Positions 1 to 42,021 of a stretch of 42,021 nt of DNA are shown here, piece by piece. The stretch lies in contig JAGUYV010000078.1 of NCBI GenBank assembly GCA_020061125.1, forward strand, positions 1 to 42,021, written 5' to 3'. Within the stretch, counting starts at the first letter, position 1. Each line of letters starts with the position of its first letter. A program made the translations under genes and the position numbers. The notes beneath the pieces were generated by a model, which worked only from the letters and a program-made list of their open reading frames with translations, did no database searches and had not been told where the DNA came from. The stretch comes from a bacterium (GTDB taxonomy: Bacteria; UBP15; UBA6099; DSWB01).

Positions 1-224
1 AGGGCCGCGGTGCAACTCGTCACGGCCACGGTGTGGCGCGCGCCGCAATATGCGGACACCGCGGATTCGAATTCGGTGACCCGCGGGCCGGATGTGATCC
101 AGTCCGAGCGCAGGGTTTGCGCCACGGCCTGAATTTCCTCTTCGCCCAGGCACTGGCGCGCATAGGGCAGAGGCGTGTCGCGCACGGGCGAGCCGCCTTC
201 CAGGGCAGGCTTGTTCAGCTCCAT
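1..224 (-). CDS. DegT/DnrJ/EryC1-type sugar aminotransferase, PseC/LegC-like (5' part only)
   Basis: Only the first 74 codons lie in the window; the gene runs off the left edge. The N-terminus reads MELNKPALEGGSPVRDTPLP and continues into a LGEEEIQAVAQTLRSDWITS segment and an EFESAVSAYCGARH segment, the usual opening of PLP-dependent nucleotide-sugar aminotransferases such as PseC or LegC, which aminate a UDP-4-keto-6-deoxy-HexNAc. The PLP lysine is outside the window, so activity cannot be checked. The ATG at 224 overlaps the stop of the epimerase gene by 10 nt, so the two are probably translationally coupled. With the 4,6-dehydratase and the Maf glycosyltransferase upstream this suggests a pseudaminic- or legionaminic-type flagellin sugar pathway. 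Which sugar is made cannot be told from this fragment. Confidence 0.85.
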   Translation of the reverse strand, partial: MELNKPALEGGSPVRDTPLPYARQCLGEEEIQAVAQTLRSDWITSGPRVTEFESAVSAYCGARHTVAVTSCTAA

Positions 225-1207
225 GCCGTGCGCCCCTTTTCCAGGTTGTCCGCGATCCAGGCGCAGGTTTTGGCAAGGCCCTTTTCAAGCGGCGTGCGCG
301 GCTTCCATCCGAGGATCCTGCGCGCTTTGCGCGCATCGCAGCACAGTTTCATGATTTCGCTCTGCGGGTGTATGTGCTTGACATGCTTAATCTTTGACGC
401 CGTTCCCGGAACCGTGGCCAGAGCCATTTCCGCGAGGGCGTTCACGGACACATCGCGGCCGGTTCCGGCGTTGAAGATCTCGCCGCTGGCGCGTCCGGAA
501 TCCGCGGCGCGAAGGATGAAGTCCACGCAGTCCTCCACATAGAGCAAATCACGAGTCTGCTTGCCGTCTCCGTAGATGTTCAGCCGCTGGCCGCGCAGCG
601 CGCGGTGCAGGAAGATGGAAACCACGCCCCCCTCGCCCGAGGACTTCTGGTGCGGCCCGTAGGTGTTGAACGGCCGGATCACGGTCACGGGCATGCCGTA
701 GGCATGGGCATAGGAAATGCACATGTTTTCGGCTGCCAGTTTCGCGCCCGCGTAGGGTGAGCGCGGCACGGCTGGATGCGCTTCGCCGATGGAGCCAGAG
801 GACGCGGCCATGTCGTAAACCATGCATGTGCTCATGAACAGCAGGGACGCGCGGCTCGCGCGGCACATCTCCAGCAGCCGGAAAGTGCCCTCCACATCCG
901 AGCGGAAGGTGGCCGCGGGGTCGTCTATGCTGTCCTGCACGATGATCTGCGCGGCCAGGTGCAGGATTCGCGTGGGTTTGAATTTTTCGAAAAGCGGTTC
1001 CATAGCCCTGCGGTTTTCGATTTTGCCTTTCTGGAACAGCTCGAAGCGCGGCTCATTGCGGAAGTCCGCGATATTCTCCAGGCGTCCGTTGGACAGATCG
1101 TCAATTACAGCCACGCGGGCGGCCGTATCGTTCAGCAGCGCCTTGACCACCCAGCGGCCAATGAACCCCGCGCCGCCGGTCACAAGCACTCTTTGCGTCT
1201 TCGCCAT
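215..1207 (-). CDS. NAD(P)-dependent nucleotide-sugar epimerase/dehydratase (extended SDR)
   Basis: A 330-residue extended short-chain dehydrogenase. The Rossmann motif TGGAGFIG is at residues 10-17 and the catalytic YxxxK pair appears as YAGAK near residues 152-156, with the STCMVY strand carrying the Ser/Thr of the active site. The segment RPFNTYGPHQ and the YGDGKQTRDLLYVEDC stretch are typical of UDP-glucose 4-epimerase/RfbB-like enzymes. Family members act on UDP- or dTDP-sugars in the cytoplasm; the substrate is not predictable from these motifs. It lies between a 4,6-dehydratase and an aminotransferase, so it probably makes or modifies the sugar put on flagellin or surface glycan. An AAGGA about 11 nt before the ATG is a usable but distant ribosome binding site. 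Confidence 0.88.
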   Translation of the reverse strand: MAKTQRVLVTGGAGFIGRWVVKALLNDTAARVAVIDDLSNGRLENIADFRNEPRFELFQKGKIENRRAMEPLFEKFKPTRILHLAAQIIVQDSIDDPAATFRSDVEGTFRLLEMCRASRASLLFMSTCMVYDMAASSGSIGEAHPAVPRSPYAGAKLAAENMCISYAHAYGMPVTVIRPFNTYGPHQKSSGEGGVVSIFLHRALRGQRLNIYGDGKQTRDLLYVEDCVDFILRAADSGRASGEIFNAGTGRDVSVNALAEMALATVPGTASKIKHVKHIHPQSEIMKLCCDARKARRILGWKPRTPLEKGLAKTCAWIADNLEKGRTAWS

Positions 1208-1248
1208 GGTTTTATAATCCTTTTAATTTTTCAAGTGCAATGTGCAGC

Positions 1249-2271
1249 TCACAGTCCGTAAATAGATTTGATCATCTTCTCGATCTCCGGCTTGGTCATG
1301 GGCTGCACATCGTGGGAGATGAAGCGGTCCACCGTGGGCTTTTTCTGTTTGGGATATTTGTATTCGCGCGGGAACAGGTCGCGGATCTGGGGCAGAAGCA
1401 CGAACATGTCGGGCAACTCCACAGCGCGCGTGGATTCCTCTTCAGTCATAAGCTCCTCGTACACCTTTTCTCCGGGTTGCGCGCCGATGATGCGCACTGC
1501 GATTTTTCCCTTGCGCCCGCACGCCGCTGGACCGAACATATCAATCATCACATCCAAAAGGTCGCGCACGCAGATCACGGGCATCTTGAGAATGAAGATC
1601 TCGCCGCCCTGCGCGAGTTGCGTTGCGCGGAACACGAAATCCATGGACTGCTGCGTGGTGATCACGAAGCGCGTCATTTCCGGGTCCGTGACCGTGACCG
1701 GGCCGCCGTTTTCGATCTGCTTTTTGAAGAGCGGGACCACGGAGCCGCGCGACCCCATGATGTTGCCGAACCGCACCGAAGCGAACGCCGTGGCGTGGCC
1801 GCCCTTATAATAGTTGGCGGCGGTGAACAGGCGTTCGGCGAACAGCTTGGACACGCCCATGGTGTTGCACGGGTTCGTGGCCTTGTCCGTACTGGTGAGG
1901 ATCACCTTGCGCACGCCGTTTTCAAGCGCGGCTTCGATGACATTTTTGCTGCCCTCGAGGTTGGTCTTGAGCGCCTCGAAGGGGTTGTACTCGCACGCGA
2001 TCACATGCTTCATGGCCGCGGTGTGGAACACGAAATCCACGCCGTCCATGGCGTGGATGAGCCGTTCCTTGTCCCGCACATCGCCGATGAAGAAGCGCAC
2101 ATTCCGCACATCCATAAGTTCCTTCTGCATGTCGAACTGCTTGGATTCGTCGCGGGACAGAATGCGCACCACGGCCGGCTCGTATTTCAGAACCTGCTCC
2201 ACGAGCAGGCGCCCCACGGTGCCGGTGCCGCCGGTAACAAGTATGTTCTTTCCTTTGAAAAGGGTTTTCAT
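1249..2271 (-). CDS. UDP-N-acetylhexosamine 4,6-dehydratase family (PseB/CapE/LegB-like)
   Basis: A 340-residue SDR of the polysaccharide-biosynthesis 4,6-dehydratase family. It has the nucleotide motif TGGTGTVG near residues 13-20 and the family signature STDKATNPCNTMGVSKL. In that signature the usual catalytic Tyr of YxxxK is Met (MGVSK), as in CapE/FnlA/PglF-type enzymes, whereas PseB/FlaA1 keeps Tyr; the assignment to PseB proper is therefore doubtful. These enzymes turn UDP-GlcNAc into a 4-keto-6-deoxy sugar, the first step to pseudaminic, legionaminic or bacillosamine-type sugars. The ATG overlaps the maf stop codon by 4 nt (ATGA), which argues for translational coupling and for a role in flagellin glycosylation. 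Confidence 0.85.
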   Translation of the reverse strand: MKTLFKGKNILVTGGTGTVGRLLVEQVLKYEPAVVRILSRDESKQFDMQKELMDVRNVRFFIGDVRDKERLIHAMDGVDFVFHTAAMKHVIACEYNPFEALKTNLEGSKNVIEAALENGVRKVILTSTDKATNPCNTMGVSKLFAERLFTAANYYKGGHATAFASVRFGNIMGSRGSVVPLFKKQIENGGPVTVTDPEMTRFVITTQQSMDFVFRATQLAQGGEIFILKMPVICVRDLLDVMIDMFGPAACGRKGKIAVRIIGAQPGEKVYEELMTEEESTRAVELPDMFVLLPQIRDLFPREYKYPKQKKPTVDRFISHDVQPMTKPEIEKMIKSIYGL

Positions 2272-4175
2272 GTTCTGGCCTCTTCCTCAAGGAACCGTTC
2301 CTTGACTTTCTCAAAGTGGGTGAACATATCGTCCACCACTTTGTTTATGCGGTCGAACATATCGCGGTCCAGTTCGAGGATTTCGCGGTACGCTTTTTTC
2401 TTTTCCTGTTTTGTTGCATCGGGATCTTCGAGCGCGTCCGAGTCCTGGTAAAAAATACCCGCCATGCACTGATCGAGGAGCAGGGTGAGAAAATCGAGCT
2501 GGCACTTTTTCTCGCGGATTTCCGAGCGGGTTTGCTGCAGGCTCTTGAGGGTCTTGACGAAAACCTGCGGTTTGGACTCTGACTTTTTCACCTGCGAAAT
2601 GGCCTTGCGCGCCTGCTTGTGGCCCTGGCCGCACAGCGTCTGCAGCTCCTTGAATTCTTCAATCAAGACATCGAGCTGTTTGGTAATTTCATCCGCGGGC
2701 AGCGGCTCGAACGCATCGTAAATCCGATCCAGGGTTTCGCGCGGGCTGGGTCCGTCCTTCACGAACTGGTCAATCACATCGGACGCAAACATGGGAGTGG
2801 CCGCGCGAATGGCCGCGCCGCCCTCGGTGGCGTCAATCACGCGGTTTCGGGACACGGGCAGGTTGTTGTTCAGATACTGCAGGAAGGCGTGGAAACTGCG
2901 GTAGGTGGTCATGGGGTTCCCGAACACATCCGGGATCTGGAGTTTTTCCACGCGGCCCTCGCGCAGGTCGCGGGTGAATTCGCCGCCCTCGAAACTGCCG
3001 TCGGCGTACCAGCGTTCGCCAGGAAACCCGAGGTCCACGCCCATGAGCACCAGCGGCGCCGCGCCCAGGTTCAGGGCGATGGAAATGGCGTCGGTGAGCA
3101 CGGAGCCGCCGCTGGGGATCGCGCCCCGGGGACCGATGATGGGGTCGTACATGCCGCTGATGGGCGACTGGTGGTAATAGCTCACGATGCGGCCCGTATG
3201 CGAGCCAGGAATTTCGTGGTACACCTCGATGGACGGGAACATATAGGCGAAAGAGGTGTCCACGCCCGCGAGTTTCTTGTGGTTGGATTCCTGATAGTCT
3301 ATGGTGACGATCGCGTCAGGCTCGATGCCGTCCTTGAGCAGGATGCGCGTGGCGGTGTCCACGGCCACGATGAGCGCCCTGCCCTTGACGCGCTTGAGCT
3401 GGAGCTTGTTGCGGTCCAGGGACGGACCCGGCGCCACCACGAACACGGGCTGCCCGGCGAACGCATCGAGATAATGAATCAGCCCCGGGCTGCGCGCCGC
3501 GAAATAGAAATTGCGGATCATGTTGCGGAACATCATCTCGCCCGCGTAGCGCGTGGTATAGAGATTGTAGAGCAGATTGTTCTTGAACCCATCGAGGGCG
3601 TCCCTGATGGAACGGATGGCTTCGGGCATGAAATGGTGCAGGTAGTGCATGGCGCAGAAGCGCATGCTCGGTACATTTACCGGTGTCACGCCCTGGCCGA
3701 AGGTGAAGGTGAGATCGGACGCGTCGGTGGAGAAGGTGAGCACGATGCGGCCGGTCTCGAACACGGATGAGAGATCCACGCGGTTGAGCGCTTCGCGGAA
3801 CACGGCCGGAAACGGCTCCACCACGATGATGCGCGTATCATCGGGCGTGTTTTCCACGAGGTATTTAAGATGATATCCGAAGCCGAAGCCGAAGACCACG
3901 ATGCGGCCGGGCCTGCCCTCCACGGCGTCCGCGAAATTCTTTTCGGATTCCTTGATCGGGTCGAACAGGGAATGGCCGTGCATGGTGCGACCCGTGTTGT
4001 CCGTGACCGAGAATGAGGGAAACCCTTTTTTGCCGTCGAAGAAATCGAACGAGAAAAGGCCCGCGGCTGCGGACGGGGCGTTGAGGGCGGCTTCCAGGGC
4101 CTTGAACATGTTTGGATACAGGGCGTCGAGCACAGCCCGGTTTTTGAGGAAAATCGTGTTCGAGGCTGAAGCCAT
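2268..4175 (-). CDS. Maf-type (DUF115) motility accessory factor, putative flagellin glycosyltransferase
   Basis: A 635-residue protein of the motility accessory factor family, with the DUF115 core. The segment YLDAFAGQPVFVVAPGPSLD (about residues 235-254) begins the core, followed by GRALIVAVDTATRILLKDGI and VLMGVDLGFPGERWYADGS; these are hallmark DUF115 stretches. Maf proteins are needed for flagellin glycosylation in Campylobacter, Helicobacter, Aeromonas and relatives, probably moving nonulosonic acids from CMP-sugar onto flagellin before export. The C-terminal 200 residues are helical and charged. It is the first gene after the fliS terminator and has no clear Shine-Dalgarno: the U-tract of that terminator ends 7 nt before the ATG. 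Sugar-pathway genes follow directly. No flagellin gene is in the window, so the acceptor is inferred. Confidence 0.87.
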   Translation of the reverse strand: MASASNTIFLKNRAVLDALYPNMFKALEAALNAPSAAAGLFSFDFFDGKKGFPSFSVTDNTGRTMHGHSLFDPIKESEKNFADAVEGRPGRIVVFGFGFGYHLKYLVENTPDDTRIIVVEPFPAVFREALNRVDLSSVFETGRIVLTFSTDASDLTFTFGQGVTPVNVPSMRFCAMHYLHHFMPEAIRSIRDALDGFKNNLLYNLYTTRYAGEMMFRNMIRNFYFAARSPGLIHYLDAFAGQPVFVVAPGPSLDRNKLQLKRVKGRALIVAVDTATRILLKDGIEPDAIVTIDYQESNHKKLAGVDTSFAYMFPSIEVYHEIPGSHTGRIVSYYHQSPISGMYDPIIGPRGAIPSGGSVLTDAISIALNLGAAPLVLMGVDLGFPGERWYADGSFEGGEFTRDLREGRVEKLQIPDVFGNPMTTYRSFHAFLQYLNNNLPVSRNRVIDATEGGAAIRAATPMFASDVIDQFVKDGPSPRETLDRIYDAFEPLPADEITKQLDVLIEEFKELQTLCGQGHKQARKAISQVKKSESKPQVFVKTLKSLQQTRSEIREKKCQLDFLTLLLDQCMAGIFYQDSDALEDPDATKQEKKKAYREILELDRDMFDRINKVVDDMFTHFEKVKERFLEEEART

Positions 4176-4182
4176 AGTCCAG

Positions 4183-4219
4183 AAAAAAAGCCCTCGGCCG
4201 CTGGTGTCGTCGAGAGCTT
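4183..4219 (-). terminator. Intrinsic terminator between fliS and maf
   Basis: On the minus strand AAGCTCTCG pairs with CGAGGGCTT (one G-U wobble) around a 14-nt loop, followed by seven T residues (4189-4183). This is a classic rho-independent terminator. It sits 27 nt after the fliS stop and its T-run ends only 7 nt before the maf ATG, so it separates flagellar cap genes from glycosylation genes and may set their ratio by read-through. Confidence 0.75.
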
Positions 4220-4246
4220 GGGTTTATCGGAGCCGGCCGGGCCGGA

Positions 4247-4699
4247 TCACGTGTATGTATTAAGGCCGCCGCCCTGCTGGAGCATGAGCTTGCGGTTTTC
4301 CTGGTTCACCGTGTGCCAGGCTTCGCGCAATTCCCGCATGATGCGCAGCGCTTCGTCAATTTTGGATGCGTTGTTCTCGATGTTCGCTTCCACCAGCCGC
4401 ATGTGAAGGTACACATAGAGAGCCTTGAGGTTTTCGGCCACTTCGCCGCCCTGGTCCATGTTGAGGCTCACGGTCAGCTCGGTGATGATCTTCTGGGCCT
4501 TGATAAGCTTGTTGTGAACGCTTTCCTTGTTCTTGCCGATGTCGGCCTTGGCCTGCTCGCACATCTTGATGCACTCGTCGTAGAGCATGATGATGAGCAT
4601 GAGCGGGCTGGCGGTCTCGACCTTGTTGACGAGGTACTGGCGGTAAGGGTTGATGGCCGGATTGCCGTAAGTGGGGTTCTGGGTCATCGCTCTGGTCAC
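4247..4699 (-). CDS. fliS: Flagellar export chaperone FliS
   Basis: A 150-residue, mostly helical protein. It carries the FliS opening NPYRQYLVNKVETASPLMLI, the LMLIIMLYDECIKMCEQA helix and a YLHMRLVEANIENN segment, all in the standard order of the family (usual length 120-150). FliS binds the C-terminus of flagellin in the cytoplasm and keeps it unfolded until export. The start given is a GTG whose GTGA overlaps the stop of the gene before it; an in-frame ATG follows at 4687 and would also leave an intact FliS domain. The gene lies just after fliD and an unknown gene, the common fliD-fliS order, and is followed by an intrinsic terminator. Confidence 0.93.
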   Translation of the reverse strand: MTRAMTQNPTYGNPAINPYRQYLVNKVETASPLMLIIMLYDECIKMCEQAKADIGKNKESVHNKLIKAQKIITELTVSLNMDQGGEVAENLKALYVYLHMRLVEANIENNASKIDEALRIMRELREAWHTVNQENRKLMLQQGGGLNTYT

Positions 4700-5319
4700 T
4701 CGCCTCGCAATCTGGCTTTGATCCCGGGAATCACGCCGATGATCTTTTCCAGCGCCGGCTCGATCTCGTATTCGAGATAATCGTTAATCAGCGTGTAATC
4801 GCTGTTGTTCATGGCCGACACGAGTTCCTTGAGCATTTCGTTGAGCTTGGGAATGTACGCATTGAGCGTGCCGCTGTCCAGGGTGATGTCGTTCATGTCA
4901 ACGATTCCCGAAAGCGTGGCCTGCTGCAACGCGTCGAAGAAATAGATCATGGACTCGATGCCGGTTTTTAGTCCCTGCATGCCCTGATCAATTTCATCGG
5001 AAATGATGTGGTTGACAATGTCCTGGAGCGAAGCCTTGAACTGCTCGAGCGCGGCCTGGGCCGCGTCCATTCCGGCCACAAGCGCTTCGCCGATGTCCTG
5101 GGTCTGAAACGAGACTGAAAGGACATCCTGCACGCTGACCTGGTCCGGGGTGAGATTCATGTCCAGTCCGGCCACGGTTTCATCCACTTTAATTTCGGAG
5201 ATGATCCGCTTTTCGCCCACCAGAAGCTGCTGGTTGATGGCCAGCAGCGCCTGCTCCAGGGTCTGGTCCTGCTCCACGAGCAGGTCCGGCCTGTCTTTTC
5301 CGTCAATTGTGACTTTCAT
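4696..5319 (-). CDS. Unknown protein between fliD and fliS
   Basis: A 207-residue acidic protein I do not recognise. Residues 1-60 look strand-rich with a MKVTIDGKDRPDLLVEQDQT opening; from about residue 85 on it is helical, with long amphipathic stretches such as AGMDAAQAALEQFKASLQDI and a C-terminal YLEYEIEPALEKIIGVIPGI. There is no signal peptide, no transmembrane segment and no cysteine. It begins 24 nt after the fliD stop and its stop overlaps the fliS start, so it belongs to the flagellar operon and is probably made together with both. A chaperone, a filament assembly factor or a FlaG-like role are guesses only. The ribosome binding site is weak. Confidence 0.8.
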   Translation of the reverse strand: MKVTIDGKDRPDLLVEQDQTLEQALLAINQQLLVGEKRIISEIKVDETVAGLDMNLTPDQVSVQDVLSVSFQTQDIGEALVAGMDAAQAALEQFKASLQDIVNHIISDEIDQGMQGLKTGIESMIYFFDALQQATLSGIVDMNDITLDSGTLNAYIPKLNEMLKELVSAMNNSDYTLINDYLEYEIEPALEKIIGVIPGIKARLRGE

Positions 5320-5342
5320 TCAACACTGTTCCGTTCCGCGGT

Positions 5343-6788
5343 TTACTTGCTGCTGCTGGAAGAACTCTTGGTCAGGTTGCTAAGCTGGTTCAACAGGTAG
5401 GAACTCTGGGACTGCAGGGTGGAAAGGTACGATTCCATGGCCGCGAACTGGTTGCGATAGCGTTCCTCGAGGGCCTCGATGCGATCTTCCCAGGTGGCGA
5501 TGTTGTCGTCAATGCGATCCTGCTGATCGTCAATGCCCAGGATGCGGCGGTAGAAATTCCCGGCCATGGTGTCAACCATGGACACCTTGGTCTGGCTTTC
5601 GAGGTAGCTGTCGAGCTGGTCCGCGAACCCTTCGAGCAGGCTGGCCACTTCTTCCTTGTCGTTGTTGAGGGCCTGGCGCAGCTTGGCTTCGTCCACTTCA
5701 ATGTTGTCGGAGACCAGGGTGCCCACCGTGGATTCGCTGGTGATGCCGATGTCCGCGAGAATCTTGTACACGAGTTGGGTTGCGTCCACATAGCCGGTGG
5801 TCTTCATTCGGATCGAGGACTTGGCCGACGCCAGATCCCAGTCGCCCTGCAGGATGCCCTTTTTCAATTCCGCTTCCGTTTCCGGCTCATCCACGGGTTC
5901 TTCGCCGATGTAGTTTGCGAGAAGGTCCGTGGTGGTGTTGAACTGCTCCACGAAGGACACGACCTGGCTGACGATTTCTTCGGTGTCCAGGCCCACGGTG
6001 AGGGTGGCGTTGCCGAAGTCGTCCTGCAGGGTCATGGTCACGCCGAAGACGGCGTCCTGAATGGTGTTTGTGGAGGAATTGATGAGCACGCCGTTGATGG
6101 TGAGCGCGGCGTCCTGCGCGGCCTGCAGTTCGTTCTTGATGGCGTCCAGGCCCGTGAAAATGCCCAGATTGGTGAGCACATCGTTGGCGCCGTCCACGAA
6201 CGACATGGCGTTGGCGGTTCCGGTGTCGAGCGCCTCGATGACCAGGGTTTTGTTGCCGGTGCTGGGGTCTGTGATAAGCGAAGCCTGGCCCACCTCGGTG
6301 AAATCCACGCCGCCGCCGCTCACCGCGCTGTTGATGCGCTGGGAGATCTGCGACATGGTGTCGCCGTTGAACACATCAATGGTGAAGGTTTCGCCCGCGA
6401 TCGTGATCTGAAAGTTGTCGTCAATTCCCGCGTAGTTGCCGGCCTGGGCGTCGGAACCCACGCGATGCGCCTGGGCGCGGTTGATGATGTTGATGTCGTA
6501 GGTTCCGGGTGTGGCCGCGGTGGTGGCCGTGGCCGTGAGCACATCCTCGTCCGATGAGGTGGCTTTGTTCTGCAGCAACAGGCCATCTTTGAATTCCTTG
6601 ATGGAGTCCCGCAAGGACAGCAGGCTGCTGTTCACCGACTGCAGGGCTTCCCGCTCGTAGTCGAGCATGGTTTTCTTGGTTTCGAGGGCCCTGATCGGTG
6701 CAGCTTCCAGATACATCAACTGCGTGATGATGTTCTCCGTGTCCAGACCGGAAAACAGTCCCGAGAAACTGATTCCGCTTGTGCTCAT
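5343..6788 (-). CDS. fliD: Flagellar hook-associated protein 2 (filament cap) FliD
   Basis: A 481-residue protein with the FliD N-terminal domain (opening MSTSGISFSGLFSGLDTENI, then ITQLMYLEAAPIRALETKKT) and the C-terminal FliD domain ending in a coiled-coil, IEALEERYRNQFAAMESYLS, and a Ser-rich tail. The central part holds the variable head domain. FliD forms the cap at the filament tip under which flagellin folds; it is exported by the flagellar type III system without a cleaved signal. The ATG at 6788 is chosen because AAGGGAG lies 8 nt upstream; an in-frame GTG at 6797 overlaps that site. It is the first gene behind a sigma-28 promoter, as expected of a late flagellar gene. Confidence 0.95.
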   Translation of the reverse strand: MSTSGISFSGLFSGLDTENIITQLMYLEAAPIRALETKKTMLDYEREALQSVNSSLLSLRDSIKEFKDGLLLQNKATSSDEDVLTATATTAATPGTYDINIINRAQAHRVGSDAQAGNYAGIDDNFQITIAGETFTIDVFNGDTMSQISQRINSAVSGGGVDFTEVGQASLITDPSTGNKTLVIEALDTGTANAMSFVDGANDVLTNLGIFTGLDAIKNELQAAQDAALTINGVLINSSTNTIQDAVFGVTMTLQDDFGNATLTVGLDTEEIVSQVVSFVEQFNTTTDLLANYIGEEPVDEPETEAELKKGILQGDWDLASAKSSIRMKTTGYVDATQLVYKILADIGITSESTVGTLVSDNIEVDEAKLRQALNNDKEEVASLLEGFADQLDSYLESQTKVSMVDTMAGNFYRRILGIDDQQDRIDDNIATWEDRIEALEERYRNQFAAMESYLSTLQSQSSYLLNQLSNLTKSSSSSSK

Positions 6789-6864
6789 CTGCTTCACTCC
6801 CTTGATTTTCCAGACCGCTTCCGACGGCCCTTTTGGATAGTAGTGGTGCGCATCCTTTTCCTCT

Positions 6865-6891
6865 TTATCGGCGGAAGCGGAGAAATGTTTA
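6865..6891 (-). promoter_or_regulatory. Sigma-28 (FliA) promoter of the fliD operon
   Basis: On the minus strand the sequence reads TAAA (6891-6888), 15 nt, then GCCGATAA (6872-6865). Both boxes and the spacing match the known sigma-28 consensus exactly. Transcription should start near 6858, giving a leader of about 70 nt before fliD. This marks fliD and the genes behind it as late flagellar genes. Confidence 0.85.
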
Positions 6892-7390
6892 GCTTTTCTC
6901 TAAAAATAATTTCTTGTTAATTTATTTTAATAAGCGCGCAAAATACGCCTGTCCGCTGAAAAAATTATTTGAGCAATTACTTCAAATGTCAATGCCGTGC
7001 GGGCGTTTGCGGGAAAAGCCTGTCTATGGGCCGCGGAAGCGCAAATATCACATTTGCCGCAGTGTGCGCGCTTTTCGGGCCGGTGAACATGTGCGAGGAT
7101 TGAAAAAAACCGCGTGGATTCCAGCTAAAACCATGCTGGAATGGCGGATAATAGCACATTTTCGACATCTTAGCCATGAAATTGGAGTCTGTGAGAGCAT
7201 GCATGAATAGGTTGCCGAATTTTCAATATGCCCATGCAAACCACTGTATTGTAATATTTTTGAACGCTTATGGCTATTTTTCGATCGTCTACTGAATATG
7301 CTCAATAGCCGGTCGTTTAATCATCACAACGATACGATGTTCCGTGACCCGTCCGGATCATGGCCGGTGAGCAATCCCCGAACCCCGGCA
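6892..7390. other. Gene-free stretch upstream of the fliD promoter
   Basis: About 500 nt, more AT-rich than its surroundings. The open frames in it have no ribosome binding site and no recognisable protein, so I call no gene. It contains a perfect hairpin (ATTCCAGC, 9-nt loop, GCTGGAAT, 7118-7142) without a T-run, and a GCAAAT-N5-ATTTGC inverted repeat near 7047. No promoter with convincing boxes was found. Confidence 0.5.
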
Positions 7391-8095
7391 TCACCGGTCG
7401 TCCATGCGCGTAATGTGATGCTCGAAATCGTGGCTGGAGTGCTCCACACGGTCCCGGTATGCGCCGGTGATGTAAGTGCGCCGGCTCAAATCCAGTTTGC
7501 CGATGGAGATTTCCGTGCCGGGCAGCGGCCGCTGGATGTGCAGGGCGTACACTTCGCCCTCGGGGATTTCTTCATCCGCCGTGATAACCGTGAAAACCCC
7601 GTCGTCCACGAAAATTCGCGCCTGCCCGGAATCCATGGCCTGCTCCAGAACCTCGCAGGAAATGAAATCCACGGCCGAATCCGGGTCCAGCTCGAGGTCC
7701 TGCACCGAGTCGCCTGTGATGGCCTGCACCGCGGCTTCGCTGATCCTGTAGCTTTCGAGCAGTTCGGCTTCCGTGACCGGCACGCGGGCGTCCAGCTCGG
7801 GCGCGGCCTCATCCCGCTCGTCCCGGGCCTGGTAGAACGCCACCATCACATCCCGCTCCATGTCCGCGTTCACCACATAGGTGCAGCCGTCGTCGAACGG
7901 CACGAGCTTGAGTCCGCGGCGCGCGGCCAGGTCCCGCAGTTCGTCCAGGGTGAGGTGGCTCAAGCGCGTGCGCCGCTCCTGCTCCAACACCCAGTCGAGC
8001 GTGCGACGCCCGATGCGGTATCCGCTGCAATCCTTAATCTTGAGTGGCCGGAAATGCTCTTTGATGAAACATGTGTACTGCTCTCCGGTATCCAT
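7391..8095 (-). CDS. Hypothetical acidic cytoplasmic protein
   Basis: About 234 residues, not recognised. It is soluble and acidic, with no signal peptide or membrane segment. Two parts are visible: residues 1-75 with RIGRRTLDWVLEQERRTRLS and a helical LTLDELRDLAARRGLKLVPF segment, and a strand-rich C-terminal half that includes ARIFVDDGVFTVITADEEIP. The start at 8095 is chosen because GGAGGG lies 6 nt upstream; the in-frame ATG at 8101 abuts that site and a further upstream ATG has none. It stands alone between the fliD promoter and a divergent GTPase gene. Codon usage is like its neighbours, so it is probably a genuine resident gene. Nothing around it indicates a function. Confidence 0.75.
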   Translation of the reverse strand: MDTGEQYTCFIKEHFRPLKIKDCSGYRIGRRTLDWVLEQERRTRLSHLTLDELRDLAARRGLKLVPFDDGCTYVVNADMERDVMVAFYQARDERDEAAPELDARVPVTEAELLESYRISEAAVQAITGDSVQDLELDPDSAVDFISCEVLEQAMDSGQARIFVDDGVFTVITADEEIPEGEVYALHIQRPLPGTEISIGKLDLSRRTYITGAYRDRVEHSSHDFEHHITRMDDR

Positions 8096-8225
8096 AGGCA
8101 TCCCTCCGGATGTTCCCTGGTGTGTCCCGGCTTGCATTTATATTTTACCAGAAAACGGGGCCGCGCGCCTGTTTTTGCAAAAACAACGCCTCGCGCTTGA
8201 CCGAGCCGCGCTGGTCGCGGATTCG

Positions 8226-8254
8226 TTGAAAGGCGCATTGCCCTGTGCTAAAAT
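8226..8254 (+). promoter_or_regulatory. Sigma-70-type promoter of the GTPase gene
   Basis: TTGAAA (8226-8231), 17 nt, TAAAAT (8249-8254): five of six consensus bases in each box with ideal spacing. The expected start site is about 8261, only about 3 nt before the ATG at 8264, so the mRNA would be practically leaderless. A perfect 14-bp palindrome, GTTTTTGCAAAAAC, lies upstream at 8171-8184 and could be a regulatory site. Confidence 0.65.
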
Positions 8255-8263
8255 TTGCCTGCC

Positions 8264-9247
8264 ATGCCTGCGAATCTGTCTCCAGAATTCAAAAGAGCGG
8301 AAGAAGATTTCCGCAACGCAACCACGCCCCAGGAAAAGATCATCGCCCTCGAACTCATGATGGCGACCATTCCCAAACACAAGGGCACGGAAAAAATGCA
8401 GGCGGACATCAAGCGCCGCTTGAGCAAACTGCGCAACACCGAGGAGAAAACCGCGGGCAAGCGCGGAGACGCCCTGCATGTGCGCAAAGAGGGCGCGGCG
8501 CAGGTGGTTGTGGCCGGGCCGCCCAACGCGGGCAAATCGGCCCTGATCAGAGCGCTCACGGGCGCGGAGGCCGAGGTGGCTCCATACCCCTTCACCACGG
8601 TGCGTCCCTTCCCCTACATGATGCCTTTCGAAGACATCCAGATCCAGCTTGTGGACACCGGGCCGGTAGCCGAGGACCGGCTGGAACCCTACCATGTGAA
8701 CCTGCTGCGCAACGCCGATCTCGCGCTCCTGGTCCTGGATCTGGCGGCCGCCGCGCCGGTCACGGATTTCGAAGCCGCGCTGCGCGCCATGAGCCGCGCC
8801 AAAGTGGAATTCGTGCGCGATTTCAGCGGCGAAGCGCCCGAGTACGGGGTCAAGCCCAAACGCACGCTGGTGGCCGTGAACAAGTGTGACCAGGACGAGG
8901 ACGACATTCTTCTGGACGAGGTGCGCGCCGCGCTCGGCGAACGGTTCGAGCTTGTCCCGGTGTCGTGCGAGACAGAAATGAACATAGAAGATCTGCGCCG
9001 GATGATATTTGAAGGATCACAAATCTTGCGCGTGTATTCCAAAATTCCCGGCCGGCCCGCGGATCTGGACAAGCCTTTCGTTGCGCCTTCGGGCAGCACG
9101 GTGCTGGATGTGGCGAGGCTCGTTCACAAGGAATTCGCCGAGAATCTGCGCTACGCGCGCATCTGGGGATCCGAACGCTTCGACGGTCAAAAAGTGCAAC
9201 GCGACTATGTGGTGCACGACAAAGATGTGATCGAACTCCACATTTGA
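8264..9247 (+). CDS. Obg/DRG-like GTPase with C-terminal TGS domain
   Basis: A 327-residue P-loop GTPase. Residues 1-60 form the helical N-terminus seen in DRG-like proteins (PEFKRAEEDFRN, then TIPKHKGTEKMQADIKRRLS). G1 is GPPNAGKS (85-92), G4 is NKCD (206-209), and the last 75 residues form a TGS domain. G3 reads DTGP instead of DxxG (131-134), an altered switch II, so hydrolysis may work differently from Ras-type GTPases. Related proteins bind ribosomes or RNA, but this one's partner is unknown. The ATG at 8264 is favoured over a TTG at 8255 because family members begin here. There is no Shine-Dalgarno and the promoter -10 box ends 9 nt before it, so the message is probably leaderless. It converges on the glycyl radical enzyme gene. 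Confidence 0.88.
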   Translation: MPANLSPEFKRAEEDFRNATTPQEKIIALELMMATIPKHKGTEKMQADIKRRLSKLRNTEEKTAGKRGDALHVRKEGAAQVVVAGPPNAGKSALIRALTGAEAEVAPYPFTTVRPFPYMMPFEDIQIQLVDTGPVAEDRLEPYHVNLLRNADLALLVLDLAAAAPVTDFEAALRAMSRAKVEFVRDFSGEAPEYGVKPKRTLVAVNKCDQDEDDILLDEVRAALGERFELVPVSCETEMNIEDLRRMIFEGSQILRVYSKIPGRPADLDKPFVAPSGSTVLDVARLVHKEFAENLRYARIWGSERFDGQKVQRDYVVHDKDVIELHI

Positions 9248-9292
9248 AACCATGGATGCGGGATTGCTGCTGCGCAACGGTGCGGCCGCGGG

Positions 9293-11797
9293 TCAGCCGC
9301 GCATTTCCGTGCGCGCGATGATTTCGTCCTGAATGGATTTTCCGAGGTCGGTAAAGCAGGCGCTGTAGCCGGACACGCGCACCACCAGGCCGCGGTGCCG
9401 GTCCGGGTTTTTCTGCGCGTCGCGCAGGGTTTCGTTGTCCACGGCGTTGCACTGCACATGCATGCCGCCGGCAAGGAAATAGGCGCGCAGCATGGCGATG
9501 AATTTTCCGCGCCCTTCTTCAGTGCTGAAAAGTGACGGACTGAACTTCATGTTCAGGCTGCCGCCGTTGGTGACATTCTCGTGATTGATACGGGCCACGG
9601 ACAGGAACACGCCCGTAGGCCCCGCGGTTTCCGCACCGTTGACCGGCGAGATGCTGTTGGACACCGGCTCGCCAGCGCGGCGTCCGTCAGGAGTTGCGCC
9701 CAGGAGCATGCCGTCATGCACATGCATGCCGTATGAGAAGAACCCTGGCCTGAATCGGCAGCCCGGACGCCACGCCTTGCAGCGAGCCACCTCGTCGCAG
9801 AACAGCGCGGCCACACGCGCGGCCAATGCGTCGGCCTCGGGGTTGTCGGCCCCGTAGCGCGGCGTGTTGCTCCACAGGAAACGGCGCATCTTTTCCCGGC
9901 CCCGGAAATTCGATGCCAGGGCGTCGAGCATTTCGTCCATTGTATAACGATTCTCGTCGTACACGAACCGTTTGAGCGCGCCCAGGGAGTCTGCGACTGT
10001 GGCCAGGCCGCGGCCCGATATGGACGCAAAATTGTATGCCGTCCCGCCCGCGGTCATGTCCGTTGCGTTCTCCACGCAGCTCTCGAAGGTGGAACTGATG
10101 AACGGATTGGGGAACGCGCGGGCGAAAGCCTCGTCCTTGGCGTTCACGCACCGGGCGATGAAGCGCACGGTGTGGCGCAACTGGCGGTGGAACGCGAACC
10201 AGAGGTTGTCGAAATCCCTGAACTCGCGCGGGTCGCCGGTGCGCGGTCCCAGGCGCCGCCCCATGATGAGCAGGCGGCCGTTGTTAAGCGTCATCTCCAG
10301 AACCGCGGCCAGGGACACATCGTTGCCGCTGGTGCAGGCGAAGGCGTCGTGCTGGGGCGCAGGCTCCACGCAGCCGATGACCGCATAGTCACGCGCGTGC
10401 TCCGCGGCGCACCCGCAGTTTTGTTGCGATTTCACAACCACGGCGTCGTTGAACAGCGCCAGGCCGGAAGTAAAATGATGCGTTTCCGCAACTTTTTGAA
10501 CGAATTCCGCGGGCGTGTGCGCATGCAGGCGCACGGCCACGGAATTGGGCATGGCGCGAACATTTATGAACGCATCGAGAAAAAGGAACGACAACTCGTT
10601 GGTGGCGTCGCCGCCGCCGGGGGTCAGCCCGCCCAGGGTCACGGCCTGCGCGTCCGCGCCCAGTTCCGACGCCGTGTCCTTGGCGTACGACGGCAGCGGG
10701 ATCAGGTTGCCGCTCAACTTGATGAGCAGTTCCTCGACGAGTTCGCGCGCGGCGTCTCGGGTGACCGCGCCGCGGCGCAGGTCTTCGGCGTAGTATGGAA
10801 GCAGATACTGGTCTGGCCGCCCGATGGCGAGGATGCCCCCGATGCCATAGGACAGCACGGCCGCAAGCTGCGTGAACCACAGGGATTGCAGGGCTTCGTG
10901 AAACGATTCCGGGGGAAGCCAGGGCACGCGGGACGCATGCTGCGCGATCTGGAGCAACTCGTCGCGCCGCACCGGGTCCGGCTCGTTGCCCGCCATGTCC
11001 ACGGAAAGCGCCGCGAACCGGCCCGCGAACGCGCGCGCCGCGGCGCAGCATGTTTTCACCGCTTCGAGAAACTGCTTTTTGTCTTCCGGCGGATTGGTTT
11101 TCAAAATTTCCGCCGCGCGATCATGGACCGCCTTGAGTCCGAGGGGCAGCACGCGGCTGTGGCCCACGCTCAAATGCCCCTGCACATCGAACACATTGTG
11201 CACGAGCCATGGATTGCTGATCTGCAACTCCCTTATTGTCTCCAGGAGGAACCGCTCACGGCCCGAGGTGTGGGCGCGGAAGGTCTTCCACAGATGATCC
11301 GGCCCGAAAGCGCGGGATCGCTCGAACAGGGCGCGGGGCGACAGGCGCGGCGGATCCGCGGCCAGGTCCCGCTCCTTCCACAGCCTGTGCTTGATGTCCC
11401 GCAGCGTGCGGCCCTCCCACCAGGGCAGGATGCTGTTGAGCAATTCTTTTCTGTCTTCGGGATTGCAGCGGTATGGCTGGCGCTCGCGCGTAAGCAGGTT
11501 GTCCAGATCCATTTTCATGATCACATTCATCTCGCCGCGCTCCACGGGCAGCATGGTTCCGATTACCTTGCTGGTGCGGTTGCCCGCGATGCGCTCTTCG
11601 GGCAATATGAAAATGGACATGTTCAGCAGAATGTTTTCCAGGGCGCGGGCCGCGCGCGCGGCCGGGTGCAGTCCGCGCGTTTTGCGGTACGATTCCGTGA
11701 CGAGCCGCGCGCGTTCCACGCAAATTTCATACGGCGCATTCAGGATGCGGTCCCTGTACGCCGCGGCGCGCGTCGTGATCGGCGGATTCTGGTTCAA
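9293..11797 (-). CDS. Glycyl radical enzyme, PFL2/diol-dehydratase-like, substrate unknown
   Basis: About 834 residues. The C-terminal glycyl radical loop is RVSGYSA with the radical Gly near residue 810, and the thiyl-radical cysteine and general base lie in GCVEP (Cys 476, Glu 478). This Cys-x-Glu pair is found in dehydratase and C-N lyase members (glycerol or propanediol dehydratase, choline lyase, HPAD and others), not in pyruvate formate-lyase, which has Cys-Cys. The substrate cannot be assigned by eye. The start is the TTG at 11797, with AGGG 9 nt upstream; longer frames would run through a REP hairpin and lack family sequence. The enzyme needs a radical SAM activase and is oxygen-sensitive; no activase gene is adjacent, nor any microcompartment gene. 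It lies next to a RAYT element. Confidence 0.9.
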   Translation of the reverse strand: MNQNPPITTRAAAYRDRILNAPYEICVERARLVTESYRKTRGLHPAARAARALENILLNMSIFILPEERIAGNRTSKVIGTMLPVERGEMNVIMKMDLDNLLTRERQPYRCNPEDRKELLNSILPWWEGRTLRDIKHRLWKERDLAADPPRLSPRALFERSRAFGPDHLWKTFRAHTSGRERFLLETIRELQISNPWLVHNVFDVQGHLSVGHSRVLPLGLKAVHDRAAEILKTNPPEDKKQFLEAVKTCCAAARAFAGRFAALSVDMAGNEPDPVRRDELLQIAQHASRVPWLPPESFHEALQSLWFTQLAAVLSYGIGGILAIGRPDQYLLPYYAEDLRRGAVTRDAARELVEELLIKLSGNLIPLPSYAKDTASELGADAQAVTLGGLTPGGGDATNELSFLFLDAFINVRAMPNSVAVRLHAHTPAEFVQKVAETHHFTSGLALFNDAVVVKSQQNCGCAAEHARDYAVIGCVEPAPQHDAFACTSGNDVSLAAVLEMTLNNGRLLIMGRRLGPRTGDPREFRDFDNLWFAFHRQLRHTVRFIARCVNAKDEAFARAFPNPFISSTFESCVENATDMTAGGTAYNFASISGRGLATVADSLGALKRFVYDENRYTMDEMLDALASNFRGREKMRRFLWSNTPRYGADNPEADALAARVAALFCDEVARCKAWRPGCRFRPGFFSYGMHVHDGMLLGATPDGRRAGEPVSNSISPVNGAETAGPTGVFLSVARINHENVTNGGSLNMKFSPSLFSTEEGRGKFIAMLRAYFLAGGMHVQCNAVDNETLRDAQKNPDRHRGLVVRVSGYSACFTDLGKSIQDEIIARTEMRG

Positions 11798-11860
11798 TGT
11801 TTTCAACCCTGTTGTTTGTTGGCTTGTGGCATTGTGTCTTGCGCCGGATACCCTGCTAAA

Positions 11861-11887
11861 TGTAGGGCGGCATCGCCGAATGCCGCC
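11861..11887 (+). repeat. REP element (GTAG plus hairpin), copy 1
   Basis: GTAG at 11862-11865 is followed directly by a perfect 8-bp hairpin, GGCGGCAT, loop CGCCGA, ATGCCGCC. A 5' GTAG before a palindrome is the known mark of REP sequences processed by RAYT proteins. It lies between the RAYT stop and the glycyl radical enzyme start, in opposite orientation to copy 2. Confidence 0.8.
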
Positions 11888-11962
11888 GCCGCTTACTTCA
11901 GAACCTGCGCATGCGTGTCTTATTCTGATGATACAACGCGGCAAAAAAAATTCCCAGGCAGT

Positions 11963-12451
11963 TCATCCTTCAATCAAAGGATGACAGATTCCGAACCATT
12001 GCCACTGCTCCGCAGATTCGCACAATTTCGCGCGCACCGGATTCATCCTCATATATTCCATCTTTTCATAATACAAATCGTTCTTCCGAAGGAGCCTGTC
12101 AAAAAATTCTTTTTGCCACAACGGTATCTCGTAACCGAGATTCATGGCCGCTCTTGAAGTCCAGCGCTTGAAATCCCGCAGAAACCCTGAAATTGATTTG
12201 AGGTTCTTTACATTGAAGCACAGGAAATGAAGGTGATCGGGCATAATCACATAAGCGCCGACAGCCCAACCGTGCTTATCCACGGTTTGATGCAGCGATT
12301 CTGTTATGGATTTGCAAAGGTCAGGCTCCGTAAGAATCGCTCGGCGATCTTTTGCACACATTGTCACATAATATATCGAATGACGCTGATTGACGAATGG
12401 CCTCAACCTGCGCAGATGCTTGCGTTTTTTATGCTCCGGGTTTCCGTCCAT
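11963..12451 (-). CDS. REP-associated tyrosine transposase (RAYT, Y1/HUH family)
   Basis: About 162 residues. The HUH motif reads HLHFL in MPDHLHFL (His 73 and His 75), preceded by the typical RHSIYYVTMCAKDRR strand, and the C-terminal helix EYMRMNPVRAKLC carries the likely nucleophilic Tyr (133). FLRDFKRWTSRAAMN and LWQKEFFDRLL are further family stretches. RAYTs cut and join single-stranded REP DNA next to GTAG-hairpins and are usually single-copy domesticated relatives of IS200/IS605 transposases. The ATG at 12451 is preferred to one at 12478 but neither has a strong ribosome binding site. It is intact, with all motifs present, and flanked by REP copies in inverted orientation at 11861-11887 and 12489-12516. 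Confidence 0.92.
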   Translation of the reverse strand: MDGNPEHKKRKHLRRLRPFVNQRHSIYYVTMCAKDRRAILTEPDLCKSITESLHQTVDKHGWAVGAYVIMPDHLHFLCFNVKNLKSISGFLRDFKRWTSRAAMNLGYEIPLWQKEFFDRLLRKNDLYYEKMEYMRMNPVRAKLCESAEQWQWFGICHPLIEG

Positions 12452-12488
12452 AATCGCCGGACTCTCTGCAAAGAGCAATTCGAGGCAA

Positions 12489-12516
12489 GGCGCGGTTCGG
12501 CGACCGCGCCCTACAT
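12489..12516 (-). repeat. REP element (GTAG plus hairpin), copy 2
   Basis: Read on the minus strand: GTAG (12514-12511), then a perfect 8-bp hairpin, GGCGCGGT, loop CGCCGA, ACCGCGCC. The GTAG, first bases and loop are identical to copy 1, while the inner stem bases differ on both arms in a compensatory way. It lies upstream of the RAYT gene, pointing at it. Confidence 0.8.
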
Positions 12517-12721
12517 CTTAAAGCATACTAAGGTATGTTCTTGAATGTACAAATTACTGAAATGAGCCGCCTGAAAAACCACTGAAAAACACCGCCCTGA
12601 ACACCACAGGAATAGCTTCGTCCAATATGCTCTACCCTACAAAAGACTTGTACAAACTCACTTTGAGATCACCGCCGAAAACCACCGGGGCGAAAACCAG
12701 TGTGCGGCATTGCCGATGTGG

Positions 12722-15700
12722 TTATTTCAACCCCGGCCCCACGGGATCGGTGAAACTGCGGCGGGGCGCGGACGGGCGCAGGTCTTTGGCCTTGATGTTG
12801 TCTATGTTGTCAATTTCGCTGTAGAACACGCGGCCGTTGTACGCGCCCTTGATCACGGCCCAGGGCGCGGGATGCGTGTCCGCGGCCCATGCGCCGGCCA
12901 GGGTGAAGGAATAGGTGCGATCCATGCCCGCGGGCACGGCGAACCCGATCATGCGCGGGGTCACGCGCGCCAGGGCGAACTCATCCACCAGGCCCGCGCC
13001 CCAGGTTTCCAGTGGGGTGATCAGATACAGCTCGCCCTCAATGCTCTGGGCCGTGGGGTTGCGCAGGGTTACGCTCACCGCGCCGTCCTCGAACCGCGCG
13101 GACACCAGGTCCAGCTTGTGATCCCCAACTTCGAGGATGTCCTGCAGGATTTGCCCACCATGCTCGGTCTGCGCCTTGATCACGCCGTCGCGGCCCGAAC
13201 CCAGGAACAGAATGGCAACCTTTTTCGCGAAGGTCTGGCCCGGCTGCAGCACATAGTCGAACTCGGCCGGGACCGCGCGCCAGTCCGGGGGCGTGACAAT
13301 CCGCACCTTGCCCTCGACTTTGCGGTCAATGTAATCGTTGTTCACGAACACCTCGACTTCATTCACGCTTACGCCGCCCTGTGAGATGTGGATCTTGGTC
13401 TGGATGTCGCCGCGCAAGCCGATGGACACGGGCAGATAGCCCATGGGCGCGGCGCCGTTGTTGTGGAGCCAGAACTTGTTGAACACCGGCGAGAACGGCT
13501 CGGTGACCGGGCCGAGGGCTGCGGGAAGCTGCAGGGCCGGGGGATTCTGCGGCGCATAGCCGATGGTGCGGATGTCGAACGCGCCCATGTCCAGCTTGAG
13601 GGTGCCGGTTTCCACGGGCAGGCGGCCGAAATCGTCCTGTTCGAGCATGTTGGACCACAGGGCTTTGCGGATGCCGGTGAAGGCTTCCACGGACGCCTGC
13701 TGCGAAAACCCGGAGGCCTCATAATAGCGCAGCATGATGTTCTCCCTGGGAGTCTGCGGAGTGAAGGCCAGTGAAGCGGTGGGGTTGCCGCGCGGCTTCA
13801 TGGCGGTGAGCACCAGAGTGTCGCCTCGGGTGGTGAGGAAGCTCATGCCCCCGCGCGGCAGGTCGCCCATGTGGGTTTCGAGTTGCATTGCGATGAGCGG
13901 GTTGTTGTATTCGTATCCGGTGCGGTACATGGCCGCGTCGCGCCAGTTGCCCTTGTGCGGGACCAGTGCGTAGGGGAACACGGCGGTGCGCTGCTCGGGG
14001 ATGAACGGGAACGGCAGGCGGCGGAAGAACGACGCCGTGTGCATGAGCGCCATGGCCATGGTGCCGTCGTTCTCGATGCTGTTGAACACCGTGCCCTTGT
14101 TGAGCAGGGCCACGCCGTAGTCTTCGACTCTCTGGTCCGAGCCGGAGGCGTTCACGGCCGCGCCCAGGGTGATGACCGCGTCCGCGTCGAAATCCGCGGC
14201 CAGGGCGTCGGCGGCGCGCTGCAGGGCCTCGTCGTCCAGCGCCTTGAGAATCAGCAGCGGAACCGGCGGCCAATCATCAGGAGAAGTGGGGTCCAGCACG
14301 AACAGATACGCGAACCCTTTTTCCGTGACATCGGCTTCGAACTGTTGCACGAGCGCTGGGTCGAGTTCCTTGAACACGCTGCGCGTGAAGGCGTTGTTCG
14401 TGCCGCTGTTGATGGAGATGCGGAACGAGGTTCCGAAATTGAGGTCGAAATTCATGTCTTCGGGCATGGTGGAATCAGAGCGCGGGAGTGCGGCGAGGCG
14501 CTTTTCATCCGCATCGTCGAACCACGGGGTGGAGGGGATGCCCTTTCGAATCAGGGACAGCGTGATTTTGTCCGCGGCCGCGCGCGTGGAGGACTGGTGA
14601 TCCGTAATGAGGCCCATCATGCCCAGAGCGAAGCTGGCCTGGGTCTGGCCCTCGTCGTCGCGAAACTCGAGCAATCCGCTATGGCTCTGGTCCAACCACT
14701 GGTATGCGGCTTCGGCGCCGTGCCCGCTGTAGTTGCGCATCTGCCAGGTCTGGAAGTTGAGCTTGCCCTTGCTCTTGTGGCGCACGAGCGCGCCGTAGCG
14801 TTCCTCGAACACGGGCACGGCGTTGGCCACATCCACGGGGAAGGTGACCACGAACATGTCGTCGGTTCCCCGGTAATCCACGATGCGGGTGATGAAATCA
14901 ATGCGGGGCAGGTCCTTGTAAAGAATGATTTCCTGTTCCTTGCCCGTGTCGCCCACCGCGCCGCGGATGATCAGGCGCTCGGTGATCGCGCCCGCGGTTT
15001 TTTCCACGAGCGCGGGCTTTTCGCTGGAGAATTTTTTGTCTCCGGTCGTATACACTTCCCAGGGCGGCTCGTTGCGCACGGGGTTTTCCTTGAGCGCGGC
15101 GATGTCGTTGCCCACGCCGTTACCCGGCGCCATGACCTGCTTGCCGTTGATCTTGTCGTACAGGCTGACGATGCCGCCGCCCTTGAGCGGGTCCACCTCG
15201 AGTTTGTAGAAGCTGTTCTCGATGAAAACATCCTCGGACTTGCCGGGGACCGTGCCCTCGGGCATCTGATCCGCAGGGACCACGAAGTAGGTCGTGTACC
15301 CCATCTCCGGGACTTTTTCCGCGAGGAACAGGATGGTGACGGTGTTGGTGTCGCGGTCCGCGCGCTCGATCTCGAAGGGGATCATGGCGCCCGAAGCGTC
15401 GGCGACGAAGAACCCGCCCGGCGCCTGGTCTCCGAATTCCACGACCGCGCGCGCAACATCCTTGCGGCTCCAGTTCAACGGGTTGAACACGGCGATGGGG
15501 ATAGCCCCGGCCGGGACCCCGGACGGGGGCTGCGTGTCAATGAATCGGCCGATGTGGGCCGCGGATTTGTCCAGCACGCCCGCAGCCAGTTCCAGGGCTT
15601 CGCGATAGCCCTGCATCAGATCCAGATAGGATTTGTCGTTAATGGTGCCGGTGATGGCGTCGTGGTGCTGTCCGAACAGAAGCTGGCGCCAGGCCTTGTC

Positions 15701-17671
15701 CAGGGTAATGTCCGGATATGTCGCGCCGAACAGGGCTGCGACCGTGGCGAGTTTCTCGGCGGAGATGAGCGCGTTCTCTGCAAGGCGGTTACCTGTCTTG
15801 AGCGAGATGCGGGACAGGGCGGTGCCCTGGTGGTAGTACGCCATGTCGCGCGCGGTGAGCGGAATGTCGCCCTCGCCCTTAAGGAGCTGCAGGTTCACAT
15901 TCTTGAAGAACAGTTCCGCGCCCGTTCCGTTGATGTCAATTTTCGGCAACAGCTTTCGCAAGTAATCGCCCTGCCCGGCCAGCCAGGCCGTGGGAGGCTT
16001 GAAATCCCCGGCGTCCAGGCGCACATCGTAATCCAGGCCGTAGGAGGCGAATTCCTCGAAGCCCGTATACAGGTTTGAGCGCAGGGAGTCCGGGTCCGCG
16101 CTGGACATGCTGTATGGGCTGCGCTTGTGCAGGACCGTGGAGCCGTCCAGGGCCGCGTGGCGGAAGATGGGCGGGAAGCCCACGATGCCCTTGGACCACA
16201 TCGCGCCCTGGCCCCCGGTTTCGAGCACAATCTGCGACAACTGCGCCGCATGCCCGAAAATGTCCCAGCCCATGTACACCGTGGGGTCCGCGCCCAGCAC
16301 ATTTTTGTGGAACAGCTTGCCGTACACGATGTTGCGCGCGAGGCCCTCGCCGCTGATGAGCTTTTCCACGGGCTGGTTGTACGCGCCGCCGGTTCCGATG
16401 CGGCCCTCTTTAATCATCTGCTTGAGCGGCTCGCGCAGCTCGGGGTACATGTCGAAAAACGGTTTCAGATAGGAGATTTCGGAAAGGTACGCGCCGTAGG
16501 ACGGATCGGCCTGGGCCAGGAGCACATTCTGGCGCGCGCTGCCGATGAGCGCCACGGAATAATCGCGCTGGTCCTCGATCCACACCGGGTCCGCGTGGAA
16601 GCCCGTCACATAGTAAATGGCCTGATCGCGCTTTGGCAGAGCCGCGCCCGCGGTGAACTGCGTGGGCACGGTGTGCGACATCCCGGCCGCGGTCACGGTG
16701 ATGCGGGCGCTGATGGTCTGACCGGGCGCATTCGCGGGCACGGGCAGGGCCAGGCGCAGCGACGCGTGCGTGTTGCCGGGAAGATACAGTTTGGCCGCGT
16801 CCTGACCGTTCTGCTTGTCGCTCTGGATTTTAACTTCCACATTTTCAATGGCGTCGGAGCCGCTGTTGGCCACGGTCATGGTGAATTCCATGGCCGGGAA
16901 ACGCGCGGACCCGTGGTAATAGCCTGTGGGCTGGAGGTTGGTCTGCATGTACACGGGCGTGCCGGGCACTCGCTGCATGGGTCCTGCCTTGAGGCTCATG
17001 CACAGGCCCGAGCCGTTCGCCAGAACCGGGGACACGGAACGCACGAACCCGACAACCTCTGGCAGGGGCTGCTGCAGGGTTTCGGCCGCGCGCTCATAAC
17101 GCAGCCCGCCGAACTTGATGAGCAGCAGGTTCACCCCGCTCTTGAGCTGCACGAGAAGTTTCTCGCGCCCGGTTTCGCCCAGCGCGCCGGGCGCGCTGCG
17201 CAGCGCCAGCTCGTGGTTCACCCACACGGTTGCGCCGGTGAGCGTTTCCATGTCCAGAAACAGGGCCGCATCGCGGATGGAATCAATGTAAACCGCGGCG
17301 TACATAGTGCTCTCGGGCATGCCCGAATACAATGGTCCGAGGTCAATCAGCCCGGAGTCCGCGGACAACTTCTGCCACAGGGCCTGGCCTTTTTCGCCGC
17401 GCGCGTGCGCCATGCCCACCTCGGGCTTGATCGCCGCCTCGCCGCCCTGGTCTTCGAGAAAATCCTTGTCCGGCAACTGCGCGCGGCGGGCCACCACCAT
17501 GCCCGTGTACCCGCCCGGCAACCCCGCGGAAAATTTCCCGATCACCATCCATTGGGGGATGTATCCCCTGTTGTTGATTTCATCGAGAGTGACCGTGACG
17601 CGCTCTCCCGCCACCGCGGCCGCGCACGCGAACACAAGAAATGCAGCTAATGCAAAAACGGTCCGTCTCAT
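12722..17671 (-). CDS. Very large secreted GH38 alpha-mannosidase
   Basis: About 1649 residues with an N-terminal signal peptide (MRRTVFALAAFLVFACAAAV, cleavage probably after AVA). Residues 30-330 hold beta-sandwich sequence, including a carbohydrate-binding-like VWVNHELA. The GH38 catalytic domain starts with FHADPVWIEDQ (zinc ligands His 359 and Asp 361), then WDIFGHAAQ with the likely nucleophile Asp 470 (also a zinc ligand), and GQHHDAITGT near 668-676. The remaining 900 residues are beta-rich modules, more than in a normal 900-1050-residue enzyme. GH38 enzymes remove alpha-mannose, so this one probably trims mannan or N-glycan outside the cytoplasm. The ATG at 17671 is set by GGAGG 6 nt upstream and by the signal peptide. 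The gene is alone with its own promoter; no sugar transporter or regulator is adjacent. Confidence 0.92.
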   Translation of the reverse strand: MRRTVFALAAFLVFACAAAVAGERVTVTLDEINNRGYIPQWMVIGKFSAGLPGGYTGMVVARRAQLPDKDFLEDQGGEAAIKPEVGMAHARGEKGQALWQKLSADSGLIDLGPLYSGMPESTMYAAVYIDSIRDAALFLDMETLTGATVWVNHELALRSAPGALGETGREKLLVQLKSGVNLLLIKFGGLRYERAAETLQQPLPEVVGFVRSVSPVLANGSGLCMSLKAGPMQRVPGTPVYMQTNLQPTGYYHGSARFPAMEFTMTVANSGSDAIENVEVKIQSDKQNGQDAAKLYLPGNTHASLRLALPVPANAPGQTISARITVTAAGMSHTVPTQFTAGAALPKRDQAIYYVTGFHADPVWIEDQRDYSVALIGSARQNVLLAQADPSYGAYLSEISYLKPFFDMYPELREPLKQMIKEGRIGTGGAYNQPVEKLISGEGLARNIVYGKLFHKNVLGADPTVYMGWDIFGHAAQLSQIVLETGGQGAMWSKGIVGFPPIFRHAALDGSTVLHKRSPYSMSSADPDSLRSNLYTGFEEFASYGLDYDVRLDAGDFKPPTAWLAGQGDYLRKLLPKIDINGTGAELFFKNVNLQLLKGEGDIPLTARDMAYYHQGTALSRISLKTGNRLAENALISAEKLATVAALFGATYPDITLDKAWRQLLFGQHHDAITGTINDKSYLDLMQGYREALELAAGVLDKSAAHIGRFIDTQPPSGVPAGAIPIAVFNPLNWSRKDVARAVVEFGDQAPGGFFVADASGAMIPFEIERADRDTNTVTILFLAEKVPEMGYTTYFVVPADQMPEGTVPGKSEDVFIENSFYKLEVDPLKGGGIVSLYDKINGKQVMAPGNGVGNDIAALKENPVRNEPPWEVYTTGDKKFSSEKPALVEKTAGAITERLIIRGAVGDTGKEQEIILYKDLPRIDFITRIVDYRGTDDMFVVTFPVDVANAVPVFEERYGALVRHKSKGKLNFQTWQMRNYSGHGAEAAYQWLDQSHSGLLEFRDDEGQTQASFALGMMGLITDHQSSTRAAADKITLSLIRKGIPSTPWFDDADEKRLAALPRSDSTMPEDMNFDLNFGTSFRISINSGTNNAFTRSVFKELDPALVQQFEADVTEKGFAYLFVLDPTSPDDWPPVPLLILKALDDEALQRAADALAADFDADAVITLGAAVNASGSDQRVEDYGVALLNKGTVFNSIENDGTMAMALMHTASFFRRLPFPFIPEQRTAVFPYALVPHKGNWRDAAMYRTGYEYNNPLIAMQLETHMGDLPRGGMSFLTTRGDTLVLTAMKPRGNPTASLAFTPQTPRENIMLRYYEASGFSQQASVEAFTGIRKALWSNMLEQDDFGRLPVETGTLKLDMGAFDIRTIGYAPQNPPALQLPAALGPVTEPFSPVFNKFWLHNNGAAPMGYLPVSIGLRGDIQTKIHISQGGVSVNEVEVFVNNDYIDRKVEGKVRIVTPPDWRAVPAEFDYVLQPGQTFAKKVAILFLGSGRDGVIKAQTEHGGQILQDILEVGDHKLDLVSARFEDGAVSVTLRNPTAQSIEGELYLITPLETWGAGLVDEFALARVTPRMIGFAVPAGMDRTYSFTLAGAWAADTHPAPWAVIKGAYNGRVFYSEIDNIDNIKAKDLRPSAPRRSFTDPVGPGLK

Positions 17672-17746
17672 TCCGAACCTCCAGAAAATCATTTCCGCAA
17701 AGCAAAGGCGGAAATGGTATTTTGAGCAAAACGCTCTTTTATGAGG

Positions 17747-17776
17747 ATTATATACCAACCAATACAGAACAATCAA
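17747..17776 (-). promoter_or_regulatory. Sigma-70-type promoter of the GH38 gene
   Basis: Minus strand: TTGATT (17776-17771), 18 nt, TATAAT (17752-17747). The -10 box is perfect and the -35 has four of six bases. It predicts a leader of about 70 nt to the ATG at 17671. The surrounding DNA is clearly more AT-rich than the genes on both sides. Confidence 0.65.
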
Positions 17777-17980
17777 ATACAATTGATTAAAAAATAATAC
17801 AAATGCGCAAAATCAGCAACTTTGCAGCAATTCATGTTCCCTTGCCCCACTGCCTTAACATTATGAAATTTGGAGTTTGTAATATCTGATTAAATGACAA
17901 ACATTTTATATGAAAAGCCTCCAGTGTTGCGAATACCCCTAATTTGTTGCCGCACACAGAGCCGCATTTTTCATTTACCC
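17777..17980. other. AT-rich divergent intergenic region
   Basis: This stretch separates the promoter of the mannosidase gene from that of the iron operon, which read away from each other. I see no open frame with a ribosome binding site, no hairpin with a T-run and no further promoter that I would defend. Confidence 0.4.
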
Positions 17981-18009
17981 TTGACGCTGCGGCGCGCCGC
18001 TCTTATATT
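17981..18009 (+). promoter_or_regulatory. Sigma-70-type promoter of the feo operon
   Basis: TTGACG (17981-17986), 17 nt, TATATT (18004-18009): five of six bases match in both boxes. The expected start is near 18016, so the perfect palindrome at 18023-18044 covers about +7 to +28, where a bound repressor would block transcription. Confidence 0.75.
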
Positions 18010-18022
18010 GCAATTGGTGAAC

Positions 18023-18044
18023 AATGTTAGTTTGCCCTAACATT
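18023..18044. promoter_or_regulatory. Palindromic operator of the feo operon (DtxR- or Fur-type)
   Basis: A perfect inverted repeat: AATGTTAG, 6 nt, CTAACATT. The TTAG-N6-CTAA core is of the type bound by DtxR-family metalloregulators; it does not match the classical E. coli Fur box well. It lies between the promoter and the ribosome binding site of an operon that itself encodes one Fur-like and one DtxR-like protein, so autoregulation by either is likely. Confidence 0.7.
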
Positions 18045-18056
18045 CGAGGAGGCCTC

Positions 18057-18740
18057 ATGCCGGAACACGAAAAAAATTTCAAGGAACAGATTTTGAACAT
18101 CACCCGGCAGACGGGCGCGGTTCTCACCCCCACGCAACTGAAGATACTCGATGTTTTTCACGACACCAGCGTTCATGTGAACGCTTCACAGCTTACGGAC
18201 ATGTGCCGCGAAAAAGGCATTGATACGGATGAGGAAAGTGTCAAGCAGATGCTGGACCTGTTCGTGCGCTACGGGGCGGCCCTGCGGCACGAGTTCCACT
18301 TGGACGGCGTGGTGAGCGAAGAGTACGAACACCGCCACCTCACGGATCACCACGATCACTTGGCCTGCGTCAAGTGCGGCGGGGTTCAGGACATTTTTGA
18401 CGCCCGGCTTGAAGACGCGCAGTCGGACGCGTGCCGCGCCAACGGGTTCTCCCCCCTGTGGCACCGCACGGTGATTTACGGCATTTGCTCCCAGTGCGCG
18501 GGCCAGCGCGAGCCGACCCTGCCGTTGAGCTTTGCGTCCCGCGGCGAACGCGTCATCGTCAAGCAGATCCGCGGCGGCGACACCTTCAAGCGCCGCCTCA
18601 CGGACATGGGCATCATCCCGAACCTGGAGCTTGAGGTTTTGAACAACGACGGCCCCATGCTGGTCGCGGCCCGGGATTCCCGCGTGGCCCTGGGCATGGG
18701 CATGGCAGCCAAAATCATGGTTTCGCCCAAAAGAGACTGA
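18057..18740 (+). CDS. Fur-family regulator fused to a FeoA domain
   Basis: About 227 residues in two parts. Residues 8-150 are Fur-like: a winged-helix region (LTPTQLKILDVF), then HHDH at 98-101, CVKC (Cys 104, 107) and CSQC (Cys 144, 147), the structural zinc and metal-sensing elements. The recognition-helix region, ESVKQMLDLFVRYGAALR, departs from the usual ATVYRTL pattern. Residues 157-222 are a FeoA/SH3-like domain with the motif KRRLTDMGI. Fur proteins normally end near residue 150, so the FeoA part is an added module. The ATG at 18057 has GAGGAGG 4 nt upstream; an in-frame ATG at 18024 lies inside the operator and is rejected. It is the first gene of the iron operon. DNA binding is inferred. 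Confidence 0.85.
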   Translation: MPEHEKNFKEQILNITRQTGAVLTPTQLKILDVFHDTSVHVNASQLTDMCREKGIDTDEESVKQMLDLFVRYGAALRHEFHLDGVVSEEYEHRHLTDHHDHLACVKCGGVQDIFDARLEDAQSDACRANGFSPLWHRTVIYGICSQCAGQREPTLPLSFASRGERVIVKQIRGGDTFKRRLTDMGIIPNLELEVLNNDGPMLVAARDSRVALGMGMAAKIMVSPKRD

Positions 18741-18760
18741 CCCGAGGCTGGAGGCCCCGC

Positions 18761-19453
18761 ATGGACGGCGTGTCCCTGACCCCCAACATGGAAGACTACC
18801 TCGAGGCGATTTTCTACCTCAAGAACCTCGACCCTGTGGTGCGCGTGCGCGACATCGCCCGCCACCTCGAAGTGACCATGCCAAGCGTCAGCGACGCGGT
18901 CAAGACGCTCAAGAAACAGGGCCTGGTGCGCCACGAGCCTTACGGCCATGTGGAGCTGACGGACCAGGGCGAAATCCTGGCGCGCAAACTGCTCATGCGC
19001 CACCAGCAGCTCACGCATTTTCTGCGCGACATCCTGGGCGTGGACTCCGAGACCGCGGAATCAGACGCGTGCCGCATCGAGCATGTGGTCAGCCACGAGT
19101 CCATGGAGCGGCTCCTGGCCCTCATCGGAGCCATCGAAAGCTGCACGGACAAAAACTGCTCCATGAGCGCGCGCAACAAGAAAAACCGGGTGCTGATACC
19201 CGAGGTCACGCTGCGGCACAGCGGCACGGCCGGGCTGCACACCCTGGCGCCCGGCGGCACCGCGCAGGTGGCCGGGGTCTCCCCGCATAAAACCTTGCGC
19301 CGCCGCCTGCTGGACATGGGCTTCACGCACGGCGCGCATGTGCAGATGTGCGAGGGGCAGAAACACGGCGCCCCGTACGATGTGCGCATCAAGGGCTACA
19401 CCATTTCGCTGACAAAAAAACAAGCCGAACTCGTGCAAATTCACAACACTTGA
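18761..19453 (+). CDS. DtxR/MntR-family regulator with C-terminal FeoA/SH3-like domain
   Basis: A 230-residue metalloregulator. Residues 6-65 are the winged helix (VRVRDIARHLEVTMPSVSDA), residues 70-120 the dimerisation and metal domain with ESDACRIEHVVS, in which Cys 104, Glu 107 and His 108 line up with DtxR ligands Cys 102, Glu 105 and His 106. Residues 158-228 are the FeoA-like domain with RRRLLDMGF. This three-domain form is well known for DtxR/IdeR. It most likely senses Fe(II) or Mn(II) and represses in the metal-bound state. It follows the Fur-FeoA gene by 20 nt with GGAGG 6 nt before the ATG, and is the best candidate for the protein binding the TTAG-N6-CTAA operator. Confidence 0.9.
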   Translation: MDGVSLTPNMEDYLEAIFYLKNLDPVVRVRDIARHLEVTMPSVSDAVKTLKKQGLVRHEPYGHVELTDQGEILARKLLMRHQQLTHFLRDILGVDSETAESDACRIEHVVSHESMERLLALIGAIESCTDKNCSMSARNKKNRVLIPEVTLRHSGTAGLHTLAPGGTAQVAGVSPHKTLRRRLLDMGFTHGAHVQMCEGQKHGAPYDVRIKGYTISLTKKQAELVQIHNT

Positions 19454-19466
19454 GGAATGCATCAAC

Positions 19467-19754
19467 ATGACTGGCAAACACAACGCAGCAACCTGCAAAA
19501 CGCCGCCCGCCCCGGCCACGCTGGACCGCATGGAACCGGGCAGCATGTGCCGCGTGATTCGCGTGGGACTCAAAGGCCCCCTGCGCCGCAGGCTCATGGA
19601 CATGGGCATCGTCAACGGCGCGCCCGTGGAAATCGTGCGCGTCGCACCCCTGGGCGATCCCATGGAACTCAAAATCAAAGGCTATCTCCTGTCCGTGCGC
19701 AAGGAAGACGCCAAACACATCACGGTGGAAATCCATGAAGACCAACCAGGCTGA
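19467..19754 (+). CDS. feoA: Ferrous iron transport accessory protein FeoA
   Basis: A 95-residue protein that is one FeoA (SH3-like) domain after a short leader of about 18 residues. The core holds RRRLMDMGIVNGAPVEIVRV and DPMELKIKGYLLSVRKEDA, the standard FeoA motifs. FeoA is a small cytoplasmic protein needed for full FeoB activity, probably by binding it. It starts 13 nt after the DtxR-type gene and overlaps feoB by 20 nt, so FeoA and FeoB are likely made in a fixed ratio. It is the third FeoA-like domain in a row; all three share an RRLxDMG signature, which suggests duplication and fusion of one ancestral domain. Confidence 0.93.
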   Translation: MTGKHNAATCKTPPAPATLDRMEPGSMCRVIRVGLKGPLRRRLMDMGIVNGAPVEIVRVAPLGDPMELKIKGYLLSVRKEDAKHITVEIHEDQPG

Positions 19755-21960
19755 CAACGCCGCGAAGAGCCTCCCGCGCGACCGAAACCGGCCTCTGACC
19801 ATGGCCATCGCCGGCAACCCCAACGCAGGCAAAACCACTCTTTTCAACACCCTGTCCGGCGCGCGCCAGCATGTGGGAAACTGGCCCGGCGTCACGGTCG
19901 AGAAAAAAGAGGGTTCCTTCGATTACCACGGGCGCACCATCCACATCGTGGACCTGCCCGGCACTTACAGCCTCACCGCCTATTCCATGGAGGAAGTGAT
20001 CGCCCGCGACTACATCCTCACCGAGACCCCGGATGTGGTGGTCAACATCGTGGACGCTTCCAACCTGGAGCGCAACCTGTACCTGACGGTTCAGCTTCTC
20101 GAATTGGGCGCGCCGGTAATCATCGCGCTGAACATGGTGGATGTGGCCGAGGGGCGCGGCATCCGCATTGATCACAATCAGCTTGGAACGCTCCTTGGCG
20201 TGCCCGTAATTCCCATGGTGGCGCGAACGGGCAAGGGCCGGGACGAACTCATGCGCGCGGTGCTCGACCCGCCGCCGCCCGCGCAGTTGCGCGTGAACTA
20301 CGGACGCGATCTTGAAAACGCGATCCAGAAGCTGTGCGGCACCATGGACGCCTCGCCCGGAACGCCCCCGCCCGCTGGCGGCGCGCGCCACGCCGCGGTC
20401 AAGCTCCTCGAAAACGATTCCGTGTACGAAAAGAAACTCCGGGATTCTTTCGGCCCGGACATCGTGGACCGTAAAAACCGCCTGGCCGCGCGCATCGAGC
20501 AGACCCTGGCCGACGACACCGAAACCCTGCTCGTGGACCGCCGCTACGGATACATCAGCGGCCTGATCCGCGAGGTGGTGTCGCGCCCGGCCATGGACAA
20601 GCGCACCATGACGGACAACATTGACGCCGTGCTCACCCACCGCGCGCTCGGCCTGCCCTTTTTCATCTTCGCAATGTGGGCCACATTCCAGGCCACCTTC
20701 ACCCTGGGCGCAAAACCCATGGAGTGGCTCGACATGTTCTTCGGGTGGCTGGGCGGCGTATTCGCGGCCCTGCTCGGCGACACGCTTATCGGCTCCATGG
20801 TGGTGGACGGCGTGATCGGCGGCGTGGGCGGGGTGTTGAGCTTCCTGCCCAACATCCTGATCCTGTTTTTCGCCATCGCCATGCTCGAGGACACGGGCTA
20901 CATGGCCCGGGCCGCGTTCATTATGGACAAGGTCATGCACAAGCTGCACCTGCACGGCAAATCGTTCATTCCCCTGCTGGTGGGGTTCGGGTGCACCGTG
21001 CCCGCGATCATGGCCACGCGCACGCTCGAAAACCGCAAGGACCGCATCGTGACCATCCTCGTGGCGCCGCTCATGAGCTGCGGCGCGCGCCTGCCCGTGT
21101 ATGTGCTCCTGGCCGGCGCGTTTTTCTCCCCGGCCGCGGCTGGCAATGTCATCTTCTCCATTTACCTCATCGGCATCCTGTTCGCCATTTTCCTGGCGCG
21201 CATCTTCCGCACCAAGTTGCTCAAGGGCGACACTACGCCGTTCGTCATGGAACTACCGCCCTACCGCATGCCCACGCTCAAGAGCGTGCTCCTGCACATG
21301 TGGGAACGCGCCTGGATGTACATCAAGAAAGCGGGCACCACACTGCTGTCCATCGCCCTGCTCATGTGGGCGCTGATCACCTTCCCCCTCACCTTCCCCG
21401 GGCAGGACGCCATGGAGCGGGAACTGTCGCGCCGCGCGGCGGCCGTGGAACAGCGCGCCTCGGAACTCGGCGCCGCCCCGGGCGCGGATATCAAGGACGC
21501 GCGGTACAACGAACTTGTCGAGGCGGTCGAGGAGCAGGAGCGCGAGATCTCGTCCGCGCAGCTCCGGCACAGCCTGGCGGGCCGAGTGGGCCGGTTCATC
21601 GAGCCGGTTCTGCATCCCATCGGCTTCGACTGGAAAACCGGCATTGCGCTCATCTCCGGTTTCGCCGCCAAGGAAGTCATCGTCAGCACCATGGGCATCA
21701 TATACAGCGTGGGATCGAGCGCCGAAGCCTCCAGTGAACTCACCGGCGCTCTGCGCGCGGACCCCATCTTCACGCCCCTCACAGCTTATGTGCTCATGCT
21801 CTTCACCCTGCTCACCATCCCGTGCATGGCCACGGTCGCCGTGATCCACCGGGAAACCGGGTCCTGGAAATGGACCGCATTCTCGCTCGGCTACCATACC
21901 GTGCTGGCGTGGGTGGTGTGCTTCGTGGTGTACCAGGGCGGACGCCTCATCGGGCTGTGA
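19735..21960 (+). CDS. feoB: Ferrous iron transporter FeoB
   Basis: A 741-residue inner-membrane protein of normal length. The cytoplasmic G domain has G1 GNPNAGKT (27-34), G3 DLPG (73-76) and G4 NMVD (133-136), followed by the helical GDI-like spacer. From about residue 300 come the hydrophobic helices with the two Gate regions, containing FIPLLVGFGCTVPAIMATRT (the conserved Cys of the pore) and AAKEVIVSTMGIIYSVG. A charged helical insertion (about 555-610) sits before the last membrane helices. FeoB imports Fe(II), the soluble iron form without oxygen, in line with the anaerobic enzymes nearby. The start lies inside the end of feoA, with GGTGG upstream. The gene is the transport end of the operon. 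Confidence 0.96.
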   Translation: MKTNQADNAAKSLPRDRNRPLTMAIAGNPNAGKTTLFNTLSGARQHVGNWPGVTVEKKEGSFDYHGRTIHIVDLPGTYSLTAYSMEEVIARDYILTETPDVVVNIVDASNLERNLYLTVQLLELGAPVIIALNMVDVAEGRGIRIDHNQLGTLLGVPVIPMVARTGKGRDELMRAVLDPPPPAQLRVNYGRDLENAIQKLCGTMDASPGTPPPAGGARHAAVKLLENDSVYEKKLRDSFGPDIVDRKNRLAARIEQTLADDTETLLVDRRYGYISGLIREVVSRPAMDKRTMTDNIDAVLTHRALGLPFFIFAMWATFQATFTLGAKPMEWLDMFFGWLGGVFAALLGDTLIGSMVVDGVIGGVGGVLSFLPNILILFFAIAMLEDTGYMARAAFIMDKVMHKLHLHGKSFIPLLVGFGCTVPAIMATRTLENRKDRIVTILVAPLMSCGARLPVYVLLAGAFFSPAAAGNVIFSIYLIGILFAIFLARIFRTKLLKGDTTPFVMELPPYRMPTLKSVLLHMWERAWMYIKKAGTTLLSIALLMWALITFPLTFPGQDAMERELSRRAAAVEQRASELGAAPGADIKDARYNELVEAVEEQEREISSAQLRHSLAGRVGRFIEPVLHPIGFDWKTGIALISGFAAKEVIVSTMGIIYSVGSSAEASSELTGALRADPIFTPLTAYVLMLFTLLTIPCMATVAVIHRETGSWKWTAFSLGYHTVLAWVVCFVVYQGGRLIGL

Positions 21961-21976
21961 CGCGCGGGTTCATTCT

Positions 21977-22011
21977 GTTGACTTTCTTTTCGTCAACAAG
22001 GCCGTTATAAT
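21977..22011 (+). promoter_or_regulatory. Possible promoter and inverted repeat before the MBL-fold gene
   Basis: A perfect inverted repeat, GTTGAC-N9-GTCAAC (21977-21997), is followed by TATAAT at 22006-22011. TTGACT inside the left arm is 22 nt from the -10, too far for a normal promoter, so the -35 is uncertain. The -10 box ends 12 nt before the ATG at 22024 and no Shine-Dalgarno is visible. Confidence 0.45.
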
Positions 22012-22023
22012 TGCATTGCCACC

Positions 22024-22965
22024 ATGAAACTGACCCGGCACATCTTCTTCTACAAAGGCGAAGACATCATCCCCCTATTCGGGTTGACTTCGAGCAACAC
22101 ATATATCATTCGCGGGGAACGGCTGACCATCGTGGATCCGGGTGCGGGCGTGGGTCCGCACCTGCGGCGCGTGGAAGCTGCCATGAAGCATGACAGGCTG
22201 CGCTTCGACAACATCATGAAAGTGATTCTCACGCACGCGCACCCGGACCACGCCCAGAGCCTGCGCGCCATCCGGGGCCGCCTCGTGGCGCAGATTTACT
22301 GCCACCCGCTCGAAAAGGACATCCTCGAAAACCCCGGTCTGCTGTGGGATCGGGAATACGAGCGCATGGGTCCGTTCGCGCGCGAAGTCATGATGCTGCC
22401 CCGGCCCTGGATCCAGTGGCTCGCGCGCGTGATGTTCGGCCCCATGGTCCCGGTGTCCGGCGACATCGTGGCTGTGCGCCACGGCGCGGCGCTGAACCTG
22501 GGCGCATCCGCGCGCGTGGTCGAGCTGCCCGGACACAGGCCCGGCGAAATCGGCATCCACATGCCGGACGACAATGCGCTCATCATCGGAGATTTGATCA
22601 ACTACAAGATGTACGACATTCCGTCCGTGAACATGCCGGAATCGGACCTGCGCCAGGCCATGGCTTCGATCCGGCTCATCCGTGAGCTGGATGTGGAAAC
22701 ACTGGCGCCCGCGCACGACTACCCGCTCACCGGGCGCATGAAGATCCGCGAGTGGCTGGACGATACACTGGCGCGCTGCGGCCGCATGATTGACCAGGCC
22801 GCGCAGGCCCTGGCCGCAAAGCCGGGCATCCCCCTGCCCCGCCTGGGCGCAATGCTGGCTGCGGGCAACGCCCACATCAACTTCTTCCAGCGCCGAATGC
22901 TCGCGTTCAACGCGCTCAAGGCACTGGAGCCGGAAGACAGGCTTTCAAAAGAAGATCACGAATAG
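22024..22965 (+). CDS. Metallo-beta-lactamase-fold hydrolase
   Basis: A 313-residue cytoplasmic protein of the MBL superfamily. The metal motif HAHPDH is at residues 71-76, with further ligand stretches ELPGHRPGEIGIH (about 164-176), LIIGDLIN with the bridging Asp and PAHDYPLTG with the last His. About 70 helical residues follow the MBL fold, as in many glyoxalase-II-like and LACTB2-like proteins. The substrate is unknown. There is a 63-nt gap after feoB with a -10 box, so it may be transcribed separately or by read-through. There is no Shine-Dalgarno, and the short leader resembles that of other genes here. The last two codons and the stop lie in a CACGAATA repeat that continues downstream. 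Confidence 0.9.
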   Translation: MKLTRHIFFYKGEDIIPLFGLTSSNTYIIRGERLTIVDPGAGVGPHLRRVEAAMKHDRLRFDNIMKVILTHAHPDHAQSLRAIRGRLVAQIYCHPLEKDILENPGLLWDREYERMGPFAREVMMLPRPWIQWLARVMFGPMVPVSGDIVAVRHGAALNLGASARVVELPGHRPGEIGIHMPDDNALIIGDLINYKMYDIPSVNMPESDLRQAMASIRLIRELDVETLAPAHDYPLTGRMKIREWLDDTLARCGRMIDQAAQALAAKPGIPLPRLGAMLAAGNAHINFFQRRMLAFNALKALEPEDRLSKEDHE

Positions 22966-23040
22966 ACACGAATAACGGCGAACGCACACGAACGGGGTTC
23001 CATACGCCTTGCGCTGGAGTCTCTCCGCGTCTCCGCGTTG
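22956..23040. repeat. Short-period intergenic repeats (CACGAATA type and CTCCGCGT type)
   Basis: Three imperfect copies of a CACGAATA unit (22957-22995) are followed, about 30 nt on, by two exact tandem copies of CTCCGCGT (23023-23038). The first unit overlaps the end of the MBL-fold gene. A degenerate relative of the second (CGCGGAGGCGCGC) occurs in the livG-livF gap near 26629. I see no gene in this gap. Confidence 0.6.
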
Positions 23041-23077
23041 TTCTTTTCAGCCTTTGTATGGCGGTGCTCACGCATGA

Positions 23078-23109
23078 AAAAAGCTCCCCTGCTGTGAGGG
23101 GAGCTTTTT
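23078..23109. terminator. Bidirectional intrinsic terminator
   Basis: A perfect 13-bp hairpin, AAAAAGCTCCCCT, loop GCTGTG, AGGGGAGCTTTTT. With A-runs on one side and T-runs on the other it can end transcription from both sides: the iron/MBL genes on the plus strand and the porin gene on the minus strand, whose stop is 32 nt away. Confidence 0.88.
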
Positions 23110-23140
23110 GATGCAAAGGTTCGAGTTGCGGGGCGGTGGA

Positions 23141-24340
23141 TCAGAAGCCCACGAAGTACTCGAGCAGGGTGAGGTCGTTCTTGACCTTGGCGGTGCCGGC
23201 CGGGGGATCTTCCCGGTTGAACTCGTGTTCGAGCTGCAGCCAGGCGGCCTTGGCGAGATTGTGCTTCCAGGACAGGGCGATCTGCTGCTTGTCCCAGGTA
23301 GCGGTCTGTGCGGCCACGGGGGCTGTTTTGTAAGCGATCTGGCCGTACTGCACATACACCGAGTCGTTGTCGTCAACGGTGTAGCCGAGCACGGTCTGTC
23401 CGCCCTTGGACTTGTAGCCGCCGATGTCGGCGGTGGTGTACTCCGCCTGCCAGACCCAGGGGCCTTCCTTGTAGCGGAACTCGCCGCCCAGCATGGTGTG
23501 GCGGCGCTTGGTGGCGGTGAAGGCGGTGCGGGCCAGCAGGTTCGCGGCGTCCGTGTTGGACAGGCGCGCGGTGTAGCCGCTCAAGCCCAGTTCCAGGTTC
23601 TTGGTCACTTTGCCGCTGATGCGCATGGACACGGCCTTGTTGTTGTTGGTGTCCAGGCCGCTGGCCTCTTCGCGGTTGGCCAGCACGCGGGTAGCCTGAT
23701 TGTTGGTGGTGATGGCGTCGGCGCTGTTGGCGCTGAACAGGGCGATGCCCGCTCCGCGGGAGCCGATGGTGTAGCCGTTGATCACGCTGACATTGAGATC
23801 AATGTTGCCGCTGTCGAGCTTGTTCAGGGACTGGATGCCCCACACGCGATCGTGGTGGTAAGAGTCGCTGTACAGGCTGTAGTTGGACAGCAGGCGGTTC
23901 GGGCCGGTGGGCACGATGCCGTAGGACATGTTGCGGGTCTTACCGAAAATCATCTTGCTGCCCTTGCCGATGCCCAGCTCATCCACGCTCATGAAGGCGC
24001 TTTCCAGGTAGAACCCGTTGGTGGGGTAAAACCACAGGTTGGCCTGGGCATGGATTCTGTCGGACGCATCCCAGCGGGGCTGAAACGCGACTTCCGTGGA
24101 CTGGAAGGTGTTGGATTCGGCCTGGGACATCTCGAAGCGGCCGCGCAGATAGCCGGAGAACTTGAGGCTGCTGGCCGGGGCGCCCGCAGCGGCGCTGCCT
24201 GCTTCGAGCTTGGCGAGCTTGCTCTCGAGGGATGCGATCTGTTTTTTGACTTCGGCGATGTCGTCCTGCGCCAGAGCCGCAACACAAGCGCTGCCCGCGA
24301 TCATCAGGCTCATTATCATGGTGATAATGGTTTTTTTCAC
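23141..24340 (-). CDS. Porin-like outer membrane protein with N-terminal coiled coil
   Basis: About 399 residues. A GTG start with AAGGAGG 7 nt upstream is followed by a signal peptide (cleavage probably after AALA near residue 24). The mature protein begins with a short heptad helix, EVKKQIASLESKLAKLEAG (about 30-48), and then consists of alternating amphipathic strands such as LKFSGYLRGRFEMSQ. It ends in YFVGF with a terminal Phe, the signal for insertion by the BAM complex. The layout, coiled coil plus barrel, resembles porins anchored to peptidoglycan, but here the helix is short. It should be a general or substrate-specific channel; the solute is unknown. The gene is single with its own terminator. 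Longer frames upstream of the GTG lack a ribosome binding site. Confidence 0.88.
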   Translation of the reverse strand: MKKTIITMIMSLMIAGSACVAALAQDDIAEVKKQIASLESKLAKLEAGSAAAGAPASSLKFSGYLRGRFEMSQAESNTFQSTEVAFQPRWDASDRIHAQANLWFYPTNGFYLESAFMSVDELGIGKGSKMIFGKTRNMSYGIVPTGPNRLLSNYSLYSDSYHHDRVWGIQSLNKLDSGNIDLNVSVINGYTIGSRGAGIALFSANSADAITTNNQATRVLANREEASGLDTNNNKAVSMRISGKVTKNLELGLSGYTARLSNTDAANLLARTAFTATKRRHTMLGGEFRYKEGPWVWQAEYTTADIGGYKSKGGQTVLGYTVDDNDSVYVQYGQIAYKTAPVAAQTATWDKQQIALSWKHNLAKAAWLQLEHEFNREDPPAGTAKVKNDLTLLEYFVGF

Positions 24341-24513
24341 TACTCTGCCTCCTTGGAACCGTGATTTTTTTTGTTTGTCTTCTTTATATAAAGCCCCGGA
24401 TCCCTGGGAAACCGCGGCTTTGCACTGAAACCAGTACTTCTTCACACTCCCATTTCTTGACTGTAATATCCGCCTAGAATGTCATTCTTTGCTAAAAAAA
24501 TCACAATATATAT

Positions 24514-25818
24514 TTAGTCAAGTTTGCGCTTGTCCACCACTCTTTTTACTTTGCCCTCGCTGCGCTCCAGGGACTTTGGTTCCACCAGCTTGACTTTCAC
24601 GGACACTCCGAGCGTACTGGTCAGCTCGGCCTGGATCCGGTTCTTGAGTTCATGCATCTGCCTCATCTCGTCCATGAACAGATTTTCATGCACCTCGACC
24701 TGGACTTCGAGCTGGTCCATGGCTCCCTGCCGATCCACCACAATGAGGTAATGGGGTTGCGTGCCCTCGATCCCCAGAAGCACATGCTCGATCTGCTGCG
24801 GGTAAACATTGACGCCGCGGATGATGAGCATGTCGTCGCTGCGGCGGCGCACGCGCTCCATGCGCACCAGGGTGCGGCCGCACGCGCACGGCTCATAGTG
24901 CAGGCGCGTGAGGTCCCGCGTGCGGTAACGGAGCAGCGGCAGCCCTTCCTTGGTCAGCGTGGTGAGCACGAGTTCGCCCTCCCGCCCCTCGGGCATGGGT
25001 TCGCCGGTGTCAGGGTCTATGATTTCAGGCAGGAAATGATCTTCGGCGATGTGATGCCCGCAGCGCTCCAGGCACTCGCCCGCCACGCCCGGCCCCATGA
25101 TTTCGCTCAACCCGTAATTGTCCGTGGCCTTGATGAACATGCGCTCCTCGATCTGCGCGCGCATGGCTTCAGACCACGGCTCGGAGCCGAACAGGCCCAC
25201 TTTGAGATTGGTGCTCTTGGGGTCCACGCCCTGCTCTTCCATGGCCTCGGCGATGGTGAGGGCGTAGGACGGGGTGCATACCAGGGCGGAGGTTTTGTAA
25301 TCCTTGATGATGAGCACCTGGCGACGGGTGTTGCCCACGGAAGTGGGAATCACGGACGCGCCGATGAGTTCCGCGCCCTGGTGCAGGCCGAATGCGCCGG
25401 TGAACAGGCCATAGCCGAATGCGATCTGGATGAAATCCTCCCTGGAAACGCCCACAGCAGTCATCATGCGCGCGCACAGTTCGCTCCAGGTGCGCAGGTC
25501 GCGGGCCGTGTAGCCCACGACCGTGGGATGGCCCGTGGTGCCGCTCGATGAGTGGATGCGCACGATCTCGCGCAGGGGCACGGCGAACATTTCATAGGGA
25601 TAGGCTTCGCGCAGGTCGTCCTTGACCGTGAAGGGCAGCTTGCGCAGGTCGTCCAGGCTCGATATGTCCTCGGGAAGCAGGCCCAGGTCGTCGAATTTCT
25701 TTTTGTAGAATTTCACATTGCGGCAGCAGCGGTTGACCGTGGCCTGCAGGCGTTCGAGCTGAAGCTGGCGCAGGTCCTCGCGCTTCATGGTTTCGTATTC
25801 GGGTTTGAAGATCGCCAT
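24514..25818 (-). CDS. Phenylacetate-CoA ligase family protein (PaaK-like), copy 1
   Basis: A 434-residue AMP-forming CoA ligase of the PaaK family. The ATP motif is SSSGTTGHP (90-98), [10 protein letters not shown] lies near residue 235, and the C-terminal lid carries [17 protein letters not shown]. Such enzymes make phenylacetyl-CoA from phenylacetate, ATP and CoA; close relatives use other aryl acids. It overlaps livF by one nucleotide (TAATG), so it is the last gene of the long liv/ior cluster. A second PaaK-like gene lies in the same cluster and is clearly divergent from it. In such clusters these ligases link free aryl acids to the aryl-CoA made by indolepyruvate oxidoreductase; the direction of reaction here is not known. 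Confidence 0.93.
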
Positions 25819-26549
25819 TATTCCCAGACCTCCTTGTAGCCCTTGCCGAGGTAGGCGCGTTTGACTTCCTTGTTGGCCATGAGTTCGTCCACCGGGCCTT
25901 GCAGCGCCACGCGGCCGGTTTCGAGCACATAGGCGCGCCGGGCCATGGCGAAGGCGAGCCGCACATTCTGTTCCACCAGAAGCAGGGTGAGGCCCTGTTT
26001 CTGCAAATCGCCGAGCACGGCGAAAATCTCCTCGATGATCGTGGGCGCCAGGCCCATGGACGGTTCGTCCAACAGCAAGAGCCTGGGCCTGGCCATGAGC
26101 GCACGGCCCACAGCCACCATCTGCTGCTCGCCTCCGCTCAAGGTGCCTGCGAGCTGCGCGCGGCGTTCCTTGAGGCGCGGGAAAATTTCGTAGATGCGCT
26201 CCAGGTCGGTGTCGAGCTGCGCGCGGTCCGCGGCGTAGCGGTGGTACGCGCCCAGCATGAGGTTGTCCTGCACCGTGAGCGTGGCGAACAGCTTGCGCCC
26301 CTCGGGCACGAGCGCAATGCCTCGCCGGATCACACGCGCCGGCGCCATGGCCGTGATGTTTTCGTCAAAGAGCTGAATCGTTCCTTTGCGCGGAGGCAGC
26401 AGCCCTGTGATGCTCTTCATGAGCGTGCTCTTGCCCGCTCCGTTGGCGCCGATCAGCGCCACGGCTTCACCCTCGCTCACATGCAGGGACACGCCGTGCA
26501 GCACTCGCAGGTTTCCGTAATTCGTTGACAGACTCTGCACTTTCAGCAT
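25818..26549 (-). CDS. livF: Branched-chain amino acid ABC transporter ATP-binding protein LivF
   Basis: A 243-residue ABC ATPase. Walker A is GANGAGKST (about 34-42), the signature is LSGGEQQ (about 137-143) and Walker B is [11 protein letters not shown], which with the length and the closing [12 protein letters not shown] identifies LivF. LivF pairs with LivG to drive the LivHM permease. The gene is preceded by an unusual 227-nt gap after livG that holds a heptamer repeat; elsewhere livG and livF are normally adjacent. There is no clear Shine-Dalgarno in front of the ATG. The stop codon overlaps the start of the paaK-like gene. Confidence 0.93.
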
Positions 26550-26562
26550 GGGTGTCCGGGTC

Positions 26563-26593
26563 CCGTGTTCCGTGTTCCGTGTTCCGTCTTCCG
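26563..26593. repeat. Tandem heptamer CCGTGTT repeat in the livG-livF gap
   Basis: Three exact CCGTGTT units, one CCGTCTT and a final CCG. The gap 26550-26776 separates two genes of one operon; apart from this array and a degenerate CGCGGAG repeat near 26629 I see no gene, promoter or terminator in it. Confidence 0.75.
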
Positions 26594-26776
26594 CAAAGGC
26601 AAAAGATTAAATGTCAAAATATACCGCGGAGGCGCGCAGATGCGGAGATGTGTTTCTGCTCGGCCATGGGCCGGGTTCGGCGTGAACCCTGTGGCCGTTG
26701 TGACTGGCGCTGCCTTCAAGACTCCCTCTCAATTTCCAATAACTGTTCCGCAATTCGCCAATGCGCCCCTTTGTCT

Positions 26777-27553
26777 CTATTCCGCAACATACTCCGCGCC
26801 CAGATAAACGCGGATGACCTCGGGGTCGTTCTGCACCTCGCGGGGCAGGCCTTCGGCGAGCTTGCTGCCGAAATCCAGGACCATGACCTCGTCGGAAATG
26901 TTCATGACCAGGGACATGTCGTGCTCAACCAGGAGCACGGTCACGCCCGTGTCGCGGATGCGGCAGATGAGCTGCGCGATTTCCTCGGTCTCACGCGTGT
27001 TGAGGCCCGCGGCAGGCTCGTCGAGCAGCAGCAGTTTCGGTTCGGTGGCCAGGGCGCGCGCGATCTCGAGGGTCTTCTGCTGGCCGAAGGCGAGGCTGTG
27101 CGCGTCCGTGGCGGCGATGTCCGAGAGGCCCACGAATTCAAGATGCTCGAGGGCCGCGGCGCGGATGCGGCGCTCCTCGGAGATGGCGTGGGGCATTCGC
27201 AGCGCGGCGCCCAGGAATCCGGTGCGGGTGCGGCAGTGCCGGCCCACCATGACATTTTGTATCGCGCTCATGCCCCGGAACAGTTTCACATTCTGGAAGG
27301 TGCGCGCAATGCCCAGGCGCGTAATTTCGTGCGAGGGCATGGACGCTATGTCCCGGCCCTGGAACATGATGCTACCGGCCGATGGAGGGAATGCGCCCGC
27401 AACCATGTTGAATATGGTGGTCTTACCCGCTCCGTTGGGGCCGATGATGGACTTGACATGCCCGGAGCGCACCTGGAAGCTCACGCCGTCCACGGCCTGC
27501 AGGCCGCCGAACCGCTTGCCCAGGTCTCGCACATCAAGCAAAGTGTCGCTCAT
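26777..27553 (-). CDS. livG: Branched-chain amino acid ABC transporter ATP-binding protein LivG
   Basis: About 258 residues. Walker A is GPNGAGKTT, the signature helix reads LAFGQQKTLEIARAL and Walker B is LLLDEPAAGLN; the closing VIRVYLGAEYVAE is the usual LivG end. The ATG at 27553 is chosen because GGAG lies 6 nt upstream; the in-frame ATG at 27559 abuts that site. The gene follows livM by 19 nt. It hydrolyses ATP at the inner face of the LivHM permease. Family members carry branched-chain amino acids, but in clusters with ior/paaK genes the substrate could be aromatic amino acids or aryl acids. Confidence 0.93.
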   Translation of the reverse strand: MSDTLLDVRDLGKRFGGLQAVDGVSFQVRSGHVKSIIGPNGAGKTTIFNMVAGAFPPSAGSIMFQGRDIASMPSHEITRLGIARTFQNVKLFRGMSAIQNVMVGRHCRTRTGFLGAALRMPHAISEERRIRAAALEHLEFVGLSDIAATDAHSLAFGQQKTLEIARALATEPKLLLLDEPAAGLNTRETEEIAQLICRIRDTGVTVLLVEHDMSLVMNISDEVMVLDFGSKLAEGLPREVQNDPEVIRVYLGAEYVAE

Positions 27554-27572
27554 CGTCATCTCCGCGCGCGTT

Positions 27573-28649
27573 TCATGATGCGTCCGAAACGCGCCGCTTT
27601 CCGCGCACGGCGCGCACGCGGCGCGCCAGCGTCCGGAACATGTCCGCCGTGCCCGTGAATATGCCCTGCGGCATGAAAATCATGAACACGATGATAATCA
27701 GGCCGTAAATCAGGACATCGAGTTCCTGAAATTTCTGAATGAGTTTGAAAATCTGCGTGTCGCTCAACCCGAGGCTGTTGTGGATAAAATCCGGCAGGTC
27801 CGCGGCCTTGACTTTCTGGGTGCGGCGCAGGAACTCTGGCAGCAGAGACAGCAGCACCGTGGCGCAGAGCGTGCCCCACAGGTTGGCCATGCCGCCCACG
27901 GCCACCATGGCCACGAAAATTACGGACAGCATCAGCTCCGCGGAATTGGCGCCGATGAACCCGTCGTAGTGGACATAGAGGAACCCGGCGTACGCGGCCA
28001 TGCCCGCGCTCAACACGAACACCTTGAGCTTGAACGCGCTCGTGTTCACGCCCGCGGCGTTGGCCGCTTCCTCGTTGCCGTGGATGCTCATAAGCGCGCG
28101 TCCGGGACGCGACCGGATGATGTTGCCGGCCAGGAGCATGAACACCGCCACATTAATCCACACGAAAAGGAAATAGAAAATGCCCCCGTCCTCGGCGAGG
28201 TTGGTTCCGAAAAGAGTCAGCGGCGGCGCGCCCGAGATGCCGCTCGAACCGCCGGTGAACTCGATGCTCGAATGAATCAGCGAATACACGATCACGCCGA
28301 ATCCGAGAGTGGCCATGGCCAGGTAGTGACCGCGCAGGCGCAAAGTGGGAATGCCGATCAGAAACGCGACCGCGCACGAGAGCGCGACCGCGCACACAAG
28401 GCCGCCCCACAGGGGAACCCCGTACCGGATTGTGAGAATGGCCGAGGTGTAGCCCCCGATGGCGTAAAACGCGGCGTGGCCGATGGACACCTGCCCGGCG
28501 TAGCCCACCAGCAGGCACATGCCGATGGTCACGATGCAGTACATCCCCGCCCGCGTGAGCAGCATCAGCGTGTACAGTTTTCCAAATACGAAAAGATATC
28601 CGAGCAGCACGCTCAACACCGCAAAGGGTTTCCAGTCGAAGCGGTCCAT
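27573..28649 (-). CDS. livM: Branched-chain amino acid ABC transporter permease LivM
   Basis: A 358-residue integral membrane protein with eight or more hydrophobic helices. The conserved stretch VGYAGQVSIGHAAFYAIGGY (about 48-67) and the cytoplasmic coupling segment GRALMSIHGNEEAANAAGVN mark the LivM family. LivM and LivH form the channel of the transporter. The C-terminal tail of about 25 residues is Arg/Lys-rich. It starts just after the livH stop with a 3-nt gap, and the weak ribosome binding site suggests coupling to livH translation. Confidence 0.93.
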   Translation of the reverse strand: MDRFDWKPFAVLSVLLGYLFVFGKLYTLMLLTRAGMYCIVTIGMCLLVGYAGQVSIGHAAFYAIGGYTSAILTIRYGVPLWGGLVCAVALSCAVAFLIGIPTLRLRGHYLAMATLGFGVIVYSLIHSSIEFTGGSSGISGAPPLTLFGTNLAEDGGIFYFLFVWINVAVFMLLAGNIIRSRPGRALMSIHGNEEAANAAGVNTSAFKLKVFVLSAGMAAYAGFLYVHYDGFIGANSAELMLSVIFVAMVAVGGMANLWGTLCATVLLSLLPEFLRRTQKVKAADLPDFIHNSLGLSDTQIFKLIQKFQELDVLIYGLIIIVFMIFMPQGIFTGTADMFRTLARRVRAVRGKRRVSDAS

Positions 28650-28652
28650 GGA

Positions 28653-29546
28653 TCAGAAATCTTTCAGTCGCGCGACTTCGGCTTTGCCGAGGATGCCGCT
28701 GGGTTTGACGAACAGCACGAGCAGAAGCAGGGCCAGGGTGATGGCTTCCTTGTAGGTGGGTGACAGAAATCCGGCGCTGAATGTCTCGAACAGGCCGATG
28801 AGAATGCCCGCGAGCACCGCGCCCACGCTGTTGCCCAGGCCGCCGATGATGGCGACCTCGAAGCCTCGAAGCCCGAAGTATGGGCCGCGCCCGTATTCCA
28901 TGCTCGCGCCGGGCGTGTACACCACGCCGGCCACCGCGCCCAGGGCCGCGCTCAAGGCGAACGACAGCAGCACGATGCGGTCCACATTGATGCCCATCAG
29001 CAGCGCGGCCTCGCGGTTTTCCGCGCATGCGCGCATGGCCTTGCCCGTCACGGTTTTTTCAAAGAACCAGTACAGAGCCGCCACCACCAGGGCCACGATC
29101 ACAAGCACGAGAAGCGTGTCCCATTTGATGATGGCGTCCATGAACCGGATGGGCGGCGCGTCAATGAACGGGTCCAGGCGCTGCGGATACTTGCCCCAGA
29201 TGAGCATGGCCACGCCGCGCATGAAAATCGAACCGCCGATGGTGATGATGACCATTGTGATCACCGATGGCTTTTTGAGCGGCGCGATGGCGGTTCTGTG
29301 AAACAGGGCGCCGATGCCGGCCAAAGCCAGAACCGTGATGGGAAACGCCACGGGCGCGGGAATGCCCCACGCCATGCACAGCGTGATCATGATGAACGAG
29401 CCGAACACGGCGAACTCGCCCTGCGCGAAATTGATGATCCCGGTGGCGTTGTAGATGATGTTCAGCCCCAGCGCCACGAGGATGTAGGTGCCGCCGTTGG
29501 CCAGGCCGGAAAAAGTGAATTGAATGATTTGAGACAGCAGGCTCAT
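28653..29546 (-). CDS. livH: Branched-chain amino acid ABC transporter permease LivH
   Basis: About 297 residues, almost entirely hydrophobic helices. The opening QFTFSGLANGGTYILVALGL and NATGIINFAQGEFAVFGSF are the classic LivH start; the ENREAALLMGINVDRIVLLS stretch is the coupling loop. The ATG at 29546 fits the family start; the frame continues upstream with Arg/His-rich sequence unlike LivH. It follows livK after a 141-nt gap with a strong GC hairpin, so permease genes are probably expressed below the level of the binding protein. Confidence 0.93.
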   Translation of the reverse strand: MSLLSQIIQFTFSGLANGGTYILVALGLNIIYNATGIINFAQGEFAVFGSFIMITLCMAWGIPAPVAFPITVLALAGIGALFHRTAIAPLKKPSVITMVIITIGGSIFMRGVAMLIWGKYPQRLDPFIDAPPIRFMDAIIKWDTLLVLVIVALVVAALYWFFEKTVTGKAMRACAENREAALLMGINVDRIVLLSFALSAALGAVAGVVYTPGASMEYGRGPYFGLRGFEVAIIGGLGNSVGAVLAGILIGLFETFSAGFLSPTYKEAITLALLLLVLFVKPSGILGKAEVARLKDF

Positions 29547-29646
29547 GCCGTGATGCGCTCCCGGGGAAAAACGGAGCGTCCGCGCGCGGGCCATGCACAT
29601 GCGCCCGTTGCGCGGATGCGGGTGAAACTCGGTGAACAAGCAAAGA

Positions 29647-29673
29647 GGCCGGCCGCGGCGTGCGCGGCCGGCC
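29647..29673 (-). terminator. Strong hairpin between livK and livH (attenuating or mRNA-stabilising)
   Basis: A perfect 11-bp GC stem, GGCCGGCCGCG, 5-nt loop, CGCGGCCGGCC, starting 14 nt after the livK stop on the minus strand and followed only by TCTTTGCTT, a poor U-tract. It is either a leaky terminator or a 3'-end stabiliser that lets the binding protein be made in excess over the permease, as known for other ABC operons. Confidence 0.6.
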
Positions 29674-29687
29674 CCGGTGTAAACGGT

Positions 29688-30920
29688 TTACTGCTCGAGC
29701 AGCGCGAAGCTGCCGTTCTTCACGGTCAGCAGGGACAGAGAGTCCATGCCCAGGCCGTTGTGGTCCGTGGGGGTGAACTTGAACACGCCGCCGGTTCCAA
29801 TGAAGGTGGAATTTTCGATGGCGTCACGGATGGCGGCCTTGTCCGTGCCCGCCTCCTTGATGGCGTTCACGACGATCCACAGGGCGTCGTATGCGTGCCC
29901 GCCGAATGTGCTGACTTCCTCGGCGAAGCGGCTTTCATAGGCTTCCTTGTAATCCACGAGCACTTTCTTCTGGGGATCGCCGTCCGGCAGATTGTGCGCG
30001 ACCAGCAGGCGGCCGCCCGCGAAGATGATGCCGTTGGCGGCGTCGCCCGCGGCTTCCACATACTTGATGTTGCCGAATCCGTGGCTCTGGTACAGCGGGA
30101 TCTTGATGCCCAGTTCCTTCATTTTCTTGGGCACGATGGACTGGGCCGGGAGAATGGTCCAGTTGATCGCGGCCTGAAGGGACGCATCGGCCTTGACTTT
30201 GGTGAGCAGGGTTTCGAGATCGCCTTCCGTGGCCGCCGGCTCATAGGCGAGTTCCGCGGCGATCTGCACGCCGTGGTCCGCAGCGTAGGCCTTGATCTGC
30301 TTGAGGCCTTCCTGGCCGAACGCTTCGTTGCCGTACAGCACGGCGATCTTGGTGATGCCGGCGTCCTGCATCTGCTGCAGGAGATGGCGGGCGACATAGC
30401 TGTCCTTCTGGGGGGTCTTGAACACCCAGGGGTTCAGAGGCTCGACGATGGCTTCGGCCGCGGCCGCGGAGATCAGGACGGTTTTGTTCTGGCCCATGAA
30501 ATCCTTGATGGCCATGGTGTTGCCGCTGCGGGAAGGCCCGATGATGGCAACGACTTCATCCTCGAAAATCAGTTTCTTGGCCAGTTCCTGGGTCTTGGCT
30601 TCGTCGCCCTCGTCGTCGTACACGATGACATCAATGGGAGAGCCGTTGATTCCGCCCGCGGCGTTGATCTGCTCTTCGAGCATTTCCACGGTTTTCTTTT
30701 CAGGCTCGCCCAGGAACGAGGCTTTGCCCGTGACCGAGAAGATGGCGCCGATCTTGATGGCTTCGCCCTTGGCTTCTCCGCCGACTTTTTCCTTGATGTT
30801 CTTTGCGGCTTCGGTGCCTTTTTCGCGCGCCTGTTTTGCAGCCTTGCAGCCGACCATGGAGCCGGCGAAGGCGGCCAGGGCCAGGAGCAGGCCCAGGGTG
30901 ATGATGCGTTTTTTCAACAT
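29688..30920 (-). CDS. livK: Branched-chain amino acid-type ABC transporter substrate-binding lipoprotein LivK
   Basis: About 410 residues. A lipoprotein signal peptide ends in SMVGC (Cys near residue 25), so the protein is tethered to a membrane. A Lys/Glu-rich linker of about 30 residues follows, then the periplasmic-binding fold typical of leucine/isoleucine/valine-binding proteins, starting IKIGAIFSVTGKASFLGEPE and including GPSRSGNTMAIKDFM. The ligand is not readable by eye and may be an aromatic rather than a branched amino acid given the neighbours. AGGAGG at 30931-30936 serves either the ATG at 30920 (10 nt) or the in-frame GTG at 30926 (4 nt); the ATG is given. Confidence 0.92.
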   Translation of the reverse strand: MLKKRIITLGLLLALAAFAGSMVGCKAAKQAREKGTEAAKNIKEKVGGEAKGEAIKIGAIFSVTGKASFLGEPEKKTVEMLEEQINAAGGINGSPIDVIVYDDEGDEAKTQELAKKLIFEDEVVAIIGPSRSGNTMAIKDFMGQNKTVLISAAAAEAIVEPLNPWVFKTPQKDSYVARHLLQQMQDAGITKIAVLYGNEAFGQEGLKQIKAYAADHGVQIAAELAYEPAATEGDLETLLTKVKADASLQAAINWTILPAQSIVPKKMKELGIKIPLYQSHGFGNIKYVEAAGDAANGIIFAGGRLLVAHNLPDGDPQKKVLVDYKEAYESRFAEEVSTFGGHAYDALWIVVNAIKEAGTDKAAIRDAIENSTFIGTGGVFKFTPTDHNGLGMDSLSLLTVKNGSFALLEQ

Positions 30921-31001
30921 GTCCACACAACCTCCTGAATTGTTGGGGCGGGCGTGCAGGACGCCGCCCTTTACTAATAGTGATATATGGGCATCCCCGC
31001 G

Positions 31002-31430
31002 TCAGACCGTGTAAACTTCTTCCGGCGTGAGGACCTTGATGCCGTTCTTCTCGAATATGTCCAGAGTCTTTTCCTTGTCTTCCACTCGCAGAATGACCAC
31101 GGCGTTCTGGCCCGACTTGTGAAAGAAGGCATAGAGATACTCCACATTCACGCCGTTGTCGCTCAACACCTGAAGGAGCGAGGCCAGTCCGCCGGGCCGG
31201 TCCGGGGCTTCGGCGGCGATCACGCGGGTGGCCGTGGCCGTGACGCCCGCGGCCTTGAGCGCCTCGAGCGCCTTGTCCGTGTCCGAGGCGATGAAGCGCA
31301 GCACGCCGAAATCCGAGGTGTCGGCCACGCTCAATGCGCGGATGTTCACTCCGGCTTCGCCGATGATCCGGGTGATTTCCGCAAGCCGCCCGGATTTGTT
31401 TTCCAGAAATACGGATATCTGTCTGACCAT
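31002..31430 (-). CDS. Tandem ACT-domain protein
   Basis: A 142-residue protein made of two ACT domains, residues 1-65 (QISVFLENKSGRLAEITRII) and about 70-140 (with DRPGGLASLLQVLSDNGVNV). ACT pairs bind small ligands, most often amino acids, and regulate enzymes or transport. It has no catalytic or DNA-binding part. Small tandem-ACT proteins are regularly found with ior and paaK genes; a sensor of aromatic amino acids is the natural guess but not shown. GGAGGG lies 9 nt before the ATG. A promoter-like region with a 7-bp inverted repeat lies just upstream, so the gene may also be expressed apart from the genes before it. Confidence 0.92.
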   Translation of the reverse strand: MVRQISVFLENKSGRLAEITRIIGEAGVNIRALSVADTSDFGVLRFIASDTDKALEALKAAGVTATATRVIAAEAPDRPGGLASLLQVLSDNGVNVEYLYAFFHKSGQNAVVILRVEDKEKTLDIFEKNGIKVLTPEEVYTV

Positions 31431-31459
31431 GCCGTGTGTCCCTCCCGGTTTGCTGCGGA

Positions 31460-31496
31460 GTTGATGATTTATTATACATCAACGCCGGTTTGTCAA
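31460..31496 (-). promoter_or_regulatory. Possible internal promoter with operator before the ACT gene
   Basis: Minus strand: TTGACA (31496-31491) directly after the paaK stop, then TATAAT (31476-31471) at 14-nt spacing, or AATAAA at 17 nt. The -10 region is the centre of a perfect inverted repeat, GTTGATG-N10-CATCAAC (31460-31483). The short spacing with TATAAT lowers confidence, but a perfect -35 and a palindrome over the -10 are unlikely to be accidental. Confidence 0.5.
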
Positions 31497-32804
31497 TTAT
31501 ATGTTGCGCTTGTCCACGATGCGCACGGCCTTGCCTTCGCTGCGCTGGATGGTCTTGGGCTCCACGAGCTTGATTCTGGTGCCGATGAGAAGCACGCTTT
31601 CGAGTTCCTGCCTGATGCGGGCCTCGAGTTTTTCCAGCTCGCGGATTTCGTCGCTGAAAAGCTGCTCGGACACTTCGAGCCAGATCTCGAGGGTGTCCAT
31701 GGATTTCTGCCGGTCCACCACGATCTGATAATGCGGCTCCACGCCCTGGATGCCCATGATCACGCTCTCGATCTGGGACGGGTACACATTGACGCCGCGC
31801 ACGATGAGCATGTCGTCGCTGCGGCCGGTGACGCGCTCCATGCGCACATGGGTGCGGCCGCAGGGGCACGGCTCGGGGTGCAGGGCCGTGATGTCCCGCG
31901 TGCGGTAGCGCAGAATCGGAAACGCCTTGCGCGACACATTGGTGAACACGAGTTCGCCCTTTTCGCCCGGGGGCAGCGGCTCCAGGGTCTCGGGATCTAT
32001 GACCTCGGGAATGAAGTGATCGTCGAACACATGCAGGTGATTCTTTTCGAGGCATTCGCTGGCCACGCCCGGGCCGATGAGTTCGGTCAGCCCGTAGATG
32101 TCAATGGCCGTGATGCCGGTTTTGCTCTCGATCTGCTCGCGCATTTTTTCGGACCACATTTCAGCGCCGAACACGCCCACGCGCAGGTCGAGCTGGCGGA
32201 TGTCCACGCCCGCTTCCTCGGCGGCCTCGAACAGGTGCAGCGCGTAGCTGGGCGTGGAGCACAGAACCGTGGAGCCGAAGTCCTGCATGACCAGAATCTG
32301 GCGCTTGGTGTTGCCGCCGCTGATGGGGATGACCGTGGCGCCGATGCGCTCGGCGCCATAGTGCGCGCCCAGTCCGCCGGTGAACAGGCCGTACCCGTAG
32401 GCGTTCTGGATCACATCCTTGCGGGTCACGCCCGCGCAGGTGAAGGTGCGGGCCATGAGTTCGGCCCACAGGCGGATGTCTTCCTTGGTGTACGCGCCCA
32501 CTTTGGGCTTGCCCGTGGTGCCGCTGGACGAGTGGATGCGCACGATGTCCTTCATGGGCGACGCGAACATGCCGAACGGGTAGTTCGCAGCCAGGTCGTC
32601 TTTGGTGGTGAATGGCAGTTTGCTGATGTCGGACAGCTTGTGGATGTCGCGCGGCTTCACGCCCGCTTCGTCCATGGCTTTTTTGTAAAACGGCACTTTG
32701 TCGTAGATGCGGCGCACCATGCGCTTGAGCTTTTCGAGCTGCAGTTCGGCCTTGCGCTTCTCGGGCATGGTTTCGTAGCGCTTGTTCCAGATGATGTGGC
32801 TCAT
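31497..32804 (-). CDS. Phenylacetate-CoA ligase family protein (PaaK-like), copy 2
   Basis: A 435-residue AMP-forming aryl-CoA ligase. The ATP motif is SSSGTTGKP (92-100), [11 protein letters not shown] lies near residue 237 and the C-terminal [18 protein letters not shown] is typical of PaaK. It shares these motifs with copy 1 at 24514-25818 but differs along much of its length, so the two are old paralogues with possibly different aryl substrates. It lies between iorB and the ACT gene, a known arrangement in anaerobes that degrade aromatic amino acids. GGAGG is 9 nt upstream of the ATG. Confidence 0.94.
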
Positions 32805-32875
32805 TGCGTGAGACCTCCGATGCGGCGCGCGCCCCGCCGGGGACCGCGCCCGTGAATTCTTGCGGCGCGCCGCGC

Positions 32876-33463
32876 TTACCGGCCCGCGAGCGCCAGCCCG
32901 GCGTCCAGCGCCTTGAGGTTTATGTCCAGAAGGCTTTCCTTCACCAGTTCCTTATACACTTTCACCCAGATGTTTTTCTTGATGGGCAGATACGCGGCGA
33001 GCACGCCCACAAGCACGGAATTGAACACGCGCTCGGTGCCGATCTCCCTGGCCACTTTGTTGGCGTCCACCACGAGAATGTTCTTTGTTTTCTGCTTCAC
33101 GCGGTCCAGCGTGTCGTCTGGATATTTCATGCCGCCGGACGCCACCGAGGGCGGATCCACGCGCAGGTCGTTGATGAGCGCCGTGGTTTGCGGTCCCGCG
33201 TAGTTCAGATAGCGAAGGATCTCCATGTACTCGAAGGACAGAATGTAATGCGCCGAGGTTTCGGGCACCAGGGGGGAATAGATTTTTTCGCCCGCGCGCA
33301 CATGCGCGGACACGGCCCCGCCGCGCTGCGCCATGCCGTGCACTTCGCTCTGCTTCACATCGTAGCCCGCGGCCACGAACGCCTGGGAAATGACTTTGCC
33401 GGCCAGGATGTTGCCCTGCCCGCCGACTCCCACGATCAGAATGTTGCAGTCTTCTTTGGCCAT
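32876..33463 (-). CDS. iorB: Indolepyruvate ferredoxin oxidoreductase, beta subunit
   Basis: A 195-residue protein of the pyruvate-ferredoxin oxidoreductase gamma-domain family. The opening [20 protein letters not shown] and [18 protein letters not shown] are the hallmark stretches. With IorA it oxidises indolepyruvate and other aryl pyruvates to aryl-acetyl-CoA, CO2 and reduced ferredoxin. The length is typical. The ribosome binding site is weak. It follows iorA by 31 nt and precedes a paaK-like gene by 71 nt. Confidence 0.95.
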
Positions 33464-33494
33464 GTGTCGTCCATTCCGTTTCAGATAAGTATTG

Positions 33495-35270
33495 TCACTT
33501 TTTTGCGACTGCCTTTTTAGGCCGCGCCGCGGGCTGTTCGCCCTCGCGCACGATGGCGCCGAACCCGCACACCTGCGCGCACACGCCGCAGCCGTTGCAC
33601 AGGAAATTATTCACGAACGCCTTGCCTCCGCGCCGGGTCAGCGCCGGGCAGTTGATGCGCAGGCACGACCCGCACTCCGTGCAGAGGTCCTCGTGCACCA
33701 CGAACGGCGTCTTCTTTTTCTGCCGGGTCATGAGCGGACACGGCGCGCTGGAGATGATCACCGACGGCTCCTCGATTTCGAGTTCCCGTTTCAGCACCGC
33801 CCGCGTTTCCTTGATTTTGAATGGGTCCACCACGAACACGCGCTCGATGCCGAGCGCCTTGACCACGGCCGCGATGTCCACGGCTTTGGTCGGCTCGCCC
33901 TTGATGGTGAAGCCCGTGGCCGGGTGCTGCTGGCCGCCGGTCATGGCCGTGGTGCGGTTGTCCAGCACGGCAACGGTGTTCACGCCCTTGTTGTACGCCA
34001 TGTTCAGCACGCCGGTGAGGCCCGAGTGCAGGAAGGTGGAGTCGCCGAGCACGCCGATGGACTTCTGTTTCTTGTCGGCGCCTACGCGGCTGTAGCCGTG
34101 GGACACGCCGATGCTGGCGCCCATACAGACGCAGGCGTCGTGCATGCTCAACGGGGGCAGCACGCCCAGGGTGTAGCACCCGATGTCGCCGAACACAATG
34201 GGCTTGAGGGGCTTGGCCGCGGTATAGAACCCGCGGTGCGGGCAGCCCGCGCACAGGTTGGGAGGGCGCTGCGGCAGTTTGGAGGTGTCTTCAACGGGGT
34301 GGCGCTTGCGCTTCTTGCCGAAACCCTCGCGCACCACATCTGGGTTCAGCTCGTCCATCACGGGCAGCGCGGCCTTGCCCGTAACAGCCACGCCCAAGGC
34401 TTTGATCTGGTCTTCCATGAACGGCTCAAGCTCTTCCACCACGAAAACCTTGTCAACGCCGCGCGCGAACTTTTTGATCAATTTTTCCGGCAGGGGATGC
34501 GTCATGCCGAGCTTGAGGAATGATGCGTCCGGAAACACCTCGCGCGCATACTGGAACGCGACCCCGGCGCTGATCACGCCAAGGTTGCGGCTTCCCTTGA
34601 TGATCGTGTTCATGGGAGTGGTCTCGCTGTATTGCGCGAGGCGCCCCATGCGCTCGACCACGAACCGGTGGCGCATGCGTGCGAAGGCCGGCACCATGAC
34701 ATACTTCTGCGGGTTGCGCACGAACTCCTTCTGCTTCACGGCCTTGCGGCGGCCCATGGAAACCAGGGTGCGCGAGTGGCTCACGCGGGTGGTCACGCGC
34801 ACCATCACCGGCGTGTCGAACGCTTCGCTGATCTCGTACGCGAGCTTGATTAAATCCAGGGCTTCCTGGCTGTCGGAAGGTTCGAGCATGGGAACCTTTG
34901 CCAGGCGCGCGTAGTAGCGGTTGTCCTGCTCGTTCTGCGAGCTGTGCATGGACGGGTCGTCCGCACACAGCAGAACCAGGCCGCCGTTCACGCCCACATA
35001 GCTCAAGGTGCAGAACGGATCCGCGGCCACATTCAGCCCCACATGCTTCATGCACGCCAGGGCGCGCACGCCTCCGAGGGACGCGCCAATGGCCGACTCC
35101 AGCGCCACCTTCTCATTGGGCGCCCACTCGGCCTTGACCTCGTCATACTGCGCTATGGTTTCCGTGATCTCGGTGCTGGGCGTTCCAGGATACGCGGCGG
35201 CGAAACCCACGCCCGCCTCCCAGGCGCCCCGCGCCACGGCTTCATTTCCTGTCAGCAACACTTTTTTCAT
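33495..35270 (-). CDS. iorA: Indolepyruvate ferredoxin oxidoreductase, alpha subunit
   Basis: A 591-residue protein. The N-terminal pyrimidine-binding domain starts LLTGNEAVARGAWEAGVGFA; the TPP-binding domain includes GDIGCYTLGVLPPLSMHDAC, and GDSTFLHSGLTGVLNMAYNK. The C-terminus carries two ferredoxin-type iron-sulfur motifs with Cys 530, 533, 536, 541 and Cys 558, 561, 564, 568; the last is followed by Gly instead of the more common Pro. The enzyme is cytoplasmic and oxygen-sensitive. It is the first gene of the ten-gene cluster running to 24514. Its leader holds a 7-bp GC hairpin (CGCCCGC-GT-GCGGGCG at 35300-35315) without a T-run; I found no promoter that I would defend. Confidence 0.95.
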   Translation of the reverse strand: MKKVLLTGNEAVARGAWEAGVGFAAAYPGTPSTEITETIAQYDEVKAEWAPNEKVALESAIGASLGGVRALACMKHVGLNVAADPFCTLSYVGVNGGLVLLCADDPSMHSSQNEQDNRYYARLAKVPMLEPSDSQEALDLIKLAYEISEAFDTPVMVRVTTRVSHSRTLVSMGRRKAVKQKEFVRNPQKYVMVPAFARMRHRFVVERMGRLAQYSETTPMNTIIKGSRNLGVISAGVAFQYAREVFPDASFLKLGMTHPLPEKLIKKFARGVDKVFVVEELEPFMEDQIKALGVAVTGKAALPVMDELNPDVVREGFGKKRKRHPVEDTSKLPQRPPNLCAGCPHRGFYTAAKPLKPIVFGDIGCYTLGVLPPLSMHDACVCMGASIGVSHGYSRVGADKKQKSIGVLGDSTFLHSGLTGVLNMAYNKGVNTVAVLDNRTTAMTGGQQHPATGFTIKGEPTKAVDIAAVVKALGIERVFVVDPFKIKETRAVLKRELEIEEPSVIISSAPCPLMTRQKKKTPFVVHEDLCTECGSCLRINCPALTRRGGKAFVNNFLCNGCGVCAQVCGFGAIVREGEQPAARPKKAVAKK

Positions 35271-35510
35271 GAATCGGAACAGTCCTTTGTTTTTTGTAAC
35301 GCCCGCGTGCGGGCGCCCCGCGGCAATTTAAAAATACTATATCAATAAGAAAGACGCCGCCAGCATGTTAAAAACTAATTTATTGGCCCCAAACCCGAGA
35401 TTCAATAATTTTTTCAAAGATGAGCGATGAAAATGGCCGCGCCGGGGCGGGGTATCACATAAAACAGAACATGGAAAACGATGACCGTCCACGCTACGCC
35501 GGAATTTCAT

Positions 35511-35535
35511 CCCAAATTCGCCGTTGGAATTTGGG
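35511..35535. repeat. Perfect 9-bp hairpin
   Basis: CCCAAATTC, loop GCCGTTG, GAATTTGGG. No T-run follows on either strand, so it is not a normal terminator. It abuts the long inverted repeat at 35538. Confidence 0.7.
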
Positions 35536-35537
35536 TG

Positions 35538-35653
35538 GCAATCGCAAGAAGGCATGAGACGCAAGGCAGCAGGCGCATTTTTGCAGTGAATAGCTCTGCG
35601 GTTCATGAACAAATGCGCCGGTAACGCAGCGAATCGTGCCTTGTTGCGATTGC
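35538..35653. repeat. Long imperfect inverted repeat (MITE- or REPIN-like)
   Basis: The first 43 nt and the reverse complement of the last 43 nt match at about three quarters of positions, best at the ends (GCAATCGCAA, AAGGCA) and the inner part (GGCGCATTT), and the similarity goes on to a 10-nt centre. No target duplication is visible at the edges and no protein is encoded. Confidence 0.65.
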
Positions 35654-35654
35654 A

Positions 35655-35690
35655 GGATTCGTCAAATCTTTCGCTTCTATTGACGAATCC
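35655..35690. repeat. Perfect 11-bp inverted repeat
   Basis: GGATTCGTCAA, 14 nt, TTGACGAATCC. It begins one base after the long inverted repeat and is not followed by a T-run. Its TTGACG could act as a -35 box, but no -10 at suitable distance was found. Confidence 0.7.
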
Positions 35691-35997
35691 GGGTTCATGC
35701 GGGAATGGCGCAAAGGATTACAGTCATGTTGGGCGGCATGATGCGCGGAACCGGAACAACGGATTGCATGCCATGATGACTTCATCGTTCCGGCAATCCT
35801 GGAATGCATTTAAAAAAATACCGTGAAGCGCCACAATGGGTAGTCCCGGCGCATCACGGATTGTTTTTTTCCCGATAGGCTAGCTGAAATTAGCGATCAA
35901 TTAATTCCAACTAAAGAACGGCCATGTTCAGACACGGCGCAATCCCTCGGAAGGCAAATGTCCGAACAGATTCACATTGCGGGCGACGGCGGCCTGA

Positions 35998-36282
35998 TCA
36001 GACCTTTTTGCCGGAGCCTTTTTTGCGGCCGCGCTTGCGCGGCTCGGGGCGCGTCTTCTTGATTTTGACATCTTCGCCCACGGCCTTTTTGGCCATGGTC
36101 TTCAGATCGATGTCATAAAGCTCGGAGAACACGTAAGCCGCTTTGAGCGAAAGTTTGCGCTCATTGCGCTCGATCCTGGAGATCGTGGTCTTGTCGAGCG
36201 AGTCGCCGCTCATTTCCACGATGTCCCGGATGGTGAGCCCCTGTTTGAGCCTCTGGTTTCTGATGTACTTTCCGAAATCCAT
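35998..36282 (-). CDS. XRE-family helix-turn-helix regulator with basic tail
   Basis: A 94-residue protein. Residues 5-60 are a Cro/CI-type helix-turn-helix (YIRNQRLKQGLTIRDIVEMS, then KTTISRIERNERKLSLKAA). The last 20 residues are strongly basic (KKTRPEPRKRGRKKGSGKK), which would add non-specific DNA binding. Small XRE proteins of this kind are usually transcriptional repressors; the target is unknown. AAGGGTG lies about 7 nt before the ATG. It is a single gene between the palindrome-rich region and the tRNA. The basic tail echoes that of the HARE-type protein at 36944-37513. Confidence 0.88.
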   Translation of the reverse strand: MDFGKYIRNQRLKQGLTIRDIVEMSGDSLDKTTISRIERNERKLSLKAAYVFSELYDIDLKTMAKKAVGEDVKIKKTRPEPRKRGRKKGSGKKV

Positions 36283-36412
36283 GGTATCACCCTTCTTTCT
36301 GTAATAGTGCCCTATGTTAACCGTGCGCCCGCGCAGACCCCGGGCCGAGGCGCGGACGATTCCGGTTTAACCCGATGCGAATCTAACTGTCAGAGTTTCG
36401 GATTGTCTCCTA

Positions 36413-36486
36413 TGCGCCCGAGGCGATTCGAACGCCTGGCCTTGAGTTCCGGAGACTCACGCTCTATCCAACTGAGCTACGGGCGC
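36413..36486 (-). tRNA. tRNA-Arg (anticodon CCG)
   Basis: The 74-nt minus-strand sequence folds as a full cloverleaf: acceptor GCGCCCG/CGGGCGC, D stem GCTC/GAGC, anticodon stem TGAGT/ACTCA with loop CTCCGGA (anticodon CCG, codon CGG), a five-base variable loop, T stem AGGCG/CGCCT with TTCGAAT loop, and discriminator A. The CCA end is not encoded. Confidence 0.97.
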
Positions 36487-36550
36487 GATTTTGATATATG
36501 CTTCCGCTGCTTGCGCAGGCGTTCGCGTGTTGCCCGGCTTCTGCCGGGGG

Positions 36551-36739
36551 TCAAGCCTGTATGTTCACAATGCGGCCCACGCCGAACACGCTGATATCCG
36601 GCACCTTCAGCGGCTTCTGCGCAATAGCCTGCTGCTCGGCGCTGGCCTGCAATGTCGCCATCATCACACTGGCCTGGGCGCCGGGCGTTCCGTTCGTGAA
36701 TACCCCTGGGCTGTATGGCCCAACTTCCGTGGTTGACAT
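36551..36739 (-). CDS. Small protein, possibly of the YjfB-like motility family
   Basis: A 62-residue protein opening MSTTEVGPYSPGVFTNGTPG, with one central amphipathic helix, QASVMMATLQASAEQQAIAQ, and a short Gly/Val-rich end. The helix and size recall small YjfB-type putative motility proteins, but the similarity is too slight to assert; otherwise it is unknown. It has no Cys and no signal peptide. The gene looks real: GGAGGAG stands about 5 nt before the ATG and a strong promoter lies upstream at 36799-36826. Its stop is followed at once by a CCCGGC-TTCT-GCCGGG hairpin (36533-36548) and then the tRNA gene, with which it may share a transcript. Confidence 0.7.
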   Translation of the reverse strand: MSTTEVGPYSPGVFTNGTPGAQASVMMATLQASAEQQAIAQKPLKVPDISVFGVGRIVNIQA

Positions 36740-36788
36740 GCCTGACTCCTCCGGGAATCAATTGTCTACAGCCTTGTTAGTAGTAGTG

Positions 36789-36831
36789 CCAGCTTGATTT
36801 TATAAAGTATTGCAAAACCTTGTCAAGCTGG
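36789..36831 (-). promoter_or_regulatory. Promoter of the small protein gene, framed by a perfect inverted repeat
   Basis: Minus strand: TTGACA (36826-36821), 16 nt, TATAAA (36804-36799). The core promoter is framed by a perfect 9-bp inverted repeat, CCAGCTTGA (36789-36797) and TCAAGCTGG (36823-36831); one arm overlaps the -35 box and the other lies just past the -10. This layout suits a repressor that binds two half-sites. Confidence 0.75.
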
Positions 36832-36943
36832 ATGCCAAAACTTTACCGCCTACGGGTATCATACATGAAACCGGAGCCGGATGGAACAAAAAAGATTTGC
36901 GCCAAGCCTTTAGAGCAACAATTTCCGCCCTGTCGCGTTTCGG

Positions 36944-37513
36944 CTATTTCGCGGCCGGCGCCTTTTTGGCCGCCTTCTTTTTGGCGGGCGCCTTCTTGGC
37001 CGGAGCTTTTTTGGCCGCGGGCGCGGCTTTCTTTTTGGCCGTGGCCTTGGCTGCGGCCTTTTTGCGTCCCGGCCCCTTTTTGGGGCCTGTCTTCCTGGCG
37101 GGCGCGGCTTTGTCCGCTCCCGCGATCAGCTTGTATTCGCCGGGCGCGGTCTTCTGAAACTTGCCGCTGTTGTTGAGTGAAACAGTTATGACCGCATAAA
37201 AGTTCTTAGCGCGCGTTTTTACATTTTTGTCCTTGAGCAAAATATTCTTGATGTCGGTGACCTTCATGGGGCCGCCGCCGTGTTCTTTGACAATTTCCTC
37301 GATCTGATCAATGAGGGGTCTTCGTTTGGCGCCGCCCTTGCTGGTGAGCGAGGCCGTCTTGCGGCTCACCGCGCCGATCTCCTTGTCGAGATCCAGCAAC
37401 GCCCTGTCGAGGCGCTCCACTTCTTTTTCGAGCTTGGCGATCCGGCGCGCGAACCGGTCCATTCCCGTTGCTTCCTGCAGATCTTTTTTCAAGCGTGACG
37501 TCAGGCTGGCCAT
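36944..37513 (-). CDS. HARE-HTH domain protein with histone H1-like Lys/Ala-rich tail
   Basis: About 189 residues in three parts: a coiled coil (about 20-50, RRIAKLEKEVERLDRALLDL), a winged-helix region of HARE type (about 65-130, with PLIDQIEEIVKEHGGGPMKV and FYAVITVSLNNSGKFQKTAP), and a tail of about 55 residues made of Lys, Ala and Pro repeats (KKAPAKKAPAKKK). The tail resembles bacterial H1-like proteins (Hc1, AlgP, BpH1) that bind DNA without sequence preference. The protein is probably a chromatin-associated, dimeric DNA-binding protein. The ATG at 37513 is preferred since AAAGG lies about 11 nt upstream, overlapping the in-frame GTG at 37525. The tail's repeats make the DNA here prone to slippage. 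It has its own promoter with a palindrome at the start site. Confidence 0.82.
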   Translation of the reverse strand: MASLTSRLKKDLQEATGMDRFARRIAKLEKEVERLDRALLDLDKEIGAVSRKTASLTSKGGAKRRPLIDQIEEIVKEHGGGPMKVTDIKNILLKDKNVKTRAKNFYAVITVSLNNSGKFQKTAPGEYKLIAGADKAAPARKTGPKKGPGRKKAAAKATAKKKAAPAAKKAPAKKAPAKKKAAKKAPAAK

Positions 37514-37539
37514 AGGCTTTTTCACCTTTCATTCATATT

Positions 37540-37581
37540 ATGAACCGGGTTCATTATACCCTTGCGCTTTGAATAACGCAA
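37540..37581 (-). promoter_or_regulatory. Promoter and palindromic operator of the HARE-H1 gene
   Basis: Minus strand: TTGCGT (37581-37576), 17 nt, TATAAT (37558-37553), predicting a start near 37546. A palindrome, ATGAACC-G-GGTTCAT (37540-37554), covers the start site and touches the -10, a classical repressor position. The leader to the ATG at 37513 is about 33 nt. Confidence 0.75.
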
Positions 37582-37714
37582 TAATATGGAACAATTTACT
37601 ATATCGCATACCCGCGCCGGTTAATTGGCGCCTCCGCCGCCCCGCGCAATAACAGCGGCACGGCATTTAATAATCCTGTGCGCCGCAATGCGCGGGCACG
37701 CGCCCGGCCCGGCA

Positions 37715-38494
37715 TTACTCGCTGAACATTGAGCGCGGCAGATTGAGCATTATGTAGGATATATTCTTTTCGTTTAATTCGACGGCGATCTTTTTTTGCT
37801 CGCCGATGAGCACGGGAATTAGCCAGCGGTAAAGGCTGCCTGTGTTCACATCCGAAGCATTGGGCCTGAACCAGTCCACCCACAGCACGTAACTGCCCTC
37901 GGGAATGCCCGAAACGGAGAACACCCCGTTGTCAATATCCGTGAAGCCCGCGCTTATGGTGAAGCCCGCAAGGGCCTGCTCCATGCCAAGACCGCAACTG
38001 CCGTAATCGTCCGAGGAGGCGCATGCGATGCTTTTTTTCGCGGCCAGGGGTTTGTTGGCCAATGCGATCACGCCGTCTCTCATGGCTGCGGCTTCCTTGG
38101 GAGCATCGGAGGGGATATGATCCAGTGATAAAATCCTGACCGGAATTTTGAGCGCCTTTTCGATTCTGCCGTCGGCGAATTTCACATAGACCTGTCCGGT
38201 GATCCTGCCGGGGCCGAAGAGCGCGGCCAGGGAGTCGCTGACGCAAAGATCCATGCATGCCATTCCTTCGGAACGGGGAATCACGCCATCCTGGATGCGT
38301 TCCACGCACCCCACATAACAATTCTGTGTCATGAGCGCCCTTTGAATATCCTCTCTGGAAAGAGACTTCTCGGCCGCGGGGGCAGGCTGCGCTTTAGCTT
38401 CGGTTGCTTTTGCGTGTGCGGCCGGAGCCATGGCCAGAACCATGCACAGCGCAGCGGCGCCAATGAGTCCAAACTTGTTGAACAAATTTTTCAT
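37715..38494 (-). CDS. Secreted protein with twin CX3C motif, function unknown
   Basis: About 259 residues with a signal peptide (MKNLFNKFGLIGAAALCMVL, cleavage probably after AAHA near residue 28). A helical segment then carries two CX3C motifs 16 residues apart: Cys 59, Cys 63, Cys 80 and Cys 84, a pattern that suggests two disulfides across a helical hairpin. Two more cysteines come later in ACASSDDYGSCG. The C-terminal half is strand-rich and has a GIPEGSYVLWVDWF stretch like the prealbumin-type domains of surface proteins. No family was recognised. GGAG lies 6 nt before the ATG at 38494. It follows the TPR gene by 78 nt, both proteins are exported, and they may work together. Confidence 0.8.
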   Translation of the reverse strand: MKNLFNKFGLIGAAALCMVLAMAPAAHAKATEAKAQPAPAAEKSLSREDIQRALMTQNCYVGCVERIQDGVIPRSEGMACMDLCVSDSLAALFGPGRITGQVYVKFADGRIEKALKIPVRILSLDHIPSDAPKEAAAMRDGVIALANKPLAAKKSIACASSDDYGSCGLGMEQALAGFTISAGFTDIDNGVFSVSGIPEGSYVLWVDWFRPNASDVNTGSLYRWLIPVLIGEQKKIAVELNEKNISYIMLNLPRSMFSE

Positions 38495-38572
38495 GTCGTT
38501 CTCCAATTCAATATTGCACGGGCAAATTCAAGTTTATTGACAAGAGTATGCGGATGTCAACATATGCGCCGC

Positions 38573-39883
38573 TCACCGTTCATCGCTCGGAAGCTTGATG
38601 CGAGCCAGCGCCCGCGCGCGCACGATCTCGAGTTCGCTGTTGAGCTCCGTGTCAGCAGGGTCCAGCAAAGCGGCCGCATGCAGGTACGGCAATGCGCGGT
38701 CCGGTCTGCCGAAACGATCAAACGCAGCGCCGATCTTACGCAGCCATTCAACGCGCTCCGGGTCCGTGTACAGGGCGTCCAACAGCGCGGCCGCATTGCC
38801 CGCGTCCGCGGCGTCCAGCATGCACTGCTTCCAGTCGAACGGAATAGCTGGCTGCTGCGCATTATCGGCAGCGCGCGCCTTTTCCTGCATTTCTCGCACG
38901 CCGCACAGCGCTTCCCTGGCACGGACATGCAGCGGATCGGTCTCGATGGCCTTTTCGAGCAGAGCCGCGGCGCCGTCCGCATCCTGAAACGCTTCCATGC
39001 GCGTGATCGCCGCCACGGTCTGAATTTCGGGATCTCCCGGATGTTGCGAGGCAAGTTCCAAAGCCGCTGCCGCGGCCTGCAAATATTCCTTGCTTTTGCG
39101 CAAAGTGTTCACGGCTTCGAGTCCGCCCTGCGCTTCTTTAGTCTCACGGCGAGCGCGAGTCATCAGCGGGGCGATGGCGTCGAGCGCTTCGGCGCGGGTT
39201 TCGAGACTCTGCGGGTTGGCTTCCGAGTTCAGTATGTATGCGAGGTTCAACTCCCGGACCGCGCGCACGGGCGCGCCGCTTTGCAGGAGCGCGGTCCCGA
39301 GCCGGATGTGAAAGGAAACGCTGCCCGGCGCCAGCAGTACGCAGGCTTCCATGGCCTGCGCGGCAATGTCGAACCGGCCGGCTTCAAACGCCGCGGCCGA
39401 CTGGATGACCCGCAAATCCGGCCTGCCGGGGCTTATGGCCACGGCGCGCGACGCGGCCACCATCGCCATATCGAGCGTGGCTGTTGCCGCGGCTGCGGGA
39501 TCCGTGCGCCGGCTGGATAACAGGGCCGCGGCCGACTGCGCATGCGCGTCCGCAAGATCCGGCGCAAGCCCCAGGGCCGCTCCGAAACTGTCAAGAGCCA
39601 AGTCGAATTCCTGCCGGTCCATGGCCGCAATCCCGGCCAGGTAATGGCCCAGGGGATCCTCGGGATGCGCGGCCACATAGGCACGGATGCGCGCGGGCAT
39701 AACCTCGATGCGGCCTTTGAGCGTCATGGATTCATATCCGGCCGCAAGCGCCTGGAACTCCGCGCTCACGGGATAATCCGGCAAATCCGCCGCAAGCGCT
39801 GGAGACACAAAAACAATCAACAGCGCCGTGGCCGCCGCCAGCGCGCATGCAATCCGTGTTTTCAACGCCAAGCGTGTTTTCAT
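38573..39883 (-). CDS. Exported tetratricopeptide-repeat protein
   Basis: About 436 residues. A signal peptide (MKTRLALKTRIACALAAATA, cleavage probably after ALAA near residue 32) is followed by helical repeats of TPR type, for example GHYLAGIAAMDRQEFDLALD with FGAALGLAPDLADAHAQSAA, and near the end PDRALPYLHAAALLDPADTE. TPR proteins act as scaffolds; no catalytic part is visible. The ATG at 39883 fits the signal peptide. There is no Shine-Dalgarno and a perfect TATAAT ends 9 nt upstream, so the mRNA is probably near-leaderless. It is likely co-transcribed with the twin-CX3C protein gene downstream. Confidence 0.85.
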   Translation of the reverse strand: MKTRLALKTRIACALAAATALLIVFVSPALAADLPDYPVSAEFQALAAGYESMTLKGRIEVMPARIRAYVAAHPEDPLGHYLAGIAAMDRQEFDLALDSFGAALGLAPDLADAHAQSAAALLSSRRTDPAAAATATLDMAMVAASRAVAISPGRPDLRVIQSAAAFEAGRFDIAAQAMEACVLLAPGSVSFHIRLGTALLQSGAPVRAVRELNLAYILNSEANPQSLETRAEALDAIAPLMTRARRETKEAQGGLEAVNTLRKSKEYLQAAAAALELASQHPGDPEIQTVAAITRMEAFQDADGAAALLEKAIETDPLHVRAREALCGVREMQEKARAADNAQQPAIPFDWKQCMLDAADAGNAAALLDALYTDPERVEWLRKIGAAFDRFGRPDRALPYLHAAALLDPADTELNSELEIVRARALARIKLPSDER

Positions 39884-39892
39884 ATTGACCAA

Positions 39893-39921
39893 ATTATAGC
39901 GGCGAACGGCAAACCGCAAAC
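39893..39921 (-). promoter_or_regulatory. -10 box directly upstream of the TPR gene
   Basis: Minus strand TATAAT (39898-39893), 9 nt before the ATG. The -35 is weak: GTTTGC, TTTGCG or TTGCGG at 17, 16 or 15 nt. The implied start site is 2-4 nt before the start codon. Confidence 0.5.
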
Positions 39922-40065
39922 GCATTGCGCAACGAACGCTTTTTTTTCCGGCAAGAGCACTCCCAACAATCGCTGTAAAAAAATTTCACCGCGCCGGAAC
40001 ATTTTCCCGAATCGCGCTATTATTATTCGTGATGCCGCGAGCAGGAAACACACGGCTCAAGGGAT

Positions 40066-40094
40066 TTGTCTCATGTCCTGCGGCACATTATAAT
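40066..40094 (+). promoter_or_regulatory. Sigma-70-type promoter of a short transcription unit
   Basis: TTGTCT (40066-40071), 17 nt, TATAAT (40089-40094). The -10 is perfect and the -35 has four of six bases. The start is expected near 40101, about 180 nt before a strong terminator at 40253-40280, which defines a short RNA. Confidence 0.72.
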
Positions 40095-40143
40095 GAGAGC
40101 AATAAATCTAAAATTACAGAGCTTTGAAAAGGGGGTGGAAACC

Positions 40144-40224
40144 ATGTTCACGCACAAATGGATGCTTCGGGCGACGGCCCACTGCAAAGAGGGTTGTTCA
40201 AGCTGGTCCCGGGCACGACCCTAA
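40144..40224 (+). CDS. Small ORF of 26 codons within a short transcript (peptide or leader)
   Basis: The ATG at 40144 has a very strong AGGGGGTGG 5 nt upstream and opens a 26-codon frame beginning MFTHKWMLRATAHCKEGCSS and ending in an Arg-rich SRARP. It has two cysteines four apart (HCKEGC). It lies in an RNA of about 180 nt with its own promoter and terminator. The RNA itself can fold: GGGTTGT pairs with ACGACCC, while GGGTTG could alternatively pair with CAACCC further on, and CCGGG with CCCGG. So the unit may be a small protein gene, a structured regulatory RNA or a leader in front of the radical SAM gene. No family was recognised. A peptide substrate of the radical SAM protein is possible but speculative. 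Confidence 0.5.
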   Translation: MFTHKWMLRATAHCKEGCSSWSRARP

Positions 40225-40252
40225 ACTGCCTGCAACCCGGAAAAACACAAGA

Positions 40253-40280
40253 GCGGGGAACCAATGGTTCCCCGCTTTTT
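40253..40280 (+). terminator. Intrinsic terminator of the short transcription unit
   Basis: A perfect 10-bp stem, GCGGGGAACC, loop AAT, GGTTCCCCGC, followed by five T. It is strong and lies between the small ORF and the radical SAM gene, whose start codon is 58 nt downstream. Confidence 0.88.
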
Positions 40281-40325
40281 GTATGCCCGGATCCGGCGCC
40301 CGTTCCCCCATCATCAAACACCGCA

Positions 40326-40331
40326 TATAAT
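40326..40331 (+). promoter_or_regulatory. -10 box directly upstream of the radical SAM gene
   Basis: A perfect TATAAT ends 7 nt before the ATG at 40339. No convincing -35 box lies at 16-18 nt. It would again give an almost leaderless message. Confidence 0.45.
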
Positions 40332-40338
40332 GTTACGC

Positions 40339-41853
40339 ATGAAAGTCCTTTTTGCACATCTGGGCCGTGAGCACCTGGGCGTGGAATACATGTCCGCGGT
40401 GCTCAAGCAGCAGGGACACGAAACCTCGCTTGCGCTCGATCCCGGTCTGTTCGGCATCAACGACAATGTGTTTCACAACGCGCGGCTCGAACGGCGTTTT
40501 GATCAGAGCAAACGCGTGCTGCGCGCTCTCGAAGAACACCGCCCGGACCTTGCCGCGTTCACCGTGTACACGAGCACATTCCCCTGGGCGCTGCGCATGG
40601 CTCGCGAGTTCAAGCGCCGAAGCCCGCGCACGCCCATTGTGTTCGGCGGTCTGCACCCCACATTCGAGCCGGAGCGCACGCTGCAATGCCCGGACGCGGA
40701 TTTCATCATCCGCGGCGAGGGCGAAGGCGCGCTGTGCGACCTGGCTCATGCACTGGAACACGGCACAGACCCCCGAGAAATTCCCAATCTCGGATATCGC
40801 GCGCACGACGGCAGCCCGGTCCTCAACCCCCTGCGCCCTTTGATCGGCAACCTCGACGCCCTGCCCTTCCCTGACAAGGGCCTGTTCGAGCGGGATGTGA
40901 ATTTCCGGAACGATTACATCGTGCTGTGCAGCCGCGGGTGCCCGCATCGCTGCTCCTACTGCTGCGAGAACGCGCTGCACCGCCTGCACGGGCCTGGATG
41001 GTACCGGCGCCGGAGCGCGGAATCCGTGCTCCTCGAACTCGAGGAAATGAAAGCCCGCTACCGGTTCCGCGAGGTCATGTTCAACGACCCCATTCTGCTC
41101 ACGCACCGCGGCTGGCTCGAGGAGTTGCTCGAGGGATACAGACGCCGCATCCGGTTTCCGTTCCGCTGTTTCGGCCAGCCCGCGCTCATGACGGACGCCA
41201 TGGCCCTGCTGCTCAAGCACAGCGGCTGCCAGTGTGTGGAATTCGGCTTGCAGACCGTGAACGAGGACCTAAAGCGCAAAACCCTGGGCCGCACGGAAAC
41301 CAACGACCAGGCGCTGAATGCGTTCCGCATCTGCGACCGCCACGGACTGCCCTTCGATATTGACCACATGTTCGGCCTGCCCGGCGAATGCGCCGCGGAC
41401 CACGCCCGTGCCCTGGACTTCTATAAACCCCTGCGCCGCCTCAACCGTATCAAAACCCATCAACTCGTGTACTTCCCGGGCACAGCCATCACCGAGGAAG
41501 CCGCGGAGCGCGGCATCCTTGCGCCGGACGATCTGGAACGCATCCGCAGCGGCGAGGCCGGCGATTTCTTCCATGGCGGAACCAGGATAGATGCGGAAGT
41601 TGACAAACAGATTACGCGCGGGTTCGCGACCGCCATGAAACTGCTGCCCCTGGTTCCGCGCGCCGCGGTGCGCGCGCTGTCTGAAAATCCTGACCGTGCC
41701 GTTTTCTTCGCCCGCATCCCCGGTCCGATAGTGATCCTGCTCCAGGCGATCATCGCGTTGCTGCACGGCGACTACCGGTTCCCGCTCTACATCAAATACT
41801 ACGCGCTGCGACTGTGGCGCGCCCGCGGCAACACCGGCGCGCTGCCGGAATAG
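40339..41853 (+). CDS. B12-binding-type radical SAM protein
   Basis: About 504 residues. Residues 1-150 resemble the cobalamin-binding domain of class B radical SAM enzymes (GVEYMSAVLKQQGHETSLAL, then IVFGGLHPTFEPE), though no DxHxxG is present, as usual for this class. The iron-sulfur motif CPHRCSYC (CxxxCxxC) starts the radical SAM barrel near residue 200. The C-terminal 150 residues hold a hydrophobic stretch, GPIVILLQAIIALL, perhaps membrane-associated. Such enzymes methylate or rearrange unreactive carbons in lipids, antibiotics or peptides; the substrate is unknown. The ATG at 40339 is chosen because upstream in-frame codons run into the terminator. There is no Shine-Dalgarno. It is not next to the glycyl radical enzyme and lacks activase features. 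Confidence 0.9.
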   Translation: MKVLFAHLGREHLGVEYMSAVLKQQGHETSLALDPGLFGINDNVFHNARLERRFDQSKRVLRALEEHRPDLAAFTVYTSTFPWALRMAREFKRRSPRTPIVFGGLHPTFEPERTLQCPDADFIIRGEGEGALCDLAHALEHGTDPREIPNLGYRAHDGSPVLNPLRPLIGNLDALPFPDKGLFERDVNFRNDYIVLCSRGCPHRCSYCCENALHRLHGPGWYRRRSAESVLLELEEMKARYRFREVMFNDPILLTHRGWLEELLEGYRRRIRFPFRCFGQPALMTDAMALLLKHSGCQCVEFGLQTVNEDLKRKTLGRTETNDQALNAFRICDRHGLPFDIDHMFGLPGECAADHARALDFYKPLRRLNRIKTHQLVYFPGTAITEEAAERGILAPDDLERIRSGEAGDFFHGGTRIDAEVDKQITRGFATAMKLLPLVPRAAVRALSENPDRAVFFARIPGPIVILLQAIIALLHGDYRFPLYIKYYALRLWRARGNTGALPE

Positions 41854-41898
41854 TGAGCTGATTTATTGAGATTTCATATTCCGTTATTCATGAAAAAT

Positions 41899-42021
41899 TC
41901 AATCGGTGTCCGCGCACCCCTGCCCGTCCCGGCCGCAGTACGGGCACCCGCCTGGAGGCGGCGCCTGTTCGGACGCATGGCCTGCGCCTGGTCCCTGCGG
42001 CGCGGGTGGCGGCGCTTTGAT
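41899..42021 (-). CDS. 3' end of a gene with a Cys-rich (zinc-ribbon-like) C-terminus, partial
   Basis: The last 40 codons of a minus-strand frame enter from the right edge: a Pro/Gly-rich stretch, then GGCPYCGRDGQGCADTD and a stop. CPYCG is a typical zinc-knuckle half. The rest lies outside, so the function is unknown. A competing plus-strand frame starts at 41890 and is open to the edge for 44 codons, but it is Arg-rich, lacks a ribosome binding site and resembles nothing; codon third-position GC is about 75 percent in both, so the choice is weak. Confidence 0.4.
   Translation of the reverse strand: MKAPPPAPQGPGAGHASEQAPPPGGCPYCGRDGQGCADTD

Follow-up and report, generated by a model that had tools for sequence, protein, structure and literature searches.

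FeoA domains are already known both as tails on DtxR proteins (PMC4805248) and as parts of FeoA-FeoB fusions (PMC8980893). One example of a metalloregulator with FeoA in a FeoB operon is PgMntR from Porphyromonas gingivalis, a DtxR-family protein with twin FeoA domains. PgMntR has a hybrid metal site (Asp-Cys-Glu-His), depends on the last FeoA domain for DNA binding, and controls the adjacent manganese FeoB homologue FB2, with which it shares an operon (PMC4805248). In a fusion from Bacteroides fragilis, FeoA is joined to the transporter itself, and no sensor is involved. The B. fragilis FeoA contacts NFeoB (the G-domain of FeoB) and stabilises its GTP form (PMC8980893); this system is a model for FeoA-NFeoB contact. 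The relation between FeoA and FeoB has been called enigmatic (PMC8980893), and excerpts from a survey of Feo architectures call for work on the role of FeoA (PMC8749426). The same excerpts mention FeoA with an additional domain and do not name Fur.

Here we describe Fur proteins with a C-terminal FeoA domain. Our literature search, with most subscription papers outside its coverage, gave no description of Fur-FeoA or of a Fur clade without DNA contacts. Our analysis suggests that in many uncultured bacteria, a Fur protein fused to FeoA acts on the importer itself, either in place of or in addition to regulating the importer's gene.

An operon with two metalloregulators fused to FeoA

The window (the whole stretch of 42,021 nucleotides that was analysed, contig JAGUYV010000078.1) comes from a bacterium of the GTDB lineage UBP15. 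It contains four genes in the order Fur-FeoA, DtxR-FeoA, FeoA, FeoB, all on the forward strand and with intergenic gaps of 20, 13, and -20 nt. The features of this region are:

17981-18009, + strand: sigma-70-like promoter, TTGACG-17-TATATT, matching the consensus at 10/12 positions
18023-18044, no strand assigned: perfect 8+6+8 palindrome, AATGTTAG-TTTGCC-CTAACATT, with a TTAG-N6-CTAA core; candidate DtxR/IdeR-type operator
18057-18740, + strand: Fur-FeoA fusion, 227 amino acids, identified with Pfam; Shine-Dalgarno sequence AGGAGG at 18047-18052
18231-18254, + strand: position of the recognition helix, EESVKQML (Tyr56 to K and Arg57 to Q in the numbering of Magnetospirillum Fur, PMC4506495)
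18522-18728, + strand: FeoA domain of Fur-FeoA, type 2 (RVALGMGMAAKI)
18761-19453, + strand: DtxR/MntR-type regulator with a C-terminal FeoA domain, helix-turn-helix intact, ligands Asp12, Cys104, Glu107, and His108
19235-19441, + strand: FeoA domain of the DtxR protein, type 1
19467-19754, + strand: free FeoA, 95 amino acids, type 1
19735-21960, + strand: FeoB, 741 amino acids, overlapping feoA by 20 nt

All four proteins match the expected Pfam families. The first matches FUR (1.5e-15) and FeoA (3.9e-17), the second matches Fe_dep_repress, Fe_dep_repr_C, and FeoA, and the last two match FeoA and FeoB, respectively; all four are above the cut-offs. FeoB also matches NCBIfam TIGR00437 (641.8 bits versus a cut-off of 315.65), and its G-domain, Gate, and FeoB_C regions are present. 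The original prediction, made from the window alone, was that these genes form one operon and that a Fur-FeoA beside a DtxR-FeoA is unusual. Both points hold, and the RRLxDMG signature that it noted is common to the three FeoA parts (RRLTDMG, RRLLDMG, and RRLMDMG). In the window's genome (4.1 Mb, 79% complete), these three domains are the only FeoA matches, and the operon's FeoB is the sole FeoB found.

We prefer the start codon of Fur-FeoA at 18057 over 18024 (AGGAGG lies at 18047-18052). Sigma-70-like matches as good as the one listed occur twice in the region, versus 1.1 expected by chance. The palindrome is at -30 relative to the first gene, and its core, which resembles the DtxR/IdeR box, has a single copy in the window's genome. 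In a related genome with the same gene order (G001), the core occurs once in 12 kb, at the promoter of dtxR. There, at -32 relative to the dtxR start codon, it coincides with the end of a TATAAT.

In the DtxR-FeoA protein, the helix-turn-helix and the dimer domain are intact and MntR-like, the FeoA domain is present, and MntR is the nearest of the solved structures to the DtxR half. The metal site (Asp12, Cys104, Glu107, and His108) is of the same hybrid type as in PgMntR, so Mn2+ as well as Fe2+ is a candidate metal for the window's system. From its sequence features, DtxR-FeoA probably binds the palindrome at 18023-18044. The original prediction suggested that each sensor may act both on DNA and on FeoB. 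This needs adjusting: because DtxR-FeoA keeps an MntR-like DNA-binding half and there is a DtxR-type operator candidate at the promoter, the two sensors probably divide the work, with one at the DNA and the other at the transporter.

Fur-FeoA is a recurrent fusion

Both halves of the window's Fur-FeoA are well supported. The Fur half passes the cut-off for PF01475 (57.8 versus 23.1 bits) and the FeoA half matches PF04023 with 62.5 bits. An AlphaFold model (mean pLDDT 88.6) matches Fur structures as well as FeoA 3e19. The FeoA half has an SH3-like fold and aligns to 3e19 with an rmsd of 1.2 over 69 columns (Foldseek). The individual domains are modelled well, but their mutual placement is uncertain (pTM 0.50), so we take no reading from domain contacts. 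The FeoA half is a full domain, and the Fur half keeps its metal ligands.

A profile search of 386 sampled genomes for full-length Fur-FeoA proteins found them in seven: the window's genome, G001, G041, G049, G108 (candidate division TA06 bacterium SM23_40), G236, and G275. A scan of public genome contigs with a single-protein query gave no match, and an alignment-based scan gave at least 17 further carriers on contigs with named records. These are mainly Desulfarculaceae (including the cultured strain Dethiosulfatarculus sandiegensis SPR) and Thermodesulfobacteriales, along with a Brocadiia planctomycete and a Latescibacterota bacterium.

We use "class A" for the 22 proteins with a changed recognition helix, which form our alignment set; since the contig scan used a single search pattern, 22 is a lower bound on the size of the family. 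All 22 match both FUR (E of 0.001 or better) and FeoA in Pfam, and the carriers belong to Desulfobacterota, Planctomycetota, Latescibacterota, TA06, and other groups. "Class B" consists of the proteins from G049 and G236, which have an intact helix and are outside the 22.

A sequencing error at 18500-18520 could have joined two separate genes, but the same type of junction recurs in 21 further proteins, which excludes this and establishes a true fusion. The other outcome that would have undone the original prediction was that such fusions are widespread and described. They do recur (seven of the 386 genomes), but we found no published description in the literature searched. One further candidate, from G064 (L034:4170-4907), was rejected as a fusion. 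Its fur and feoA share one reading frame, with a single in-frame TAA and one codon between them, and the helix of this near-fusion's Fur is intact.

The Fur half keeps its metal sites and has lost its DNA-reading residues

Fur-FeoA shares with Fur from Magnetospirillum, Pseudomonas, and E. coli the fold, the metal sites, the structural CxxC pairs, and (by homology) the dimer domain. It differs from these proteins in its C-terminal FeoA domain, in its acidic DNA-binding half, and in lacking the contacts made by Lys15, Thr17, Tyr56, and Arg57. In Magnetospirillum Fur, Lys15, Tyr56, and Arg57 read the DNA; the R57A change abolishes binding and Y56A nearly does so (PMC4506495).

We compared the 22 class A Fur halves with 93 ordinary Furs. 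Arg57 is kept in 2/22 class A proteins versus 93/93 ordinary Furs, and Lys or Arg at position 15 in 1/22 versus 90/93. Thr17 is kept in three class A proteins, versus 87/93. At position 56, none of the class A proteins has Tyr, and none has Phe either (Tyr or Phe in 0/22 versus 83/93). The window's protein has V, K, and Q at positions 15, 56, and 57, and its recognition helix reads EESVKQML where an ordinary Fur has LATVYRVL. The DNA-binding half carries a mean net charge of -3.3 (sd 2.4) in class A, as opposed to +3.4 (sd 3.0) in ordinary Furs. As a control within the same genomes, 26 other Fur copies of the carriers have TVY or TIY intact, with R, K, or N as the next residue.

The metal ligands (His33, Glu81, His87, Asp89, His90, Glu101, Glu108, and His125) are kept in 20-22 of the 22 proteins, although the conservation of HHDH..C is partly forced by the pattern used in the contig scan (the other ligands are free of this bias). 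The CxxC pairs are kept as well. The window's protein has Asp in place of Glu101.

Thus, class A as a family lacks the residues for DNA reading and has an acidic DNA-binding half. The atypical helix that had been noted in the window is general in class A, and the idea that the Fur part has lost DNA reading gains strong, family-wide backing from the residue comparison.

Origin of the fusion

In a tree of the Fur halves, 21 of the 22 class A proteins form one supported clade (98/88), and the same clade appears if the DNA-binding columns are left out (96/88). The exception is from G041, whose gene adjoins an intact tandem fur. The tree speaks against one origin for all 22, although the AU test does not reject it (p = 0.207). 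Apparently, the same helix change arose a second time, independently, in G041, where the fusion has an intact Fur copy next to it. The main clade is old; its members come from several phyla and have kept the metal sites and the FeoA domain.

In the FeoA tree, a 100/100 branch separates two deep types. The FeoA part of the window's Fur-FeoA falls on the RxALGxGMAxK side, and the other side holds the free FeoA and the tail of the DtxR protein. This rules out a recent triplication as the source of the window's three FeoA parts. Fur-FeoA differs from PgMntR in this respect and in others: PgMntR is a DtxR-family protein that binds DNA, and Fur-FeoA is a Fur whose tail is of another type than that of the window's DtxR protein.

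The class B proteins (L037:2301-2984 in G049 and L072:6335-7057 in G236) are encoded directly 5' of feoB. Since their Fur halves group with ordinary Furs and their tails with the other type of FeoA, these fusions arose separately from the window's family.

Elsewhere, the fused type of FeoA is a free gene between fur and feoB. In L096 (Omnitrophota), fur, feoA (type 2), feoA (type 1), and feoB are consecutive. This is the same domain set in the same order as in Fur-FeoA systems, but the genes are separate and the Fur helix is intact. A likely path is that neighbouring genes fused and that DNA reading was lost afterwards.

The link to FeoB and a proposed role of Fur-FeoA

FeoB was found in all 22 class A genomes, as compared to 73 of 98 diverse baseline genomes. 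(The probability by chance is about 0.0015 if the genomes are taken as independent, but many carriers are related, so the co-occurrence is weaker than the raw number.) The fusion gene is clustered with feoB in 13 of the 22 and is not beside feoB in the other 9. In G108 (L071:351-4341), the order is dtxR, feoB, an ORF of 86 amino acids, and fur-feoA. There is no free feoA on this 8 kb contig, and Fur-FeoA may be the only FeoA there.

The most likely reading, to which we give about an even chance, is that Fur-FeoA is a metal sensor that works off the DNA and uses its FeoA domain to act on FeoB, while DtxR-FeoA keeps the promoter; the contact with FeoB is one that we infer. Fur-FeoA would dimerise through the C-terminal domain of Fur. 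In a metal-replete cell, it would load Fe2+ (or Mn2+) and change shape, and the SH3-like FeoA domain would thereby be presented to, or hidden from, FeoB's G-domain in the cytosol. Import would thus be adjusted quickly to the metal level, probably by Fur-FeoA competing with, or adding to, free FeoA. Transcription of the window's operon would be left to DtxR-FeoA, which would repress at the palindrome at 18023-18044. For the family, it is plausible, at a little under even chances, that a Fur clade from several phyla gave up DNA and became a metal-gated FeoA subunit of FeoB, with cytosolic metal feeding back directly on the importer.

Fur-FeoA could instead still be a transcription factor whose changed helix reads another sequence, perhaps aided by FeoA as the SH3-like domain aids DtxR. 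The model has high confidence in the winged-helix region, and the helix keeps its hydrophobic core (V and L in SVKQML). Also, PgMntR requires the last of its FeoA domains for DNA binding (PMC4805248). However, members differ in the exposed residues of the helix, which are frequently acidic (EEDIIEAL, PEFVEQTL, AEAIRDAL), and with Lys15, Thr17, Tyr56, and Arg57 nearly all lost and a mean charge of -3.3 instead of +3.4, we consider this unlikely. Fur-FeoA might also be an anti-repressor or co-repressor, which would pair with an intact regulator, using either the dimer face of Fur or contacts between FeoA domains, and alter its DNA binding. A delta-proteobacterial FUR copy has been proposed to form inactive heterodimers (PMC545781), and an intact Fur or DtxR gene adjoins the fusion or is within two genes of it in 7 of the 22: a tandem Fur in G041 and L077, and a DtxR or DtxR-FeoA in the window, G001, G108, L084, and L093. 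But the other 15 have no such partner nearby, the partners are from unrelated families, and the constant companion of Fur-FeoA is FeoB. Furthermore, four genomes, including G001 (95% complete), yielded no Fur-family protein other than Fur-FeoA, which precludes pairing with an ordinary Fur as its general role. This alternative seems distinctly unlikely.

A manganese or mixed system would fit the main architecture and differ in the metal alone. FeoB would carry Mn2+, DtxR-FeoA would be a Mn regulator like PgMntR, and Fur-FeoA would sense Mn or Fe. The hybrid site of DtxR-FeoA favours this, as PgMntR is the operon partner of a Mn transporter (PMC4805248), and so does the similarity of the DtxR half to MntR. 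Against it, the window's genome has just the one FeoB that we found, and this FeoB keeps GCTVPA and SCGARLPVY, which are typical of Fe2+ FeoB; we view manganese as improbable. Finally, the fusion might be an ordinary joining of domains in which FeoA has no special role. The separately arisen class B fusions, with their intact helices, may be of this kind. For the main clade, the age and spread, the retained metal sites and FeoA domain, and the presence of FeoB in every class A genome checked make it very unlikely.

If Fur-FeoA does act on FeoB, it bears on how FeoA affects FeoB and on how cells stop importing Fe2+ when the transporter is already in place. We found no description of direct metal feedback on an importer by Fur in the literature searched. 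A natural joining of a sensor to FeoA, without the DNA-reading part, would also be a ready tool for studying metal-dependent binding to the FeoB G-domain. For annotation, a caution is that a match to FUR need not indicate a transcriptional repressor.

Other gene settings and upstream palindromes

In four Thermodesulfobacteriales loci (L079, L080, L082, and L083), Fur-FeoA is a lone gene with conserved surroundings. It precedes a convergent putative YmdB-type phosphoesterase gene and a putative RNase Y-like gene (both assigned from an impression of the sequence). In G275 (L073:4421-5448), Fur-FeoA extends into the start of a response-regulator-like receiver gene that has the same orientation. 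Related palindromes that resemble Fur boxes are found upstream of Fur-FeoA in L085 (at -26 from its start) and L087 (at -65): ATTGCAAC-CCA-GTTGCAAT and ATTGAAACT-G-AGTTGCAAT. The operons behind these palindromes are without an intact fur gene.
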